The notes below the pieces were generated by a model. The model saw only the letters and a list, made by a program, of their open reading frames with translations. It searched no databases and was not told the origin of the DNA. Position numbers and translations under genes: made by a program. From positions 102,498 to 166,497 of the forward strand of contig PLSD01000028.1 in assembly GCA_003164135.1 (NCBI GenBank): a stretch of 64,000 bases of DNA. Reading direction: 5' to 3'. This DNA comes from Acetobacteraceae bacterium. GTDB taxonomy: Bacteria > Pseudomonadota > Alphaproteobacteria > Acetobacterales > Acetobacteraceae. Below are positions 1 through 64,000 of the stretch, one piece after another (positions within the stretch are counted from its first letter, which is position 1; each line of letters begins with the position of its first letter).

Positions 1-423
1 ACCAAGGACTGGCTAATCAAACCCATCGTCGTGCATGACGTAGCCACCCGCTACGACGCCTTTGCCGCGGCACACGCCGCGCTCACCAAATCCGGCACCT
101 CCACACTGGAACTCGCCATGGCCGGCGTGCCCATGGCGGTGACCTACCGCGTCAATCCAATCAGCGCGATGCTGGCCCGCCGCCTCATCAAGGTAAAACA
201 CGTCGCCATGATCAACCTCCTGGCCGGCGGCGAGCTAGTCCCGGAATTGCTGCAACAGGACTGCACACCCACAAAGCTCAGCGAAACCCTGCATCGCCTC
301 ATCACCACGCCGCAAGCCGCCGCCGCTCAACGCGCCGGGTTCGCTGCCGCGCTGGCAACCCTGCATGCCCCAATCGGCACACCTTCCGCCGCCGCCGCCG
401 CCAGGGTTCTCGCCAATATCTAA
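1..423 (+). CDS. lpxB: Lipid-A-disaccharide synthase, C-terminal part (5' end outside window)
   Basis: LpxB joins UDP-2,3-diacylglucosamine and lipid X to form the lipid A disaccharide at the inner face of the cytoplasmic membrane. The frame is open from base 1, so only about the last 140 residues are present. They contain the conserved GT19 block KSGTSTLELAMAGVP, followed by the region MINLLAGGELVPELLQ, which is typical of the LpxB nucleotide-sugar-binding half. The listed ORF start at base 31 is an internal Met. The stop overlaps the end of the convergent FkbH-like gene by 4 bp. Confidence 0.93.
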   Translation, partial: TKDWLIKPIVVHDVATRYDAFAAAHAALTKSGTSTLELAMAGVPMAVTYRVNPISAMLARRLIKVKHVAMINLLAGGELVPELLQQDCTPTKLSETLHRLITTPQAAAAQRAGFAAALATLHAPIGTPSAAAAARVLANI

Positions 424-2198
424 TCCGCACCGAACCTGGCGGCGATCATCCCCGCGATGTGTTCGGCCACCCGCTTGTAAACCAGCCTGTCAAAGTGAAA
501 ATCATACGGCAGCATAGTACCCGGCTCGACAAAGTCGAGAATATTGACGAGATGCACATCAGGTTTCCCAGCCAGCACCTCGCGGACCCAGTTGTTGAAC
601 CTCATCTCCTTTGGCCTTGGCACCCACTGGCCGGATTTCTCATCCGTCATATATTCCGGCGTGAGCATCACAAAAACCAGCGCCTTGCCCGCCGCCGCCG
701 CAACCATTTTCTCCAATGCCGGGCGCAGCAAACCCTCAAATATCGGACCAATGCCCCAGAAATCCCGCTTCAAGGCTGCATAGTCCCGGTGCTGCTCATC
801 GCTCCCCAGAAAATTCCGCAGACGCTCTTCGCTCAGCGCGGTAACATCGCAAATCGCATGGGGGTCATTTTGCAACAAAAAAGGCGCCGCCACGTCCAGT
901 TGCTTGTGCTTGTATAAATATGCATAGCCATCCGTCCAAAAACTGAACATCCACACATCCCGGCTACCCTCGGCCATCGGCCGCGCCAGGGCTGAAGTCC
1001 AGTCTTCCGGCCGGTAGCCAATGCTCTGCAGCGCCTGCGCATCATCCTCCGGCACCTCGCCAAAAACATGGTTCAGGAACATCGCGTTGTCGGTCCGGAA
1101 CTGCCGGCCGCCGCGCCCGCGGTTCATCTCCTCAAAATATTCCCCAGTCAGCGGCTTCAAATAATGCGACATCGCGCTCAGATCGCAGCCGCCGCGCAAC
1201 ACCAGCCGGTCCATCAGCCGCCCCGCGCCAGCCCCCCCCACCTCGCCGCCGGTTTCGGTAATCCAGTCGATCTCCCGCCTATCCTGCGTCACATCATGCA
1301 CCGCGCCAGGCGCCACGCGCAGCGGCGGCCGCCCCAGCCAGTTGTAAGTCCAGGTCTCGACCCCCATGCTCAGCAACCGGCAGGAAAAACAAAAATACTT
1401 CAGATCGATATAGTGATGTTCTCGCTGCCGTAGGAAAAACCCGGCATATCCGTAATCGCCATAACGGTCGCTTACCTTGATAAACCCGCAGAACACATGG
1501 AACTGCCGCACCAGCCCCCGCAATTCCTCGCGCGCGGCATTCATATCCTCGGGCAGCCGGTTCTTGGTAAAATTAAGCTGATTGGTCCGGTTAATCAGCT
1601 CGATCGCGCGGTCCAAGTTCGCCTCGACATCGTAATCAAAACTCACCTGAATCCCGCTGGCACGCAAAAACTCCAGGTTATCGCCACCCAGCACCGCCGC
1701 ATCCGCCTGCCGTGCCTCCAGCACTTTATACTGCGCCAGCCGTGAGAGTTCCGGATCAGCCTTACCGGCCAAGCGCGGATCGTCGAGCAGCGCCGGAATA
1801 ATCGTCTCGGCCGCAGTTTGCAGCCCCGGCACGTAGTACAGCGCCTCGGCCAAATTCGCCGGCTCATCGTCAATGAACAGCACCGTCCCGGGCCGCAATT
1901 GCGCCGCCTCAATCAGTGCAGCAATCCGCGGTCCTTTCGCTTCCCAGTTGATGCTCGGAAAAATAAAATGGTCCCAGATTTCATAACCTTCCAGCAGCGG
2001 CTTTATCCGCGCCGGATCGTTCTTCGAGCAGATGGAACTCATAATGCCCCGCCGGGCCAGCTCCACGACAATATTGTGGCATCGCACCACATATTGCATG
2101 GTTCCTTCGGCAAAATTACCCCGCCAAAATGTACCGTCGAGATCCCAGATAACCAGCCGGACAGGTTCCACCGCGTCTTCCCCATTTTCGCGCATCAC
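420..2198 (-). CDS. FkbH-like HAD-family protein (HAD, GNAT-like and SGNH-like regions)
   Basis: The protein has 592 aa. The N-terminal HAD domain (about 10-165) shows the nucleophile motif DLDGTFW, the CSKND motif and the acidic LFIDDEPANLAEA loop of FkbH proteins, which form glyceryl-ACP from glycolytic intermediates in some polyketide systems. A GNAT-like middle follows (about 165-300, with LINRTNQLNFTKNRLPED). The C-terminal third resembles an SGNH/GDSL hydrolase, ending in a DFHFDRLVYKRVAEH block with the spacing of a catalytic Asp-His pair. No acyl carrier protein or polyketide gene is nearby, so the substrate is unknown. It is the last gene of a likely four-gene operon, 33 bp after the glycosyltransferase. 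A paralogue lies at 42083-44242. Confidence 0.82.
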   Translation of the reverse strand: MMRENGEDAVEPVRLVIWDLDGTFWRGNFAEGTMQYVVRCHNIVVELARRGIMSSICSKNDPARIKPLLEGYEIWDHFIFPSINWEAKGPRIAALIEAAQLRPGTVLFIDDEPANLAEALYYVPGLQTAAETIIPALLDDPRLAGKADPELSRLAQYKVLEARQADAAVLGGDNLEFLRASGIQVSFDYDVEANLDRAIELINRTNQLNFTKNRLPEDMNAAREELRGLVRQFHVFCGFIKVSDRYGDYGYAGFFLRQREHHYIDLKYFCFSCRLLSMGVETWTYNWLGRPPLRVAPGAVHDVTQDRREIDWITETGGEVGGAGAGRLMDRLVLRGGCDLSAMSHYLKPLTGEYFEEMNRGRGGRQFRTDNAMFLNHVFGEVPEDDAQALQSIGYRPEDWTSALARPMAEGSRDVWMFSFWTDGYAYLYKHKQLDVAAPFLLQNDPHAICDVTALSEERLRNFLGSDEQHRDYAALKRDFWGIGPIFEGLLRPALEKMVAAAAGKALVFVMLTPEYMTDEKSGQWVPRPKEMRFNNWVREVLAGKPDVHLVNILDFVEPGTMLPYDFHFDRLVYKRVAEHIAGMIAARFGAD

Positions 2199-2231
2199 CA
2201 GGGAGTTCCCTGCCCGCCGAGACTATCGCGT

Positions 2232-3803
2232 CTAACTGCACCCCGCCAGATTATACCCTGGCACCGGCAGGCCCTCCACGCAGCCCACACTCACCCCATC
2301 ACCAGGATTCGCCGGGTCGTAAAGCGCGATCAATATCCGGTTACCCGCCACTTGCATCATGCTTGGTGTACCCAGCGCCTGCGTCTCGGCAAAAAAGCTC
2401 AAAAGCGCCTTGGAATCTCCGCTTTGCCCGGCATGGCCATAAACCGCCCACACCCGCTTACCCTGCCTCATCGCCTGTTTGGCGTGGTTCAAATCACCGG
2501 CGGAATCATTCAGCACCACGGTCTGCGTGCCTGGCGGCAAATACACGCGCAAAATCGGCAACGCCCCGCTATCGTACAGATACACCACGTCGCCTGGCGC
2601 CACGTCCTGCGCCAGCAACTTCGCCGCAATGTCCCAGCGCGGTTTGGTTTCAGCATTGTAGTACGGCACCAAATTCGCAAACAGCAGCAACGCAACCCCG
2701 CCCACCACAATGGCGCGCACCCGCGGCGAGGTATGGTCCAGCAACGCGGAAGCCCCGATACCGGCCAAAATCGCGAACGGCGCCGCACTCCATAGAATAT
2801 ACCGCGGCAGCAAAATCGGCCGCCAGATGGAAATAACCGTGAACATCAGGGGCAGGAACACAAAGGAAATACCCAGCACTGCAAGCATCGCGGGGCGGCG
2901 GCGCAGCACCCAAGCGGCGGTGCCCACGGCCACGGCCAGTGCTGCATCGATCAGGTAGATCAGCGCGAACGGCGTCGGCACATCCATGAAGCGGAAGGTC
3001 ACGGAATCGGCCACCCGCATAAAATAAACCGAACCCAAATTGTACCACAGCCGCTCGCTGGTCAGCGGCGGAATCCACATCACGCTGTTAATGTAGCCCT
3101 GGCCCTGATACATCGTCATCGCCGCATAAAACGGCGCGCAACATACCGCGACGATCAGGTCCGCGATGATAAAATTGCGCAGCAACTGCCCCCGGTTGGG
3201 CGATTGCACCAGCAGCGTGGCGCCTATCAGGTTACCAATCAGCAGCCAGGGCAAACCATCCCCCAGCACATCCAGCGCCGCCACTGAGCCCAGAATGAAT
3301 GCCGCCCAGCCCCCCCGCGCCACCGGATTACGCAGCGGCTGGGAAGCACCGGGAATGTCCAGCGCCAGCCTGGTCAGGCCGTAAAGTGCTACCAGGATCA
3401 GGCACATTTCCAGCATGTAGGAGCGCGCCTCCTGGCTGAATGCCAGTGCCACCGGTGAAAGCCCGATAATCAGCGCCGCGATAATCCCGGCCGTGCGCCC
3501 GGCGACACGGTAAGCGATCATGAACACCAGCATCACCGCAACCGCGCCAAACACCGCCGAGGGCAGCCGCAGCCAATATTGCGGATTCCCCAGCCCCACC
3601 AGCGGCGAAAGCAGCAAGAAAAAGCTCGGCATGTGGTGATTGAGGAATGAATCGGCCACCAGCGCCGCCGGCGCCAGCGAGGCGCGTTGCAGCGTAAACA
3701 CCTCATCCAGCCAGAGCGGTCTTGCCCCCAGGAAACTCAGCCGTGGCAGCAGCGCCAGCACGAAGGCCGCGAACGGCCAACGCAAATAACGCAACCTGTT
3801 CAC
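2232..3803 (-). CDS. Membrane glycosyltransferase, GT39/ArnT-like
   Basis: This 523-aa polytopic membrane protein has an N-terminal helix, then the acidic loop motif WLDEVFTLQRAS typical of the GT-C fold, in which the Asp-Glu pair serves catalysis and metal binding. About ten hydrophobic segments follow, including HHMPSFFLLLSPLVGLG and QEARSYMLEMCLILVAL, and then a soluble C-terminal tail of about 110 aa. GT-C enzymes use polyprenyl-phosphate sugars and transfer to lipid or protein acceptors at the outer face of the inner membrane; the acceptor here is unknown. The start overlaps the upstream alpha-E gene by 4 bp, which suggests translational coupling. Confidence 0.8.
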   Translation of the reverse strand: MNRLRYLRWPFAAFVLALLPRLSFLGARPLWLDEVFTLQRASLAPAALVADSFLNHHMPSFFLLLSPLVGLGNPQYWLRLPSAVFGAVAVMLVFMIAYRVAGRTAGIIAALIIGLSPVALAFSQEARSYMLEMCLILVALYGLTRLALDIPGASQPLRNPVARGGWAAFILGSVAALDVLGDGLPWLLIGNLIGATLLVQSPNRGQLLRNFIIADLIVAVCCAPFYAAMTMYQGQGYINSVMWIPPLTSERLWYNLGSVYFMRVADSVTFRFMDVPTPFALIYLIDAALAVAVGTAAWVLRRRPAMLAVLGISFVFLPLMFTVISIWRPILLPRYILWSAAPFAILAGIGASALLDHTSPRVRAIVVGGVALLLFANLVPYYNAETKPRWDIAAKLLAQDVAPGDVVYLYDSGALPILRVYLPPGTQTVVLNDSAGDLNHAKQAMRQGKRVWAVYGHAGQSGDSKALLSFFAETQALGTPSMMQVAGNRILIALYDPANPGDGVSVGCVEGLPVPGYNLAGCS

Positions 3804-4840
3804 GCAACCGCCTCAGCCGGTCCCTGCGTCTGGGATTGCGACTGCCCGCCGACAGGCGCCGGCTCAGCCGGCTGCCAGTCGCGGAAAAACGCCCGGCCAA
3901 TCGCGGCGGCAAGTTTCTGGATATGGATTTGCACAATGTCCAGATACTCATGCAGCCCTGCAGCAAGAATATGACCAATCGGCATTTCCAGCAGCAGCTC
4001 GCGCAAATATTCCGCCAGCTCAATCGCCTCGCCCGCCGCCGAAAGCCCGTAAATCCTGCGCAGATCATCCAGATGCGACTCCGCCCGGCGCACACACAGC
4101 AATGCTGAACGCGGTGAGGAGGGATCGCGCAGCAGGAAATGCACCACGTCCTCGCTTGAAAAACTCGCCCGGGTGCGCCGCTTGAAGGCGTGATACCCGG
4201 CAGCCGCCCGCAAAATCGCGTTCCACTGCGTCAACTCGGCGACACGCTTTTCCTCGCGCCCCTGCGGCAGCAGCGCGGTATATTTAATATCCAGCATACG
4301 CGTGGTCTGGTCGGCGCGCTCGATCAACCGGCCGAGTTCATAAAAATACCAGCCCTGGTCGCGGTACAGCGTGCCCTCGGTAATCCCGGTATGCGCCTGC
4401 ACACCGTCCTTCAACTTGGTGCACAGCCGCGAGAGCGCATCCCCCTCCAGATCCTCCGGCGTAATCCGCCCGACAAAACGGTGGAATACGTTAATCTGGC
4501 GCCACATCTCAGTGCTCATCAGCGGCCGCAGCGTGCGCGCGTTGGTCCGCGCATCCTCCAAATTTCCCGGCACCGAGGTCGGGTTGCCACGATCGAGTAA
4601 ATAAAACCGCTTCACATGTGTCGCATCCGGCGAGAACCCGCGCGCCTTGAAGTTCTTTTCATCCGCATTGATACGGATCAGCCCGAACCAGGCGTCCGTC
4701 TCAAACCCCGGGCTCTCAAAACTCTGCGTCACGTCGATCAACCGCGCCAGGTTTTCCACCCGCTCCAGGTAGCGCGCCATCCAGAACAACCCCTCGGCAT
4801 CGCGCGCGAGCAGCACGGCATCGAATCGCATCTGGTTCAT
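3800..4840 (-). CDS. Alpha-E domain protein (DUF403 family)
   Basis: This 346-aa helical protein begins with the family signature LLARDAEGLFWMARYLERVENLARLIDV and has a second conserved stretch, YELGRLIERADQTTRMLDIKY. Alpha-E proteins almost always accompany circularly permuted ATP-grasp ligases and transglutaminase-like proteins and are thought to take part in an amide or peptide-forming system; the biochemistry is not settled. The gene overlaps its neighbours by 4 bp on both sides, so the ATP-grasp, alpha-E and glycosyltransferase genes are probably translated together. The C-terminal 25 residues are Gln/Pro/Ala-rich and look disordered. Confidence 0.9.
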   Translation of the reverse strand: MNQMRFDAVLLARDAEGLFWMARYLERVENLARLIDVTQSFESPGFETDAWFGLIRINADEKNFKARGFSPDATHVKRFYLLDRGNPTSVPGNLEDARTNARTLRPLMSTEMWRQINVFHRFVGRITPEDLEGDALSRLCTKLKDGVQAHTGITEGTLYRDQGWYFYELGRLIERADQTTRMLDIKYTALLPQGREEKRVAELTQWNAILRAAAGYHAFKRRTRASFSSEDVVHFLLRDPSSPRSALLCVRRAESHLDDLRRIYGLSAAGEAIELAEYLRELLLEMPIGHILAAGLHEYLDIVQIHIQKLAAAIGRAFFRDWQPAEPAPVGGQSQSQTQGPAEAVA

Positions 4841-6312
4841 GCCCCGTCTCCTTGCCCGAAATCATCGGCCAGCACCCAGGTATCTTTCGACCCACCACCC
4901 TGGCTGGAGTTCACAATCAAACTGCCGCGCTTCATCGCCACCCGGGTCAATCCGCCGGGCAGCACCCAGCTTTCCTTGCCGGTAACAATAAACGGCCGCA
5001 AATCCAGATGCCGCGGCCCGATCCCCTCCTCTGCCAGCGTCGGCGCCACGGAAAGCCCGATCATCGGCTGGCTGATCCAGTTGCCTGGATCGGCCAGGAT
5101 GGAAGCCCGCGCCACATCCAGCTCTTCCTTGCTCGCACGCGGCCCAATGGTAATGCCGTAGCCACCGGATTCACCCACCGGCTTGGTCACGAGCTTGTGC
5201 AGATTATCCAGCGTATATTGCAGCCCCTCCGCCTCGCGGCAGATATGGGTCTCAACATTCTGAATCAACGCCTCTTCGCCCAGGTAGTATTTGATAATGC
5301 GCGGCATATACGCATACACCGCCTTGTCATCCGCAACACCCGTACCAACCGCGTTGGCAATCGCCACGTTCCCCGCCTTCCATGCGCTGATCAACCCGCG
5401 CACGCCCAGCATGGAATCCGGACGGAACACCGCCGGGTCGAGGAAGTCATCGTTCAAGCGCCGGTAAATCGTATGCACCCGCCGCAGCCCGGAAATCGTG
5501 CGCATGTACACACGCTCGTTTTCCACCACCAGGTCAGCACCCACCACCAGCGGCACGCCCATTTCACGCGCCAGGAACACGTGTTCAAAATACGCCGAAT
5601 TATAAATGCCAGGCGAGAGCAGCACGACCTGCGGATCATCATCCCCGCCCGGCGCAATCTCCGTCATCGCCGCGCGCAGCCGCCGGCCATAATCATCAAC
5701 CGGCAGCAGCTTTATCCCCGCCATCAAATCGGGGAAGGTCCGCAGCATCAAATGCCGGTTCTCAATGACGTAGGACACACCAGATGGTGTACGCGCATTA
5801 TCTTCCAGCACGCGGAAATCGCCGAACTCATCGCGGATAATGTCGATGCCGCAAACATGCACATAAGTGCCGTGCGGCACCGGAAAATCCTTCATCTCCG
5901 GCCGGTAGTTGGAATTGCCGTACACCAGCTCGGCCGGGATAACCCCGTCGCGCACAATATGCCCCGGCCCGTAAATATCCCCCAGGAACGCATTCAACGC
6001 CGCGACGCGCTGAATGCACGCCCGCTCCAACAGGTCCCATTCACCCGCCGTCAACACCCGCGGAATACAGTCAAACGGCAAAATCCGGTCAATCGCGGTG
6101 GCGTCGGAGTACACGGTAAACGTCACGCCAAGGTCAATCAGCTCCGTCTCCGCGGCCGAGGCCCGCGCGCGCAACGCGTCCAACCCGATTCTACCGAGTC
6201 GTTGGATCAACCAATCCGGCACGGGCCCGGCGCCGGGCCGCTTGCGTGTCAGTTCACAAAAATATCGGCCCGGATCGTAATCCGGCCAGGTGTTGCGAAA
6301 AATATCGTTCAA
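4837..6312 (-). CDS. Circularly permuted type 2 ATP-grasp protein
   Basis: The protein has 491 aa, the normal length for this family of predicted peptide or amide ligases. Conserved motifs are intact: LEDNARTPSGVSYVIENR, IYRRLNDDFLDP, NAVGTGVADDKA, RHLDLRPF, GGLTRVA and NSSQGGGSKDTWVL. The track start is a TTG codon; it is supported by GGAG about 8 bp upstream and by the lack of a better in-frame start. It is the first gene of the minus-strand operon and faces the divergent ATP-grasp/alpha-E fusion gene. Together with the alpha-E protein it probably forms an ATP-dependent ligase acting on an unknown small molecule or peptide. Confidence 0.9.
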   Translation of the reverse strand: MNDIFRNTWPDYDPGRYFCELTRKRPGAGPVPDWLIQRLGRIGLDALRARASAAETELIDLGVTFTVYSDATAIDRILPFDCIPRVLTAGEWDLLERACIQRVAALNAFLGDIYGPGHIVRDGVIPAELVYGNSNYRPEMKDFPVPHGTYVHVCGIDIIRDEFGDFRVLEDNARTPSGVSYVIENRHLMLRTFPDLMAGIKLLPVDDYGRRLRAAMTEIAPGGDDDPQVVLLSPGIYNSAYFEHVFLAREMGVPLVVGADLVVENERVYMRTISGLRRVHTIYRRLNDDFLDPAVFRPDSMLGVRGLISAWKAGNVAIANAVGTGVADDKAVYAYMPRIIKYYLGEEALIQNVETHICREAEGLQYTLDNLHKLVTKPVGESGGYGITIGPRASKEELDVARASILADPGNWISQPMIGLSVAPTLAEEGIGPRHLDLRPFIVTGKESWVLPGGLTRVAMKRGSLIVNSSQGGGSKDTWVLADDFGQGDGA

Positions 6313-6623
6313 ACCAACGGCTCCGATCGGAAATAGTCCTGGCCGGCCAACGGCACCAACCCCGGAACGGTCATATCCTGGTCACAAACTGCGCAAATCC
6401 GCGCCAAAGTATAAAAAACCACGAAGGAATTCATCAATTATTAACCATCCAACAGCATTTTCTCACCATCGTCCCCCAACAGGCTGCCCCCAAAATCGGT
6501 ACGGCCGCAAGCCCCCCGTGCTGACAATGCAAACCCCGGACCAACCGCATGATTATGACACCCGTGTTGCGGCGCAACCGATTCCCCGTAGCCCACTGCC
6601 GATCAGTCTGTTAACCAGGAAAA
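6313..6623. other. Divergent intergenic region between the two ATP-grasp operons
   Basis: These 311 bp must hold promoters for both operons. The stretch around 6410-6470 is clearly richer in A and T than its surroundings. On the plus side an AGGA-type ribosome binding site sits just before the ATG at 6624. I see no convincing operator, riboswitch or small gene. Confidence 0.5.
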
Positions 6624-8834
6624 ATGTATGCCGTGGCTTCCAGCGATGAAATGATCGACCGGTCCGGCCGGATCCGGGCCTCCTGGGTTCCGGTCATGGA
6701 GGCCGTGCGCGATATCGGGCATGACGAATTGGCCCGCCGCTCCGCCGCACTGAACCGGCAGATGCGCCTCGCAGCCCCCTTCGGCGCCTCGCCGGTCCGC
6801 CACTATGACCCCCTGCCCGCGCCGCTTACCGCGGTAGAATTCTCCTGGCTTGAGGCCGGGCTGCTGCAACGCGCCAAACTGCTCAACGCCGCGCTGGAGG
6901 ACCTCTACGGCCCACAAACCCTGCTGCACGACGGCAGCCTCCCCCCGGCACTGGTGCTGGGCAACGAGCATTTCCTGCGCAGCCTGCACACCGGCGGCCT
7001 CCTCCGCTTCCCCCGCCTAACTTTCTACGCGGCGGATGTCGTGCGTGGATCAGACGGCCGCTTCCAGGTCCTGCGCGACCACACCGGCGTCATCCCCGGC
7101 CTCGGCCACGCGCTTTCGCTCCGCCGCATGGCCTCCAGCACGGTCCCGGAACTCTTCCGCGCCGGCGGCCTGCGCAGCCTGCGCCCGGTGCGGGAAATGC
7201 TGGTCGACCATTTGCAACGCTCGGCCGCGGGCGGCCTGGTCGCCGTGCTCTCCGCCGGCGCCGCCAGCCCCGCTTTGGCGCAGGACGCCATGGACGACGC
7301 CCTCCTCGCCCGCGCGCTCGGCGTCCTGCTCATCGAGCCCGGCGACCTCGCCACCCGCAACGGCGGCCTACACATGAAAACCCTGAGCGGCCTGCTGCCC
7401 GTCTCCAGCCTCATCCGCGGCCTTTCGGGCATAGACCTGGACCCGCTGGAGCAAGGCGGGCGCCCCGGTGCAGGCATCCCCGGCGCGTTCGGCGCCATCC
7501 GCTCCGGCGCCCTCGCCATGCACAACGCCCCCGGCAGCGCCCTCATCGAAGCGCCCGAACTTGCGGGATATATCGAGCCGCTGTTCCAGCGCCTGCTCGG
7601 CGAGGCCCCCCTCCTGGCCAAGGCCTCCGGCGACCCGGTGACCAACGCCTCCAAAGCCCCCTTCGTCAACGGCACCAACCTGGTCTCCACCCCCATCCTG
7701 TTCCGGATGTACTCCTGGCACGACGGCAACACCTGGCAGGTTCTCCCCGGCGGCCTCGGCTTCGGCCTGGAACAGAACAGCGCCGCGCAGGGCATGGTCG
7801 TCACCGGCATGAAGGACGTCTGGATTCTCGACGCCGACGAGCCGCATTTCATCACCGGCGCCACGCATAGCGACCCGCCAACCCGCACCAAATTCCTCGC
7901 CGCCGCGCATCTACCCTCGCGCGTCGCCGACAATCTGTTCTGGCTCGGCCGCTCGGTGGAACGCCTGGAATCCGCCTCCCGCCTGCTCATGCTGGCCCTG
8001 CCCCGCCTGGAATCCGGCACTTCACTCCCGCGCGACCTCGCCGAGCGCGGCCTCATCGCCAAATGCCTGGCCCAGGCCGGGCTGCTCCCGGCGGACCTCG
8101 CGGGCGGCGCCCTTTCCGGCCGGCAGCTGCGCAGCACGCTGGCGCGGCGCAAACCCATCGCCGGTCTGGTCAAGGAGGTCGCCCGCCTGATCAACGCCGC
8201 CAGTGAACGTTTGAGCCCCAGTATGCTCGCCACCGTGCGCTTTGCCCTGCATCAGGCCAACGAATCCCTGCCCAACGAGGAAACCGCCCTCCCCTCCATG
8301 CTCAGCTTCGCCGCCACCTTCGCCGGCATCGCGGCGGAGAACATGTCGCGCGACGGCGGCTGGCTGTTCCTCGAAATGGGCCGCCGCCTGGAGCGCGCCG
8401 AAACTTTAGCCGAAACCCTCGCCATCCTGCTCAACGCCGCGCCGGAGCGCCTGGAACCCGGCATGGCCCTGGGCATCGAGCTTGCCGACTCCGTGCTGAG
8501 CTACGATCTGCGCCACGCCGGCATTCTTTCCCCCGGCCCGGTGCTGGAAATGCTGCTGGCCGATACCGGCAACCCGCGCAGCCTCGCCTACCAGTGCATC
8601 GTGCTGCGCAACTGCCTGTCGTACCTCGGCGCCGAGGACGACGCAGAATCCCTGAAACTGCTGCAACAGGAAGTGGTGAACCTCAGCGGCGAAGTCTCCG
8701 GCCTGTCCAAACCGCTCACCGCCATCGGCGCCCGCCTGCGCCTGCTCTCAGACCACGTACACCGCCGCTTCTTCACCCTGCTGCCCGAGGCGCATCAGCT
8801 CGAAGACGAACAGGAGCTGGAAGCCGCGCAATGA
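6624..8834 (+). CDS. Fused circularly permuted ATP-grasp / alpha-E protein with diverged ATP-grasp half
   Basis: The protein has 736 aa. Residues about 1-420 align by eye with the ATP-grasp protein encoded at 4837-6312 (EFSWLEAGLLQRAKLLNAAL, LVLGNEHFLR, LPGGLGFGLE, KDVWILDADEP). Residues about 430-736 are an alpha-E domain starting LPSRVADNLFWLGRSVERLESASRLL. Several ATP-grasp positions are changed: the EDN motif reads RDH, and the YRRxDD region reads IRGLSGID. The ligase half may therefore be inactive or altered, while the alpha-E half looks normal. The transglutaminase gene follows 76 bp after the stop, as in many such clusters. Scaffold or regulatory partner of the intact ligase is a guess. 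Confidence 0.87.
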   Translation: MYAVASSDEMIDRSGRIRASWVPVMEAVRDIGHDELARRSAALNRQMRLAAPFGASPVRHYDPLPAPLTAVEFSWLEAGLLQRAKLLNAALEDLYGPQTLLHDGSLPPALVLGNEHFLRSLHTGGLLRFPRLTFYAADVVRGSDGRFQVLRDHTGVIPGLGHALSLRRMASSTVPELFRAGGLRSLRPVREMLVDHLQRSAAGGLVAVLSAGAASPALAQDAMDDALLARALGVLLIEPGDLATRNGGLHMKTLSGLLPVSSLIRGLSGIDLDPLEQGGRPGAGIPGAFGAIRSGALAMHNAPGSALIEAPELAGYIEPLFQRLLGEAPLLAKASGDPVTNASKAPFVNGTNLVSTPILFRMYSWHDGNTWQVLPGGLGFGLEQNSAAQGMVVTGMKDVWILDADEPHFITGATHSDPPTRTKFLAAAHLPSRVADNLFWLGRSVERLESASRLLMLALPRLESGTSLPRDLAERGLIAKCLAQAGLLPADLAGGALSGRQLRSTLARRKPIAGLVKEVARLINAASERLSPSMLATVRFALHQANESLPNEETALPSMLSFAATFAGIAAENMSRDGGWLFLEMGRRLERAETLAETLAILLNAAPERLEPGMALGIELADSVLSYDLRHAGILSPGPVLEMLLADTGNPRSLAYQCIVLRNCLSYLGAEDDAESLKLLQQEVVNLSGEVSGLSKPLTAIGARLRLLSDHVHRRFFTLLPEAHQLEDEQELEAAQ

Positions 8835-8911
8835 TTATTTGCACCATGTGCAGCCGCGCAATGATATTTCCCCTAATGCGCCACCGCGAAATGAAGTATC
8901 ACCTCTCCGCA
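8822..8911. repeat. Three decaying 30-bp tandem repeat units
   Basis: Units begin at 8822, 8852 and 8882. The first two share the 14-mer AGCCGCGCAATGAT exactly; the third reads CACCGCGAAATGAA. The first unit contains the stop codon of the fusion gene and the last ends at the likely transglutaminase start. In the open frame before that start the repeats translate to PRNDISPNAP and PRNEVSPLR. Confidence 0.75.
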
Positions 8912-9777
8912 TGATCTACCGCCTGCACCACGCCACCACCTATGACTACGCCAAAGCCGTCGTCCTCGGCACGCATTTCATGCATTTGCTGCCGCGCGAC
9001 CGCCCCGGCCAGTCGATCCGCGAGGCCGAGCTGAGCGTATCCCCCCAACCGGAAACGCGGCGCGACGAGACCGATCACTTCGGCAACACCACCACCACCG
9101 TCTCGCTCACCGGGCCACACCGCCAGTTTGTCGTCGCCCTAAGCGCCACCGTGGACGTCGAACAACCCGCCCCGCCGCCGCCCGCGCAAACCCCGCGCTG
9201 GGAGGCCATCGCCGTGCGCGGCCTTAAAGACCCCGACGTCGCCGAATTCTGCCTGCCCAGCGCATTGGCCAAACCCACCGGGGAAATTGCCGACTACACC
9301 GCCGTCAGCTTCCCCCCCGGCCGCACCATCCTCACCGGCCTGCTGGAGCTGAACCTGCGCATCTGGACGGACATGACCTACACCTCAGGTGTCACCAATA
9401 ATTCCACCACCGCCGCGCAGGTCTTCAAAACCCGCGCGGGCGTCTGCCAGGACTACGCGCATTTCATGCTCGCCTGCCTGCGCTCGCTTGGTCTGCCGGG
9501 GCGCTACGTCTCCGGCTACCTGCGCACCTCGCCCCCCGCCGGCCAAACCAAACGCCGCGGCGCCGACCAATCCCACGCCTGGGTCTCCGCCTGGCTCGGC
9601 CAGGACATCGGCTGGGTCGACTTCGACCCCACCAACAACCTGCTGGTCTCCAATGAACACGTAACATTAGCCTGGGGCCGCAACTTTCAGGACGTGAGCC
9701 CCCTGCGCGGCATCATTCTGGGCGGCGGCCGGCATACCTTGCGCGTAAATGTCGATCTGGACCCGGTGCTGACCTGA
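8911..9777 (+). CDS. Transglutaminase-like cysteine protease family protein
   Basis: I start at the ATG at 8911 because MIYRLHHATTYDYAKAV is the usual N-terminus of this family. The track ORF adds 24 residues that are translated tandem repeat. The N-terminal beta domain is followed by the transglutaminase core, with the catalytic triad in RAGVCQDYAHFML (Cys), DQSHAWVSAWL (His) and WVDFDPTNN (Asp). Proteins of this type occur with alpha-E and ATP-grasp partners and may hydrolyse or transfer amide bonds. There is no signal peptide, so action in the cytoplasm is likely. The length of 288 aa is normal. Confidence 0.9.
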   Translation: MIYRLHHATTYDYAKAVVLGTHFMHLLPRDRPGQSIREAELSVSPQPETRRDETDHFGNTTTTVSLTGPHRQFVVALSATVDVEQPAPPPPAQTPRWEAIAVRGLKDPDVAEFCLPSALAKPTGEIADYTAVSFPPGRTILTGLLELNLRIWTDMTYTSGVTNNSTTAAQVFKTRAGVCQDYAHFMLACLRSLGLPGRYVSGYLRTSPPAGQTKRRGADQSHAWVSAWLGQDIGWVDFDPTNNLLVSNEHVTLAWGRNFQDVSPLRGIILGGGRHTLRVNVDLDPVLT

Positions 9778-9871
9778 TTTTTGCGGTTCCATTATTTGCG
9801 GCTTTCAACGTCCGCACCATCAACGCAGTCATCCCGGCTTCATCGCGCCATACGGTATTTCATTGTTTTTT

Positions 9872-9968
9872 CGACACAAACCCGCACAGATTGGGGTGCA
9901 AGCTATTTCTTTAGCTTTACAATCAATCCACTACAAAGCGTTCTTCACAAGTGTTCCACGTGGAACAC
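9872..9968 (+). repeat. Composite parS element, copy 1 (32-bp box, 48-bp spacer, parS palindrome)
   Basis: The 32-bp box at 9872-9903 begins CGACACAAACCCGCACA and ends TTGGGGTGCAAGC. It is 31/32 identical to the reverse complement of 41981-42012. A 48-bp spacer then leads to the parS 16-mer at 9952-9967, exactly the spacing of the second copy. The spacer is only partly conserved, roughly half by eye, with AGCT and TCACAA retained. It lies between the convergent transglutaminase and small membrane protein genes, so promoter function is unlikely. Confidence 0.85.
9951..9968. promoter_or_regulatory. parS: Probable ParB-binding parS site
   Basis: GTGTTCCACGTGGAACAC is a perfect 18-bp palindrome. 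Its central 16 bases match the well-known chromosomal parS pattern TGTTNCACGTGNAACA. ParB loads here, and MipZ, encoded 11 kb away, interacts with ParB. parA and parB themselves are not in this window. Confidence 0.9.
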
Positions 9969-9973
9969 CCCGC

Positions 9974-10204
9974 CTACCGTCCCTGCAACTTCATGAACAC
10001 AAATCCCGCCAGCCCAAGCAGCACCAGCACCGGGATCACAAACACGGCGGTCCAGAACATCACCCAGACCATCACACCAGCTACACACAAAAACAGCCCG
10101 AACATTATCAGCCGGAGCAATATCGCCCCCAGCGTGGGTTTGGGCGGCTCGATGAAATTGCCGTCCGGCGTCATGTCGATAACCGGACCATTTGAATTTG
10201 CCAT
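9974..10204 (-). CDS. Small two-helix membrane protein, unknown function
   Basis: The protein has 76 aa from the ATG at 10204; the track start 3 bp upstream is a GTG. A short Pro-rich N-terminus (FIEPPKPTLGAI) precedes two closely spaced hydrophobic helices and an FMKLQGR tail. Proteins of this kind are common in alphaproteobacteria, but I do not recognise a named family. It follows the phosphotransferase gene by 30 bp on the same strand, so co-transcription is likely. Confidence 0.65.
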   Translation of the reverse strand: MANSNGPVIDMTPDGNFIEPPKPTLGAILLRLIMFGLFLCVAGVMVWVMFWTAVFVIPVLVLLGLAGFVFMKLQGR

Positions 10205-10234
10205 CACCCCAATATAGCCCCCGGCCGCCGCAAT

Positions 10235-11101
10235 TCAACCAAGCCTCGCCAGCACCGCCTCAAACCGCGCCAGATTCTCCGCCGTATAAGCCTTGTAGTC
10301 AAAATTCAGCCCCGAGGTGACCTCCGAAACCGCGCTCCACAGCGTCTCGCGCAATAGCGAGGCGCATTGGCTCACCCGGAACGCATCCCAAACCCGCCCC
10401 CCCGGCGCCTCACCAAAATACGCCTCCAGCAGCACCGCGTCGTGTTCAGGTTCAAACCCGTTGTTCGAGGCCAAGTTCGCCAGGTCAAACAGGGAGCTAT
10501 TGAACCCCGCATAATCCCAGTCCAGCAGCCAAAGCCGCTCACCGTCATCGAACACATTCCCCGGCAGCAGGTCATTATGCGAAAACACCACCTCCACCGG
10601 CCCCATCCGCCGCTCCAGCATGTCATTCACGTCCAGCAGCCGCGCCAGTTCAGCCTCCAAGCTGGAACTATTGACCAGCAGCGCCGCGCCGTAGGAGCGG
10701 TTAATGTGAAACACCCAGAACGCCAGCACTGGCCCCTGCAAATACGGCCCCAACCCGGTGTGGCACTGCTTTATCAACGCCGCCACGCGCGGCAGATTCT
10801 CCGGCCGCCGTATCTCTTCGGGCGTCAGAGTTCGCCCCGGCAACAGCCGGCTCACCATCACCCCAGGTGCCGTGTAATAAATCTCCGGTGAAAGCCCCGC
10901 CCGCGCCGCCGCCCTGGCCGCCGCCTGCTCATTAAAGCGCATCACCCCATGTTCAGGAATATCCTTGCCCAGCCGCACCGCAAAGTGCTGCCCATCCTCC
11001 TGCTCCACGCCATAGTTGCGGTTGGTAATCCCCCCGGTAAGCGGCCAGATTTTAATCTTCCCGGTCCAGAACGGCAGCGCCTCAACCTCAGCCTCGCTCA
11101 T
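10235..11101 (-). CDS. Choline/ethanolamine kinase-like phosphotransferase
   Basis: The 288-aa protein has the aminoglycoside/choline kinase fold: an N-lobe LTGGITNRNYGV loop, and the catalytic loop SHNDLLPGNVF followed by the metal-binding LLDWDYAGFNSSLFDLANL. These are the Brenner-type HND and D-type motifs of choline kinases. The likely role is ATP-dependent phosphorylation of an amino alcohol such as choline, feeding phospholipid or surface decoration; specificity cannot be read from the sequence. The ATG is within a compact minus-strand group. Confidence 0.82.
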   Translation of the reverse strand: MSEAEVEALPFWTGKIKIWPLTGGITNRNYGVEQEDGQHFAVRLGKDIPEHGVMRFNEQAAARAAARAGLSPEIYYTAPGVMVSRLLPGRTLTPEEIRRPENLPRVAALIKQCHTGLGPYLQGPVLAFWVFHINRSYGAALLVNSSSLEAELARLLDVNDMLERRMGPVEVVFSHNDLLPGNVFDDGERLWLLDWDYAGFNSSLFDLANLASNNGFEPEHDAVLLEAYFGEAPGGRVWDAFRVSQCASLLRETLWSAVSEVTSGLNFDYKAYTAENLARFEAVLARLG

Positions 11102-11167
11102 TTAGCCCCCAAGGTGGAATGTTGCGGTCAGGTTTCCACATTCCCCCGTCCCCCGCAATGCAACCCG

Positions 11168-12040
11168 CTAGGGCGCGGGAGCATGCTTCACCGAGCGCTT
11201 CCACTCCCGGTCCATCGCCGCGTTCACCTCGGCGCCAAACAGCACCACATAGGCCGACAAATAGAACCACATCATCAGGCCGATCAGTGTGGAGAGCGGA
11301 CCATAGGTCACGTTGTAAACCGCGAAATGCCCGACATAAAAGCCAAACGCCCAGGACACCAGCAACCACAACACCGTCGCAATTCCCGCCCCCGGCGCAT
11401 AGAATATCCGGTTCCCCCCCGCCGGTCCAAACCGATACACCAGCCCCAGCGCCATCAGCACAAAAAAGATCATTGCAGCCGAGCTGAGCAAGTTAACGAA
11501 CAACTTCGTATCCCCAGGTACCCCAAGGAACGCCAGCGCAAAGGGAATGAACACCAGCAACCCAACCGCCATCGCCGCGCCGATCACCGCCACCAGCGTC
11601 ATGCCCAGCGAGATCAACTGGAACTTAACAATCCCGCGCTCCTCTCGTTCATGATACGCCATTGAAAGCGCGTTCAGGACCGATTTCGTCCCCGTCGTGG
11701 CCGACCAGAACGAGATCACCAGACTGATGACAAAACTCAGCCCCAACCCCTGCGCCGGCGCCTCCACCAGGCTCTGAATCCGGTCCGAGATCAGCGAAAA
11801 CACGGCCGGCGGCATAAAAGTCTGCAAATACTGCAACTGCGGCTGCACCGTGTCCGGGTTGTACAGCAGGCCGTAGAAAGAAATCAGCATGGTAATGGTG
11901 GGAAACAGCGCCAGAGTCGCATAAAACGCGCAGCCCGCCGCCACCAGCGATACCCGCTGCGATGCCGTCGCCTGCCCCGCCGCCACCATGGCCCGCCGTA
12001 TCAGCGGCAGGTGGTGCTTATGCATTAATTTCATCAGCAT
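11168..12040 (-). CDS. YihY/virulence factor BrkB family membrane protein
   Basis: This 290-aa inner-membrane protein has about six hydrophobic segments. The family block AAGCAFYATLALFPTITMLISFYGL is near residue 30, and SFWSATTGTKSVLNALSMAYHERE is in the first half. PLSTLIGLMMWFYLSAYVVLFGAEVNAAMDREW closes the protein and is highly typical of the family. The family was once annotated as ribonuclease BN, which is not supported; its function remains unclear. The start ATG at 12040 (MLMKLMHKHH) looks right by length. Confidence 0.9.
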   Translation of the reverse strand: MLMKLMHKHHLPLIRRAMVAAGQATASQRVSLVAAGCAFYATLALFPTITMLISFYGLLYNPDTVQPQLQYLQTFMPPAVFSLISDRIQSLVEAPAQGLGLSFVISLVISFWSATTGTKSVLNALSMAYHEREERGIVKFQLISLGMTLVAVIGAAMAVGLLVFIPFALAFLGVPGDTKLFVNLLSSAAMIFFVLMALGLVYRFGPAGGNRIFYAPGAGIATVLWLLVSWAFGFYVGHFAVYNVTYGPLSTLIGLMMWFYLSAYVVLFGAEVNAAMDREWKRSVKHAPAP

Positions 12041-12096
12041 GTTTTAATCCTACGGCTTTTTCCGCGCCGGGCAAACACGCCACAAAACCGTAACAA

Positions 12097-12948
12097 CTAC
12101 CCGCGCAGCAAAAACGCCCGCACCGCCGCAATCGCCGGCGCATCCATCAACGCCGGCGCATGCCCGGCGTCCGCCACCACATAGCCGTGGGCACCGGATT
12201 TCTGCATCCGCTCAAACGTTTCGGGCAACAGCAAATCGCTGGAAGCCCCGCGCACCGCCAGTATCGGCATTTTCAGCATGTCCCACAGCGGCCACATATC
12301 CACATCCAGCGCCACGGTGTTGCGCACCGGCTCGGCGATTTTCGGGTCGTAATGCAGCGCAAACGCGCCCTGCCCGGTCTGGTCCGCCACCACCCGTGCG
12401 GAAAACCGTGCCAGATGCGCCCATTGCTTGTCAGTCAACTTGCCAAACGGCGCATAAATTTCCCGCAAATGCACCTCCAGCGCCGCCAGGCTGGCAAAGC
12501 GCTCATTCGGCGTGGTCAGCGTACCGCCAATCCGCTTGAGCGACGCCGCGGGAATATGCGGGCCAATATCATTGAGCACCAGCTTGGTAATCGGCGTATT
12601 CCCCGCCGCCGCGATCATCATGCCGCAGATGCCGCCCAGCGAGGTTCCCACCCACGCCACCGGCTTGTTCAGCGCCGCAAGTAAGTGCGCCAGCGCCACC
12701 ACGTAGCTCGGCGGCTGATACGCCATGGCATCGGGCAGCCAATCGGACTTTCCGCGCCCCGGCAGATCCGGGCAGATCACATGGAACCGGTCCGCAAGCC
12801 CTTCCGCCAAGGGGTCGAAGTCGCGCCCGTTGCGTGAGAGCCCATGCACGCACACCACCGCCGGCGCCGCCGGGTTGCCGAATTCAACATAGGCCATTTT
12901 GTGGAATTTCGTGCCGAGCAGATAGTTAACCGAATTCGCCCGCGCCAT
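12097..12948 (-). CDS. Alpha/beta-fold hydrolase
   Basis: The 283-aa protein has the classic hydrolase order. The oxyanion region is VVCVHGLSRNGRDFDPLAE, the nucleophile elbow is WVGTSLGGICG (Ser), an acid lies in the region after ILAVRGASSDLL, and a terminal His is in VADAGHAPAL. The substrate is unknown; esterases, haloperoxidase-like enzymes and lactonases share this layout. There is no signal peptide. It sits upstream of the YihY gene on the same strand with a gap of 56 bp. Confidence 0.87.
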   Translation of the reverse strand: MARANSVNYLLGTKFHKMAYVEFGNPAAPAVVCVHGLSRNGRDFDPLAEGLADRFHVICPDLPGRGKSDWLPDAMAYQPPSYVVALAHLLAALNKPVAWVGTSLGGICGMMIAAAGNTPITKLVLNDIGPHIPAASLKRIGGTLTTPNERFASLAALEVHLREIYAPFGKLTDKQWAHLARFSARVVADQTGQGAFALHYDPKIAEPVRNTVALDVDMWPLWDMLKMPILAVRGASSDLLLPETFERMQKSGAHGYVVADAGHAPALMDAPAIAAVRAFLLRG

Positions 12949-13011
12949 GATTTACTCCTCACAAATTCCCGCGCGGGCATCGACCGCCCCGCACGGCTCC
13001 GTTAGGCTTAA

Positions 13012-14187
13012 ATGATGCCGACGCCCGCCACAACCAGCCCACGCAACCTCATCATCGCCGTGGTCGTCGCCGCCTGCGCCGCGCTCAACCTCGCGGTACT
13101 TGCAATCTGCCTGCTCCACCCCCCCGGGCTGAACAGCGATTTCATGGCGTTCTGGTCGTTCCCGCGCTTCGCCGCCACGCATCCCATCGCCCAGATTTAT
13201 GACGCTGCCACCCTGCAAAGCTTCCAGCAGACACTCTATCCGGGCTTCCATAGCTTCTACCCCTACCTCTACCCGCCGACCTTCCTGCTCCCCAGCTGGT
13301 GGCTCAAATTCTTCTCCTTCACCGCCGCGCAATGGCTCTGGACGCTCTCCGGCCTCGCCCTGTTCACCGCCGCCACGTTCGCGTTCTTCCCGCGGCGGCG
13401 CTGGCTCATGCTGCTCGCCCTGCTGGCCAGCCCCGCCTCGCTGCTCTGCGGCGTTACCGGGGAGACCGCCTATTTCACCTCGGCTTTGCTGTTGTTCGGC
13501 TTTGCCGCGCTACCCACGCGCCCGCTGCTTGCAGGCCTCGCATTCGGCCTGCTCACGCTCAAACCTCAGCTTGGCGTGCTCATCCCCTTCTTCCTGCTCG
13601 CACGCGGCGACTGGCGCGCCATCCTCGCCGCCAGCGCCACCGCGCTTGGCCTCGTCGCACTCTCCTGCCTCGCTTTTCCGCCAAGCCTGTGGCTGCTCTG
13701 GGCACACACGCTCCCCACCTACCAGACACAATATTTCACCGGCCACGGCCTCAACCTGAACATCATCGTCACCCCCGCCGCCAACCTCGTCACGCTCGGC
13801 GTGGCCCCCGCCAAGGCGTGGCTGGTGCAGACGCTTTGCAGCATCGTCATCGCCGCGCTGGTGTTCCTCACCGCCCGGCGGCGGGCATCTTACCCGCTGG
13901 CGGTGGCCGTGCTGCTCACCGGCAGCTTCCTCGCCGTGCCGCACGCCTATGCGTATGACAGCATTACCCTCACCGCCGCCATGGCGCTTTGCCTGACGAC
14001 CAAAACCCCGCTCTGGCAGGTGCTACTGGGCTGCCTGGTCTACCTCGCGCCGTTGATGCTACTCTCCCCGGCCGCGCATTGGTTCCTCTATTCCCTGCCC
14101 GAAACCCTGCTTTTCGCCAGCATCGTGGCCCTCGCGCTGCGTTCATCTGCCAGCAACCACAAATCAGTTATTGACGCAGGCTCCTGA
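13012..14187 (+). CDS. GT87-type polyprenyl-phosphate mannosyltransferase-like membrane protein
   Basis: This 391-aa protein has about ten hydrophobic segments. The early periplasmic loop has SDFMAFWSFPRF with an Asp near its start, as in GT-C enzymes, followed by the YPYLYPPTFLL motif typical of DUF2029/GT87 proteins. LLTLKPQLGVLIPFFLLARGDWRA and the later HGLNLNIIV match the family pattern. Such enzymes transfer sugars from polyprenyl carriers to lipids or glycans outside the cytoplasm; the acceptor is unknown. Its end overlaps the long version of the next ORF, but the likely bpt start lies 19 bp downstream. Confidence 0.8.
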   Translation: MMPTPATTSPRNLIIAVVVAACAALNLAVLAICLLHPPGLNSDFMAFWSFPRFAATHPIAQIYDAATLQSFQQTLYPGFHSFYPYLYPPTFLLPSWWLKFFSFTAAQWLWTLSGLALFTAATFAFFPRRRWLMLLALLASPASLLCGVTGETAYFTSALLLFGFAALPTRPLLAGLAFGLLTLKPQLGVLIPFFLLARGDWRAILAASATALGLVALSCLAFPPSLWLLWAHTLPTYQTQYFTGHGLNLNIIVTPAANLVTLGVAPAKAWLVQTLCSIVIAALVFLTARRRASYPLAVAVLLTGSFLAVPHAYAYDSITLTAAMALCLTTKTPLWQVLLGCLVYLAPLMLLSPAAHWFLYSLPETLLFASIVALALRSSASNHKSVIDAGS

Positions 14188-14206
14188 ACGCCCAAACATA
14201 CACATA

Positions 14207-14974
14207 ATGAGCTTCAAGCCCGCCCGCCGCCCGCATTTCTTCTACACCACGGCACCCCTGCCGTGCCCCTATGTGGCTGGCCGCACCGAGCGCAAGGTGG
14301 TGACGGAGCTTGCCGGCGTCTCGGCCGAAACCCTGCACGACCGCCTCTCACGCGGCGGCTTCCGCCGTAGCCATAACATCGCCTACGCGCCAGTCTGCCC
14401 CAACTGCAACGCCTGCATACCCATCCGCATCCGCGCGCGGGATTTTGCCCCCAACCGCACGCAAAAACGCATCGCCCGCGTGAATGCCGACCTTGTGGTG
14501 CAGGAAATTCCGCCCCGCGCCACCACCGAGCAATACCAGCTTTTTCAGCGCTACCAGCAGGCCCGCCACGGCGAGGGCGACATGGCGACCATGAGTTTTT
14601 ACGACTACCGCGCCATGGTGGAAGACACGCCGATCGAAACCTCGATCGTCGAATTCCGCACCCCCCAAGGCACCCTGCTCGGCGCCTGCCTCACCGACCG
14701 CCTGGGCGACGGACTCTCCGCCGTCTACAGCTTCTTCGAGGTCGGCATGGACGAACGCTCGCTAGGGACCTACGCCGTCATCTGGCTGGTCTCCCGCGCG
14801 GTGGAGTTGGGGCTGCCATTCGTCTACCTCGGCTACTGGGTCGAGGAGAGCCGCAAAATGGCCTACAAAGCTAAGTTCAAGCCCAGCGAAGTGCTAAAGC
14901 ACGGGCAGTGGGTGCCTCTGGTGGAGCAGCGGGCGCACCAACCGGCGGTTGCAGCGTTGGTGACGGCCGAGTAA
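14207..14974 (+). CDS. bpt: Aspartate/glutamate leucyltransferase (arginyltransferase family)
   Basis: The enzyme moves Leu (or Arg in related enzymes) from aminoacyl-tRNA to proteins with N-terminal Asp or Glu, marking them for ClpS/ClpAP. I use the ATG at 14207 (MSFKPARRPHFFYTT) rather than the TTG at 14171, which lies inside the previous gene. The Cys-rich N-terminal region is intact (APLPCPYVAGR, CPNCNACIPIRI). The C-terminal GNAT-like half has SLGTYAVIWLV and YLGYWVEESRKMAYKAKFKP. The length of 255 aa is normal. Confidence 0.93.
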   Translation: MSFKPARRPHFFYTTAPLPCPYVAGRTERKVVTELAGVSAETLHDRLSRGGFRRSHNIAYAPVCPNCNACIPIRIRARDFAPNRTQKRIARVNADLVVQEIPPRATTEQYQLFQRYQQARHGEGDMATMSFYDYRAMVEDTPIETSIVEFRTPQGTLLGACLTDRLGDGLSAVYSFFEVGMDERSLGTYAVIWLVSRAVELGLPFVYLGYWVEESRKMAYKAKFKPSEVLKHGQWVPLVEQRAHQPAVAALVTAE

Positions 14975-15023
14975 TGTTCGGCATGGTCTGAGTTCCGCCG
15001 AGGCGGTCGCCTTGGGAGTAAAG

Positions 15024-15776
15024 ATGATCCGCCTGATTAAAAGCCTACCACTGGTGCCTCTCCTGCTTGCAACGGCATGGCCGTCAGCATGGGCCCAAAC
15101 GGCCACAACTGAAAAAGTCCCTTTCGTCGGCTGCGATTCCGACGGGCAAATGGATCAGCGCGCTGCCCCCGCTGACACTGGACGAGCCCCATTGGTTCCT
15201 GAACCGGCCGCTTCTTCCTTGGCCTATTACGTTGCCTCGCAGGGGGCTGGCGTGCTTGCGCCGCACGGCTGGTATTGCTTTGGCTATTATGGTTCGAGCG
15301 GAAGTGACCTCGTGTTATCCCCAGACCCGGCGACGGGGAAAGATATGTTGTTAAATGAACCGGCTATGTCCGGCCCAGGCATCCAGATCAGCTTTTCAGA
15401 TAGTGGTACATCGGGAAGATTTGACGTGGCCCGGGTAGCTGCCCGCCTCTTTCCTACGCACCGGGCATTCGCGCAAAGAGTAATCGCCGAAGGACTTTTA
15501 CCAGCCAGCAATTTTCCTTTCGACCCTTACCCCGCCGACGCCCTGAGGCGCTACAACGACAACGATGTTGGCTTTGTAACGCCGGCGAACAAGGACGGCA
15601 TGGGAACCGCGTTCTCCAAATTTATCAAGAATGATGACCCGATCATGGGCGAAGCAATCATGGTCGACGAAGGCTTGGTTCTGCTCACCGTCCGGTTGCC
15701 GCCAAAGCTCCATTATCTCGCGCCCGTCATTTTCAACACGACACGGCAGAAGTATCCCGCTTCAAGCAACCAATGA
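15024..15776 (+). CDS. Conserved secreted protein, unknown function
   Basis: The start is the ATG at 15024 with GGGAG upstream; the listed TTG start lies 12 bp earlier. A clear signal peptide (MIRLIKSLPLVPLLLATAWPSAWA) precedes a mature part of about 225 aa. It begins VPFVGCDSDGQMD and includes LAYYVASQGAGVLAPHGWYCFGYYGS, ARLFPTHRAFAQRVI and EGLVLLTVRLPP. I recall similar secreted proteins of unknown function in other proteobacteria with the same GC-SDGQ opening and HGWYCFG core, but no assigned role. The two early cysteines could form a disulphide. It is a single gene between bpt and a convergent gene, and has no telling context. Confidence 0.75.
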   Translation: MIRLIKSLPLVPLLLATAWPSAWAQTATTEKVPFVGCDSDGQMDQRAAPADTGRAPLVPEPAASSLAYYVASQGAGVLAPHGWYCFGYYGSSGSDLVLSPDPATGKDMLLNEPAMSGPGIQISFSDSGTSGRFDVARVAARLFPTHRAFAQRVIAEGLLPASNFPFDPYPADALRRYNDNDVGFVTPANKDGMGTAFSKFIKNDDPIMGEAIMVDEGLVLLTVRLPPKLHYLAPVIFNTTRQKYPASSNQ

Positions 15777-15777
15777 T

Positions 15778-17664
15778 TCAAAACCCAAACATATGGTCAA
15801 ACGAAAACCCGCCCGCGCCATCATCCACGCCATGAAACCCAAACAACCGGCAGGTGGTATCGCGGATCAGCACATACCCGCTCTCCCCCGCCACATTTAA
15901 TTCCTCCGCGGCAAAATACTTAGCCGGATACACAATCGCCGACCCGGAACACGCAATCCGCAACCCCGCCGTCGCCACCAGCACCCCGGCGGCATCGTAA
16001 AGTTCCAGCGCCGTGCTGGAAAAATCCACCCACGGCCCGGAGGCCGGATAGATCAGCACGCAAAAACTCTCCCGCCCGCCAAAGCCCAGTTTCAAGAACA
16101 ACCGCGTGGAAAGCCCCGGCGCCTTGCCGGTATAGCTTTGCGGCTCGTTCTTATACGTCATGATCGTATTGAAAATATGCCCGCCAAAACTGCTTTCCGC
16201 CGCATGGCCGCTCGCCCGGTCCTCGAAGCGGAACAGCGCATGCAGCCACCCGTTCGCCTCGCCGCCCTTGCGAAAATCGTAGACCAGTTCGGCATGTCCG
16301 CCATCCGCCAGCACGCCGGGGCGCAGCACATCGTCCAGATCCACCGCCAGACCATGGTCGCGCGGCAGCACGCCCAGAAACCGCTCGACAACCTTCGCAC
16401 CGTCGGGCGCAAACACATCCAGCCGCAGCGGCATGTTATGCTCAAGCACCGCCATCGGCGTCGGCTGCACCAAAGTTTTAAAGCGCCCACGCGGCAGCAC
16501 CGGGAAGGGGAGCAAAAACCCGCGCCCCAGCTCCGCATGCAGCGTCTTTATCCCAACATCGTCGCGCAAATCGCCGCGCTCGACATTCACATGCGCAATG
16601 CGCGTGCGCCCGCCGCGCACAACCTCATAACGCGGCCGCACCACATGCCGCCCGGCGCGCAATTCCACCTGCGCCGGCCAAGCAACTCCGGGCAGCACCG
16701 CCGCCACATCCACCGCCAGCGTCGCAAACGGCGCAATCACTTGCGCAATCGCCACCGGCTTTTCCGCGCCCATGCGGTCCAGCGCCAGCGCCCCGGCGGG
16801 GATCGGCACGGCGTGGCTGTTCTGCACCCACAATATCACCCGCTCATCGGCACGCGGCGCCGGCAATCCGGCAAAGCGTTCCGAGGGCCACGCATTCGCA
16901 TCATGCGTGCAGGAGAGCGACGCCCCGTTGTCGGAGGCGTAGGTATCCAGCGCATATTTCACCACATCATGCCCCGCCACGCCGATGGCGTGCATGAACA
17001 ACTGCCCGGTGAATGGCCCCAGGCCGAAGCGCGCGCGCACCACCGCACTATCCAGCACAAACCCGCCCGCACCTGCCGGAGCCGCGTCTTCCCACTCGGC
17101 CAGCACCTCACCCGCCGCGCCATACAGGCGGCAGAAAAACCGCACCGCCTTCGCGCCATAGCCGGCCCAGTAATTCGCCGTCGTCAGCCGCGTGGAAAAA
17201 TGCCCGTCCTCGCGGAAAAACACAAAATTGGTGGCAAAATTCACCGCGTCCAGATAGCGCGCCGCATTGGTCAGCATCGCCTCCGGCAGTTTCGCCCCGT
17301 CCAGCGTCAGCACCTGCGCCCCCGCCGCGATAAAGCGGGCCAGCCGCTCCACCACCCGCCCGGCATCAAACGCGGCGATCAGCACACTATCCACCTTGGC
17401 TGCACGCAAGCAGGTGAGTGCCCGCGCCGCATGCCCGCCGCGCACCTGGCCGACTGCCAGACTGTCCTGCACATACACACCCTCGACATCCAACCCAGGG
17501 CACAGCGCCAGCAGCGGCCCGGCGATACCGTCGGGGTCAAATATCGCCACCCGCCCGGCCCGGCTCGCCAGCGCCGCCAGCGAAGCCGCCGCCACCGGAT
17601 GCGCCAGCGCCTTATAGGCCACGTTGCCGCCACGCAGATTATCGAAGGTCTCAATATCCAGCAT
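15778..17664 (-). CDS. Large protein of unknown function, coupled to the ELM1-like gene
   Basis: The protein has 628 aa from the ATG at 17664, two bases after the ELM1-like stop codon, which implies coupled translation. The track start adds 14 residues from inside the upstream gene. Residues about 1-160 look like an alternating beta/alpha domain (AGRVAIFDPDGIAGPLLALCPG, KVDSVLIAAFDAGRVV). The rest looks largely beta-stranded, with repeated segments such as YWAGYGAKAVRFFCRLYG and GHIFNTIMTYKNEPQSY. There is no signal peptide and no transmembrane helix. I do not recognise the family. The link to an ELM1-like gene, whose family resembles glycosyltransferases, suggests a surface glycan role, but that is a guess. 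Confidence 0.7.
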   Translation of the reverse strand: MLDIETFDNLRGGNVAYKALAHPVAAASLAALASRAGRVAIFDPDGIAGPLLALCPGLDVEGVYVQDSLAVGQVRGGHAARALTCLRAAKVDSVLIAAFDAGRVVERLARFIAAGAQVLTLDGAKLPEAMLTNAARYLDAVNFATNFVFFREDGHFSTRLTTANYWAGYGAKAVRFFCRLYGAAGEVLAEWEDAAPAGAGGFVLDSAVVRARFGLGPFTGQLFMHAIGVAGHDVVKYALDTYASDNGASLSCTHDANAWPSERFAGLPAPRADERVILWVQNSHAVPIPAGALALDRMGAEKPVAIAQVIAPFATLAVDVAAVLPGVAWPAQVELRAGRHVVRPRYEVVRGGRTRIAHVNVERGDLRDDVGIKTLHAELGRGFLLPFPVLPRGRFKTLVQPTPMAVLEHNMPLRLDVFAPDGAKVVERFLGVLPRDHGLAVDLDDVLRPGVLADGGHAELVYDFRKGGEANGWLHALFRFEDRASGHAAESSFGGHIFNTIMTYKNEPQSYTGKAPGLSTRLFLKLGFGGRESFCVLIYPASGPWVDFSSTALELYDAAGVLVATAGLRIACSGSAIVYPAKYFAAEELNVAGESGYVLIRDTTCRLFGFHGVDDGAGGFSFDHMFGF

Positions 17665-17666
17665 TG

Positions 17667-18599
17667 TTACAATCCCAATCTGCGCCGCATTTCGGCTGCC
17701 GCCCACGGCGTGTCATCCAGTGGTTGCGTATCCCACAGCTCCAGTTTTCCGGCAAAATCGCGCACACGGCCGTCGGCCACCAGCCCGTCCATGAACGCGC
17801 CAATCCGCGTGGATTTCCCCGGCAGCCGCAGCAAATACACCGGCGCGGAGGTCGCCACCGCCTCGGAGGCCATGGAGACCGAATCCGCCGTGCAGAGAAT
17901 CGCATCGGCGCAGGCCAGCATGCCGAAATACGGGTTGTCACCGGTGCCGTCCCATATCCAGGCGCCCAGTGGCTCCAGCGTCTCGCGCAGAATTTTTACC
18001 ACCTCCGGCCCGGTGCGGCGGGAGGGCGTAATCACCACCCCGATTTTGTCACGCCGCATCAGCACCGCCAGTTGTTCGGCCAGCGCGACGCCCTGCGCGT
18101 GCTCAAACCGGTAGCGGCCGTTGCTGCCGCCCAGCAGCACCGCCAGCAACGGCCGCTTGTGCGGGGCGAACACCGGGGCCCATGCCTCCCGCTGCGCAGC
18201 GAGCCGCGCCTGCGTCACCCGGTGCAGCGCCGTGCGGGTCACGATCACATTCTCGCCGGTAATCCCATCGTGCCGCGCGGCCAGCACCAGGTCGAACTTC
18301 CGCAGGCTCATGCGCGGGTCCTGAATGGCCACCACCTTCACCCCCGGCCCGCGCAGGCTCGCCGCCACCCGCGCGCCGGCCCCGCCGCAGCCAATCACCA
18401 CGGCGGGCAGCGGCGGTGCATAGGCGTTTTCCCGCACGGCCCAGCGGATATTCGGCCACAACGTGACCGGCACCCGGTCCCACGGCGGGATAAACTCCAG
18501 CGTGCGCATATCCGGCACCATGGCGGCAGCCTCGGCCAGCCCCAGCGCCTGCGAGCGCAGTCCGGCGATATCAGTGCAAATAATTCTAGCAGTTACCAT
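17667..18599 (-). CDS. ELM1-family protein (mitochondrial-fission ELM1-like), GT-B-like
   Basis: The protein has 310 aa from the ATG at 18599 (MVTARIICTDIAGLRSQALG). The track start adds 25 residues that do not fit the family. Typical stretches are VIGCGGAGARVAASLR, VVAIQDPRMSLRKFDLVLAARHDGI, LLGGSNGRYRF, and the C-terminal CADAILCTADSVSMASEAVATSAPVYLLRLPG, which looks like a nucleotide-sugar-binding site of a GT-B enzyme. The eukaryotic name refers to a plant homologue; bacterial members have no proven function. It stands first in a two-gene unit with the 628-aa unknown protein. Confidence 0.85.
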   Translation of the reverse strand: MVTARIICTDIAGLRSQALGLAEAAAMVPDMRTLEFIPPWDRVPVTLWPNIRWAVRENAYAPPLPAVVIGCGGAGARVAASLRGPGVKVVAIQDPRMSLRKFDLVLAARHDGITGENVIVTRTALHRVTQARLAAQREAWAPVFAPHKRPLLAVLLGGSNGRYRFEHAQGVALAEQLAVLMRRDKIGVVITPSRRTGPEVVKILRETLEPLGAWIWDGTGDNPYFGMLACADAILCTADSVSMASEAVATSAPVYLLRLPGKSTRIGAFMDGLVADGRVRDFAGKLELWDTQPLDDTPWAAAEMRRRLGL

Positions 18600-18702
18600 G
18601 CGGCGGCTTTGCTGCGCGGCCGCGTCTGCGTCAATCCCGTGCAGCCCTGGCCCGCACAACCCTGGCGATTGCACCTTGCCGCAACATCGTTACACTGCCC
18701 CC

Positions 18703-19674
18703 ATGACTCCTGGCCCCACGCCGGCTGCTTTTGCCCTGAGTGACTCCGCCCTTCCCGCGGACGTGCCGGTATTTCCTGTCCATATCGAGACCCCGGACAT
18801 CTCCGCGTTCCGCGCGGGCAACACCGGCATCCCCGGCTTCACTACGCGGGACTCCGGCCAGCCCGGCCCGCATGTGGTCATCGTCAGCCTCATCCATGGC
18901 AACGAGATTGCCGGGGCGGCCATTCTCGCCGAGCTGCTGGCCGAAAATTTTATGCCGCTCGTTGGCAGTGTGACCTTCGGCTTCGCCAACCTCGCGGCGT
19001 TTGACCGTTTTGACCCGGCCAACCCGCTCACCTCGCGCTACGTTGAGGAGGATATGAACCGCGTCTGGGACGATATTCAGCTGTTCGGCGTGCGCCGCTC
19101 GCTGGAGCTGGACCGCGCGCGGGAAATCCGCCCGCTTATCGACACGGCCGATATCCTGCTGGACCTGCACACCATGCTCTGGCCCTCAGCCCCGGTGCTG
19201 CTCTGCGGCCCCACTGCCCAGGGGCGCGACCTCGCGTTGAGTCTGGCCACCCCGCCCACCGTGATCGCAGATTGCGGCCATGCCGGCGGCAAACGCCTGA
19301 TCGACTACGGCCGCTTCACCGAGGCCACCGGCATACTGGCCGAGACCGGCCAGCACTGGGAGCCCGCCGCCCTGCTGCAAACCCGCGCCACCGTGCGCGC
19401 CCTGTTACGCCAGACCGGCATGGAACTGGCGCCAACCCCCGCCCCCGCGCCGGTCACCTTTGCGCAGGTCACTCACACGATCACCGCGCGCACCAACCGC
19501 TTTGTGTTTCTCCAGGATTTTTGTGGCGGCGAGATCATCCCCGCTACGGACACGCTCATCGCGCATGATGGCGACGAGGAAATCCGCACCCCTTACGACA
19601 ACTGCATGCTGGTCATGCCCAGCCTGCGCGTCAGCCACGGTCACACTGCCGTGCGGTTGGCGCGGCTCGGTTAA
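18703..19674 (+). CDS. Succinylglutamate desuccinylase/aspartoacylase family zinc hydrolase
   Basis: The ATG at 18703 gives 323 aa; the track ORF adds 80 residues antisense to the ELM1 gene. The M14-type zinc site is visible: SLIHGNEIAG supplies His and Glu, and LLDLHTML supplies the second His. The protein probably removes an acyl group from an N-acyl amino acid or related amide; the exact substrate is not readable. The C-terminal beta domain (about 230-323) is as expected for the family. It overlaps the convergent cobA gene by 4 bp. Confidence 0.85.
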   Translation: MTPGPTPAAFALSDSALPADVPVFPVHIETPDISAFRAGNTGIPGFTTRDSGQPGPHVVIVSLIHGNEIAGAAILAELLAENFMPLVGSVTFGFANLAAFDRFDPANPLTSRYVEEDMNRVWDDIQLFGVRRSLELDRAREIRPLIDTADILLDLHTMLWPSAPVLLCGPTAQGRDLALSLATPPTVIADCGHAGGKRLIDYGRFTEATGILAETGQHWEPAALLQTRATVRALLRQTGMELAPTPAPAPVTFAQVTHTITARTNRFVFLQDFCGGEIIPATDTLIAHDGDEEIRTPYDNCMLVMPSLRVSHGHTAVRLARLG

Positions 19675-20429
19675 CCCTCGGCTTCCACGCGCAGCAACAC
19701 GTCGTCCAGTTCGTCGGGCATCTCCAGCGCCTCGCCGATCAGCACGATCACCGGCCCGGTGGCCTTCGCGCCCAGCACCAGCCCCGGCAGCGTGCCGATG
19801 GTGCCGCGCAAAACCCGCTGCCCTTCCAGGCTGGCACTTTCCACCGCCACCGCTGGCATATCCGGCGCCATCCCCGCCTCGATGAAATGCGCCGCCAGGC
19901 CGGGCAACGTCTGCCCGCCCATATACACCACCAGCGTGCCTCCGGATTTGGTCAGCGAGACCCAGTCATGTGCCGGCAGGCCACTTTCCGCGCCGTGCCC
20001 GGCGAGGAAATGCAGCGAACGCGCCACCTCCCGCTTGGTCAGCGAGCATTGCAGCACCGCCGCCGCGGCCGTCGCGGCCGTCACACCCGGCACCACTTCA
20101 AAGCTGATGCCAGCTCCGTGCAGCGCGTCCATTTCTTCAGTGGCGCGGCCAAAAACCATCGGGTCGCCGCCCTTCAGCCGCACCACATTCCTACCAGTAT
20201 GCGCCTGCGCCACCAGCAGCCGGCAAATCTCCATCTGGCTGGCCGAATGCTTGCCACAGCGCTTGCCGACATCGATGAGTTTCGCGCCGTGCCTGGCCAT
20301 TGCCACCACGCGTGGGTCCACCAGGCTGTCATACAGCACCACATCCGCCGCCGCGATCACCCGCGCGGCCTTCAACGTCAGCAATTCCGGATCACCGGGG
20401 CCAGCCCCCACCAGAAACACGCGCGTCAT
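19671..20429 (-). CDS. cobA: Uroporphyrinogen-III C-methyltransferase
   Basis: SUMT uses two SAM molecules to make precorrin-2, the branch point to sirohaem and cobalamin. The N-terminal signature VFLVGAGPGDPELLTLKAARV, then YDSLVDPRV, GKRCGKHSASQ, VRLKGGDPMVFGRATEE and VVPGVTAATAAAAVLQ are all intact. The ATG at 20429 with GGAG upstream gives 252 aa, the usual length of the single-domain enzyme; the ATG at 20444 would add five residues. No other cobalamin or sirohaem gene is adjacent. Confidence 0.95.
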   Translation of the reverse strand: MTRVFLVGAGPGDPELLTLKAARVIAAADVVLYDSLVDPRVVAMARHGAKLIDVGKRCGKHSASQMEICRLLVAQAHTGRNVVRLKGGDPMVFGRATEEMDALHGAGISFEVVPGVTAATAAAAVLQCSLTKREVARSLHFLAGHGAESGLPAHDWVSLTKSGGTLVVYMGGQTLPGLAAHFIEAGMAPDMPAVAVESASLEGQRVLRGTIGTLPGLVLGAKATGPVIVLIGEALEMPDELDDVLLRVEAEG

Positions 20430-20496
20430 CTCACACTCCAGCATTTTCCCGCCATATAGTGCGGGCGCGGCTAAAGCGTGAGTCCTAAAAGCGGGC

Positions 20497-21336
20497 CTAG
20501 GCCACCAGGGACAATTTCGCCGGCGGCAGTTTAATGGCGCTGACCAGCGCGCGCACCTCAGTCCGGGCCGCAATATGCGAAAGCCCCATGGCGATGCCGA
20601 TATTTGCCTCGCGCACGTCCATCAGCGTCAGCCCTTGCAGGTAGAGCTCCCGGAAAATCACGCGTTCGCCAAAGCCTTTCAACGTGCGGAAGCCGATCCG
20701 CTTGGCCAGCAGTTCCAGCGTCGCCCCCACGTCGCGCTTGTTACGCGCCTCGGAGGCGGCCAGCCGGTTGCGCATCACAATCCAGTCGATCTTGCCGCGG
20801 TCACGCGAAAAGCGGTTTTTGCGCGCCTCCCACACCATTTCCGAATAGATGCTGGGGTTAACGATGTCGTGGTTGTCCGGGTCCACTTTCGCCAGCATCG
20901 AAAAATCCACGAAACTGTCGTTGATCGGGGTAATCAGCGTGTCGGCATGCGAATGCCCGTAGCGGGAGAGATACGTATCCGCCCCCGGGCAATCGATCAC
21001 CACCACATCCATTCCTGAAAACTCACCCGCCGCGGCATCAAAGCGCTCCCGCTCCTCGGCCTCGGCCTCCACCCGGTTGTCCAGGCTGGAGCGATGCACG
21101 GAGCGGAACTCCGGCAATGGCAGGTCTATCCCCTTGCTCTCCACAAAATGCTTGCGCGCCGCCAGCGTGCCGGCCAGCGTGCCCTGGCGCGCATCCAAAT
21201 CCATGGCGCCAACGCGGTAGCCCTCGCGCAGTAGCGCCACGATAATGTGGATGGAACTGGTAGACTTGCCCGAGCCGCCTTTCTCATTGCCAAGCACAAT
21301 GACATAAGGACGCGATTGGGCAGACACGCTGGCCAT
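20497..21336 (-). CDS. mipZ: Division-plane positioning ATPase MipZ
   Basis: MipZ is a ParA-type ATPase of alphaproteobacteria. It is recruited by ParB at parS, forms a gradient from the pole and blocks FtsZ assembly away from midcell. The deviant Walker A motif NEKGGSGKSTSSIHI is near the N-terminus, then MDLDARQGTLAGTL, the Walker B region DVVVIDCPGADTYLSR, and ITPINDSFVDFSMLAKVD. The ATG at 21336 (MASVSAQSRPY) has GGAGAG 8 bp upstream; the track start is a TTG two codons earlier. The length of 279 aa fits. The promoter region carries four GANTC sites, and a parS site lies 11 kb away. Confidence 0.95.
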   Translation of the reverse strand: MASVSAQSRPYVIVLGNEKGGSGKSTSSIHIIVALLREGYRVGAMDLDARQGTLAGTLAARKHFVESKGIDLPLPEFRSVHRSSLDNRVEAEAEERERFDAAAGEFSGMDVVVIDCPGADTYLSRYGHSHADTLITPINDSFVDFSMLAKVDPDNHDIVNPSIYSEMVWEARKNRFSRDRGKIDWIVMRNRLAASEARNKRDVGATLELLAKRIGFRTLKGFGERVIFRELYLQGLTLMDVREANIGIAMGLSHIAARTEVRALVSAIKLPPAKLSLVA

Positions 21337-21348
21337 AGGCAACTCTCC

Positions 21349-21401
21349 GACTCGGGTTCAACCCCTGTTTACCCGAGTCACCCGATTCGAACCAAGGATT
21401 C
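21349..21401. promoter_or_regulatory. Cluster of four GANTC (CcrM methylation) sites upstream of mipZ
   Basis: GACTC at 21349, GAGTC at 21375, GATTC at 21384 and GATTC at 21397 fall within 53 bp between mipZ and the divergent Pr6Pr gene. A GANTC site is expected about once per 256 bp in random sequence. In Caulobacter, GcrA activates mipZ through a methylated GANTC in the promoter, and gcrA is in this window. The cluster is therefore a strong candidate for cell-cycle control of mipZ. Confidence 0.8.
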
Positions 21402-21456
21402 GTTGTAAGCGCGCGCGACGCCTGACTATAAGGTAGGCAAAAGGGAGACCAAACAA

Positions 21457-22065
21457 ATGCAGCCCTACCGCCTTACCGGCGCCGCCTCCGCCTGGTTCGC
21501 CGTGCTGGCCCAGTACGGTATCAGCATTTCGCAATCCGGCCTGGTGCCCGGCACCGTCATTTATTTCGCCTTCTTCACCATGCTGGGCAACATCCTGGTC
21601 GCCCTGGCCTTCACGGCACCCTTGCTGCCCGCCGGCCACCGCCCGGCGTTCTTCCTGCGCCCGGGCGTGCGTAGCGCCATCGGCGTGTACATCCTGGTCG
21701 TCGCCGTCATCTTCTATCTGCTGCTACGTAAAATCTATCACCCGTCCGGGCTCGGCTGGTTCGTCAACATCCAGCTCCACTACATCAACCCGCCGCTCTA
21801 TTTGCTGGACTGGGCGCTATTCGTGCCCAAGCGGGAGTTGCGTTTTGTACACATCCCGTTCTGGCTGATCTTCCCAGTCGCCTACGCCAGCTACACCATG
21901 CTGCACGGCGCATTCAGCGGCTTCTACCCCTACCCGTTCCTCAACGCCGCGACGCTCGGCTACACCCATGTGGGCATCAACATCGGCGGTCTCACCTTGC
22001 TGTTCGCCGGCGCCTCGGCCGGGTTCGTGGCGACTGGGAGGTACCTGCTTGCCGCTACTGACTGA
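21457..22065 (+). CDS. Pr6Pr family membrane protein
   Basis: This 202-aa protein has six hydrophobic helices. Family features include LAQYGISISQSG, FFTMLGNILVALAFTAPLL, HYINPPLYLLDWALF and the C-terminal GYTHVGINIGGLTLLFAGASAGF. The family (FAR-17a/AIG1-like) has conserved Thr and His residues, and eukaryotic relatives are lipid hydrolases; the bacterial role is unknown. It has a GGGAG-type ribosome binding site and is divergent from mipZ, so it shares the GANTC-rich region and might be co-regulated. Confidence 0.82.
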   Translation: MQPYRLTGAASAWFAVLAQYGISISQSGLVPGTVIYFAFFTMLGNILVALAFTAPLLPAGHRPAFFLRPGVRSAIGVYILVVAVIFYLLLRKIYHPSGLGWFVNIQLHYINPPLYLLDWALFVPKRELRFVHIPFWLIFPVAYASYTMLHGAFSGFYPYPFLNAATLGYTHVGINIGGLTLLFAGASAGFVATGRYLLAATD

Positions 22066-22447
22066 ATCCCGCGCCCGCCAAACAAATCCCCAGTAGCAGC
22101 GTCACGCCCATGTACAGGATAAAAAACCGATCATATCGCAGCGCCTCAAAAAATCGGCGCAGCATGGAGCTTGGCATTAGCAGCAGCATCGCCCCCTTCG
22201 CGGCAATCACCCAGCCAACCACGGTGACCGCTATGGGCAACACCCCGCCAGTCCATACATTATGGCCGAGTACCATCGCGATGCCGCCCATCAGGGCGAT
22301 CACCCCGGCGATCATGATCATCCCGGGATCATCCACCATGGCGTTGATCGTGCGAATGGTCTCGCGACGCCGCAGCAGCATCGCTGCGGCAATCACGACA
22401 CAATAAATTCCGATTAATTTAGCGAGAAAAACAGTAAGAAACGGCAT
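22055..22447 (-). CDS. Small integral membrane protein, unknown function
   Basis: The 130-aa protein has four hydrophobic helices. Between helices 1 and 2 is a polar stretch LLRRRETIRTINAMVDDPGMI, and the last loop has MLRRFFEALRYDRFFILYMG. The pattern resembles small uncharacterised membrane proteins of proteobacteria, but I cannot name a function. It overlaps the convergent Pr6Pr gene by 11 bp. The start has a GGGAG-type site on the minus strand. Confidence 0.7.
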   Translation of the reverse strand: MPFLTVFLAKLIGIYCVVIAAAMLLRRRETIRTINAMVDDPGMIMIAGVIALMGGIAMVLGHNVWTGGVLPIAVTVVGWVIAAKGAMLLLMPSSMLRRFFEALRYDRFFILYMGVTLLLGICLAGAGFSQ

Positions 22448-22533
22448 GGCACGCTCCCTTATCAGGCAACCTGCCTATACCGCCCCCAAAGCCCGGCTGT
22501 CATTGATTTTACGCAAGACAGTCGGAGTGGCAG

Positions 22534-23949
22534 CTATTTGCCGGTGAGAAGCCGCGCCACCAGTTCGCGCACGGTCGGGATGAAGCCGTTGGAGTAGAAC
22601 GGGTCCGTGCCGAACCGGCAGGCGTTATGCCCGGCGAACATCAAATTATTATCCAGCGCCGCTGCGTCATCCGGCGCGGCATGGGCAATGTCCTGCAAAG
22701 TCTTCTGGATGCAGAAGCTGCGCGGATCGGCTTTTTTGCCGTTGTCATAATCAGGCGGCGTCTGGCTCCAGTTGGAAAAGCGGCACTGGCTCAGGCAGGC
22801 CATGCAGTTCACCTGGTCGGTGTGGATTTCCTCGGCCTTCGCCGGGGTCACGAAGATCAGCGTGGAATCGGGGGTCCGCAGCGCATCAACAAAGCCCGCG
22901 GCTTCCCACTCCTTCACCCGGGCATAGTCAGGTGCGGTGAGGTACACGGAGCGCTTGCGCGCGCCCACGCCGTATTCCACCACATGTTCGCCAACCGGCT
23001 CGTGCGAATACGCCACCTGGCGCTCGTTACGGCCACGGAGTTCCTGAATGAAGCTGTTGTTCACGGCGGAGGAATAAAACCCGGTGGGGGAAAATTTATT
23101 CAGAAACACATCGCCCGGCTTCAATCTGCGCAGGCGCTCTTTCCAACTGTCTGGAATCGGGCTTTCCTTGGTCAGCAGCGGGCGGCTGCCGAACTGGAAG
23201 GCGATCGGCCCCAGCTCCGGGTTGCCAATCCAGTCTTCCCATTCCTCCAGCGCCCACACGCCGCCAGCCATGATAATTGGCGTCTCGCCGAGGCCGAACT
23301 CACGCATGATCTTGCGCAGCGCCAGCACGCGTGGAAACGGCGTCTCGGGGTTGTTCGGGTCTTCGCTGTTGGAAAGCCCGTTGTGCCCGCCGGCCAGCCA
23401 GGGGTCCTCGTACACCACGCCGCCGAGCAGGTCCGCGAATTTGGAATAGGCCCGCTTCCACAAGGCAGCGAACGCGCGGCCGGAGGAGACGATGGGGTAA
23501 TAATGCACGTTGAACTTGGCCGCGATTTCCCCCAGCCGGTAGGGCATTCCAGCGCCGCAGGTAATGCCGTTCACAATGCCTTTGGTGCGCTCCAGAATCC
23601 CGGTGACAACCCGCTCCGCGCCGCCCATTTCCCAAAGAACATTGGTATGGATGCGCCCCTTGCCGCCGGAAATGTCATAGGCGCGCTCCGCCTGGGCCAC
23701 GCCGCCGTCGATTGCGTAGGTAATCAGCTCCTCGTGCCGGTCACGCCGGGTTTTGCCGTGATATATTTGCGGGATCACCCGCCCCTGCGCATCGTAGCTG
23801 TCCGGGTTCACGCCGGAGAACGTCCCGGCCCCGCCGGCCGCGGCCCAATGGCCGGCAGTCACCCCGTTGGAGACCGCAACGCCCTTGCCCCCTTCTACCA
23901 GGGGCAGAATTTCAGTCCCGCCCATGCGGATGGCATTGATAAGCTTCAT
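22534..23949 (-). CDS. NAD(P)H-dependent flavin oxidoreductase, nitronate-monooxygenase-like, with Cys-rich C-terminus
   Basis: The protein has 471 aa, longer than typical nitronate monooxygenases of about 320-370 aa. The TIM-barrel core shows AAAGGAGTFSGVNPDSYD, NGITCGAGMPYRL, ADLLGGVVYEDPWLAGGHNG, PIIMAGGVW and IAFQFGSRPLLT, which fit FMN binding. After about residue 380 comes an extra segment with NCMACLSQCRFSNW and further cysteines (SFCIQ, HNACRFG), possibly a metal or Fe-S site. Substrate is unknown. It is divergent from enolase, with 200 bp between. Confidence 0.8.
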   Translation of the reverse strand: MKLINAIRMGGTEILPLVEGGKGVAVSNGVTAGHWAAAGGAGTFSGVNPDSYDAQGRVIPQIYHGKTRRDRHEELITYAIDGGVAQAERAYDISGGKGRIHTNVLWEMGGAERVVTGILERTKGIVNGITCGAGMPYRLGEIAAKFNVHYYPIVSSGRAFAALWKRAYSKFADLLGGVVYEDPWLAGGHNGLSNSEDPNNPETPFPRVLALRKIMREFGLGETPIIMAGGVWALEEWEDWIGNPELGPIAFQFGSRPLLTKESPIPDSWKERLRRLKPGDVFLNKFSPTGFYSSAVNNSFIQELRGRNERQVAYSHEPVGEHVVEYGVGARKRSVYLTAPDYARVKEWEAAGFVDALRTPDSTLIFVTPAKAEEIHTDQVNCMACLSQCRFSNWSQTPPDYDNGKKADPRSFCIQKTLQDIAHAAPDDAAALDNNLMFAGHNACRFGTDPFYSNGFIPTVRELVARLLTGK

Positions 23950-24062
23950 TATCCGAAAACCTCGTCCTGGCTATTAGTCCATCCCCTTGGAGGACGCGCC
24001 TACATATTCAGCCCTTCTATTACCAGATTGACACACGGCGTGAAGTGGGGGCACCCATTTAG

Positions 24063-25427
<1,365 letters not shown>

Positions 25428-25449
25428 TTTCTCGCTTCACCACAATCGC

Positions 25450-25485
25450 AAAAGCCCCGGTGGTCCGTCGCCGGGGCTTTTATTT
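25450..25485 (+). terminator. Rho-independent terminator of eno
   Basis: A perfect 11-bp stem AAAAGCCCCGG / CCGGGGCTTTT with a 10-nt loop is followed by TTTTATTTT. Confidence 0.92.
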
Positions 25486-25559
25486 TGCCCGGCACTTCGT
25501 TGACAAGGCATCATGCACCCCAGCACAGTCGCGTACTCGCGGCGGAAAGCATTCAGCCT

Positions 25560-26444
25560 ATGTCAAAAGCGGCCATCACTTTTCTTCTTCTCGCCGGGTT
25601 GAGCGTTTCGCCTCTCACCGGCTTTTGCGCGATGGCAGAACAGCCCGGTAGTGCCGGTGTATTTCCCTGGAAAGCCGGAGACCGGCCGCCGCTCGTCGAT
25701 GGCCTGCAACTCGGCGAGCCGGAGGCCAAGGTTAAAGCGCAGATTGGTCAACCCGATGAGACACTGCCCATCGGCGACACGCCCGATGATGGCTATTTTC
25801 TTAAATACCCGGCTAAAGGCATGTCCCTTTCAATCACCCCATCGGATGGCCTCTCCATCATCAGCCTCGACAAGCCCAATTCCGGCGAGATCGGCGGCAT
25901 CGCCGTGGGTGAAAATGTAAATGACCTTGTTGCCGCATGGGGGCAGCCGCAAACAATTAACGGCACCACCGGCAGTTATAGCGCGGGTGACTGGGGCGTC
26001 GTGGTCAATCTGGACAGCACGAGCACAAGCGTCGTGAGCCTGATTCTCGGCTACAACCAGAATAAGTTCGCCATGCCGGTCAATCCACTGCCATCCTCGG
26101 CCAGAATTCTGCCAAACAACGAGACCTCCAGCACCGTGCAGCATGTGCTCCCCTTCACGGCCGCGCAAAATGCCGATGGCGCTCGCTGGGTCTGGTTTAT
26201 TGTCAACCAGGAGGTTCATGTTCCCTATGTCGCCGCCGCGGATTTTCCTAAAAGTCCTAACTGGCGGGCGGTACCGCCGGGCAGCGCGCCACAGGACGGC
26301 GATGTGGCATGGTGGCCGGGTTACGTGACAATCTATGCCGCCGAAAAAAATGCCTACTATTCAGCGGAAGGCACAATTCCGGCTGCCACGCTCAACGCGC
26401 ATCGTGGCGTCCCAGTTTTCTACCGGCTCTGGGGCAATCACTAA
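25560..26444 (+). CDS. Secreted protein with OmlA-like repeats and a diverged NlpC/P60-like C-terminus
   Basis: The ATG at 25560 opens a signal peptide (MSKAAITFLLLAGLSVSPLTGFCA); the track start is 25 codons upstream. The mature protein of about 270 aa has two segments resembling OmlA/BamE-type motifs, LGEPEAKVKAQIGQPDE and VGENVNDLVAAWGQPQ. The C-terminal 90 residues read like an NlpC/P60 hydrolase. However, the expected catalytic Cys position falls in ADGARWVWFIV, and the usual GHVGIY is GYVTIY, so Cys and His both seem lost. It may bind rather than cut cell wall. This domain call is by eye and moderate. Confidence 0.65.
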   Translation: MSKAAITFLLLAGLSVSPLTGFCAMAEQPGSAGVFPWKAGDRPPLVDGLQLGEPEAKVKAQIGQPDETLPIGDTPDDGYFLKYPAKGMSLSITPSDGLSIISLDKPNSGEIGGIAVGENVNDLVAAWGQPQTINGTTGSYSAGDWGVVVNLDSTSTSVVSLILGYNQNKFAMPVNPLPSSARILPNNETSSTVQHVLPFTAAQNADGARWVWFIVNQEVHVPYVAAADFPKSPNWRAVPPGSAPQDGDVAWWPGYVTIYAAEKNAYYSAEGTIPAATLNAHRGVPVFYRLWGNH

Positions 26445-26575
26445 CCCCTAAATTCCTTCATTGCGCCGCGCCACAAAAACCCGGTAGACTAGGAGTCGTG
26501 GTGGAGAAACGCTCCCGGCACTAGGGCTAGAGTCGTCTCCTCCCGCTTGGACCACCTCTGGATCAGGAGACTCCC

Positions 26576-27082
26576 ATGCCGAGCCTCGCTCTTTCCTTCG
26601 AAAACGCCTCTGTTGCCAACCCGCTTGACCTGGTCGAGCAGGTCATCTCCGCCAATGACTGGGCTTTCGACCGCCGTTCCGACTCCGACATGGCCGCCGA
26701 AGCCCCCGGCAAATGGTGTGACTACAGCCTGTATTTCTGCTGGTCGGACGAAATTTCCGTCATGCATTTCTCCTGTGCCTTCGAGCTGAAATCCCCGGTA
26801 AAACGCCGCGGCGCGCTGTACGAGTTGCTGGCCAAAGCTAACGAACGCCTGTGGATCGGCCATTTCGGCATGGACGAGGATACCGGCATGCCGATTTACC
26901 GCCATTCGGTACTGCTGCGCGGCACCCCTAGCGCCTCGGAGGAATCCATCGAGGATTTGGTCGACATCGCCATCACCGAATGCGAGCGCTTCTTCCCCGC
27001 TTTCCAGTTCACGCTCTGGGAAGGAAAATCTCCCAGCGACGCCCTGGAAGCCGCCATGCTGGAATGTGCCGGCGAGGCGTGA
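26576..27082 (+). CDS. YbjN domain-containing protein
   Basis: The 168-aa protein has AGGAG 6 bp before the ATG. It shows the YbjN pattern: an N-terminal segment VEQVISANDWAFDRRSDSDM, the strand region YSLYFCWSDEISVMHFSCAFEL, then RRGALYELLAKANERLWIGHFGMDEDTGMPIYRH and a C-terminal helix pair. YbjN proteins resemble type III secretion chaperones in fold and affect stress or motility regulation in enterobacteria; the role here is unknown. proC begins 13 bp later, so the two may be co-transcribed. Confidence 0.87.
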   Translation: MPSLALSFENASVANPLDLVEQVISANDWAFDRRSDSDMAAEAPGKWCDYSLYFCWSDEISVMHFSCAFELKSPVKRRGALYELLAKANERLWIGHFGMDEDTGMPIYRHSVLLRGTPSASEESIEDLVDIAITECERFFPAFQFTLWEGKSPSDALEAAMLECAGEA

Positions 27083-27095
27083 TACCCCGCCACGC

Positions 27096-27905
27096 ATGAC
27101 CGGCACACTCCCCTCGCTTCTCCTCGTCGGCGGCGGCCGCATGGGCTCCGCTTTACTCTCCGGCTGGCGCGAGCGTGGGCTTTCCACCGCGCTCATCGTC
27201 GACCCCTCGCCCGAGGCCGCCAAGCTGGCCGGGCCGAATGTCACCGTGGTGGCTTCGGCGGCTGACATCCCGCAGGGCTTCGTCCCCGCCGCCGTCATCC
27301 TGGCGGTCAAGCCGCAAATGGCCGCACAGGCCCTGCCCGCCTACGCCCGCTTTGGCGGTCACGCGGTGTTCATTTCCATCATGGCCGGCAAAACCCTCAA
27401 CGCCATTGCCGCCATGCTTGGCGTAAAGGCCGCCGTGGTGCGCGCCATGCCCAACACCCCGGCCGCCGTGCGCCAGGGCATCACCGTCGCGGTGGCCGGC
27501 AGCCACGTCACCCCGGTGCAAAAATCCCTGGCCAATGATCTGCTCGCCGCCACCGGCCTGATCTCCTGGGTAGAGGTCGAGGACATGCTCGACCCCGTTA
27601 CCGCCATTTCCGGCGGCGGCCCCGCCTATGTGTTCCTGCTCGCCGAGCTGATGGAGCAGGCCGGGCTGGACCAAGGCCTGCCGCCCGAGCTTGCCCGCCG
27701 GATGGCCCGCCAAACCGTCATCGGCTCCGCCGCTTTGCTCGCCGCCGGCGATGAAGACGCGGCAGCCCTGCGTATCGCCGTCACCTCACCCGGCGGCACC
27801 ACCGAGCGGGCCCTGGCAGTGTTGCGCGCGGATGACGCCTGGCCGGAAATTTTCACAAAAGCGATTCAAGCTGCCACGGAACGGTCACGAGAACTCTCCA
27901 GTTAA
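27096..27905 (+). CDS. proC: Pyrroline-5-carboxylate reductase
   Basis: It catalyses the last step of proline synthesis using NAD(P)H. The Rossmann motif LLVGGGRMGSALLSGW is at the N-terminus, followed by ILAVKPQMAAQAL, ISIMAGKTLNAI, RAMPNTPAAVRQGITV, and the dimer/active-site block AISGGGPAYVFLLAELM. SPGGTTERALAVLR closes the signature. I use the ATG at 27096; the track start at 27066 is a GTG inside the ybjN-like gene. The length of 269 aa is normal. Confidence 0.96.
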   Translation: MTGTLPSLLLVGGGRMGSALLSGWRERGLSTALIVDPSPEAAKLAGPNVTVVASAADIPQGFVPAAVILAVKPQMAAQALPAYARFGGHAVFISIMAGKTLNAIAAMLGVKAAVVRAMPNTPAAVRQGITVAVAGSHVTPVQKSLANDLLAATGLISWVEVEDMLDPVTAISGGGPAYVFLLAELMEQAGLDQGLPPELARRMARQTVIGSAALLAAGDEDAAALRIAVTSPGGTTERALAVLRADDAWPEIFTKAIQAATERSRELSS

Positions 27906-27974
27906 TGGACATTACCCCCCCCGGTTGCTAAACCGCGCCCAAGTTAAATTTTAGCCAGACCGGAAAGCCATTTC

Positions 27975-28907
27975 ATGAAAATTGTTGCCTGCAACAGCAA
28001 CCGCCCGCTGGCCGAAGCTGTCGCCGCCGGTTTGAACATCCCGCTCGCCAAAGCCTCCATCCGCCGTTTCGCCGATATGGAAGTTTTTGTGGAAATTCAT
28101 GAGAATGTGCGCGGCGAGGACGTCTTCGTCATCCAGTCCACCTCCTACCCGACCAACGACAACCTGATGGAACTGCTGATTACCTGCGACGCCCTGCGCC
28201 GCGGTTCGGCCCGCCGCATCACCCCGGTCATCCCCTATTTCGGCTACGCCCGCCAGGATCGCAAATCCGGCCCGCGCACGCCCATTTCCGCCAAACTGGT
28301 CGCCAACCTCATCACCGAGGCCGGCGCCAACCGCGTGCTGACCATGGACCTGCACGCCGGGCAGATCCAAGGCTTCTTCGACATTCCGGTGGATAACCTT
28401 CCCGCAGCACCACTGTTTTCAGCCGACATCAAGGAACGTTTCGCCGGCCGCGACCCGATGATCGTCTCCCCGGACGTCGGCGGCGTGCTGCGCGCCCGCA
28501 TCATCGCCCAGCGCCTCAACACCGACCTCGCGATTATCGACAAGCGCCGCGAGCGCGCCGGTGTCTCCGAAGTGATGAACATCATCGGCGAGGTTGAAGG
28601 CCGTGATTGCATCATCATCGACGACATCGTGGATTCTGGCGGCACGCTGTGCAACGCCGCCGAAGCGCTGATTGCCGAGGGCGCGCGCTCCGTCAGCGTC
28701 TACGTCAGCCACGGCGTGCTTTCCGGCGGCGCCGTCGCCCGCATCGCCGCCTCCAAAATCGAGATGCTGACCATCACCGACTCCATCGCCGCCACCGAGG
28801 CCGTGCGTCTGGCGCATAACGTGCGCCAGCTCTCCATCGCCCCGCTGCTGGCCGAGGCGATGCGCCGCATTTCCACCGAAAGTTCCGTCAGCTCGCTGTT
28901 CGACTAA
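27975..28907 (+). CDS. prs: Ribose-phosphate pyrophosphokinase
   Basis: It makes PRPP from ribose 5-phosphate and ATP for nucleotide, His and Trp synthesis. Motifs present are [81 protein letters not shown] and the PRPP loop [20 protein letters not shown]. The length of 310 aa matches the bacterial class I enzyme. It is a single gene preceded by a 69-bp gap after proC. Confidence 0.98.
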
Positions 28908-28931
28908 ACTTTCCAGCCCCAAGGAGCAGGC

Positions 28932-29549
28932 ATGAAACTCTTCTACTCGCCCAACGCCTGCTCGCTTGGCATCCACATCCTGCTCCGGGAAATCGGCCAG
29001 CCGTTCGAACTGGTTAAAACCGACCTGCACCAAGGCGCACAGCACACGCCCGAATTCCTGGCCGTGAACCCTAAAGCCAAGGTGCCGGTGCTGCAACGTG
29101 ACGACGGCGGCATCCTCACCGAATTCCCCGCCATCGCTTTCTACCTGGCGCGCACCAACCCGCAAATGCACCTGCTGCCCACGGACCTTGAAGGCGAGGT
29201 TCGCGCGCTGGAACGGCTGGACTACATGGTCGCCACCATCCACATGCGCGGCTTCACCCGCCTGCTGCGTCCCAGTCTATTCAGCACCACGCCGGGCGAC
29301 GAGGACAAGGTGCGGCAAGTGGGCCGTGACATTGTGCTGCAGGGTTTTGCCAACCTCGCGCCCTTGCTCGGCGACAATCCCTACATCATGGGCGATTTCT
29401 CGGTGGTCGATTGCGCGCTGTTCTACCTGGAATTCTGGGCGCGTACCCGCACGGATATCACCGTGCCCGAACATCTGGACGCGCATTTAAACCGCATGCT
29501 CACCCGCCCCGCCGTGCAGCAGGCGCTGGCCGCCGAAGGTCTGGCGTAA
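28932..29549 (+). CDS. Glutathione S-transferase family protein
   Basis: The 205-aa protein has a thioredoxin-like N-domain with LFYSPNACSLGIHILLREIG, typical of beta-class bacterial GSTs, where the Cys/Ser near position 10 binds glutathione. VNPKAKVPVLQRDDGGILTEFPAIAFYLAR is the conserved cis-Pro and acidic-Ser region. The all-helical C-domain ends with DFSVVDCALFYLEFWAR. Substrate is not known. AAGGAGCAGGC precedes the ATG. The next gene starts 1 bp after the stop, so the two are probably co-translated. Confidence 0.93.
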   Translation: MKLFYSPNACSLGIHILLREIGQPFELVKTDLHQGAQHTPEFLAVNPKAKVPVLQRDDGGILTEFPAIAFYLARTNPQMHLLPTDLEGEVRALERLDYMVATIHMRGFTRLLRPSLFSTTPGDEDKVRQVGRDIVLQGFANLAPLLGDNPYIMGDFSVVDCALFYLEFWARTRTDITVPEHLDAHLNRMLTRPAVQQALAAEGLA

Positions 29550-29550
29550 A

Positions 29551-30099
29551 ATGCCCCTGCCCGCCACCCCATTCTGGTTCCTCCGCCACGGCGAAACCGA
29601 CTACAACGCCGCCGGCCTCAGCCAGGGCGCGCTGGACATTTCACTGAACGCCACCGGCCGCGCCCAGGCGGAAGTCGCCGGGCCGCTGCTCGCCGGCCAA
29701 GGCATTACCGCCATCATCTCCTCTCCCATGATCCGCACCCGCGAGACCACCGAAATCATCAACGAATTCCTGCGCCTGCCGGTGAGCTTCGAGGCGGACC
29801 TGCGCGAGGTGATTTTTGGCGGCATGGAGGGCAAACCCCTGCAACCCTGGTTCCCCGAATGGATGGAAGGCCGCTTCACCCCCGAAGGAGCTGAGACCTT
29901 TGCCCAGCTCACCGTGCGCGCCCGCGGGGCCATGGGCCGCGTGCTCGCCCACCCCGGCCCGGTGCTGGTCGTCGCCCACGGCGGCATTTTCCGCGCCCTG
30001 CGCGACCTCATGGGCCTGACGAAAGAAGGTTTGACCCCCAACGCCGTGCCGCTGTTCTGTGAACCCACGGACGATGGCTGGAAAATTCGTACCCCTTAA
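29551..30099 (+). CDS. Histidine phosphatase family protein (phosphoglycerate-mutase-like)
   Basis: The 182-aa protein has the phosphohistidine motif FLRHGETDYNAAGLSQG near the N-terminus, then SPMIRTRETTEII, and the second catalytic His in VVAHGGIFRALRDLMG. The Glu general acid is in LREVIFGGMEGK. It is likely a small-molecule phosphatase rather than a glycolytic mutase, because it is shorter and sits away from glycolytic genes. It follows the GST gene directly and overlaps the convergent RidA-like gene by 4 bp. Confidence 0.9.
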   Translation: MPLPATPFWFLRHGETDYNAAGLSQGALDISLNATGRAQAEVAGPLLAGQGITAIISSPMIRTRETTEIINEFLRLPVSFEADLREVIFGGMEGKPLQPWFPEWMEGRFTPEGAETFAQLTVRARGAMGRVLAHPGPVLVVAHGGIFRALRDLMGLTKEGLTPNAVPLFCEPTDDGWKIRTP

Positions 30100-30590
30100 C
30101 GCGCGGCGACTGCCTCCAGCTCCACCAGCCAGCCCGGATTCACCAGCCCGACCACCTGCAACCGCGTGCGCGCCACCAGTTGTGGATTCTCCGCCGTACC
30201 AAAAAACTCCGCATAGGCGCGGGAAAACCCCTCGCTATCCATCCGCCCGCCGCAAGCCGCATCGCCCACCAGCAAGGCGCGCAACTGCACCAAATTACCA
30301 AACCCCAACCCCAGCGAGGCCAGCGACGCGCCCAATTCCCGCAACGCGCCAACCGTCTGTGTATACGTATCGCCAAACGCCGCCACGCTATCGGGGAGTG
30401 CCGCGACATTCATCACCGGCGGCGTATGCCCACTGAAAATCACCAGTTCCTTACCCGCCGGCACCGCCACCGCGCGCAGAAACGGCAGCGCCCCGCCCGC
30501 CTGCAACCGCGCATCGCCGGACTGCGGCCCCTGGCCATGCGCCGCCTCGGGAAATTTATACCGCGTCACGCCAGCCGGATCATTCGTCAT
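30096..30590 (-). CDS. RidA/YjgF family protein
   Basis: The ATG at 30590 gives 164 aa; the track start adds 72 residues with no family character. The chorismate-mutase-like fold is indicated by ELVIFSGHTPPVMN, the helix DTYTQTVGALRELGASLASLGLGFGNLVQLRALLVGD, and RTRLQVVGLVNPGWLVELEAVA, where the conserved Arg is usually the 2-iminoacid-binding residue. Canonical RidA proteins are about 130 aa, so this is a longer subgroup whose deaminase role is not certain. It diverges from the serpin gene across 96 bp. Confidence 0.82.
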   Translation of the reverse strand: MTNDPAGVTRYKFPEAAHGQGPQSGDARLQAGGALPFLRAVAVPAGKELVIFSGHTPPVMNVAALPDSVAAFGDTYTQTVGALRELGASLASLGLGFGNLVQLRALLVGDAACGGRMDSEGFSRAYAEFFGTAENPQLVARTRLQVVGLVNPGWLVELEAVAAR

Positions 30591-30686
30591 TGCACACCTC
30601 TTTCGGCGCACAAGGTAACCCGCGCCGTTGCGATTTGCCACCAGGCGCAAACTCCGCTTTGTTCCGCGCAACACCGGAGACACCAA

Positions 30687-31889
30687 ATGCGCAAACTCGC
30701 CACCCTGCTCGCTCTCTCCCTGCTTGCCGCCCCCGCGCATGCGCAGGATATAGCGCCGCCGCTGGTACAGGCGGAAAACGCTTTTGCCATCGACCTTTAC
30801 GGACAACTCCGCCAGCAGCCGGGCAATCTGTTCTTCTCACCCTCCAGCATCAGCACCGCGCTCAGCATGGTCTACGTCGGCGCCAAAGGCGGCACGGCGG
30901 CGGAAATCGCGCAGGTGCTGCATCTGCCGCCCAAATGGTCGCAGGCGGATTTTCTAAAAGCCGTGCCACAGCCGGTGACGTCCGCGCGAAGCGATGCGTT
31001 CCAACTCCACGCCGCCAACGCGCTCTGGGGCGCGCAAGGCTACAACTTCCACCACGCCTACATCGCCAGCATCAAAACCAATTTTGGCGGCGCGCTGTAC
31101 CCCACAAATTTCAACAACCCCGATGCCGCCGCGGGCAAAATCAACGCCTGGGTTTCCGATCAGACCCAAGGCAAAATCCCCAATCTGATAAGTCCCGGTG
31201 CCCTCACTCCGGCCACCCGCCTGGTCCTGACCAACGCCATTTATTTCAAGGCCGCCTGGAACCAGCCGTTCGATAAATCCGCGACGGATCAGCAAGCATT
31301 TCATCTGGCACCTGGCAACGACACCCCAGTGCGCATGATGCACATGACCTCCCGTTTCCCGCTTGCCCAAGCGGACGGCGCGCAAATCCTCACGCTGCCC
31401 TATCGCGGCGATGCCTCAATGGTGATCATCTTGCCCACGCACATCGATGGTCTCGCAGCGCTCGCAACAAGCCTGAGCACGGACGAACTCAACGACTGGT
31501 CCGCCAACAGCCCCCAGACACTGGTCGAGCTTTCCCTTCCCAAATTCACCAGCACCAGCAATTTCAACCTGAATGACGTGCTACAAAAACTGGGCATGAA
31601 AGACTCTTTCGCCCCCGGCACGGCGGATTTCTCCGGCATCGCCACCGACCCGGTGCATCCCCTCTATATCGGTGCAGTGATCCATAATGCGTATATCGGC
31701 GTCGACGAAAGCAAGACCGAAGCCGCGGCCGCCACGGGCATAATCATGGTCGCCACCGCGTCTGCTCCAGAGGCGCCAGTCACCCCCGTCCCCTTCACCG
31801 CCGACCACCCGTTCCTCTACCTCATCCGCGACAACGCTACCGGCGCCATCCTCTTCATGGGCCGTGTCGAAAATCCGTCAGAGCCGTAA
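30687..31889 (+). CDS. Secreted serpin (serine protease inhibitor)
   Basis: The ATG at 30687 opens a signal peptide (MRKLATLLALSLLAAPAHAQ) and gives 400 aa; the track ORF extends 169 codons upstream through antisense sequence. Serpin landmarks are NLFFSPSSISTALSMVYVGAKGGT, LTNAIYFKAAWNQPF, the hinge VDESKTEAAAATG, and the C-terminal FTADHPFLYLIRDNATGAILFMGRV. The small-residue hinge is of the inhibitory kind. Aligning with alpha-1-antitrypsin places P1 near the Thr of IIMVATAS, which would suit an elastase- or subtilisin-like target. Bacterial serpins are rare. It probably acts in the periplasm or outside the cell. Confidence 0.95.
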   Translation: MRKLATLLALSLLAAPAHAQDIAPPLVQAENAFAIDLYGQLRQQPGNLFFSPSSISTALSMVYVGAKGGTAAEIAQVLHLPPKWSQADFLKAVPQPVTSARSDAFQLHAANALWGAQGYNFHHAYIASIKTNFGGALYPTNFNNPDAAAGKINAWVSDQTQGKIPNLISPGALTPATRLVLTNAIYFKAAWNQPFDKSATDQQAFHLAPGNDTPVRMMHMTSRFPLAQADGAQILTLPYRGDASMVIILPTHIDGLAALATSLSTDELNDWSANSPQTLVELSLPKFTSTSNFNLNDVLQKLGMKDSFAPGTADFSGIATDPVHPLYIGAVIHNAYIGVDESKTEAAAATGIIMVATASAPEAPVTPVPFTADHPFLYLIRDNATGAILFMGRVENPSEP

Positions 31890-32678
31890 CGTCACGCTCA
31901 CCGGCACATGGTCGGAGGGCTGCTCCCAGTTGCGCGCCTCTTGCAGAATTTTATACCCCGTCAACCCAGCCTCCAGGTCGCGGCTCACCCACACATGGTC
32001 CAGCCGCCGCCCCCGGTTGGAGGCCTCCCAGTCACGGTTGCGGTACGACCACCACGTGTAGAGCTTTTGCTCCGGCGGCACAAAATGCCGCAGCGCATCG
32101 ACAAACCCTTCGCCCATCCACGCATTCAGCCCCGCGGTTTCCACCGGCGTGTGGCTAACAATCCCCAATAACTGCTTATGGTTCCACACATCGTTTTCCA
32201 GCGGGGCGATGTTCAAATCCCCCACCAGCACAGCCCGCGCCGGCGGATAAGTGGCAAAATGCGCCCGCGCCTCGGCGATGAAATCCAGCTTATGCCCAAA
32301 TTTAACGTTTTGTTCCCGGTCTGGAATATCGCCGCCCGCGGGCACATAAAAATTATGTAACGTTATCGGCGCGCCACCGGTTTCCACCCGCGCGGAAACA
32401 TGCCGGCAGTCGTTCCTGCCACACCAGTCCGGCGTATTTTCCACTAACACAATCGGCAAACGTGACAATATCGCAACCCCGTTATAGCCCTTCATGCCGC
32501 GCTTAAGCACGTGGGCAAACCCGATTTCCCCGGCAATTGCCTCAGGAAACAACTCATCGGGCACTTTGGTTTCCTGCAAACAAATCACATCCGGCTGCAA
32601 TCCTGCCATAAGTTTATGCAACAAACCCTGGCGCAGCCGTAATGAATTGATATTCCAGGTAGCGATCGTAAGATCCAT
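31878..32678 (-). CDS. xthA: Exodeoxyribonuclease III (AP endonuclease)
   Basis: This base-excision repair enzyme cuts at abasic sites and removes 3' blocking groups. The 266-aa protein carries TWNINSLRLR, CLQETKVPDELFP, HNFYVPAGGD, the catalytic LVGDLNIAP, RGRRLDHVWVS and the terminal PSDHVPVSVTLRL with the active His. The length is normal. It overlaps the serpin 3' end by 12 bp. The LolA-like gene ends 6 bp upstream on the same strand, so it may be read from that promoter. Confidence 0.97.
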   Translation of the reverse strand: MDLTIATWNINSLRLRQGLLHKLMAGLQPDVICLQETKVPDELFPEAIAGEIGFAHVLKRGMKGYNGVAILSRLPIVLVENTPDWCGRNDCRHVSARVETGGAPITLHNFYVPAGGDIPDREQNVKFGHKLDFIAEARAHFATYPPARAVLVGDLNIAPLENDVWNHKQLLGIVSHTPVETAGLNAWMGEGFVDALRHFVPPEQKLYTWWSYRNRDWEASNRGRRLDHVWVSRDLEAGLTGYKILQEARNWEQPSDHVPVSVTLRL

Positions 32679-32684
32679 GAGACT

Positions 32685-33392
32685 CTAGCCGCCGGACTGA
32701 ATCGGCGAACTGCCTGTATTATATTGAAAAAGTGAATCCGGATACGGCCCGCCGGGCACAACATCATACAGGCTCACCCGCGTCTGCCGCCCTTGCGCGT
32801 CCACCACCACCCATTGCCGCAGTTCCAGCGGATTGGTGCCGAACACCAGCGTCAGGCTGCCGGCGCCGGCTTTATCCTTGCGGATTAAAGTAATGTCATC
32901 TTCCCCCGGCTGGACCTGCATATTTGTCACCACCACGCCGGCGGAATTCAAATTCACATGCTCTGCCAGAAGAATCCCCAACGGCGTGCTGCCGAGCGGA
33001 ATATTCGTCGTCTGGTCCAACTGCGGATCGTAATATACCAGCAGCCCAAACCCGGCCACGAGCAGTTGCTTGTCCGGCGGATCATACTCAAACCGCATTT
33101 TCCCCGGCCGTTCCAGCCAGGCCTTGCCGGTGCGCGTCGATCCATCCGCCGCCACTTGCAGAAAATTTGCGGTCAACCCGGTCTGCTTGTTGAGGTAAGT
33201 TTCAACCTGCGAAATCAGTGTTTGATCAGCGGGCGTTAACACAAACGGAGAACTCTGCGCCATTGCAGGCGCAGAGTTCATCAGAAACAATCCTAGAATC
33301 GCTGCCAAAGCAACGCGGCAGCGGGGGGAAGTCACGGCCTTAAGTCGCGCTACGGCGGCTTGCGGCTTCGGTTTTGTTCGAGGAAAGGGCAT
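32685..33392 (-). CDS. LolA-like outer-membrane lipoprotein carrier protein
   Basis: The 235-aa precursor has a basic N-terminus and a hydrophobic core with cleavage near NSAPAMAQ. The mature part shows the LolA pattern: SQVETYLNKQTGLTANFLQVAADGSTRTGKAWLERPGKMRFEYDPPDKQLLVAGFGLLVYYDPQLDQ is the early beta sheet in typical wording, followed by PLGILL. LolA carries lipoproteins from LolCDE across the periplasm to LolB. The start overlaps the end of the marR gene by 53 bp, which is unusual, but no later start would leave a full signal peptide. Confidence 0.88.
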   Translation of the reverse strand: MPFPRTKPKPQAAVARLKAVTSPRCRVALAAILGLFLMNSAPAMAQSSPFVLTPADQTLISQVETYLNKQTGLTANFLQVAADGSTRTGKAWLERPGKMRFEYDPPDKQLLVAGFGLLVYYDPQLDQTTNIPLGSTPLGILLAEHVNLNSAGVVVTNMQVQPGEDDITLIRKDKAGAGSLTLVFGTNPLELRQWVVVDAQGRQTRVSLYDVVPGGPYPDSLFQYNTGSSPIQSGG

Positions 33393-33717
33393 CAGTCATA
33401 ATATGCCGGGTTTCCCGCAAAAATGCAGCCCCCTTCACCGTGCGCTGTACGAGCACGCTGCGGCGGTCCGCCGGGTCCACCTTGCGGCGAACGAAATCCA
33501 ACTCCGTCAACCGATCCAACGCACGGGTGATCGCAGGCTTGGAAACATTCAGATCCTGCGCCAGACCGCGCACGGTATGTCCGCCATCGTTCAGGTAGCA
33601 GGTGAGAAACACACCGAGCTGCCGGGCCGAAAGATCCACGCCCTCGCGCCGTACCAGGGAAACAATTGTATCACGAAGAATTCCAACCAACTGGTCGGAA
33701 GAAAGTTGTGCCGCCAT
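33340..33717 (-). CDS. MarR-family transcriptional regulator
   Basis: The 125-aa protein starts at the ATG at 33717 (MAAQLSSDQLVG); the track start is a TTG ten codons upstream. The winged helix is clear: QLGVFLTCYLNDGGHTVRGLAQDLNVSKPAITRALDRLTELDFVRRKVDPADRRSVLVQRT covers the recognition helix and wing with the conserved DRR. It is the first gene of a marR-lolA-xthA group. It might control envelope or oxidative functions, but the ligand is unknown. Confidence 0.9.
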   Translation of the reverse strand: MAAQLSSDQLVGILRDTIVSLVRREGVDLSARQLGVFLTCYLNDGGHTVRGLAQDLNVSKPAITRALDRLTELDFVRRKVDPADRRSVLVQRTVKGAAFLRETRHIMTDALSSNKTEAASRRSAT

Positions 33718-34020
33718 AAACTTCAGATCCTTAACTAAAAAGTGCAAAAGCCGTCTTATTTTAACTTTTTAAACTGTGGCCTTATATCGGAACGGCTGAA
33801 GACCAGCACGCCGTTCAAACGAACATAGCTGACAATCGGCCGAACCGGGAGCCACTCCCCGCTTGCTCCACTGCGCGGGAAACCCAAACTCGGCACCATC
33901 GCGCAATCAAACAAGCATGATTGCAATTAAGCATTGTTCCGCAATAGTTCAAGCCAATAAACATATATTCAGGTCAATAAAAGCATTAAATCATTGCAAC
34001 TTCATCGCGCCGCCGCGGGC
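33718..34020. other. Intergenic region with AT-rich 3' part
   Basis: These 303 bp separate marR from the M17 peptidase gene; both genes are on the minus strand, so the marR promoter lies here. The stretch from about 33900 to 34000 is clearly AT-rich for this genome. I see no DnaA box, tRNA or convincing hairpin. Confidence 0.5.
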
Positions 34021-35451
34021 TTATTCATCTCGTGATTGTAATCGCTGCTCCATGCCCGCAAGTGTTTCAACCGCCGCGAGAAGGGCCCGCAGCGTCTGCG
34101 CTTCGCCGCCTTCCGGCCGGCCCGGGCGGCTGGAATCGTTCCACGCATATACATCCACATGCGCCCAGGCAATCCGTGCAGGAACAAAACGTTGCAGGAA
34201 CAGTGCCGCAACAATCGCACCGGCCATCGGCTTGGCAGAGACGGTGTTAAGGTCGGCAACCGGGCTGTCCAGCCACGCCGCATAGCCATCAAATAACGGC
34301 AGGCGCCAGAGTGGATCATTGGCCAATTGACCCGCCGCCAGAATTGTTTCCGCCAGTTGATCATTGTTACAGAACAACGCCGGCAGATCCGGCCCCAGCG
34401 CCGCGCGCGCCGCACCCGTCAACGTTGCAGCGTCTATCAACCAATCAGGTGATTCGCGCGCCGCCTCGGCAAGCAGATCACACAACACCAGCCGCCCTTC
34501 CGCGTCGGTATTGCCAACTTCAACGCTCAATCCAGCAACAGTTTGTAACACGTCGGACGGGCGCATGGCATGGCCCGAAACACTGTTCTCCACGCAGCCA
34601 ATGCGTAACTGCAACCGCAACGGCAAATCCAGCGCCATCACCGCCTGCGCAAGCCCCAACAAAATTGCAGCCCCGCCCATATCTTTTTTCATACGAAGCA
34701 TCGCCGAGCTGGGCTTGAGATCATAGCCGCCGGTGTCGAAACACACGCCCTTGCCGCAGAGCGAGAGCAGCGGGGCGTGCGCGTCTGTCTGTGATCCTTG
34801 CCATGTCAGCACTACTGTCTCAGCGCCACGGTCCGAGCCCGCTCCCACCGCCGCCAGTGCTGGATAGCGCGTAGCCAGCGCCTCCCCCCGCACCCGCACC
34901 GCCTGCGCGCCAAACCGTTCGCCAACCGCCAGCACCGCCTGCGCCAACTCGGCCGGTCCCAATAGGTTAGCCGGTGTGTTGATCAAGTCCCGCGCCAGGC
35001 AAACCGCCTGCGCAATCACCCGCACCCGCAACGGAACCTGGCCAGGTGTTAGTTGCGCCGGCAATTTTTTGTTCTGGGTTTTTAGCTGGTCGAACCGGTA
35101 GGCCCCCAGCAGAAAACCAAGTGCGGCCTCTTCGGCGGCAAACTCCCCCGGCTCAATCCGCCACACCTTGCCGCTGGGTAACGCCCCCGCCGCCGCGCCA
35201 AAACCATGCAGCGCAGGCCCCGTGCCCAAGCCGAGCAAAGCCGCTTGCAATCCCTCGCTACCGGGCAGCAGCACAACCGCACCCGCCTGCGCGGTAAAGC
35301 CTTGCACCCGGACAATAGCGGCGTGCGCAGGGTCAAGCCGCGCTAACAAACCGGCCACTCCGTCCGGCCTTACGCCATAAAGCGGCAGCGCCGCCTTGCC
35401 ATCCACAGCTAGCCCCGCCAGTTCCTGCTCCATGCCCGACTCCATCTTCAT
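34021..35451 (-). CDS. M17 leucyl aminopeptidase family protein
   Basis: The 476-aa cytosolic metallopeptidase releases N-terminal residues. The two-metal centre is visible in the C-terminal half: GKGVCFDTGGYDLKPSSAMLRMKKDMGGAA supplies the Lys/Asp set, and NTDAEGRLVLCDLL supplies the conserved Asp, Glu and Arg. PADLNTVSAKPMAGAIVAALFLQRFV lies near the end. The N-terminal domain is diverged, as in the PepB-like subgroup. The start may be MKM at 35451 or MEQ six residues later. Confidence 0.93.
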   Translation of the reverse strand: MKMESGMEQELAGLAVDGKAALPLYGVRPDGVAGLLARLDPAHAAIVRVQGFTAQAGAVVLLPGSEGLQAALLGLGTGPALHGFGAAAGALPSGKVWRIEPGEFAAEEAALGFLLGAYRFDQLKTQNKKLPAQLTPGQVPLRVRVIAQAVCLARDLINTPANLLGPAELAQAVLAVGERFGAQAVRVRGEALATRYPALAAVGAGSDRGAETVVLTWQGSQTDAHAPLLSLCGKGVCFDTGGYDLKPSSAMLRMKKDMGGAAILLGLAQAVMALDLPLRLQLRIGCVENSVSGHAMRPSDVLQTVAGLSVEVGNTDAEGRLVLCDLLAEAARESPDWLIDAATLTGAARAALGPDLPALFCNNDQLAETILAAGQLANDPLWRLPLFDGYAAWLDSPVADLNTVSAKPMAGAIVAALFLQRFVPARIAWAHVDVYAWNDSSRPGRPEGGEAQTLRALLAAVETLAGMEQRLQSRDE

Positions 35452-35496
35452 CGGGCTGTTATATCAGGCGGCGGGGCGCAGGGGGATGCTGGCTAT

Positions 35497-35742
35497 CTAA
35501 TGCAGCCGCTCAATCCCCACGGCAGCCACGCGCCCCTCGCGTTGCTGCAAGGCAAAGCGCACGCGCTCTCCCTCGTTCAGCTTGCGCAGGCCGGCATGCT
35601 GTACCGCGCTGATATGGACGAAAATATCGTCCCCGCCGGCATCCGGCGCTATAAAACCATAGCCCTTTCCGGGGTTGAACCATTTGACAATTCCCGTGAG
35701 GGCGGATTGCTGGCCTACATTGTCATCCTGCATCGTTTCCAT
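35497..35742 (-). CDS. Cold shock domain protein
   Basis: The 81-aa protein has a single CSD OB-fold with RNP-1 (GKGYGFIAPD) and RNP-2 (DIFVHISAV), preceded by ALTGIVKWFNP. It binds single-stranded RNA or DNA as an RNA chaperone. AGGTG sits 6 bp before the ATG at 35742. The 5' region holds a 7-bp hairpin (ATGCCGG/CCGGCAT near 35793-35815) and a stronger one further upstream, so mRNA structure may matter, as for other csp genes. Confidence 0.95.
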   Translation of the reverse strand: METMQDDNVGQQSALTGIVKWFNPGKGYGFIAPDAGGDDIFVHISAVQHAGLRKLNEGERVRFALQQREGRVAAVGIERLH

Positions 35743-35848
35743 ATCGACACCTTTCTTACACCGGAACTTAACCGGGCGTGGGTCATTATGCCGGTCACGT
35801 CCGCCGGCATCGTCAGACTACGCGCATTAATCAGGAATTATCAAATGG

Positions 35849-35875
35849 AACATGTGCTGCAACGCAGCACATGTT
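35849..35875. repeat. Perfect 12-bp inverted repeat with 3-nt loop
   Basis: AACATGTGCTGC-AAC-GCAGCACATGTT forms a perfect hairpin in the 251-bp gap between gcrA and the cold shock gene. On the + strand it is followed by TTTTAAC; on the minus strand, where both genes lie, there is no proper U-run. It could be a gcrA terminator, a cold-shock leader structure or an operator. The rest of this gap shows nothing I can name. Confidence 0.8.
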
Positions 35876-35993
35876 TTAACACACGCACGAAAAACCGGAC
35901 CGTCCGGGGCGATACGCTCGATGCGATGCAACCCCGGACAATCCGGCTCTCAAAGGCTCAAACTTTCCCCCGGCTCGGCGCCGGAGAACAAAA

Positions 35994-36443
35994 TCAGGCA
36001 GCATCCTCGCGGCGGTCACGCACCCGCACGTAGGCAATGGCCGCATGTTCTTCGCAATAGGGTTTCCCCGTTACGGCGGAGGCATTGCAGAAGTGGAAAC
36101 TCGGCTTGCCGGGTTCCCCGATCGGCCAGCAGCACGGTGTCGCGCGCTGGCTGTACTTCGCCGCCGGCATCATCGCCCGCAAGGCCGGCAACGGCGCGGA
36201 CATGGCAGCCGAGAGCGGCGGCAGTGTCGCCCCCTGCACCCGTTTGGGCACCGCTGCGCGTGGAGCCGCGGCCTCACCCTCATGGCGGCGGATCGGCGAC
36301 GGGCGCGGCGGCAGGCTCAGACGATGAGCTTTCCCGACGACCGCATTTTTCGAAATATTTAACCTACGACCAATTTCAGCGGTCGAAAGCCCTTCGGCCC
36401 ACAAGCTCCGCAATTTAGCAATTGCCTCTTCCGTCCACTCCAT
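35994..36443 (-). CDS. gcrA: Cell cycle regulator GcrA
   Basis: GcrA binds the sigma-70 RNA polymerase holoenzyme and activates promoters with N6-methylated GANTC sites in alphaproteobacteria. The ATG at 36443 starts the hallmark WTEEAIAKLRSLWAEGLSTAEIGRRLNISKNAVVGKAHRL helix-turn-helix. After a Pro/Arg-rich linker, the C-terminal sigma-binding region has CCWPIGEPGKPSFHFCN and KPYCEEHAAIAY. The length of 149 aa is close to usual. The track start adds 20 unrelated residues. One GANTC site lies upstream at 36523. A likely target, mipZ, is in the same window. Confidence 0.96.
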   Translation of the reverse strand: MEWTEEAIAKLRSLWAEGLSTAEIGRRLNISKNAVVGKAHRLSLPPRPSPIRRHEGEAAAPRAAVPKRVQGATLPPLSAAMSAPLPALRAMMPAAKYSQRATPCCWPIGEPGKPSFHFCNASAVTGKPYCEEHAAIAYVRVRDRREDAA

Positions 36444-36549
36444 ATTGTGGCTCTCCTCACTCCAACTACAAAATACAGTAGAGAGAGCGAGGCTGACCCG
36501 CAATATCTAGCGGGGCATTCCCGAGTCCTTTTCTGTGGAAAACTTTATT

Positions 36550-37074
36550 TTACTTAACAGCCTCACCAGGGAAGACTCCCCAGAAATCCTCGCGCGCCAG
36601 GTAGCCGGTGTACTGCCCCACCGCCACCTTGCAGAAATCCGACGCCGGAGCGCAGGTAACCAGTATGCCGCTGACACCGTTCTGCAAATACGCGACGGCC
36701 GCCGCCCCATGGTCCGCGGCCGCGCGCAGCACCGCCTGCTGGGCCGTGATGTAGAAGGTCCGGCGCGCGCGCACTGTTGCCTCATGCACCCAGCCGGTGC
36801 CGCCGTCCGGCGCGCGCAACTGCCGCCACACGTCAAACTCGCCGATAATTTCCACCGGCAACCCGTCGCGCTGGTAAACCCAGGTAACAGGGTATTGGAA
36901 CCCCGGCCCTGCGCGGAAATTCACCTCGTTGGTGCGCAGCGACACAAAACGCGGCACCGGCAGCTTGGTCACCTGCCCCACCCCCGGCCCCGGGCCGGTG
37001 CCTTCGGGCACGGTGGTCCAGCCGCAGAGCAGCAATAACGCGAGGGCAAAGCCCCTCAACCACATACGGGGCAT
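36550..37074 (-). CDS. Exported SH3-domain protein
   Basis: The ATG at 37074 with AGGA upstream gives 174 aa, overlapping the moeB end by 19 bp; the track start lies inside moeB. The N-terminus (WLRGFALALLLLCGWTT) is a signal peptide. Two bacterial SH3-like repeats follow, the first clear: SLRTNEVNFRAGPGFQYPVTWVYQRDGLPVEIIGEFDVWRQLRAPDG has the LR/FRAGPG signature. Such modules bind cell wall peptides. It ends LAREDFWGVFPGE, also typical of the family. Confidence 0.85.
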   Translation of the reverse strand: MPRMWLRGFALALLLLCGWTTVPEGTGPGPGVGQVTKLPVPRFVSLRTNEVNFRAGPGFQYPVTWVYQRDGLPVEIIGEFDVWRQLRAPDGGTGWVHEATVRARRTFYITAQQAVLRAAADHGAAAVAYLQNGVSGILVTCAPASDFCKVAVGQYTGYLAREDFWGVFPGEAVK

Positions 37075-37817
37075 GCCGGATCCTTCCGCAACCTTATTTT
37101 CCTGAATTCCGCCGCCAGCGCGTCCCACACCAGCAGCCAGCCCGACATCGAGGTGCCGATGCCCATGATTTCCTTGAGCACTTCGGTCGCCTGCAAGGTG
37201 CCCATCACCCCGGTCACCGCGCCCAGCACCCCGGCCTCGGAGCAGCTCGGCACCAGCCCTTCGGGCGGCGGTTGCGGGTACAGGCAGCGATAGCATGGTC
37301 CCTCTGGGTCAGCGTGCGGTTTGAACGTGGAAAGCTGGCCTTCGAAGCGCAGCACCGCCGCGGTTACCAGCGTGCGCCGGGCCGCCACGCAGGCATCGGC
37401 GAGCAGGAAGCGCGTGGCGAAATTATCCGTGCCGTCGCAGACGATATCGTAACCTTCCACCAGTCCCGCCACGTTGGCCGCGTCCAGACGGTGGTTGTAG
37501 GTATTCACCTGCACCAGCGGGTTGATCCGCCGCATCGACTCGGCGGCCGACTCGACTTTCGGCCGGCCCAGATTTGGCATGCCATGCGCGATCTGGCGTT
37601 GCAGGTTGGAAAGCTCCAGCACATCGCCATCCACCAGGCCCATGGTGCCCACCCCGGCGGCGGCCAGGTACAAGGCCAGTGGCGAGCCCAGCCCGCCGGC
37701 GCCCACGATCAGCACTTTGGCAGCTTTCAGCCGCGCCTGCCCCACCCCGCCGACCTCGCGCAGTAGAATATGCCGCGCGTAGCGCTGAATTTCGTCCTCG
37801 GAAAAATTCAAATCCAT
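37056..37817 (-). CDS. moeB: MoeB/ThiF/HesA-family adenylyltransferase
   Basis: The 253-aa E1-like enzyme adenylates the C-terminal Gly of a sulfur-carrier protein such as MoaD or ThiS. It has YARHILLREVGGVGQARLKAAKVLIVGAGGLGSPLALYLAAAG (nucleotide site), VDGDVLELSNLQRQI, the Asp in CDGTDNFATRF, and two Cys pairs for zinc, CYRCLYP and the C-terminal CPVC. No MoaD, MoeA or ThiS gene is adjacent, so MoeB versus ThiF is not certain. It is upstream of, and overlaps, the SH3 gene. Confidence 0.9.
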   Translation of the reverse strand: MDLNFSEDEIQRYARHILLREVGGVGQARLKAAKVLIVGAGGLGSPLALYLAAAGVGTMGLVDGDVLELSNLQRQIAHGMPNLGRPKVESAAESMRRINPLVQVNTYNHRLDAANVAGLVEGYDIVCDGTDNFATRFLLADACVAARRTLVTAAVLRFEGQLSTFKPHADPEGPCYRCLYPQPPPEGLVPSCSEAGVLGAVTGVMGTLQATEVLKEIMGIGTSMSGWLLVWDALAAEFRKIRLRKDPACPVCG

Positions 37818-37955
37818 GAGTCGTTATATGACGCCCCGCCCGGACGGCAAATTGCCGGGACCCAGCAAATTTTAATCCGCGGATTTAATCGGGGCTTAAG
37901 CTCCAGCCGGCCAGATTAGACCACCTGTTCTCACCCCCAAAAAGAAAGTCCCGTG
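37818..37955. other. Intergenic gap at the strand-composition switch (origin candidate region)
   Basis: To the left the + strand is C-rich; from about 38.6 kb it is G-rich. This 138-bp divergent gap contains the perfect palindrome AATCCGCGGATT within an AT-rich patch and is the nearest non-coding stretch to the switch. It has no clear DnaA box, so calling it an origin would be premature. Promoters for moeB and the chemoreceptor must also be here. Confidence 0.35.
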
Positions 37956-39473
37956 ATGCTGGATGCGAACCCGCTGGCCGATCGTCTCAACTTTATCAAC
38001 ATGAACGCGAAGGCGCTGGCACGGCTGAGGGGGATAAAAACCGTGATCCGCCAAGCGCTACCCACGGCGCTGCAAGCCTTCTATGCCAAGGCCGGGTCGG
38101 AGCCGGAGACCTCCGCCTTCTTCCCCAGCCAGGAGATGATGAAGCACGTCCAGGCACGGCAGATCGCGCATTGGAGCACCATCACCGAAGGCGATTTCGA
38201 CCAGAAATATCTGGAGGCGGTAACAAAAGTGGGCGAAATCCATGCCCGCATCGGGCTGGAGCCGCGTTGGTATATCGGCGGCTATGCGTTGATCCTGGAA
38301 CCGCTGATCGCCGCCGTGGTTGCGGCGCGCTGGCCCAAACGCCGGTTCTGGCAACGCCAGGAAGATGCCCAGGAGCTGAGCGCCGAATTGGCCGTGCTGG
38401 TGAAAGCAACGTTCCTGGATATGGACCTCGCCGTCTCGGTCTATCTAGGCGCCTCCGAGACAGCGCGCCTCGCCGCCGAATCCCGCGCCCAAACTTCCAT
38501 CCGAGAAACCGTTATGCAGACCGTGGGCACGGCCCTGAGCGCCCTGGCGGCTGGCGACCTCACACACCGCATCGGTGACGGCCTGCCCGAAGAGTACGCC
38601 GGGCTGCGCGAGGATTTTAACAGCGCGCTGGAGCGGCTAGCCGGTACACTTTCGGGTATTCAGGTAGCGACCAGCGTCATTAACAGCAGCATCGACGAAA
38701 TCTCCCGGGCGACGGACGATCTGGCGCGGCGGACCGAGCAGCAGGCTGCCAGTTTGCTGGAAACAACCACCGCGCTGACCGAGCTGACCGAGGGCGTGAA
38801 GCGCACTGCCAGTGGCGCGGCGCAGGCGCACGTCGCGGTGGGGGCGGCTAATTCCGGCGCCGCCAATTCGCGTAGCGTGGTGACGGAAGCGGGCGATGCG
38901 ATGAACAAGATCGAGGCGTCATCGCAGGAAATCAGTCAGATTATTGGACTGATCGACGATATTGCCTTCCAGACCAATCTGCTGGCGCTGAACGCCGGGG
39001 TGGAGGCGGCGCGGGCCGGGGATGCGGGGCGCGGGTTTGCCGTGGTGGCCTCGGAAGTGCGGGCCTTGGCGCAGCGCTCGGCGGAGGCGGCGAAGGCAAT
39101 TAAATCGCTGATTTCCACCTCGTCCTCGCAGGTGGTGCAGGGCGTGGAGCTGGTGCGTAAGACCGGGACGTCGCTGGAGAGTATCGGCACCAATGTGGCG
39201 CAGATCGAGGGGCTGGTTTCGGGTATTGCCCGCGCGGCGCAGCACCAGTCCGGCGGACTGAATCAGGTGAGCGAGGTGGTGAGCCAGATGAATATGGTGG
39301 TGCAGCAGAATGCCGCCATGGTGGAGGAAGCCTCCGCCGCGGTGCATTCACTGAAGAGTGAAATCAATGAGCTGAACCGCTCGATTTCCACATTCAAGAT
39401 CACCCGCACATCCCAGAGCGCGCCCAGGGCAGTGCCAGCGAGCAAGCTGCGGCGGCTGGCGGCGGTGGATTAG
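37956..39473 (+). CDS. Globin-coupled methyl-accepting chemotaxis protein (soluble oxygen sensor)
   Basis: The protein has 505 aa from the ATG at 37956; a GTG lies one codon earlier. Residues about 1-180 are a protoglobin-type sensor, with the proximal haem His in [26 protein letters not shown]-like linker ([20 protein letters not shown]) follows. The long helical signalling domain carries the hairpin tip [54 protein letters not shown]. There is no transmembrane helix, so it is cytoplasmic like HemAT. No other chemotaxis gene is nearby. Haem binding is inferred from the motif only. Confidence 0.93.
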
Positions 39474-40126
39474 CGGGATTTGCCGGTGTTTGGGCCGTAG
39501 ACCTGGGCAAATTGAGCGAGGGCATCGGCGACTTGCGCATCGGTAAGTAGCGCGGGGCCGCCGGCGGCGAGCGAGAGCAGGTATTGCTGGGCGAGGGTTT
39601 CCAGCTCGGTGGCGGCACTCAACGCGGCTTCGATGGTTTTGCCGGTGGCGATGCCGCCGTGGCTGGCCATGAGGCAGGCGGTGCGGTCTTCCAGCGCTTG
39701 CAGCACATGGGCGGAAAGTTCCGCCGTGCCGAACAAGGCGTAGGGGGCGCAGCGGACGGGAGCGCCGCCGAAGCGGGCGATCATGTAATGGCAGGCGGGA
39801 ATTTCGCGCCGGGCCATGGAGAGCGCGGTGCAATAGGGCGCGTGATGGTGCACCACGCCGCCGACCTGCGGGCGGGCGAGGTAGATGTCCAGGTGGAAGC
39901 GCCATTCCGAGGAGGGGCGGTAGTCGCCATCGTAAGCGCCGTATTCACCGTCCAGACGGATGAGGGGGAGCATTTCCGGCGTTAGCTGGTCGTAGGGGAT
40001 GGCGGAGGGGGTGATGAGGATGCCTTGCTCGGTGCGGCAGGACAGATTGCCGGAGGTGCCTTGCGCGAGACCACGCGCGGCCATGGCTCGGGCGGCGGCG
40101 ATGAGGGCGGTGCGGTCGTGCATCAT
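39470..40126 (-). CDS. Class II aldolase/adducin family protein
   Basis: The protein has 218 aa from the ATG at 40126 ([19 protein letters not shown]); the track start adds 11 residues. [24 protein letters not shown] is the phosphate-binding region, [15 protein letters not shown] supplies the acidic residue, [16 protein letters not shown] supplies two metal His residues, and [18 protein letters not shown] supplies the third. The family includes L-fuculose-phosphate aldolase, ribulose-phosphate epimerase and methylthioribulose dehydratase; the substrate is open. It overlaps the chemoreceptor end by 4 bp. Confidence 0.9.
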
Positions 40127-40196
40127 GCTTGCTCGTAACACGGGGGGCGGCGGGGTCAATCTGGCGCTATTTTAAGTTGCATAATATATAGAGTGT

Positions 40197-40769
40197 ATGA
40201 ACCTGAGGCGGCGGGATATTTTTGGCGGTTTGCTGGTGGCGTTGAGTGGGTGCGCCACGCTGGAGGCACCTGGGGCCGGCTTGCCTGCGTTGCCGCCCCC
40301 ACCTGGGGGCCCGTACCAGTTGGGGGCGGGGGATACGCTGAGTATCAGGATTTATAACCAGGCGCAGCTTTCCGGGACGTATCAGGTGGATGACAGCGGC
40401 ATGGTGGATTTGCCGTTGCTGGGGCTGGTGAAGGCCGCGGGGCGGAGTACCGACGGGTTGAGTGCGGCCATTGCCATGGGGTTGGAGGATGGCGGGTTGA
40501 TCCTGCACCCGAGCGTGGCGGTGGAGGTTTCCACCTACCGGCCGTTTTATATTCTGGGTGAGGTGAATACGCCGGGGCAGTATCCATTCCGTCCGGGCAT
40601 GACTGTTCTGACGGCTGTTTCCATTGCTGGAGGCTTCACTTACCGGGCGGAGCAAGGCTATGCCGGAGTTACCCGCGTGACGGGCGGCACCCCTGCCCCG
40701 TATCGCGCAACTCTGTTTGCATTGGCGCAGCCTGGCGATGTCATCACTGTCTACGAGCGCCGGTTCTAG
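40197..40769 (+). CDS. Polysaccharide export lipoprotein, Wza-like (short)
   Basis: The 190-aa protein has a lipoprotein signal with lipobox LSGC at residues 16-19. The polysaccharide export domain is clear: YQLGAGDTLSIRIYNQAQLSGTYQVDDSGMVDLPLLGLVKAAGRS, then an SLBB module (PFYILGEVNTPGQYPFRPGMTVLTAVSIAGGFTYRA). It should sit in the outer membrane as a pore or its partner. It has one SLBB module and no other export gene beside it, so it is a minimal, isolated member. TATAATATATAG-like sequence about 25 bp upstream could be a -10 box. It overlaps the MFS gene by 32 bp. Confidence 0.92.
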   Translation: MNLRRRDIFGGLLVALSGCATLEAPGAGLPALPPPPGGPYQLGAGDTLSIRIYNQAQLSGTYQVDDSGMVDLPLLGLVKAAGRSTDGLSAAIAMGLEDGGLILHPSVAVEVSTYRPFYILGEVNTPGQYPFRPGMTVLTAVSIAGGFTYRAEQGYAGVTRVTGGTPAPYRATLFALAQPGDVITVYERRF

Positions 40770-41913
40770 TGCGCGGCTGAATCTGGCGGCGTTTGCCGGA
40801 GGTTTTGCGACGTTTATCAACATGTGGTGCACGCAGGCGCTGTTGCCGGTGCTGGCGGCGAATTTTCATGTCTCCGAGGCGCAGACGGGGTTGACGGTGA
40901 CGGCGCCGCTGGTGGCAACGGCGATGGCGGCACCGGTGGTTGGGCTGATTTCCGACCGGTTTGGGCGGAAGAAATTCATAGTGGGAGCGGCGGTTTTGCT
41001 GCTGGTGCCGACCATTTTGGCGGCTACCGCGGGAAGTTTTGATGCGCTGGTGCTGTGGCGGTTTGCGCAGGGGCTGCTGCTGCCGTTTATTTTCACCATC
41101 ACCATTGCTTACATTGGCGAGGAGACCAGCGGACCCACGGCGGCGCGGTTGGCGGGGACTTATATGTCCGGCGCGATTTTTGGCGGGTTTTGCGGGCGGT
41201 TGCTGGCGGGGTTGATGACCGCCGGGTTTGGCTGGCGGGCGGCGTTTTGGGCGATTGCGGCGCTGACGCTGGTGTTGGCTGGGGTGATTGCCTGGATGTT
41301 GCCGAAGGAGACCCATTTTAGGCCGCAGTATGGTTTGCGGCGGGCGTTGCGGGCGTTTCCGCTGCATCTGACCAACAAGCGGCTGCTGGCGACTTATGCC
41401 GTGGGGTTTGGGGTGCTGTTTAATCTGGTGGCGATTTTTACGTTTATTAATTTCCGGTTGGCGGCGGCACCGTATTTTTTGGGGCCGGCGGCGCTGGGTG
41501 GGATTTTTGTAGTGTACCTGGGCGGGGTGGTGATGAGCCCGCTGGCGGCGCGGCTGGCCAACCGGTTTGGGCGGCGGCGGGTGATGGCGGTGGCGGCACC
41601 GGTGTGCTGGGCGGGGCTGGGGTTGACGCTGGCAGCACCTTTGTGGGCGATTGGGTTGGGATTGTTGCTGCTGAGTTCAGGGATTTTTATGCAGCAGACG
41701 CTGGGGACGGCGTTTGTGAGCGTGGCGGCGCGGGAGGCGAAATCCACCGCCGTGGGGCTGTATGTGGGGATTTATTATATCGGCGGGAGTGCCGGGGGGA
41801 TGGTGCCGGGCGGGCTGTGGCATGCGTATGGCTGGCCGGGATGCGTGGCGATTGCGTGCGTGGTGCAGGTGGCGATGCTGGGGTGCGCGTTGCGGTATTG
41901 GAAGGTGGCGTAG
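40738..41913 (+). CDS. MFS transporter
   Basis: The protein has 391 aa from the ATG at 40738; the track start 21 bp earlier is a TTG. Twelve hydrophobic segments are visible. The loop 2-3 motif GLISDRFGRKKFIVGAAVLL is the classic MFS signature, with a second one in the C-half (ARLANRFGRRRVMAVAAPV). It resembles the YnfM/arabinose-efflux type of drug or metabolite exporters; the substrate is unknown. It is co-transcribed with the lipoprotein gene, given the 32-bp overlap. A parS-like palindrome starts 4 bp after its stop. Confidence 0.92.
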   Translation: MSSLSTSAGSSARLNLAAFAGGFATFINMWCTQALLPVLAANFHVSEAQTGLTVTAPLVATAMAAPVVGLISDRFGRKKFIVGAAVLLLVPTILAATAGSFDALVLWRFAQGLLLPFIFTITIAYIGEETSGPTAARLAGTYMSGAIFGGFCGRLLAGLMTAGFGWRAAFWAIAALTLVLAGVIAWMLPKETHFRPQYGLRRALRAFPLHLTNKRLLATYAVGFGVLFNLVAIFTFINFRLAAAPYFLGPAALGGIFVVYLGGVVMSPLAARLANRFGRRRVMAVAAPVCWAGLGLTLAAPLWAIGLGLLLLSSGIFMQQTLGTAFVSVAAREAKSTAVGLYVGIYYIGGSAGGMVPGGLWHAYGWPGCVAIACVVQVAMLGCALRYWKVA

Positions 41914-41915
41914 GG

Positions 41916-42012
41916 GTGCTCCACGTGGAGCATTTGTGAGGGTTGTGTTATAACGCGTTGTTAGTATAGCTTTATTTTTTGCTTGCACCCCAATTTGTGC
42001 GGGTTTGTGTCG
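41916..42012 (-). repeat. Composite parS element, copy 2 (inverted relative to copy 1)
   Basis: The 32-bp box at 41981-42012 begins GCTTGCACCCCAATTTGTGC and is the reverse complement of the box at 9872-9903 with one mismatch. The spacer to the palindrome 16-mer is 48 bp, as in copy 1. It again lies between convergent genes (MFS and FkbH-like). The remaining 70 bp to the FkbH-like stop hold nothing I can name. Confidence 0.85.
41917..41932. promoter_or_regulatory. parS: parS-like palindrome, variant
   Basis: TGCTCCACGTGGAGCA is a perfect 16-bp palindrome. It differs from the parS site at 9952 only by the symmetric change of T to C at position 3 and A to G at position 14. ParB binding may be weaker, but the coupled change keeps the symmetry, which argues for function. 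Confidence 0.75.
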
Positions 42013-42082
42013 GAAAAGGAATGAGTTGGCGGTTTTGGGGAGGGAGGGGCGGCTTGCGCTGAGCTTATCCGCCCCTCCAAGA

Positions 42083-44242
42083 CTAAAAATTCAACGAATG
42101 TGATGTCTCTTTTAGTTCCGTCCTTGCTAAAGATAGATGTTTAAAAATCTCATTGGCCAGTTCGGCGTAGACATGACGAGCAAAATGTGGCCCACCAAAG
42201 TGGCCGTCATTTGCCAGGTCACCCTCGTTATGAATGAATTTAGTAACCTCAATATAAGCGAAGCCATACTCGTCAACGAGCGGTTTCACAATCCGGTTCA
42301 CTTTGTCAAAGAAATCTAAAATATACGTGTCACGGCCGACGCTATCATTAAGTCCGATAATGATGACTGGCTTACCGTGGCTTTTCAGAAGCGTGAACAT
42401 ATCATGTACGTCACTCATGAAAAGCGCAGGATTAAAACCGCCTATGGAGTCGAATTCAGCGGCAATGTATGCCCATTGTTCGCGGCTGGTGCCTGCGCTG
42501 ACGATCTTGCTCACCTCATCATACGGCATTTTTGTATAGTCTGGTTTTGCATCAGCATGAGCCCAAGGATTCACGTTAGCATGTCGTAACGGCAATATCA
42601 TGCCCGTTGTTTTAGAACGAAAATAGCCACTAAATGACTCCTGAGAAAGAGAAATGACGTAGGCGTCGGCCGTACCGTTGATAACGTCAGAATCAAATCG
42701 TGTTGTCGGCATGCCAGGTAGATGTTTGATGATCTCCTGATTTTCAGGCGTCTTTATTTCATCGCGTAGCGCGATGATGCGTGGTAGGGAACATATCTCC
42801 CAGCCGTGATAAGCATAGTTGAATTCTTCGATGGTTTTAACCTTTGTACGCAGATATTGCGATGTTACCATCAAGTCGCAGGCTCCTCGGATGCATACGG
42901 TGAGCATCTCATCGCTTGGCACTGCGGCATTATTTTCGTCGGCATCATCAACTACCCTTATCCAGTCGACGTCCATATCGAGATCTGAAACAATAGGCCC
43001 TTTGATGTTCAGACTTGGCCGGCCAATTGTTTTCCAGGCAAATTGCTCAACACCCATATTCAGGGCGCGGCAGGAAAACAGGAAATGCCTAAGATTATCT
43101 TCGTCCCGGCGCCCCGCTATATAGCCGCAAATGCCATAATTTCCAAAGCGATCTGAAACTTTTATGTACTGGGCAAAGGCACCAAAGCGGTTGATTTCTT
43201 TCTGAAATTGAGTTTTTGCTTCCTCAGTATCCTCAGGCCAGCGGTTTTTTGTGAAATTAAGCTGATTGGTGCGGTTAACGAGATCGTGGATACGGGGAAA
43301 CTCATCTTCGATGTCATCGTGAAAACTAATGCGAATGTCACTATTGCGCAAAAATTCCTCGTTATCACCGTTTGCGGCAGATTTCTCGGAGAGCTTTGCC
43401 TCCAGTATCTTGTACCGAGCGAGGCGAGATTTCTTCAGATCAGGCTTGCCGGTAAATTTTGGGTCATCCAACAACGTCGGTAGAATGTCCGGTTCTGCCG
43501 TTTTAAGTTTTGGAACGTAATGCAATGCCTCGTTCAGGTTTAATTTGTTGTCATCGATGAATAAAATAGTTTCTGGGCGTAGCTGGGCGTTTTTGATGAT
43601 ATTTTTGATCATCGCGCCTTTTGGTGAAAATGAAATTTCCGGAAAAACAAAGCTGTCCCAAATCCCAAGTTCAACTAAAGCTTGCTTGGCTTCCTCAAAA
43701 TGATTCTTCGAGCAAATTGCGTTAACAATGCCGCGACTATTTAGCGTTTCGATCATATCTATATTGGATTGGATTGGCGTAATGCCGCCTTCAGTCAAAG
43801 TACCGTTCCAAAAAGTTTCATCCAAATCCCAGATGACAAGGCGGATTCCCTCTTCCTCACCCCCCTCAGCAGCACCTTCAGCAGCACCTTCAGCAGAGAG
43901 ATCAATTTCGTCAACCTGAAGTTTAGTTTCTGCGCGGTACTCGGTCAGAGAAAACCACCAGTCAGGAACATCAACATTCCGCCCAATCAAGGCCAAGCGA
44001 TCGTCAACCTGGATTACGGTATCGAAAAGCCAAAATGGTTGAGCTTTATCATTAAAAATGCGTAGCTTACCCTCTCTAAAAGACCAAGTATGCTCGTGCT
44101 CCGTCCTATAAACTTTTATATTTCCATCGGCACCAAAGTATAATGATTTGCTGAATATTTTCCCTGTGGAGTCTGCCCAAACCCACCTGGAATTCAGAAG
44201 CTTCTCTACGGTAAGAAGCTCATTTGTCGCTTTTATCTGCAT
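42083..44242 (-). CDS. FkbH-like HAD-family protein with extra N-terminal beta domain (low GC)
   Basis: The 719-aa protein is a paralogue of the one at 420-2198, with the same order of regions. HAD (about 130-290) has DLDETFWNGTLTEGG, CSKNHFEEA and LFIDDNKLNLNEAL; the GNAT-like part has VNRTNQLNFTKNRWPED; the SGNH-like C-terminus has IIIGLNDS and DGHFGGPHFARHVY. A further 110-residue N-terminal domain (WVWADSTGKIFSKSLYFG, HTWSFREGKLRIF) is beta-rich and unlike the other copy. The linker has short Ala/Glu/Gly repeats (AEGAAEGAAEGG). Codon use is visibly AT-richer than all neighbours, which suggests transfer. It may modify a surface glycan. Confidence 0.82.
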   Translation of the reverse strand: MQIKATNELLTVEKLLNSRWVWADSTGKIFSKSLYFGADGNIKVYRTEHEHTWSFREGKLRIFNDKAQPFWLFDTVIQVDDRLALIGRNVDVPDWWFSLTEYRAETKLQVDEIDLSAEGAAEGAAEGGEEEGIRLVIWDLDETFWNGTLTEGGITPIQSNIDMIETLNSRGIVNAICSKNHFEEAKQALVELGIWDSFVFPEISFSPKGAMIKNIIKNAQLRPETILFIDDNKLNLNEALHYVPKLKTAEPDILPTLLDDPKFTGKPDLKKSRLARYKILEAKLSEKSAANGDNEEFLRNSDIRISFHDDIEDEFPRIHDLVNRTNQLNFTKNRWPEDTEEAKTQFQKEINRFGAFAQYIKVSDRFGNYGICGYIAGRRDEDNLRHFLFSCRALNMGVEQFAWKTIGRPSLNIKGPIVSDLDMDVDWIRVVDDADENNAAVPSDEMLTVCIRGACDLMVTSQYLRTKVKTIEEFNYAYHGWEICSLPRIIALRDEIKTPENQEIIKHLPGMPTTRFDSDVINGTADAYVISLSQESFSGYFRSKTTGMILPLRHANVNPWAHADAKPDYTKMPYDEVSKIVSAGTSREQWAYIAAEFDSIGGFNPALFMSDVHDMFTLLKSHGKPVIIIGLNDSVGRDTYILDFFDKVNRIVKPLVDEYGFAYIEVTKFIHNEGDLANDGHFGGPHFARHVYAELANEIFKHLSLARTELKETSHSLNF

Positions 44243-44298
44243 AAAATACCCTTTGGGATTGCCCGATTTAGAATAGTTATTAAATGCACCGGAATGCC

Positions 44299-44493
44299 TT
44301 AAGCTCCGATGCTAATATCTGCTGGCGCTTCACATATTTCTTCCGCCGCGAGAAGATATAGGCGCTTGCCATCTAATTCCTCAGACAGCGTAAAACCTGA
44401 TTTGGAATAAGCATCGCGGCACGGGGTATTGTCCGGCATATACTTAAGCGAGGCTGTTACGATACTGGCGGCATTACCTCTGATCACGGACAT
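44299..44493 (-). pseudogene. Remnant of a GNAT-type acetyltransferase C-terminus
   Basis: The 64-aa ORF contains MPDNTPCRDAYSKSGFTL, which matches the end of GNAT domains (usually N-x-PARxFYEKxGF), as also seen in FkbH-like proteins. The domain's acetyl-CoA-binding part is missing. It lies 56 bp upstream of the low-GC FkbH-like gene on the same strand and is probably a leftover of a second copy. It could still be translated as a short peptide. Confidence 0.55.
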
Positions 44494-44636
44494 CGTTACT
44501 TCCTCGAAAACCGCATATTATAGCCTCCCCACGCCGGGACCGGGAATATAGCTTCCCGTCATGACAAGTATATAACAACACCTGCTGCGGTGCAAAAAAC
44601 TTCTTCTTTACCTGCCGTTTGGCTTGCGGTCACCCT
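44494..44636. other. Non-coding gap between GNAT remnant and msrA fragment
   Basis: This short gap has a 6-bp inverted repeat (CGGGAA/TTCCCG near 44540-44557) and no gene that I can support. Confidence 0.4.
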
Positions 44637-44640
44637 CTAT

Positions 44641-44790
44641 GTCCCCTTAACCCGCAGCCGGTCCGCGAAAACCTTCCGCAGTTTTGTAACTTTTGGCGCG
44701 ATGACGGCGTTGCAGTAGCCGGAATAGGGGTTGCGGGCGAAGTATTTGGTCGTGCTCGGGCTAGGCGCGGTAGAATTTGAGGGCGGGGGT
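44641..44790 (-). pseudogene. Duplicated 3' end of msrA
   Basis: The minus strand encodes [31 protein letters not shown], nearly the same as the last 35 residues of the intact MsrA encoded at 45002-45541. At DNA level, GATGACGGCGTTGCAGTAGC and the flanking bases are identical at 44700 and 45061. The catalytic part is absent. The duplication unit and the intact gene are separated by REP-like palindromes. Confidence 0.85.
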
Positions 44791-44799
44791 GGGGAGAAG

Positions 44800-44980
44800 A
44801 AAGACGTGGATACCGGCGTTCGCCGGCATGATGGTGGGGGTGTGGGAGGGCCGGGGGAGATGCCAGCTTGCGCTAGCATGACGGTTGGGGCGGGGGGGGG
44901 TGTGACGGTGGGGATGTGGATGGGGTGATGGTGGGGAGAAGGAAGGCGTGGATGCCCCGCTTTCGCGGGGCATGACGGTG
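44800..44980. repeat. Three REP-like palindromic repeats
   Basis: Units at about 44806-44834, 44857-44884 and 44947-44978 have the pattern GGATRCC-N-GG-CATGAYGG. Two form strong stems (CCGGCG-TT-CGCCGG and GCCCCGC-TTT-GCGGGGC). On the minus strand the first reads IMPANAGIH, the familiar translation of a palindromic repeat dispersed in many proteobacteria. They sit between the msrA fragment and intact msrA. Confidence 0.8.
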
Positions 44981-45001
44981 GGGGATGGGGGTGGGTTGGG
45001 G

Positions 45002-45541
45002 TTAGGCGGGTTTGCGGAGGCGGGCGGAGAAGAGTTTGCGGAGTTTGGTGATTTTTGGGGTGATGACGGCGTTGCAGTAGCCGGAATAGGGGTTGCGGGC
45101 GAAGTATTGGTCGTGCTCGGGCTCGGCGCGGTAGAATTTGGGGGCGGGGGAGAGTTCGGTGACGATTTTTTGGCCCCAGGCGCCGGAGGATTCGAATTCG
45201 GCGATGATTTTTTCGGCTGACAGTTTTTGGGCGGGGGATTCGTAGAAGATGACGGAGCGGTACTGGGTGCCGATGTCCGCGCCCTGGCGGTTGAGGGTGG
45301 TGGGGTCGTGGATGGTGAAGAAGACTCGGAGGAGGTCCTCGTAGGGGAGGATTGCGGGGCGATAAGTGACTTGCACGACTTCGGCGTGGCCGGTGGTGCC
45401 GGTGCAGATTTGGCGGTAGCTAGGGTTTTCGAGGTGGCCGCCGGCGTAACCAGATTGGACGGCGGTGACGCCGGAGAGCTCGGTGAAGGCGGCTTCGGTG
45501 CACCAGAAGCAGCCGCCGCCCAGGATTGCAGTCTCGGTCAT
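45002..45541 (-). CDS. msrA: Peptide-methionine (S)-S-oxide reductase MsrA
   Basis: The 179-aa enzyme reduces Met-S-sulfoxide in proteins. The catalytic Cys lies in [43 protein letters not shown] and [27 protein letters not shown] are all conserved. [10 protein letters not shown] supplies the recycling Cys. The length is normal. The start overlaps the EVE gene stop by 4 bp, which suggests an EVE-msrA operon. A 3'-end duplicate lies downstream. Confidence 0.97.
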
Positions 45542-45951
45542 TTAACACCTCCCAAAGCACAGAGTTGCGCCCAGTGCTCGGCGCTCACCGGGGCGACGGA
45601 GAGACGGGAGAGACGGACCAGGGCGAGGTCCTTAAACCTGGGGTCGGATTTGATGGTTGCAAGGGAGACCGGGTGGGGGAGCGGTTTGACGGCCTGCATG
45701 TCGACGCAGACCCAGCCGCCGCTCTCGGCCGTGGGGTCGGGGTAGGCCTCGGTGGCGACTTTGACGATGCCGACGATCTCCTTGCCCACGTTGGAGTGGT
45801 AGAAAAAGGCCAGGTCGCCCTTTTTCATGGCTTTCAGGTTGAGCTTGGCGCTGTGGTTGCGCACGCCGGTCCAGGGTTCCACGCGGTTTTGGACCTGCTG
45901 GTCCCAGGAGAAGGCGTCGGGTTCGGATTTTACCAGCCAATAGTTTGTCAT
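45538..45951 (-). CDS. EVE domain protein
   Basis: The 137-aa protein starts MTNYWLVKSEPDAFSW, the family hallmark. RVEPWTGVRNHSAKLNLKAMKKGDLAFFYHSNVGKEIVGIVKVATEAYPDP follows, and a GGWVCVDMQ strand and RLSVAPVS end complete the PUA-like fold. EVE domains read modified bases in DNA or RNA; stand-alone bacterial members are thought to bind modified nucleotides. It is the first gene of the pair with msrA. Confidence 0.94.
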   Translation of the reverse strand: MTNYWLVKSEPDAFSWDQQVQNRVEPWTGVRNHSAKLNLKAMKKGDLAFFYHSNVGKEIVGIVKVATEAYPDPTAESGGWVCVDMQAVKPLPHPVSLATIKSDPRFKDLALVRLSRLSVAPVSAEHWAQLCALGGVK

Positions 45952-46015
45952 GGGGGGAGATTATACGGAATCCGTGCGGCTTCAAATCCGGGCGGCAGTA
46001 GCCTATTAGGTAGGC

Positions 46016-46792
46016 ATGAGTGAAAATACTTTGACGGCCGGCCGCATGAGCAAGACCGGGGCCTGGTTGCATTATTTCGCCAATCCGGGGCGGTTTTTGC
46101 GGTTTGTGCGCCCTGCCCTGCCCTGGGCGGCGGCGGTTTCCATGGCGCTGACGGTGGCGGGCTTAGTGTGGGGCTATGTGTTTGCGCCGGCGGACTGGGA
46201 GCAAGGGGACGCGGCGCGGATTATGTACGTGCATGTGCCGGCGGCTTGGGTGGCGATGTCCGGCTATGCCATGCTGGCGGGGGTTTCGTTTTTTTCGGTG
46301 GTGTGGCGGCATCCGCTGGCGGATCTGGCTGCGGAGGAGATTGGGCCCGTGGGGGCCGGGTTTACGTTTGTGTGCCTGGTGTCGGGCTCGCTTTGGGGCA
46401 AGCCGATGTGGGGGGCGTATTGGGTTTGGGATGCGCGGCTGACCTCGGTGCTGGTGCTGTTCTTTTTGTACCTGGGGCATATCGCGCTGATACGGGCGTT
46501 TGATAACCCGGCGCATGGGTACCGGGCGGCGGCGATTTTGGCGCTGGTGGGGGCGATTAATCTGCCGATTATCGTGTTCTCGGTGCAGTGGTGGAATACG
46601 CTGCATCAGGGCAATACGATTTCGGTTTCCGGCGGGGCGAAGATTTATATCACCATGCTGTATCCGCTGCTGGTGGCGACGCTGGGGTTTTATTTGAGCT
46701 TTTTGACGCTGGTGTGCGCGCGGATGTGTGCCGCGATTATGGAGCGGCGGACGCGGACGCTGCTGGTGGCGGCGGCGGAGCGCGGGGCATGA
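46016..46792 (+). CDS. ccmC: Haem exporter/handling protein CcmC
   Basis: The 258-aa protein has six helices and the WWD-type periplasmic loop SLWGKPMWGAYWVWDARLTSVLVL. His residues flank it in MYVHVPAAWVAM and later in NTLHQGNTI. CcmC loads haem onto CcmE in the periplasm with CcmD. The start is ATG; the initial 25 residues are cytoplasmic. It is the first gene of a seven-gene ccm operon with 1-4 bp overlaps throughout. Confidence 0.97.
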   Translation: MSENTLTAGRMSKTGAWLHYFANPGRFLRFVRPALPWAAAVSMALTVAGLVWGYVFAPADWEQGDAARIMYVHVPAAWVAMSGYAMLAGVSFFSVVWRHPLADLAAEEIGPVGAGFTFVCLVSGSLWGKPMWGAYWVWDARLTSVLVLFFLYLGHIALIRAFDNPAHGYRAAAILALVGAINLPIIVFSVQWWNTLHQGNTISVSGGAKIYITMLYPLLVATLGFYLSFLTLVCARMCAAIMERRTRTLLVAAAERGA

Positions 46793-46917
46793 AGTACGCG
46801 GGGTTTATCGACGGCAGCTACGGCGTGACGGTGGTGTTTTTGCTGGGCATTGGGTGGCTGACGTTTGCGCGCTACCGGCGGGCGGCGAAGCGGCTGCGCG
46901 CCGTGGAGACACGCTGA
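46789..46917 (+). CDS. ccmD: Haem exporter protein CcmD
   Basis: The gene is too short for the ORF track: 42 aa (MKYAGFIDGSYGVTVVFLLG...) with one membrane helix and a basic tail RYRRAAKRLRAVETR. It overlaps the ccmC stop by 4 bp (ATGA) and ends one base into ccmE. CcmD holds CcmC and CcmE together for release of holo-CcmE. Size, helix and position all fit. Confidence 0.9.
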   Translation: MKYAGFIDGSYGVTVVFLLGIGWLTFARYRRAAKRLRAVETR

Positions 46918-47423
46918 TGCGGGCTCCTAAGAAGCGGCGGTTGTATCTGGTGCTGGCGGTGGGGGTGTGTTTGAGCGCTGCAGTGGGGCTGTCGCTGGCG
47001 GCGTTTTCCTCGACGCTGACGTTTTTTTTGTCGCCGCGGGAAGTGGTGGCGAAGGGGCCGGCGGTGGGGTTGAGTTTTAGGCTGGGTGGGGTTGTGCAGG
47101 TGGGGACGGTGGCGACCGTGATTACGGCGGGGATTCCGGTGACGAGTTTCCGGGTGACGGATGGGCAGGCCTCGGTGCCCGTGGTGTTTAGCGGTGTGCT
47201 GCCGGATTTGTTCCGCGAGGGACAGGGCGTGGTGGCGATTGGCGCGATGAACGCGGATGGGCAGTTTGCGGCCGATGAGGTGCTGGCGAAGCATGGGTCA
47301 TCGTACATGCCGAAGGATGTTGAAGAGTCGCTGAAGGATGCGGGCAAGTGGAACCCGGCGTATGGGCCGCCGCCGGATGCGAGTACGTGGAATACCATGC
47401 AGGTGAAGGGGAGCGGCTCGTGA
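46917..47423 (+). CDS. ccmE: Cytochrome c-type biogenesis haem chaperone CcmE
   Basis: The 168-aa protein starts at the ATG at 46917, overlapping the ccmD stop by one base. An N-terminal anchor (LYLVLAVGVCLSAAVGLSLAAF) precedes the periplasmic OB-fold, which has FFLSPREVVAKG, FRLGGVVQVGT and VPVVFSGVLPDLFREGQGVVAIG. The haem-binding His is in the block VLAKHGSSYMPKDV, which also carries the Tyr typical of CcmE. It passes haem from CcmC to CcmF. Confidence 0.97.
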   Translation: MRAPKKRRLYLVLAVGVCLSAAVGLSLAAFSSTLTFFLSPREVVAKGPAVGLSFRLGGVVQVGTVATVITAGIPVTSFRVTDGQASVPVVFSGVLPDLFREGQGVVAIGAMNADGQFAADEVLAKHGSSYMPKDVEESLKDAGKWNPAYGPPPDASTWNTMQVKGSGS

Positions 47424-49384
47424 TACCGGAACTTGGGCATTTTGCGTTGGCGTTGGCGGTGGCTTTGGCGTTTGCGCAGGGGGTGATTGGGATTTTTGCG
47501 CCGGGGTTGCGCGATGCACGGGCGATGCGGGCGGCGCCGGCGTTGGCGTTGAGTCATTTTTTGGCGATTGGGGCGGCGTTCCTGGCGTTGATTTATGCGG
47601 GCGTGGTTTCTGATTTTACCGTGGAGAATGTGGCGGATTTTTCGTCGTCGATCGTGCCGCTGATGTACCGGATTTCGGGCACTTGGGGGAACCATGATGG
47701 GTCCATGGTGTTGTGGTGCTTTATATTGTCGCTGTGCGGGGCGACGGTGGCGGCGTTTGGGAGTGGGTTGCCGGCTTCGTTGCGGGCGCGGGTGCTGGGT
47801 GTGCTGGGGTTGGTTTCGGGCGGGTTTTTGTTGTTTACGCTGACGGTGTCTGATCCGTTTACCAGGCTGTGGCCGCCGCCGCTGGATGGGGCGGGGGTGA
47901 ATCCGATTTTGCAGGACCCTGGTTTGGCGTTTCATCCGCCGGTTTTGTACACGGGGTATGTTGGGTTTTCGGTGGCGTTTGCGTTTGCGATCGCGGCGCT
48001 GATCGAGGGGCGGATTGATGCGGCTTGGGGGCGCTGGGTAAGGCCTTGGGCGCTGCTCTCGTGGTGCTTTTTGACGGCGGGAATCACGCTGGGAAGCTGG
48101 TGGAGTTATTATACGCTGGGCTGGGGCGGGTATTGGTTTTGGGACCCGGTGGAGAATGCGGCGCTGCTGCCGTGGCTGACGGGGACGGCGTTGTTGCATT
48201 GCGCGATTGTGGTGGAGAAGCGCGAGGCGTTGAAGGCGTGGACGGTGCTGTTGGCGATTGCGACGTTCTCGTTAAGTTTGTCCGGGACATTTTTGGTGCG
48301 GTCGGGGATTTTGAACTCGGTGCATTCGTTTGCCGCGGCGCCGGACCAGGGGTTGTTTATTCTGGCGTTGCTGGGGATCACGATTGGCGGGTCGCTGCTG
48401 TTGTTTGCGATTAGGGCACCGGTGCTGGCGGCGACGGGGATTTATGCGCCGTTGAGCCGTGAGAGCGCGCTGGTGTTGAATAATATATTTTTGTGCTCGA
48501 TTGCGGCGGTGGTGTTTACCGGGACGCTGTATCCGCCGTTTGTGAATTTGCTGTTTGGGGTTCAGCTTTCCATTGGGGCGCCGTTTTTTAACCAGGTGGT
48601 GCTGCCGCTGACGGGGCCAATTATTCTGGCGATGGGCGTGGGGCCGCTGCTGGCGTGGAAGCGGGCGGCGTTGCTGCCGGTGTTGCAGCAGTTGTGGCTG
48701 GCGGCTGGCGTGGCGCTGGTGGTGTTTCTGGTGGTGGCGGCGGACCGGCATGTGATCGCGGCGATGGGGCTGGCGGGCGGCGTTTGGGTTGTGCTTGCGG
48801 CACTCACGGATATTGCGGGGCGGGTGCGGTTGTTCAGGGTATCGGCGGCTGGTTCGGTGGCGCGGTTGTTTGCGTTGCCGCGGGCGGCGATTGGCGCGAC
48901 GCTGGGGCATATTGGGTTTGGCGTGATGGTGCTGGGCATTGCCGGCATGACGCTGGCGACGCAGAAAGTGATTGTGCTGACACCGGGGCAGTCGACCGAA
49001 TTGGGCGGGTATACCTGGACGCTGAATGATATTCATGATGCGCCAGGGCCGAATTTTTCGCAGCGGGTGGCGGATGTTTCGTTGAGCGAAAATGGAGCGG
49101 TATTTTTGACGCTGCATCCGGCGCGGCGGTATTTTGCGGCGCAGAAGGTGGTGACGAATACGGCGGCGATTAAGACCAATGGGTTCCAGGATATTTACGC
49201 GGTGTTTGCCAGCGAACCGGCGGGCACGGGCGGGGCGGAGTTGCGGTTGAACCGGCATCCGCTGGCGCCTGAGATATGGCTGGGCGGGCTGATTATGGCG
49301 TTGGGGGGTGGGATTTCGCTCTCTGACAGAAGGCTGCGCGTTGGGGCGCCTTCCCGGAAAAAGCCGGCTGGGGCGGTGGCGTGA
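47420..49384 (+). CDS. ccmF: Haem lyase CcmF
   Basis: The 654-aa protein starts at the GTG at 47420, overlapping ccmE by 4 bp; the track start is 24 codons earlier. It has many hydrophobic segments. The WWD-type haem loop is GWGGYWFWDPVENAALLPWL, and TWGNHDGSMVLWCFIL, PPVLYTGYVGFS and GTFLVRSGILNSVHSFA are conserved. With CcmH it joins haem to apocytochrome c Cys residues. Confidence 0.97.
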   Translation: MIPELGHFALALAVALAFAQGVIGIFAPGLRDARAMRAAPALALSHFLAIGAAFLALIYAGVVSDFTVENVADFSSSIVPLMYRISGTWGNHDGSMVLWCFILSLCGATVAAFGSGLPASLRARVLGVLGLVSGGFLLFTLTVSDPFTRLWPPPLDGAGVNPILQDPGLAFHPPVLYTGYVGFSVAFAFAIAALIEGRIDAAWGRWVRPWALLSWCFLTAGITLGSWWSYYTLGWGGYWFWDPVENAALLPWLTGTALLHCAIVVEKREALKAWTVLLAIATFSLSLSGTFLVRSGILNSVHSFAAAPDQGLFILALLGITIGGSLLLFAIRAPVLAATGIYAPLSRESALVLNNIFLCSIAAVVFTGTLYPPFVNLLFGVQLSIGAPFFNQVVLPLTGPIILAMGVGPLLAWKRAALLPVLQQLWLAAGVALVVFLVVAADRHVIAAMGLAGGVWVVLAALTDIAGRVRLFRVSAAGSVARLFALPRAAIGATLGHIGFGVMVLGIAGMTLATQKVIVLTPGQSTELGGYTWTLNDIHDAPGPNFSQRVADVSLSENGAVFLTLHPARRYFAAQKVVTNTAAIKTNGFQDIYAVFASEPAGTGGAELRLNRHPLAPEIWLGGLIMALGGGISLSDRRLRVGAPSRKKPAGAVA

Positions 49385-49941
49385 TGTCGCCTTTGCGTAG
49401 ACGGTTGATGTTTGGGATTCCGCTGGCTGTGGTGGTGGTTGGCGGTGCGGGGTTTTATACGATTTTAAGGCGGATGCAGGAGAATGCTTATGATCCGCAT
49501 GCGCTGCCCTCGCCGTTGATTGGTAAGAAGCTGCCGGTGTTTGCGTTGCCGGGGGCCGATGGTGGACAGGGGTTTGCCAATACGGATTTGTTGAGCCTGC
49601 CCAAGCCGGTGCTGGTGAACTGGTTTGCCTCCTGGTGCGTGCCGTGTTTGCAGGAGGCGCCGATGCTGGCGAAACTTGCCAAGGCAGGGCTGGAGATTTG
49701 GGGGATTGCTTACCAGGACCAGCCGGGGGATTTGGCGAATTTTATTGCGGCGAACGGGAACCCTTATACGCGGCTGGCGGCGGATGCGTCCGGGCTGACG
49801 GCGATAAACTGGGGGGTTTATGGCGTGCCGGAGACGTATCTGGTGGACAGGACCGGGGTGGTGCGCTGGCGTTATGCGGGAGCGCTGACTGATGACGTGG
49901 TAAGCGGGACGTTGCAGCCATTGTTGCAGCAATACGCATGA
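49384..49941 (+). CDS. ccmG: Thiol:disulfide interchange protein CcmG (DsbE)
   Basis: The 185-aa protein starts at the ATG at 49384, sharing one base with the ccmF stop. It has an N-terminal membrane anchor (LMFGIPLAVVVVGGAGFYTI) and a thioredoxin fold with active site NWFASWCVPCLQEAPML. Further conserved parts are QDQPGDLANFIAANGNPY and GVYGVPETYLVDRTG. It keeps apocytochrome or CcmH cysteines reduced in the periplasm. Confidence 0.96.
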   Translation: MSPLRRRLMFGIPLAVVVVGGAGFYTILRRMQENAYDPHALPSPLIGKKLPVFALPGADGGQGFANTDLLSLPKPVLVNWFASWCVPCLQEAPMLAKLAKAGLEIWGIAYQDQPGDLANFIAANGNPYTRLAADASGLTAINWGVYGVPETYLVDRTGVVRWRYAGALTDDVVSGTLQPLLQQYA

Positions 49942-50381
49942 GAAAACTGGTATTTGTGCTGGCGTTGGTGCCCGTGCTGGCGTACGCGCAGGAGGTGACG
50001 CGCGATGGCGTGACGCTAAGCCAAGCGCAGGAGACGCGGGCGGAGGATATTGGCAGCCAGTTGCGCTGCCTGGTGTGCCAGAATGAAAGCATCGAGGGGT
50101 CATCAGCCGCTTTGGCGAAGCAGTTGCGGGTGATTATCCGCCAGCAGGTGGTGGCGGGGGATTCCAGCAAGAGCATTCTGGATTACATGGTGCAGCGCTA
50201 TGGGATTTTCGTGCTGCTGAAGCCGCCGTTCATGCCGCTGACATGGGCGTTGTATGCGTCGCCGTTTGTGGCGCTGCTGCTTGGGGTTTTTGGGTTTTGG
50301 ATGGCACGGCGCGGGAAGGTGGCGGCCCCTGCCCCGCTCTCTGACGCCGATGCCAAACGGCTGGATGAATTGTTGAAATGA
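49938..50381 (+). CDS. ccmH: Cytochrome c-type biogenesis protein CcmH (CycL)
   Basis: The 147-aa protein has a signal peptide (MRKLVFVLALVPVLAYAQ) and the redox motif LRCLVCQNESIEGSSAALAKQLR, which binds apocytochrome c disulfides. A C-terminal helix (LTWALYASPFVALLLGVFGFWMA) anchors it in the membrane. It overlaps ccmG and ccmI by 4 bp each. It is the short single-domain form, with the TPR domain encoded separately as ccmI. Confidence 0.96.
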   Translation: MRKLVFVLALVPVLAYAQEVTRDGVTLSQAQETRAEDIGSQLRCLVCQNESIEGSSAALAKQLRVIIRQQVVAGDSSKSILDYMVQRYGIFVLLKPPFMPLTWALYASPFVALLLGVFGFWMARRGKVAAPAPLSDADAKRLDELLK

Positions 50382-51004
50382 TATTTTTATGGATGCTGGG
50401 CCTGGCGGTGGTGTTGATGCTGCCGTTGCTGGTGGTGTTTGCGGGGCCACGGGGTTTGCAGGGGCGGCGCGAGGTGGCACTGGCGTTGCACAAGGCACAG
50501 TTGGATGAACTGGCGCGGGATTCGGCCGAGGGGCGGATTGGGCCGGCGGAATATAGTGCCGCGAAGCTGGAGGTGGAGCGGCGGTTGCTGGCCGCCGATG
50601 GGTTTGTGGAGCCGGTGTGGAATGGCAATGCGAAACTGCTGCTGATTGCGACCGTGCTGGCCGTACCTGTGGCGGGGTTTGCACTGTATCTGCCGGGCAG
50701 CACGCCGAACATACCATCGGAGCCGCACGCGCAGTGGCAGGCCAAGCAGGAGGCGGCGCAGGCGCAGTTGACGGTATTTATAGGCGAGTTACGGACCAGA
50801 CTGGCCACCGAGGATCCGAACTCAGCGGATGCCAGCCAGGGCGAGGCGTATCTGGGTGAGGCGCTGGCTGAGCAGGCCGGGGAAATTACACCCGAGGCGC
50901 TGGGGTATTTTAAGCAATCACTGGCCAATGCGCCGCAAAGTGCCTCCTGGCGGCCGTTGGATGAGCAGCGGATTGCCGAGGCGGCGCAGGCGGCTGCCCA
51001 ATAA
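50378..51004 (+). CDS. ccmI: Cytochrome c-type biogenesis protein CcmI (CycH), short form
   Basis: The 208-aa protein has a first helix (IFLWMLGLAVVLMLPLLVVFAG), then the conserved cytoplasmic stretch ALALHKAQLDELARDSAEGRIGPAEYSAAKLEVERRLL and a second helix (LLLIATVLAVPVAGFALYL). The C-terminal periplasmic part is only about 100 aa, shorter than the usual TPR domain. It presents apocytochrome c to the haem lyase. It closes the ccm operon. Confidence 0.9.
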   Translation: MIFLWMLGLAVVLMLPLLVVFAGPRGLQGRREVALALHKAQLDELARDSAEGRIGPAEYSAAKLEVERRLLAADGFVEPVWNGNAKLLLIATVLAVPVAGFALYLPGSTPNIPSEPHAQWQAKQEAAQAQLTVFIGELRTRLATEDPNSADASQGEAYLGEALAEQAGEITPEALGYFKQSLANAPQSASWRPLDEQRIAEAAQAAAQ

Positions 51005-51052
51005 TTAACGTGCGTGTCACTTGTGAAACCATTACATAACTCCCATGTTACA

Positions 51053-51202
51053 ATGATGAGAAACGAAGAAAAAACTCCCACGACCAAGCCGGAAGACAAG
51101 AAAACCGAGCCAAAGCTGGTGCCCGAGATTGGCGGACAGAAGGGGCCGGAGCCAACGCGCTATGGCGATTGGGAGAAGAACGGACGTTGTACGGACTTTT
51201 GA
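51053..51202 (+). CDS. DUF1674 protein (SDHAF4-like)
   Basis: The 49-aa protein starts at the ATG at 51053 or 51056; the track start is a GTG 13 codons upstream. A charged Lys/Glu-rich N-terminus leads to the family signature [25 protein letters not shown]. The eukaryotic relative SDHAF4 helps assemble succinate dehydrogenase; sdhE, another SDH factor, lies 5 kb away. The ribosome binding site is not evident. Confidence 0.9.
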
Positions 51203-51220
51203 AATTTAAGGATTTTTAAT

Positions 51221-51505
51221 ATGAGATATGTTCTTGGTGTGTTCATTGTGGCTGTCGTGGTGTTTTTTGCCGTACCCGTTTTTATGGGTGGCAATGCGAA
51301 TATCTGCCAGGGGCTGGAACAGTATAACGTGCGCACGTCGGCGGCCAATATCGCCGGTGGAACTACCGGGCCCGTTTATGGCGTGATTAACGGTGTTGGC
51401 CAATCGGTTGCGACCGGGCAGGCGACCACCACGACTGAGGCAAATGAGCACCCGAATACGCCGACCCCGATTAGCTGTGCCATTTCGTTCTGGAAGACGC
51501 TATAA
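51221..51505 (+). CDS. Small exported protein, unknown function
   Basis: The 94-aa protein has an N-terminal hydrophobic segment (RYVLGVFIVAVVVFFAVPVFMGG), which could be a signal peptide or anchor. A mature part of about 70 residues rich in Gly, Thr and Asn follows. It has two Cys (ICQGLE and ISCAISF) that may pair. It lies 18 bp after the DUF1674 gene. I do not recognise it. AAGG precedes the start. Confidence 0.6.
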   Translation: MRYVLGVFIVAVVVFFAVPVFMGGNANICQGLEQYNVRTSAANIAGGTTGPVYGVINGVGQSVATGQATTTTEANEHPNTPTPISCAISFWKTL

Positions 51506-51598
51506 CGGGGCGAGTGCCGGATAAGTTGCATGGTGTTAAGGCATACTATACGCAAGTTGCACTTATCCGCCTTGAACTTGCCACTCCCATGGGGAGAT

Positions 51599-52192
51599 AT
51601 GCCGTTGTTGCGATTTGATAGAGTTTTGATGCCGATGCGGCGGATTGTGTTGGCTGCGGCACTTGCGGCGTGTGGCCTCGGGCCTGCAGGCGCGGCGCAG
51701 GTGGCGGGTGTTACCTTGGCCGACACGACGACCGTGGGGACAACGCGGCTGGTGCTTAACGGGATTGGGTTGCGGACGTACTCGATGTTAAGCATCCATA
51801 TTTACGTCGCGGGTCTGTATTTGCAGCAGCCAAGTCACAATGGGGATGCTATCCTTGCCTCCCCCGGGATTAAGCTGGTGCAGATGCATTTTGTGCATGA
51901 TGTGGGCGCGGATTCCATGCGCGGGACGTGGCGCAAGGGGCTGACGCGAAATTGTGTGGCGCCTTGCGTGCTTTCGCAAACGTTGCTGACGCAGTTTTTG
52001 ACGGCGTTGCGGCCGGTGAAGGCGGGAGAGAATGTGACGCTGGTGTTCCGGCCGCAGGGCGCGGATGCTTATTACGATGGAAAACCCGTGGGGCACATTG
52101 CGGATGTGCAGTTTGCCAAACTGATGCTGGCGGTTTTTATTGGGCAGAACGCGGCCGTGCCGGCATTGAAGCAGGAACTGCTAGGGAATTAG
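51599..52192 (+). CDS. Chalcone isomerase-like secreted protein
   Basis: The predicted start at 51599 gives 197 aa, while the ATG at 51629 would start MPMRRIVLA. A signal peptide (RRIVLAAALAACGLGPAGAAQ) is followed by VAGVTLADTTTVGTTRLVLNGIGLRTYSMLSIHIYVAGLYL, the chalcone-isomerase-like opening. LVQMHFVHDVGADSMRGTWRKGL and VTLVFRPQGADAYYDGKPVGHIAD continue the fold. Bacterial members are not flavonoid enzymes; their role is unclear. The upstream 90 bp contain no clear control element. Confidence 0.85.
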   Translation: MPLLRFDRVLMPMRRIVLAAALAACGLGPAGAAQVAGVTLADTTTVGTTRLVLNGIGLRTYSMLSIHIYVAGLYLQQPSHNGDAILASPGIKLVQMHFVHDVGADSMRGTWRKGLTRNCVAPCVLSQTLLTQFLTALRPVKAGENVTLVFRPQGADAYYDGKPVGHIADVQFAKLMLAVFIGQNAAVPALKQELLGN

Positions 52193-52256
52193 CGGGATGA
52201 TGGGGGCGGTTAATCGCCCTGTGCCGGCCGCGGTTGTTTAACCGGGGGGAAGCGGA

Positions 52257-52802
52257 ATGGACGTCGTTACGTCAACCGAGGTTGTCCGGTTCTGGCGCAA
52301 TGCGGGGCCTGAGCGCTGGTTCGGCAAGGACGAAATTTTTGACCTGGGGATCAGGGGGCGGTTTCTGGCAGTGCACGAGGCGGCGGCGCGCGGTGAACTG
52401 GCGGGGTGGGAGGAAAGTGCCGAAAGCGCACTGGCGCTGGTGATTTTGCTCGACCAGTTTCCACGCAATATGTTTCGCGGCAGTGCGCATGCCTTTGCGA
52501 CCGACGGCGTGGCGCGGGGCGTGGCTGGGCGGGCGATTGCGCGCGGGTTTGATGCGGCGACCGAGGTGTTGATGCGGCCGTTTTTTTATCTGCCGTTCAT
52601 GCATTCCGAGGCGTTAGCGGACCAGGAGCGTGCGGTGCAGCTTTATACGGCGCTGGGTGATGCGGAGTTGTTGAAATATACGGTGATGCACCGGGATATT
52701 ATTGCGCGGTTTGGGCGCTTTCCGCATCGGAATGGGGCGATGGGACGGGAGACGACGGCCGAGGAGCGGGCGTTTTTGGAGGCGGGTGGGTTTGCGGGGT
52801 GA
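52257..52802 (+). CDS. DUF924 family protein
   Basis: The 181-aa alpha-helical protein begins TSTEVVRFWRNAGPERWFGKDEIFD. ALALVILLDQFPRNMFRGSAHAFATD is the strongest family block, followed by FFYLPFMHSEALADQERAVQLY and FGRFPHRN. The function is unknown; the fold is TPR-like. It has a GGGGGAA-type site before the ATG and faces the convergent mfd gene. Confidence 0.9.
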   Translation: MDVVTSTEVVRFWRNAGPERWFGKDEIFDLGIRGRFLAVHEAAARGELAGWEESAESALALVILLDQFPRNMFRGSAHAFATDGVARGVAGRAIARGFDAATEVLMRPFFYLPFMHSEALADQERAVQLYTALGDAELLKYTVMHRDIIARFGRFPHRNGAMGRETTAEERAFLEAGGFAG

Positions 52803-52853
52803 TGGAAGCGGGCCACGCTGCGCTCACCCCTCCTACCGGGGCTGAAGCCAAAA

Positions 52854-52885
52854 TGGCGGATTACGCGACGCTCATCCGCCCTACG
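52854..52885. repeat. REP-like palindromic repeat at the mfd 3' end
   Basis: TGGCGGATTACGCGACGCTCATCCGCC-CTACG has arms GGCGGAT/ATCCGCC and matches the common proteobacterial palindrome with GGCGGAT arms and a CTACG tail. The tail supplies the mfd stop codon (reverse of CTA at 52881). It may form a hairpin protecting or ending the convergent transcripts. Confidence 0.75.
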
Positions 52886-55800
52886 CGGCTTGCTCCAAAT
52901 TGGCCAGTTTTACCAAATTTCCTAGTACGTCTCGGGCGATGGCGACGCGGGCGGAGACGTCCATGTCGCGGGCTACGACGAGTTTTTGGTCGGGGCGGAT
53001 TTTTAGGGTGGCGCCGCGCGAGGTGATCCAGGCGATGAGGCCGGGGGGGTTGGCGAAGTCGTTTTTGCGGAAGGCGATGACCATGCCTTTGGGGCCGGCG
53101 TCCAGCTTTTCCACGCCGGCGGCGCGGCAGGCGCGTTTGAGGGCGACGGTTTCGAGCAGGTTCTCGACTTCGGCGGGGAGTTTGCCGAAGCGGTCGACGA
53201 GTTCGGCGGCGAGTGCCTCGCTTTCGGCATCCGAGGTGAGCGCGCCGATGCGGCGGTACAGGCCGAGGCGAACCGGGAGATCGGAGACGTAGGTTTCCGG
53301 GATGAGGACGGGCAGGCCGAGGTTGATGTTGGGGGTCCAGTCGCGGTCTTCGGCTTTTTTGCCACGGCCTTCGGCGCGGATGGCGTTGACGGCGTCCTCC
53401 AGCATTTGCTGGTAGAGTTCGATGCCGACTTCGCGGATGTGGCCGGATTGTTCGTCGCCCAGGAGGTTGCCGGCGCCGCGCAGGTCAAGGTCGTGTGAGG
53501 CGAGGGTGAAGCCGGCGCCGAGCTGGTCGAGGGTTTGCATGACCTCCAGGCGTTTTTGCGCGGCGGCGGAGAGGCGGTGGTGGACCGGCCAGGTGAGGTA
53601 GGCGTAGCCGCGCTGCTTGCCGCGACCGACGCGGCCGCGAAGCTGGTACAAACTGGCGAGACCAAACATGTCTGCGCGGTAGATGATGAGGGTGTTGACG
53701 GCAGGCATGTCCAGCCCGGATTCCACGATGTTGGTGGCGAGCAGGATGTCGTATTTGCCCTCGCCGAATTCGGTCATCACGCGCTCCAGCTCGGTGGGGG
53801 CGAGGCGGCCGTTCGCGACAATGGTTTTGATGTCGGGGACGATTTCGCGCAGGCGGGCGGCCATGGGGTCGAGGTCCTCGATGCGCGGGACGACGCAGAA
53901 GATTTGGCCGCCGCGGAATTTTTCGCGGGCGATGGCTTCTTTGATGATGAGGCTGTCGAACGGCATGATGAAGGTGCGGACGGCGAGACGGTCAACCGGC
54001 GGGGTGGTGATGAGGGAGAGGTCGCGCACGCCCGTTAGCGCCAGTTGCAGGGTGCGCGGGATGGGGGTGGCGGTGAGGGTGAGGACGTGGACGTCGGCTT
54101 TGAGCTGCTTCAGGCGCTCTTTGTGGGCGACGCCAAAATGTTGTTCTTCATCGACGATGAGCAGGCCGAGGTCCGCGAAGGCCACGGATTTAGCCATGAG
54201 CGCGTGCGTGCCGATGACGATGCTGATGCTGCCATCGGCCAGACCGGCGCGGACGGCGCTGGCCTCCTTGGGCGTGACCATGCGCGAGAGCTGCGCAACT
54301 TTGACGGGCAAGCCTTCAAAGCGCGTGGAGAAGACGCGAAAGTGCTGGCGGGCGAGCAAAGTGGTGGGGACGACGACGGCGACCTGGGTGCCGGACATGG
54401 CGGCGACGAAGGCGGCGCGCAGGGCGACCTCGGTTTTGCCGAAGCCGACGTCGCCGCAGATCAGGCGGTCCATGGGGCGGCCGGCGGCGAAATCTTCCAG
54501 AACGTCGGAGATGGCTTTGGCCTGGTCCTCGGTCTCGGTGTAGGGGAAGCGGGCGCAGAATTCGGCGAAGGCGCCTTCATCGGCGGTGAGCATGGGGGCG
54601 TCGCGCATCTGGCGCTCGGCGGCGAGGCGGATGAGGCCGGCGGCCATGTCCTGGATGCGGTTTTTGGCTTTGGCCTTGCGGGCCTGCCAGGAGGCGCCGC
54701 CGAGTTTGTCCAGCGAGACGCCGTCGGTTTCCTGGCCGAAGCGGGACAGCAGGTCGATGTTTTCGACGGGGAGGAAGAGTTTGTCGCCGCCGTCATAGAG
54801 GATGCGCAGGCAGTCATGCGCGGCGCCGTTGACGGTGACGGCCTCTAAGCCGTCATAGCGGCCGATGCCGTGGTCCTGGTGGACGACGAGGTCGCCGGCG
54901 GCGATTTCCGTGGCGTCGGCGATGAACTGGTCGGCGCGTTTGCGGCGTTTCGGCGGGCGGGCGATGCGCTGCCCGAGGAGGTCCTGCTCGGCGACCAGGG
55001 CCATGCGGTCCATGAGGAAGCCGCGCTCGATGGCAAGCACCGCCAGGGCGATGGTGCCTTTGGGCAGGGCGCGGGCTTCATCGGCGCTGGCGACGGGGCG
55101 GATGTCCTGGATGCCGTGTTCGCGCAGCATGAGGGCGAGGCGCTCGCGGGAGCCGGCACTCCATGCGGCGAGGATGATTGTGCGGCCGGTGGCTGCCCAT
55201 TTGGTGCGCAGTTCGGCAAAGCCGTCGAACGCAGCCATGGGCTGGCCGGCGAGGATGGGGCCGGGGCGGCCGCCGATGTCGACACCTTGGGCGCCGTCCG
55301 GCTTGCCGAAGGGGGAGAATTCGAAGCAGGGGGCGCTGGCAAGTTGGGCGTCGAAGGCTTGGCGGTCCAGATACAGCATGCCCGGCGGGATGGGACGGTA
55401 GGGTTGCTCGCCGGTGCGGGCGGGGCCGCGACGCTCGGCGTAGTGGTCGGCGATGAGCTCTAAGCGGGCTTCCAGCGCGTTCTCGGCCTGATAGTCGAGG
55501 CTGATGGAGGCGTTGGGGAGGTAGTCGAAAATGGTCTCCATGCTCTCGGCGAAGAGTGGCGCGTAGTGCTCGATGCCGGGGTGGCGGTGGCCCGCGGTGA
55601 CGGAGTGGTAGAGCGGGTCTTCGACGGCTTTGGGGCCGAACAGCTCGCGCCAGTTGGTACGGAAGCGGGCGATGGAGGCGGCGTCGAACGCGACTTCGGA
55701 GGCGGGGTGGAAGTCCAGCACTTGGACCGCCTCGCCGCTGCGCTGGGTTTCTGGGTCGAAGCGGCGGATGCTCTCGATGGTGTCGCCAAACAGGTCGAGG

Positions 55801-56306
55801 CGGACGGGGAGTGCTTCGCCGGCTGGGAAGACGTCAATGATGCCGCCGCGCAGCGAGAATTCGCCGGCTTCCATGACCGTGCCGGTGCGGTTGTAGCCGT
55901 CGGCGTCGAGGAAGGCGGCGAGGTCGTCCGGGGCGATGGTGTCACCGACCGAGAGGCGCATGCCGGCGCCGGCGAGGGCGGAACGGGGCGTGACCTTTTG
56001 CAGGGCGGCGTTGACGGTGGTGAGGACGATGCGCTTTTTGCCGGGTTCGGCTTGCAGGCGGCTCAGGGCGGCGATGCGCTCGGCGATGACGGCGCCGTTG
56101 GGGGAGACGCGGTCGTACGGCAGACAATCCCAGGCCGGGAAGGCGATGACTTCTACCTCCGGGCCGAAAAAAGCGATGGCCTCGGCGAGGACGGCGAGGC
56201 GCGTGTCGTCGCGGGCGATGTGCAGGACGGGGCCGGTGTGCTCCGCCCAGCGGCGGACGAGGACCAGGGCGTCAACGCCCTCCGGTGCGCCGTGGACGGG
56301 GACCAT
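52881..56306 (-). CDS. mfd: Transcription-repair coupling factor Mfd
   Basis: The 1141-aa DNA translocase removes RNA polymerase stalled at lesions and recruits UvrA. The N-terminal UvrB-like region has VEVIAFPAWDCLPYDRVSPN. The RNAP-interacting domain has DLVVHQDHGIGRYDGL. The helicase core has GDVGFGKTEVALRAAF, LLIVDEEQHFGV and LTATPIPRTLQLA, and the TRG motif region lies near YQLRGRVGRGKQRGYAYL. A C-terminal autoinhibitory domain follows. The length is normal. Its start shares one base with the sdhE stop, so the two genes are coupled. Confidence 0.98.
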   Translation of the reverse strand: MVPVHGAPEGVDALVLVRRWAEHTGPVLHIARDDTRLAVLAEAIAFFGPEVEVIAFPAWDCLPYDRVSPNGAVIAERIAALSRLQAEPGKKRIVLTTVNAALQKVTPRSALAGAGMRLSVGDTIAPDDLAAFLDADGYNRTGTVMEAGEFSLRGGIIDVFPAGEALPVRLDLFGDTIESIRRFDPETQRSGEAVQVLDFHPASEVAFDAASIARFRTNWRELFGPKAVEDPLYHSVTAGHRHPGIEHYAPLFAESMETIFDYLPNASISLDYQAENALEARLELIADHYAERRGPARTGEQPYRPIPPGMLYLDRQAFDAQLASAPCFEFSPFGKPDGAQGVDIGGRPGPILAGQPMAAFDGFAELRTKWAATGRTIILAAWSAGSRERLALMLREHGIQDIRPVASADEARALPKGTIALAVLAIERGFLMDRMALVAEQDLLGQRIARPPKRRKRADQFIADATEIAAGDLVVHQDHGIGRYDGLEAVTVNGAAHDCLRILYDGGDKLFLPVENIDLLSRFGQETDGVSLDKLGGASWQARKAKAKNRIQDMAAGLIRLAAERQMRDAPMLTADEGAFAEFCARFPYTETEDQAKAISDVLEDFAAGRPMDRLICGDVGFGKTEVALRAAFVAAMSGTQVAVVVPTTLLARQHFRVFSTRFEGLPVKVAQLSRMVTPKEASAVRAGLADGSISIVIGTHALMAKSVAFADLGLLIVDEEQHFGVAHKERLKQLKADVHVLTLTATPIPRTLQLALTGVRDLSLITTPPVDRLAVRTFIMPFDSLIIKEAIAREKFRGGQIFCVVPRIEDLDPMAARLREIVPDIKTIVANGRLAPTELERVMTEFGEGKYDILLATNIVESGLDMPAVNTLIIYRADMFGLASLYQLRGRVGRGKQRGYAYLTWPVHHRLSAAAQKRLEVMQTLDQLGAGFTLASHDLDLRGAGNLLGDEQSGHIREVGIELYQQMLEDAVNAIRAEGRGKKAEDRDWTPNINLGLPVLIPETYVSDLPVRLGLYRRIGALTSDAESEALAAELVDRFGKLPAEVENLLETVALKRACRAAGVEKLDAGPKGMVIAFRKNDFANPPGLIAWITSRGATLKIRPDQKLVVARDMDVSARVAIARDVLGNLVKLANLEQAA

Positions 56307-56593
56307 CAGAACCGCGCTAGTGCCGCGGCGCGGACGCGTTGGAGCATGGGGCTGTCGGCATGGGGGGGGATCGGTAGGCGGCCGGTGAGCCAGTCGGCTA
56401 GTTCGGCGTCGGGGAATTCCATGACGGCTTCGATTTCGTCGAGTTCGGTCTCGGACATGGTGGCGATTCGGGCGGTTACGAAGTCGCCTATGAGGAGATC
56501 ATTCTCATAAGTGCCCCGGTGCTGGGCGCGGTAGATCAACCGGCGGCGGCGGTTGTCCAAGGGTTGTGGGGGCGGATTTTCAAAGTCAGTCAT
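56306..56593 (-). CDS. sdhE: Succinate dehydrogenase assembly factor SdhE
   Basis: The 95-aa protein starts at the ATG at 56593; the 433-aa track ORF is an antisense extension through recG. It carries the SdhE core RRRRLIYRAQHRGTYENDLLIGDFV, in which RGxxE is the flavinylation motif, then LDEIEAVMEFPDAELADWLTGR. It helps attach FAD to SdhA. It is divergent from recG and upstream of mfd, an order often seen in alphaproteobacteria. Confidence 0.93.
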   Translation of the reverse strand: MTDFENPPPQPLDNRRRRLIYRAQHRGTYENDLLIGDFVTARIATMSETELDEIEAVMEFPDAELADWLTGRLPIPPHADSPMLQRVRAAALARF

Positions 56594-56635
56594 ATTGGGT
56601 TGCGGTATAGGCGCGGTTTGGCCAAGAGTCAGCAT

Positions 56636-58690
56636 GTGACCCTTGAGATTCTTGAGCCCCTGCGCGCGCCGATATCGTCCCTGCCGGGGCTGGGGCCGAA
56701 GCTGTCGGCTTTGCTGGCGCGGCTGGTGGGGGGTGAGACGGTGCGGGATGTGCTGTTTCATCTGCCGGTGGATTTTTTGGACCGGCGGGCGGCGCCGAAG
56801 ATACGCGACGCCAAGCCGGGGATGATTGCAACGTTGCGGATTGAGGTGATCCGCCATGAGGTGCCGGCGAAGAAGACGCAGCCGCACCGGGTGGTGATTG
56901 GCGATGAGACCGGGTTTGCCGAGGTGGTGCTGTTTCATGCGGCGCGGCTGGTGCAGTTTCCGATTGGGGCGAAGCTCGTGGTTTCCGGCAAGTTGGAGGA
57001 GTTTGGCGGGCGGCTGGTGATGGCGCATCCGGATTATGTGGTGTCGCAACTGCAGGAGCGGGATTTCCCGTGGATTGAGCCGGTGTGGCCGCTCAGCGCT
57101 GGGGTGGTGCCACGGGTGATGCGGCGGGCGGCGCTGGGGGGACTGGCGCGGCTGCCTGAGCTGCCGGAGTGGCAGGATGCAAGTGTGCTGCGCAAGCGCA
57201 AGTGGCCGGGGTTTGGCGAGGCGCTGCGGGCGTTGCACGCGCCGGTGGAGGTGCCCGATGACCGGCCGGGTGAACGGCTGGCGTATGACGAGCTGCTGGC
57301 GCGGCATTTGGCGTTTGCGATGGTGCGGGCGCGGCGGCGCAAGCGGCCGGGGCGGGTGCTGACGGGCGATGGCCGGTTGCGGGCGGAGGCGCTGAAACGG
57401 TTTGGCCATGCGCTGACTTCGGGGCAGTTGCAGGCGCTGGGGGAGATTGATGCGGATTTGGCCGCGCCGCACCAGATGTTGCGGCTGCTGCAGGGCGATG
57501 TGGGGGCGGGTAAGACTCTGGTGGCGTTGCTGGCGATGTTGCGCGCGGTGGAGGCGGGTGCGCAGGCGGCATTGCTGGCGCCGACGGAGATTCTGGCCAA
57601 GCAGCATTATGCGAATTTTCAGAAATTATGCCCGGTGCCGGTGGCGTTGCTGACGGGCAATGTGAAGGGGGCCGAGCGGCGGCGGATTATGGCGGCGATG
57701 GCTGATGGTACGTTGCCGATTGTGATTGGTACGCATGCGATATTTCAGAAAGAGGTGGAGTTTAGGGATCTGGCGCTGGCGGTGATTGATGAGCAGCACA
57801 GGTTTGGTGTGGACCAGCGGCTGGCGTTGAGTGCGAAGGGGGCGGCGACGGATTTGCTGGTGATGACGGCGACGCCGATTCCGCGCACGCTATTGCTGAC
57901 GCATTGGGCGGAGATGGAGGTGAGCCGGATTACCGACAAGCCCGCCGGGCGGCAGAGAATTACCACGACACTGCACAAGCTGACCGATCTGGCGAAGGTG
58001 CTGGACGCGATTGCGCGGGCGATTGCGGCCGGAGGGCGGGTGTATTGGGTGTGCCCGCTGGTGGTGGAGTCCGAGGTTTTGGACCTTACCGCGACGGAAG
58101 TGCGGTTTGCGCAGTTGCGGGAGCGGTTTGGTGATACGGTGACGCTGGCGCATGGCCAGCAGGATGCAGCGGTGCGCGATAAGGCGTTGTTCGACTTTGC
58201 AGCCGGGCATTGCAAGATATTGGTTGCGACCACGGTCATTGAGGTCGGCATGGATGTGCGTGAGGCGAATATTATGGTGATTGAGCATGCCGAGCGGTTT
58301 GGCCTGGCGCAGTTGCACCAGTTGCGCGGGCGGGTTGGCCGGGGGATTGCGAAAAGCTACTGCCTGCTGCTGCATGATAATAAAATTGGCGTGACGGCGC
58401 GCAAACGGCTGGCGTTGCTGCGCGATACCGAGGATGGGTTCGTGATTGCCGATGAGGATTTCAGGCTGCGCGGCTCTGGGGATTATCTGGGGACTCGGCA
58501 GTCCGGGTTGCCGGGGTACCGGCTGGCAGATGCGGAGAAGCATGAAGGTTTATTGCCGATGGCGCGGCAGGATGCGGTGCTGCTGTTGCAGCGCGACCCG
58601 AAGCTGGAGAGCGAGCGCGGGCGGGCGGTGCGGGTGCTGTTGAATTTGTTTGATCAGCGCGATGCTATTTTGACGGTGCGGGCGGGATGA
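56636..58690 (+). CDS. recG: ATP-dependent DNA helicase RecG
   Basis: RecG reverses stalled forks and branch-migrates Holliday junctions. The likely start is the GTG at 56636 (684 aa); TTG codons at 56600 and 56618 are alternatives, and the track start lies inside sdhE. The wedge domain begins PISSLPGLGPKLSALLARL, with FHLPVDFLDRR. The helicase core has LLQGDVGAGKTLVALLAML, VIGTHAIFQKEVEFRDLALAVIDEQHRFGV and TATPIPRTLLLTHWAEMEVS, and the TRG-like region DFRLRGSGDYLGTRQSG. Confidence 0.95.
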   Translation: MTLEILEPLRAPISSLPGLGPKLSALLARLVGGETVRDVLFHLPVDFLDRRAAPKIRDAKPGMIATLRIEVIRHEVPAKKTQPHRVVIGDETGFAEVVLFHAARLVQFPIGAKLVVSGKLEEFGGRLVMAHPDYVVSQLQERDFPWIEPVWPLSAGVVPRVMRRAALGGLARLPELPEWQDASVLRKRKWPGFGEALRALHAPVEVPDDRPGERLAYDELLARHLAFAMVRARRRKRPGRVLTGDGRLRAEALKRFGHALTSGQLQALGEIDADLAAPHQMLRLLQGDVGAGKTLVALLAMLRAVEAGAQAALLAPTEILAKQHYANFQKLCPVPVALLTGNVKGAERRRIMAAMADGTLPIVIGTHAIFQKEVEFRDLALAVIDEQHRFGVDQRLALSAKGAATDLLVMTATPIPRTLLLTHWAEMEVSRITDKPAGRQRITTTLHKLTDLAKVLDAIARAIAAGGRVYWVCPLVVESEVLDLTATEVRFAQLRERFGDTVTLAHGQQDAAVRDKALFDFAAGHCKILVATTVIEVGMDVREANIMVIEHAERFGLAQLHQLRGRVGRGIAKSYCLLLHDNKIGVTARKRLALLRDTEDGFVIADEDFRLRGSGDYLGTRQSGLPGYRLADAEKHEGLLPMARQDAVLLLQRDPKLESERGRAVRVLLNLFDQRDAILTVRAG

Positions 58691-58705
58691 GCGGGGAGAG
58701 GCGGG

Positions 58706-59188
58706 TTATTCACGCAACTGCTGCTGAACCGCCGATGTGAATTTGGGCGCGGCGGGGCTGGTGAGGCTGGAGAACCAGGTTTCCAGGCCGCCGTTTTTGT
58801 TGATCAGATATTTGAAGAAGTTCCAGCGCGGTTTGGCGAGGAAACCGCCCTGCCCCGCCGCCCATTGGAAGAAGGGATGGGCGTCCGGGCCTTTGACGTG
58901 GACTTTGGCCATCATGGGGAAATCGACACCGTAGTTGAGTTCGCAGAAGCTGGCGATTTGCTCGTGGGTGCCGGGTTCCTGGCCGCCGAAGTCGTTGCAG
59001 GGGACGCCGATGACGACGAGGCCCTTGGCTTTGTTGGCCTGCCAGAGGGCTTCCAGCGCTTTGTATTGCGGGGTAAAACCGCATTTGGAGGCGGTGTTGA
59101 CGATGAGCAATGGCCGCCCGGCGAGGTCTTTTAAGGGGTAAGGTTTGCCCTGGAGGGTCTCGAAGGAAAAATCATAGGCGCTGGCCAT
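58706..59188 (-). CDS. Glutathione peroxidase family protein
   Basis: The 160-aa thioredoxin-fold peroxidase starts SAYDFSFETLQGKPYPLKDLAGRPLLIVNTASKCGFTPQY, with the peroxidatic Cys in ASKCGF. The Gln of GVPCNDFGGQEPG and the Trp-Asn pair KPRWNFFKYLI complete the tetrad. The second Cys (VPCN) suggests thioredoxin rather than glutathione as reductant. It is convergent with recG, and its start region is partly duplicated 630 bp away. Confidence 0.95.
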   Translation of the reverse strand: MASAYDFSFETLQGKPYPLKDLAGRPLLIVNTASKCGFTPQYKALEALWQANKAKGLVVIGVPCNDFGGQEPGTHEQIASFCELNYGVDFPMMAKVHVKGPDAHPFFQWAAGQGGFLAKPRWNFFKYLINKNGGLETWFSSLTSPAAPKFTSAVQQQLRE

Positions 59189-59210
59189 TTGCGGCTCCCG
59201 AAATTACACT
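59180..59210. repeat. Duplicated gpx start region, copy A (copy B at 59809-59840)
   Basis: GCTGGCCATTTGCGGC at 59180-59195 is repeated exactly at 59809-59824, and the bases after it (GAA-TTACA-C-TGC) remain partly similar. Copy A holds the gpx start codon on the minus strand and leads to the NUDIX gene; copy B leads to mazG. Confidence 0.75.
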
Positions 59211-59216
59211 CTGCTG

Positions 59217-59321
59217 ATGAACACTGAATTGATAAGCGCTGAATTGATAAACACTGAAGCACTGAACAACGCCAACGGCAACGCCCTGCCCTGTTTGCCG
59301 CTGCCTGACTTCATCGGATGA
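59217..59321 (+). other. Possible 34-aa leader ORF overlapping the NUDIX start
   Basis: ATG at 59217 encodes MNTELISAELINTEALNNAN... and stops in an ATGA overlap with the NUDIX ATG at 59318. Its first part is a 15-bp tandem repeat (59222-59236 and 59237-59251, differing at two positions). There is no strong ribosome binding site. Coupling is possible but unproven. Confidence 0.35.
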
Positions 59322-59743
59322 GACGCTACCCTGAACATCCGCGCGTTGGCATTGGGGTTGTGCTGTTGCGGGGCGAGGACGTGCTGCTGATACGGCGCGG
59401 GCGGCCGCCGGCGGTGGGGGCGTGGTCTCTGCCCGGTGGAGGGTTGGAGTTGGGGGAGCGCGCGGAGGATTGCGCGCGGCGGGAATTGTTGGAGGAGACG
59501 GGGCTGGAGTCCGGGGCGCTACGGCTGATCGGGCATGTGGATGCAATTCATTACGATGATGAACAGCGGATTGAGTATCACTACACCATTCTGGATTTTG
59601 GCGCGCTTTATGTGGGCGGCGAGGCGGTGGCCGGGGATGATGTGACGGAGGTCGCCTGGGTGCGGGAGGATGAATTTAATGCGTACGGGCTGTGGGATGA
59701 GGCGCGGCGGATGATTGCGCAGGCGCGGGTCGTGCTGGGGTAG
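59318..59743 (+). CDS. NUDIX hydrolase
   Basis: The 141-aa protein carries the NUDIX box [28 protein letters not shown] (G-x5-E-x7-REx2EExG). It begins [33 protein letters not shown], as in ADP-ribose or MutT-like pyrophosphatases. It hydrolyses a nucleoside diphosphate derivative; which one is unknown. It is followed by a 102-bp gap and mazG, another nucleotide-cleaning enzyme. Confidence 0.94.
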
Positions 59744-59845
59744 TGGTTGGCCGCGGCGGCGTGGTAGCGCGCACCGCGCCGCAGCCCAAGCCGGGAGCAC
59801 AACCGGACGCTGGCCATTTGCGGCGGGTGAACTTACAACTTGCGC

Positions 59846-60634
59846 ATGACCAATGAAACGCCCGTGCAAAAGCTCGTAGATGTCATGGCAGCGCTCCGGC
59901 ACCCGGTTTCCGGCTGCCCGTGGGACAAGGAGCAGGATTTTTCGACCATTGCGCCTTATACCATCGAGGAGGCCTATGAGGTGCGGGCGGCGATAGAATC
60001 CGGCGACCCTGGGCAGTTGCAGGATGAGCTGGGGGATCTGCTGTTCCAGGTGGTGTACCACGCGCAACTGGCCAGCGAGCGCGGCTGGTTCAGCTTTGAC
60101 GATGTGGCGGCGGGGATTGCGAACAAGATGATCCGGCGGCACCCGCACGTGTTTGGCGAGGCGGAAGCACGCGATGCCGGGGCGCAGACGGCCGCTTGGG
60201 AGGCTCAGAAGGCGCAGGAGCGGTTGGAGAAGGCGGAGACCGGCGTGTTGGGCGGGGTGGCGGCCGCCCTGCCCGCTTTGGCGCGGGCACATAAGTTTTG
60301 CGCGCGGGCGGCGCGGGTGGGGTTTGACTGGCCGAACCCGGATGCGGTGCTGGACAAGCTGGAGGAGGAGGTGCGCGAGTTGCGGGCCGAACTGCCCGAG
60401 GCCACGCCGGCGCGGATGGAGGATGAGCTGGGGGATATGCTGTTTGTGATGGCGAACCTGGCGCGCAAACTGGGACTGAACGCGGAGGCGTGCCTGACAG
60501 GGGCGAATGCAAAATTTGCCCGGCGGTTTGGCTTTGTGGAAAATGCCCTGGCGCGGGAGGGAAAGACGCCAGGTATGTCAGACTTGGCGGAGATGGATGC
60601 GCTGTGGATTAAAGCCAAGGAGGCCGGGCTGTGA
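59846..60634 (+). CDS. mazG: Nucleoside triphosphate pyrophosphohydrolase MazG
   Basis: The 262-aa protein starts at the ATG at 59846; the track start is a TTG two codons upstream. It has two MazG domains: the first with CPWDKEQDFSTIAPYTIEEAYEVRAAIES and LQDELGDLLFQVVYHAQLASE, the second with FDWPNPDAVLDKLEEEVRELRAELPE and MEDELGDMLFVMANLARKL. It removes NTPs, including damaged ones. It overlaps the carbonic anhydrase gene by 4 bp. Confidence 0.96.
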   Translation: MTNETPVQKLVDVMAALRHPVSGCPWDKEQDFSTIAPYTIEEAYEVRAAIESGDPGQLQDELGDLLFQVVYHAQLASERGWFSFDDVAAGIANKMIRRHPHVFGEAEARDAGAQTAAWEAQKAQERLEKAETGVLGGVAAALPALARAHKFCARAARVGFDWPNPDAVLDKLEEEVRELRAELPEATPARMEDELGDMLFVMANLARKLGLNAEACLTGANAKFARRFGFVENALAREGKTPGMSDLAEMDALWIKAKEAGL

Positions 60635-61230
60635 AGACATTGATGGACGGTTATGCGCGGTTCCGCAAAGGGTATTGGCGCCGGCATAAGGCGCTGTTTT
60701 CGGAGCTGGCGCGCGATGGGCAGTCTCCGCCGGCGATGGTGATTGCCTGCGCGGATTCGCGGGTGGCGCCGGAGGTGATTTTTGACTGCGCGCCGGGCGA
60801 GATATTCGTGGTGCGTAACGTGAGCGCGCTGGTGCCGCCTTATGCACCTGATACGGGCAACCACGGTACGTCCGCGGCGCTGGAATTTGCCGTGACGGCG
60901 CTGAAAGTGCGCAGCATTGTGGTGATGGGGCATAGCCAGTGCGGCGGTATCCGCACGCTGATGAAGGGGCCGGGCGGCGACCAAGGGGATTTTATCGAAT
61001 CCTGGATGGCGATTGCGCATAAGGCGCGCCAGCGGGTGTGCGATTCACCCGAGGCCGAAGGGGCGGATTTCGATACGCTTTGTTATGCGTGCGAGCATGA
61101 GTCGATCCGTGATTCACTGACGAACTTGATGACGTTTCCCTGGATTTCGGCACGCGTGGCGGAAGGTAGCCTGACGCTGGCGGGGATGCATTTTAACGTG
61201 TTGTCCGGCACGTTGGAGACGGTCGTTTAA
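60631..61230 (+). CDS. Beta-class carbonic anhydrase
   Basis: The 199-aa zinc enzyme interconverts CO2 and bicarbonate. The zinc ligands are visible: Cys and Asp-Arg dyad in MVIACADSRVAPEVIF, and His and Cys in VMGHSQCGGIRTL. FVVRNVSALVPPY and NHGTSAALEFAVTALKVRSIVV are conserved. The length is slightly short of the 210-220 aa norm. It is translated with mazG through the ATGA overlap. Confidence 0.95.
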   Translation: MKTLMDGYARFRKGYWRRHKALFSELARDGQSPPAMVIACADSRVAPEVIFDCAPGEIFVVRNVSALVPPYAPDTGNHGTSAALEFAVTALKVRSIVVMGHSQCGGIRTLMKGPGGDQGDFIESWMAIAHKARQRVCDSPEAEGADFDTLCYACEHESIRDSLTNLMTFPWISARVAEGSLTLAGMHFNVLSGTLETVV

Positions 61231-61310
61231 GTTATTCCCTATAAGACTTGTAGATATTTAATGCCTATGCGATGATAACCATGAAGCAATAAACATTCAG
61301 GAGCATACAC

Positions 61311-62606
61311 ATGGCCGTTAACTCGAAGCACCCCGAAACCTTGGCGCTGCATGCCGGTTGGCGCGCTGATGCCACCACCGGGTCGGTCGCGGTGCCGATT
61401 CACCAGACGACTTCGTACCAGTTTAAATCTCCCGAACATGCGGCGAATTTGTTTGCGCTGAAGGAATTCGGGAATATTTACACCCGCATTATGAACCCGA
61501 CGACGGACGTGCTGGAGCAGCGGTTGGCGGCGTTGGAGGGGGGCGTGGCGGCGCTGGCGGTGGCGTCGGGCCAGGCGGCTTCGGCGTATTCGATCCAGAA
61601 TTTGGCGCGGGCTGGGGATAATGTGGTGTCCTCCACCGATTTGTATGGCGGGACGTGGAATTTGTTCGCCAATACGTTGAAGGACCAGGGGATTGAGGTG
61701 CGCTTTGTGGACCCGGCGGACCCGGAAGCGTTTGCGCGGGCGACGGATGACCGCACCCGGGCGTATTATGCCGAGACGCTGCCGAACCCGAAGCTGCGGG
61801 TGTTCCCGATTGCGGAAGTTGCCGCGATTGGGCGGCGGTATGGGATTCCGTTGATTGTGGACAACACCGCGGCGCCGTTGCTGACGCGCCCGTTCGACCA
61901 TGGCGCGGCGATTGTGGTGTATTCGACGACCAAATACATCGGCGGGCATGGCACCAGCATTGGCGGCGTGATTATTGACGGCGGGAATTTTGACTGGTCG
62001 GCCTACCCGGTGCGGCAGCCGCTGCTGAATACGCCGGACCCGAGCTACCATGGCGCGGTGTGGGCGGAGGCGGTGAAGCCGTTGGGGCCGATTGCGTATA
62101 TTATCCGCGCGCGGGTGGTGCTGTTGCGCGATTTGGGCGCGGCGCTGTCGCCGTTCAATGCGTTCCAGATTATCCAGGGCATTGAGACGCTGCCGTTGCG
62201 GATTGCGCGGCATTCGGAAAATGCGCTGGCAGTGGTGAAGTTTTTGAGCGAGCGGGCGGATGTAGTGAAAGTGATTCATCCAAGCCTCGCCACGGGGATT
62301 GATAAAGAGCGGGCGGATAAGTATCTGGCCGGTGGGCTTGGAGGGCTGGTTGGGTTTGAGCTGCCGGGCGGGCGCGAGGCGGGCGCGAAGTTTATTTCGG
62401 CGCTGCAGATGTTTTATCATGTGGCGAATATTGGGGATGCTCGGAGTTTGGCGATTCATCCGGCGAGTACGACGCATAGCCAGCTTTCCGCCGAGGACCA
62501 GGTAGCGACGGGGGTTTCCGAGGGGTATGTGCGGCTCTCGGTCGGGCTGGAGCATATTGAGGATATTCTGGCCGATCTGGCGCAGGCGCTCGACGCGGCG
62601 AAGTAA
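61311..62606 (+). CDS. metY: O-acetylhomoserine sulfhydrylase (aminocarboxypropyltransferase)
   Basis: The 431-aa PLP enzyme of the Cys/Met metabolism family makes homocysteine from O-acetylhomoserine and sulfide. It starts KHPETLALHAGWRADATTGSVAVPIHQTTSYQF. The PLP Lys lies in VYSTTKYIGGHGTSIGGVIID. NIYTRIMNPTTDVLEQRLAALEGG and the end SVGLEHIEDILADLAQAL are diagnostic. AGGAG precedes the ATG. The 80-bp leader shows no SAM riboswitch. It is monocistronic, with a terminator behind. Confidence 0.95.
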   Translation: MAVNSKHPETLALHAGWRADATTGSVAVPIHQTTSYQFKSPEHAANLFALKEFGNIYTRIMNPTTDVLEQRLAALEGGVAALAVASGQAASAYSIQNLARAGDNVVSSTDLYGGTWNLFANTLKDQGIEVRFVDPADPEAFARATDDRTRAYYAETLPNPKLRVFPIAEVAAIGRRYGIPLIVDNTAAPLLTRPFDHGAAIVVYSTTKYIGGHGTSIGGVIIDGGNFDWSAYPVRQPLLNTPDPSYHGAVWAEAVKPLGPIAYIIRARVVLLRDLGAALSPFNAFQIIQGIETLPLRIARHSENALAVVKFLSERADVVKVIHPSLATGIDKERADKYLAGGLGGLVGFELPGGREAGAKFISALQMFYHVANIGDARSLAIHPASTTHSQLSAEDQVATGVSEGYVRLSVGLEHIEDILADLAQALDAAK

Positions 62607-62613
62607 CACGCGG

Positions 62614-62660
62614 ATTCCGGCCTGGGTTGCATCCCCGGCCCAGGCTGGAATAGTGTTTTG
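62614..62660 (+). terminator. Rho-independent terminator of metY
   Basis: A 12-bp stem TTCCGGCCTGGG / CCCAGGCTGGAA with one G-U pair and a 12-nt loop (62615-62650) is followed by TAGTGTTTTG. Confidence 0.85.
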
Positions 62661-62696
62661 ACAAGACTGTCAAAACATAATGAGTGGGAGCGTGGC

Positions 62697-63436
62697 ATGG
62701 GACGTGTAGCGGGCAAGGTTGCGATTGTGACTGGCGGGAGCCGCGGGCTGGGTGCCGCGATGGCGCGGGATCTGGCGGCGGAGGGGGCGCATGTGGTGCT
62801 GACCGCTGGGCGCTCGACGGAAGCTGGTGAAAAACTGGCGGCGGAGATTGGCGGCACGGCGTGTTTTATGCAGCAGGATGTGGGCAAGGCCGAGGATTGG
62901 GCGCGGGTGGTGGCAGAGACCGAGCGGCGGTTTGGGCCGGTTACGGTGCTGGTGAATAATGCGGGGATCGTGATTCCGGCGACAACCTTGACGCAGACCG
63001 AGGCGCAGTACCGGGAGATTTTTGAGGTTAACCAGCTTGGGCCGTTTTTGGGCATGCAGGCGGTTATTCCCTCGATGCGGCGGGCCGGGGGTGGGTCGAT
63101 TATCAATATCGCCTCGGTGGCCGGGTTGCGCGCGAGCGTGTCCTCGATTGCGTATGGCGGGACCAATACGCGCTGCGCGGCATGACGAAGACGGCGGCGG
63201 TGGAGTTTGCGCCGGAGGGGATCCGGGTGAATGTGGTGTTTCCGGGGTTTTATGAGACCGAGATGATGCTGAATGCCTCGCCGGAGATGCGGGCGCGGTT
63301 GATCGGCTCGGTGCCGATGGGGCGGATTGGCGAGCCGGAGGAGCTGTCCTCGATTGTAGTGTTTCTGGCGTCCGATGAGTCGCGGTATACGACGGGGGCG
63401 GAGATTGCGGCGGACGGGGGGCTGACTTCGAAGTAG
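62697..63436 (+). pseudogene. Short-chain dehydrogenase/reductase, frameshifted at the active-site Lys
   Basis: The first part (62697-63185) has TGGSRGLGAAMARDLAAEGAHVVL, LVNNAGIV and IINIASVAG, then IAYGGTNTRCAA and a stop. The rest continues in the +1 frame from about 63167 as YALRGMTKTAAVEFAPEGIRVNVVFPGFYETEM and ends IAADGGLTSK. Restoring one base after 63166 gives YGGTKYALRGMTK, so exactly the catalytic YxxxK Lys codon is broken. It is either a decayed gene or a sequencing error. Confidence 0.88.
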
Positions 63437-63449
63437 GGGGTTTAAGGGG

Positions 63450-63611
63450 ATGGCGCCGGGGGACAAGGATTTGGAGTTGCCGGCGCCCTCGCCTGCCCGG
63501 CCGGTAACGGTGCTGGAGGCGTGGGTGCGGGAGAATGAGGCGGCGGTGGAAGAGTGGAATGAGTATGTGGAGCGGTGCGGGGTGCCGCTGGGGGCGTTTC
63601 GGTTGTTTTGA
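63450..63611 (+). CDS. CcdA-type antitoxin C-terminal peptide (orphan)
   Basis: The gene is below the track limit: 53 aa from the ATG at 63450 with GGGG upstream. The C-terminal half, AWVRENEAAVEEWNEYVERCGVPLGAFRLF, closely follows the CcdA toxin-binding tail (usually ENxEAIxAYNxxVExxGLPLxxxR). The ribbon-helix-helix DNA-binding N-terminus seems missing or replaced by a Pro-rich segment. No CcdB toxin follows; an IS630 transposase comes instead. It is probably a remnant of a toxin-antitoxin pair. Confidence 0.7.
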   Translation: MAPGDKDLELPAPSPARPVTVLEAWVRENEAAVEEWNEYVERCGVPLGAFRLF

Positions 63612-63657
63612 TGGGCAACGCGAGGAAGGCAATTCGTTTAGTGCCGTTTTTACCCAC
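63612..63657. other. Junction between antitoxin and insertion sequence
   Basis: This stretch should contain the right end of the IS, possibly around GTGCCGTTTTTACCCACC. The other end is outside the window, so the terminal inverted repeat cannot be confirmed. Confidence 0.35.
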
Positions 63658-64000
63658 CTAGTGGATAGAATCCAACACTTGGTGCCCTCGTTTTACGGCG
63701 GCTAAAATTTTTCTGGGTTTTTTTGTCCACTGGAACGGTCGCGGGTCTTGGTTGGTCTCGCCCAGAAATCGCTCGATTGCGTCTTTGAGTTCTTCGACGG
63801 AGTGAAACACGCCGCGTGCAAGCCTGCGCTTCGTCAGCTTAGCAAAGAAGCCCTCGACGGCGTTGAGCCAGGAGGCTGATGTTGACGTGAAGTGGAAGGT
63901 CCACCAAGGATGGGCAGTCAGCCATTCGCGCACCTTCGGATGTTTGTGGGTGGCGTAGTTGTCCACGATCGCATAGACATGCTTGCCGGCCGGTAAGGTT
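63658..64000 (-). mobile_element. IS630-family transposase, C-terminal part (cut by window edge)
   Basis: The frame is open to base 64000. It encodes LPAGKHVYAIVDNYATHKHPKVREWL, in which VDNYATHKHP carries the second catalytic Asp of the DDE domain. FTSTSASWLNAVEGFFAKLTKRRLARGVFHS carries the final Glu, and the typical IS630 end QWTKKPRKILAAV follows. The listed ORF starts at an internal ATG-like codon. It probably disrupted an older gene neighbourhood next to the antitoxin remnant. Confidence 0.95.

Follow-up and report, generated by a model that had tools for sequence, protein, structure and literature searches.

Exported serpins are already known in bacteria. The siropins of Eubacterium siraeum, miropin of Tannerella forsythia, and the serpin of Bifidobacterium longum act against proteases that the cells encounter in their surroundings (PMC5127057, PMC6718151, PMC8233489), the siropins being inhibitors of neutrophil elastase and proteinase 3 (PMC5127057). 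Chloropin of Chlorobium limicola is inhibitory by experiment, with thrombin and KLK7 as targets (PMC10090351). The physiological role of prokaryotic serpins has been described as enigmatic (PMC8233489). The protein studied here, encoded in a 64,000-nucleotide stretch of an Acetobacteraceae genome (the window), is a fairly ordinary new member of this group. Siropins, miropin, and the B. longum serpin come from host-associated bacteria, whereas the genus of the window is represented by metagenome-assembled genomes. We infer, with a probability of roughly 0.8, that the protein is an exported suicide-substrate inhibitor whose natural targets are most likely proteases of other organisms; its secretion, inhibitory action, cleavage site, and target source are all predicted.

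The gene is one intact open reading frame (ORF), running from an ATG to a TAA and encoding the only serpin of its genome (Table 1). The match of this ORF to Pfam family PF00079 is far beyond chance (E value of 7e-114; cutoff, 27 bits) and covers the complete domain of ~370 residues that characterizes the serpin superfamily (PF00079, MEROPS I4). The signal peptide reads as a typical Sec type ending in AHA-Q, and the homologues in the genus likewise have exported N termini. The earlier note had described a bacterial serpin with a signal peptide and a C-terminal ADHPF block, and each of these elements was recovered. NCBIfam contains no model matching the protein, and Rfam gave no match anywhere in the window. 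The serpin of one relative (G015; L008:156-1415, minus strand) has a lipobox-like N terminus (LASC) that suggests a lipoprotein, unlike the AxA-type signal peptide of the window protein.

Table 1. Features of the serpin gene, in window coordinates
Feature	Position	Strand	Basis or remark
Serpin gene, 400 aa, predicted to be exported	30687..31889	+	PF00079, 381.2 bits, profile positions 2-370 of 370
Predicted Sec signal peptide, MRKLATLLALSLLAAPAHA	30687..30743	+	Cleavage before Q20, AxA motif; sequence reading
Hinge P17-P8, ESKTEAAAAT, residues 341-350	31707..31736	+	P15 is Lys, not Gly; alignments
Exposed reactive loop, GIIMVATASAPEAPVTP, residues 351-367 (P7 to P10'); P' side extended, rich in Ala and Pro	31737..31787	+	Residues 349-360 of low confidence in model; loop lengths
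Putative P1-P1' bond, Thr357-Ala358	31755..31760	+	Counted from P14 as in chloropin
C-terminal ADHPF block, residues 372-376	31800..31814	+	Alignment

An AlphaFold2 model built with 53 homologues has a mean pLDDT of 90.6, and the core of the reactive loop (residues 349-360) is the sole stretch below 50. The loop is not inserted in this model, which contains no fully inserted s4A strand, although such a prediction says little about metastability. All of the matches listed in a Foldseek comparison with the PDB were serpins, with TM scores reaching 0.84 (query) and 0.91 (target). Chloropin (8gxv) heads the PDB matches by sequence, with 263.6 bits, and ranks among the top by fold. Because the full PF00079 match, signal peptide, hinge, ADHPF block, chloropin match, structural model, and Foldseek serpin matches all point the same way, the identity of the protein as a serpin is secure. 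The alignment also shows that the shutter and breach positions Ser51, Ser54, Asn183, Trp191, Lys286, His333, and Glu341 are retained; we take their equivalents in alpha-1-antitrypsin to be Ser53, Ser56, Asn186, Trp194, Lys290, His334, and Glu342.

The hinge agrees with the inhibitory consensus that we used (Glu at P17, Gly at P15, Thr or Ser at P14, Glu at P13, Ala, Gly, or Ser at P12-P9, and Thr at P8) at every listed position except P15, where Lys343 replaces a Gly found in at least 90% of the 53 homologues. The earlier note had claimed an inhibitory hinge; its TEAAAAT motif is indeed present (residues 344-350), but the hinge is not fully canonical, and the departure at P15 had been missed. 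The sister proteins in G016 and G006 have His and Ala at this position, respectively, and TEAA at P14-P11 is invariant in all 12 homologues of the genus. Since P15 is expected to face solvent in cleaved serpins, Lys may be tolerated there.

Counting from P14 (Thr344) places P1 at Thr357 and P1' at Ala358, as anticipated by the earlier suggestion of a P1 near the Thr of MVATAS. This register is sound, as the identical count in the aligned chloropin recovers the Arg that its authors reported as P1 (PMC10090351). Chloropin resembles the window protein as a bacterial serpin in fold and hinge, with its inhibition established experimentally, whereas it has Arg rather than a putative Thr at P1 and a loop that is three residues shorter on the P' side. 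The P1 residue is Ala in 7, Thr in 4, and Ser in 1 of the 12 genus serpins. Thr occupies P1 in 37 of 75 other bacterial homologues, and in 64 of them P1' is one of Ala, Ser, and Thr, so a small-residue reactive site is the norm in these related bacterial serpins and no peculiarity of this one. The one unusual feature of the loop, as judged from the alignments, is a longer P' side that is common to the genus. Measured from P14 up to the residue preceding the DHPF block, the genus serpins span a mean of 29.9 residues and the other homologues 25.7 (Mann-Whitney P = 6e-7, for related sequences that are not independent and a comparison set picked by similarity). With P1 held fixed, the additional residues, which are Ala/Pro-rich, fall on the P' side.

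The gene occurs in 12 of 37 genomes of the genus and in 3 of 150 genomes drawn from the order, one of which (G128) belongs to another genus of the same family. It was matched by a profile search of genome contigs, whereas a single-protein query of the contigs gave no match. In a tree of 90 sequences, the 12 genus serpins, that of G128, and one from Rhodanobacteraceae bacterium ZG21-1 form a 14-member clade (SH-aLRT, 99). The Rhodanobacteraceae serpin (L018) and that of the other genus of the same family (L014) are ~44-45% identical to the window protein, and their loops differ. There are at least three kinds of serpin neighborhood, one in the window and G016, one in G006, G010, G018, and G032, and one in G007 and G021. 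Four close relatives of the window genome (G009, G023, G002, and G011) have a clean empty site here, where the phosphatase gene on one side almost meets the exonuclease gene on the other. Given a species tree built from six genes, at least two changes are needed to explain why the window genome and G016 have the serpin at this site, so that it was lost, or gained independently, among closely related species. As the patchy distribution shows, most relatives can do without the gene, which counts against the inhibitor reading.

At the locus itself, the last 12 bases of the serpin gene (31878-31889) are shared with the 3' end of the convergent exonuclease (xthA-like) gene. A minus-strand ORF (30096-30806) overlaps the serpin start, but its RidA-like (Ribonuc_L-PSP) protein more probably begins at a Met near 30590 by our reading of the sequence, which leaves a gap between this divergent gene (30096-30590) and the serpin. 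No RidA-like gene was found at this position in G016 or the relatives with the empty site, and it may have been gained or lost together with the serpin segment. Contamination of the metagenome-assembled genome was considered as a source of the serpin gene and rejected: the gene lies in a conserved block whose neighbors are 76 to 98% identical to those of G016, where the serpin occupies the same site.

Against this background of 12 neighbors, the two serpins are only 64% identical, with dN of 0.29, dS of 0.86, and dN/dS of 0.34, the highest ratio in the comparison. The serpin therefore evolves faster than its neighbors while under purifying selection. Hypervariability of the reactive loop, which might have pointed to an arms race, was also considered and set aside, as in five pairs the loop was about as diverged as the scaffold, not clearly faster, and dN/dS was below 1.

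The predicted fold, hinge, shutter and breach residues, and conservation in related species give good support to the reading of the protein as an exported serpin of the inhibitory type, whereas Lys at P15 in place of the consensus Gly counts against it. Following Sec export, a metastable serpin would reside in the periplasm or the extracellular space. There, a serine (or possibly cysteine) protease with a small-residue S1 preference would attack the exposed loop and cut it around Val355-Ser359. The hinge would then insert into beta-sheet A, and the protease, still acyl-linked, would be carried to the opposite pole and inactivated. Proteases of other organisms, such as soil bacteria, predators, and protists, would most likely be the natural targets.

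It is harder to say which proteases these might be. The earlier proposal of an elastase- or subtilisin-like target is plausible but weakly specified, as P1 Thr with P1' Ala or Ser is the commonest arrangement in related bacterial serpins. Siropin cleavage occurs at P3-P2 or P6-P5 instead of the aligned P1, and subtilisin escapes inhibition by these proteins (PMC5127057). For this reason, target prediction from the aligned P1 is weak, and a small P1 does not fix the target, which also counts against the inhibitor reading. A search of the genome family by family gave no match to S8 or to S53 (activation domain). S1 (Trypsin/Trypsin_2) matches occur at four places, none near the serpin. Two are closest to the HtrA/Do family (by NCBIfam, from partial translations), and a third reads as HtrA-like. 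The fourth (L118, on G000:C73) is trypsin-like, and the C terminus of a neighboring ORF looks verrucomicrobial. The L118 protein may be contamination, as would fit the 5.4% contamination estimate for the genome. The statement that no partner protease is encoded nearby holds for endopeptidases: an M17 aminopeptidase (34021-35451), 2 kb from the serpin, is the sole peptidase among the ORFs scanned across the 64 kb. Self-encoded secreted proteases, once put forward as test targets, thus offer few candidates. With no S8 or S53 match, and S1 matches that are mostly HtrA type and distant from the gene, a foreign target is more likely than a self-encoded one, a preference that depends on absence of the families searched. 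Protection against predators or neighbors, as previously suggested, is consistent with these sequence data. The idea that serpin presence tracks self-encoded S8 or S53 proteases is suggestive at most: among 25 genus genomes searched, S8 matches occur in 5 of 11 with the serpin and 2 of 14 without it, and the window genome has none.

Two other functions deserve consideration. The serpin could serve in housekeeping, by controlling a periplasmic HtrA/Deg protease or an unrecognized protease of its own cell. The genome has S1 matches, at least two of them in the HtrA/Do family, whose compartment the serpin would share by virtue of its signal peptide, and Clostridium thermocellum serpins have been proposed to regulate the subtilisin of their own cell (reviewed in PMC6718151). 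We consider this role unlikely, as absence of the serpin from most close relatives is a poor fit with regulation of a conserved protease, no protease gene is linked to it, and neither S8 nor S53 was matched in the genome. The protein might instead be noninhibitory, acting as a substrate or in binding or as a chaperone, as could be argued from Lys at P15 (and His in the G016 sister) in place of Gly, the lengthened P' side, and the fast evolution. Noninhibitory serpins known so far usually lose hinge residues, whereas here the hinge keeps Thr at P14, Glu at P13, Ala at P12-P9, and Thr at P8, and the shutter and breach residues are conserved; we regard this possibility as very improbable.

Beyond the reading as an exported inhibitor of foreign proteases, we tentatively raise a broader idea, itself rather doubtful. 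A proteobacterial serpin lineage, with conserved Met at P4, Ala, Thr, or Ser at P1, mostly Ala at P3', and a long Pro-rich P' segment, may have specialized against small-P1 proteases of soil predators or competitors, its gene being acquired and lost as cargo that defends against attack. Close species that have the serpin or cleanly lack it constitute paired genomes for testing protection from foreign proteases.

Elsewhere in the window, a 719-amino-acid ORF (42083-44242, minus strand) has a third-position GC of 0.46, versus ~0.75 in its neighbors, and only subthreshold HAD-like Pfam matches; it may be foreign. The presence of GcrA and MipZ genes in the window marks the genome as alphaproteobacterial in type.
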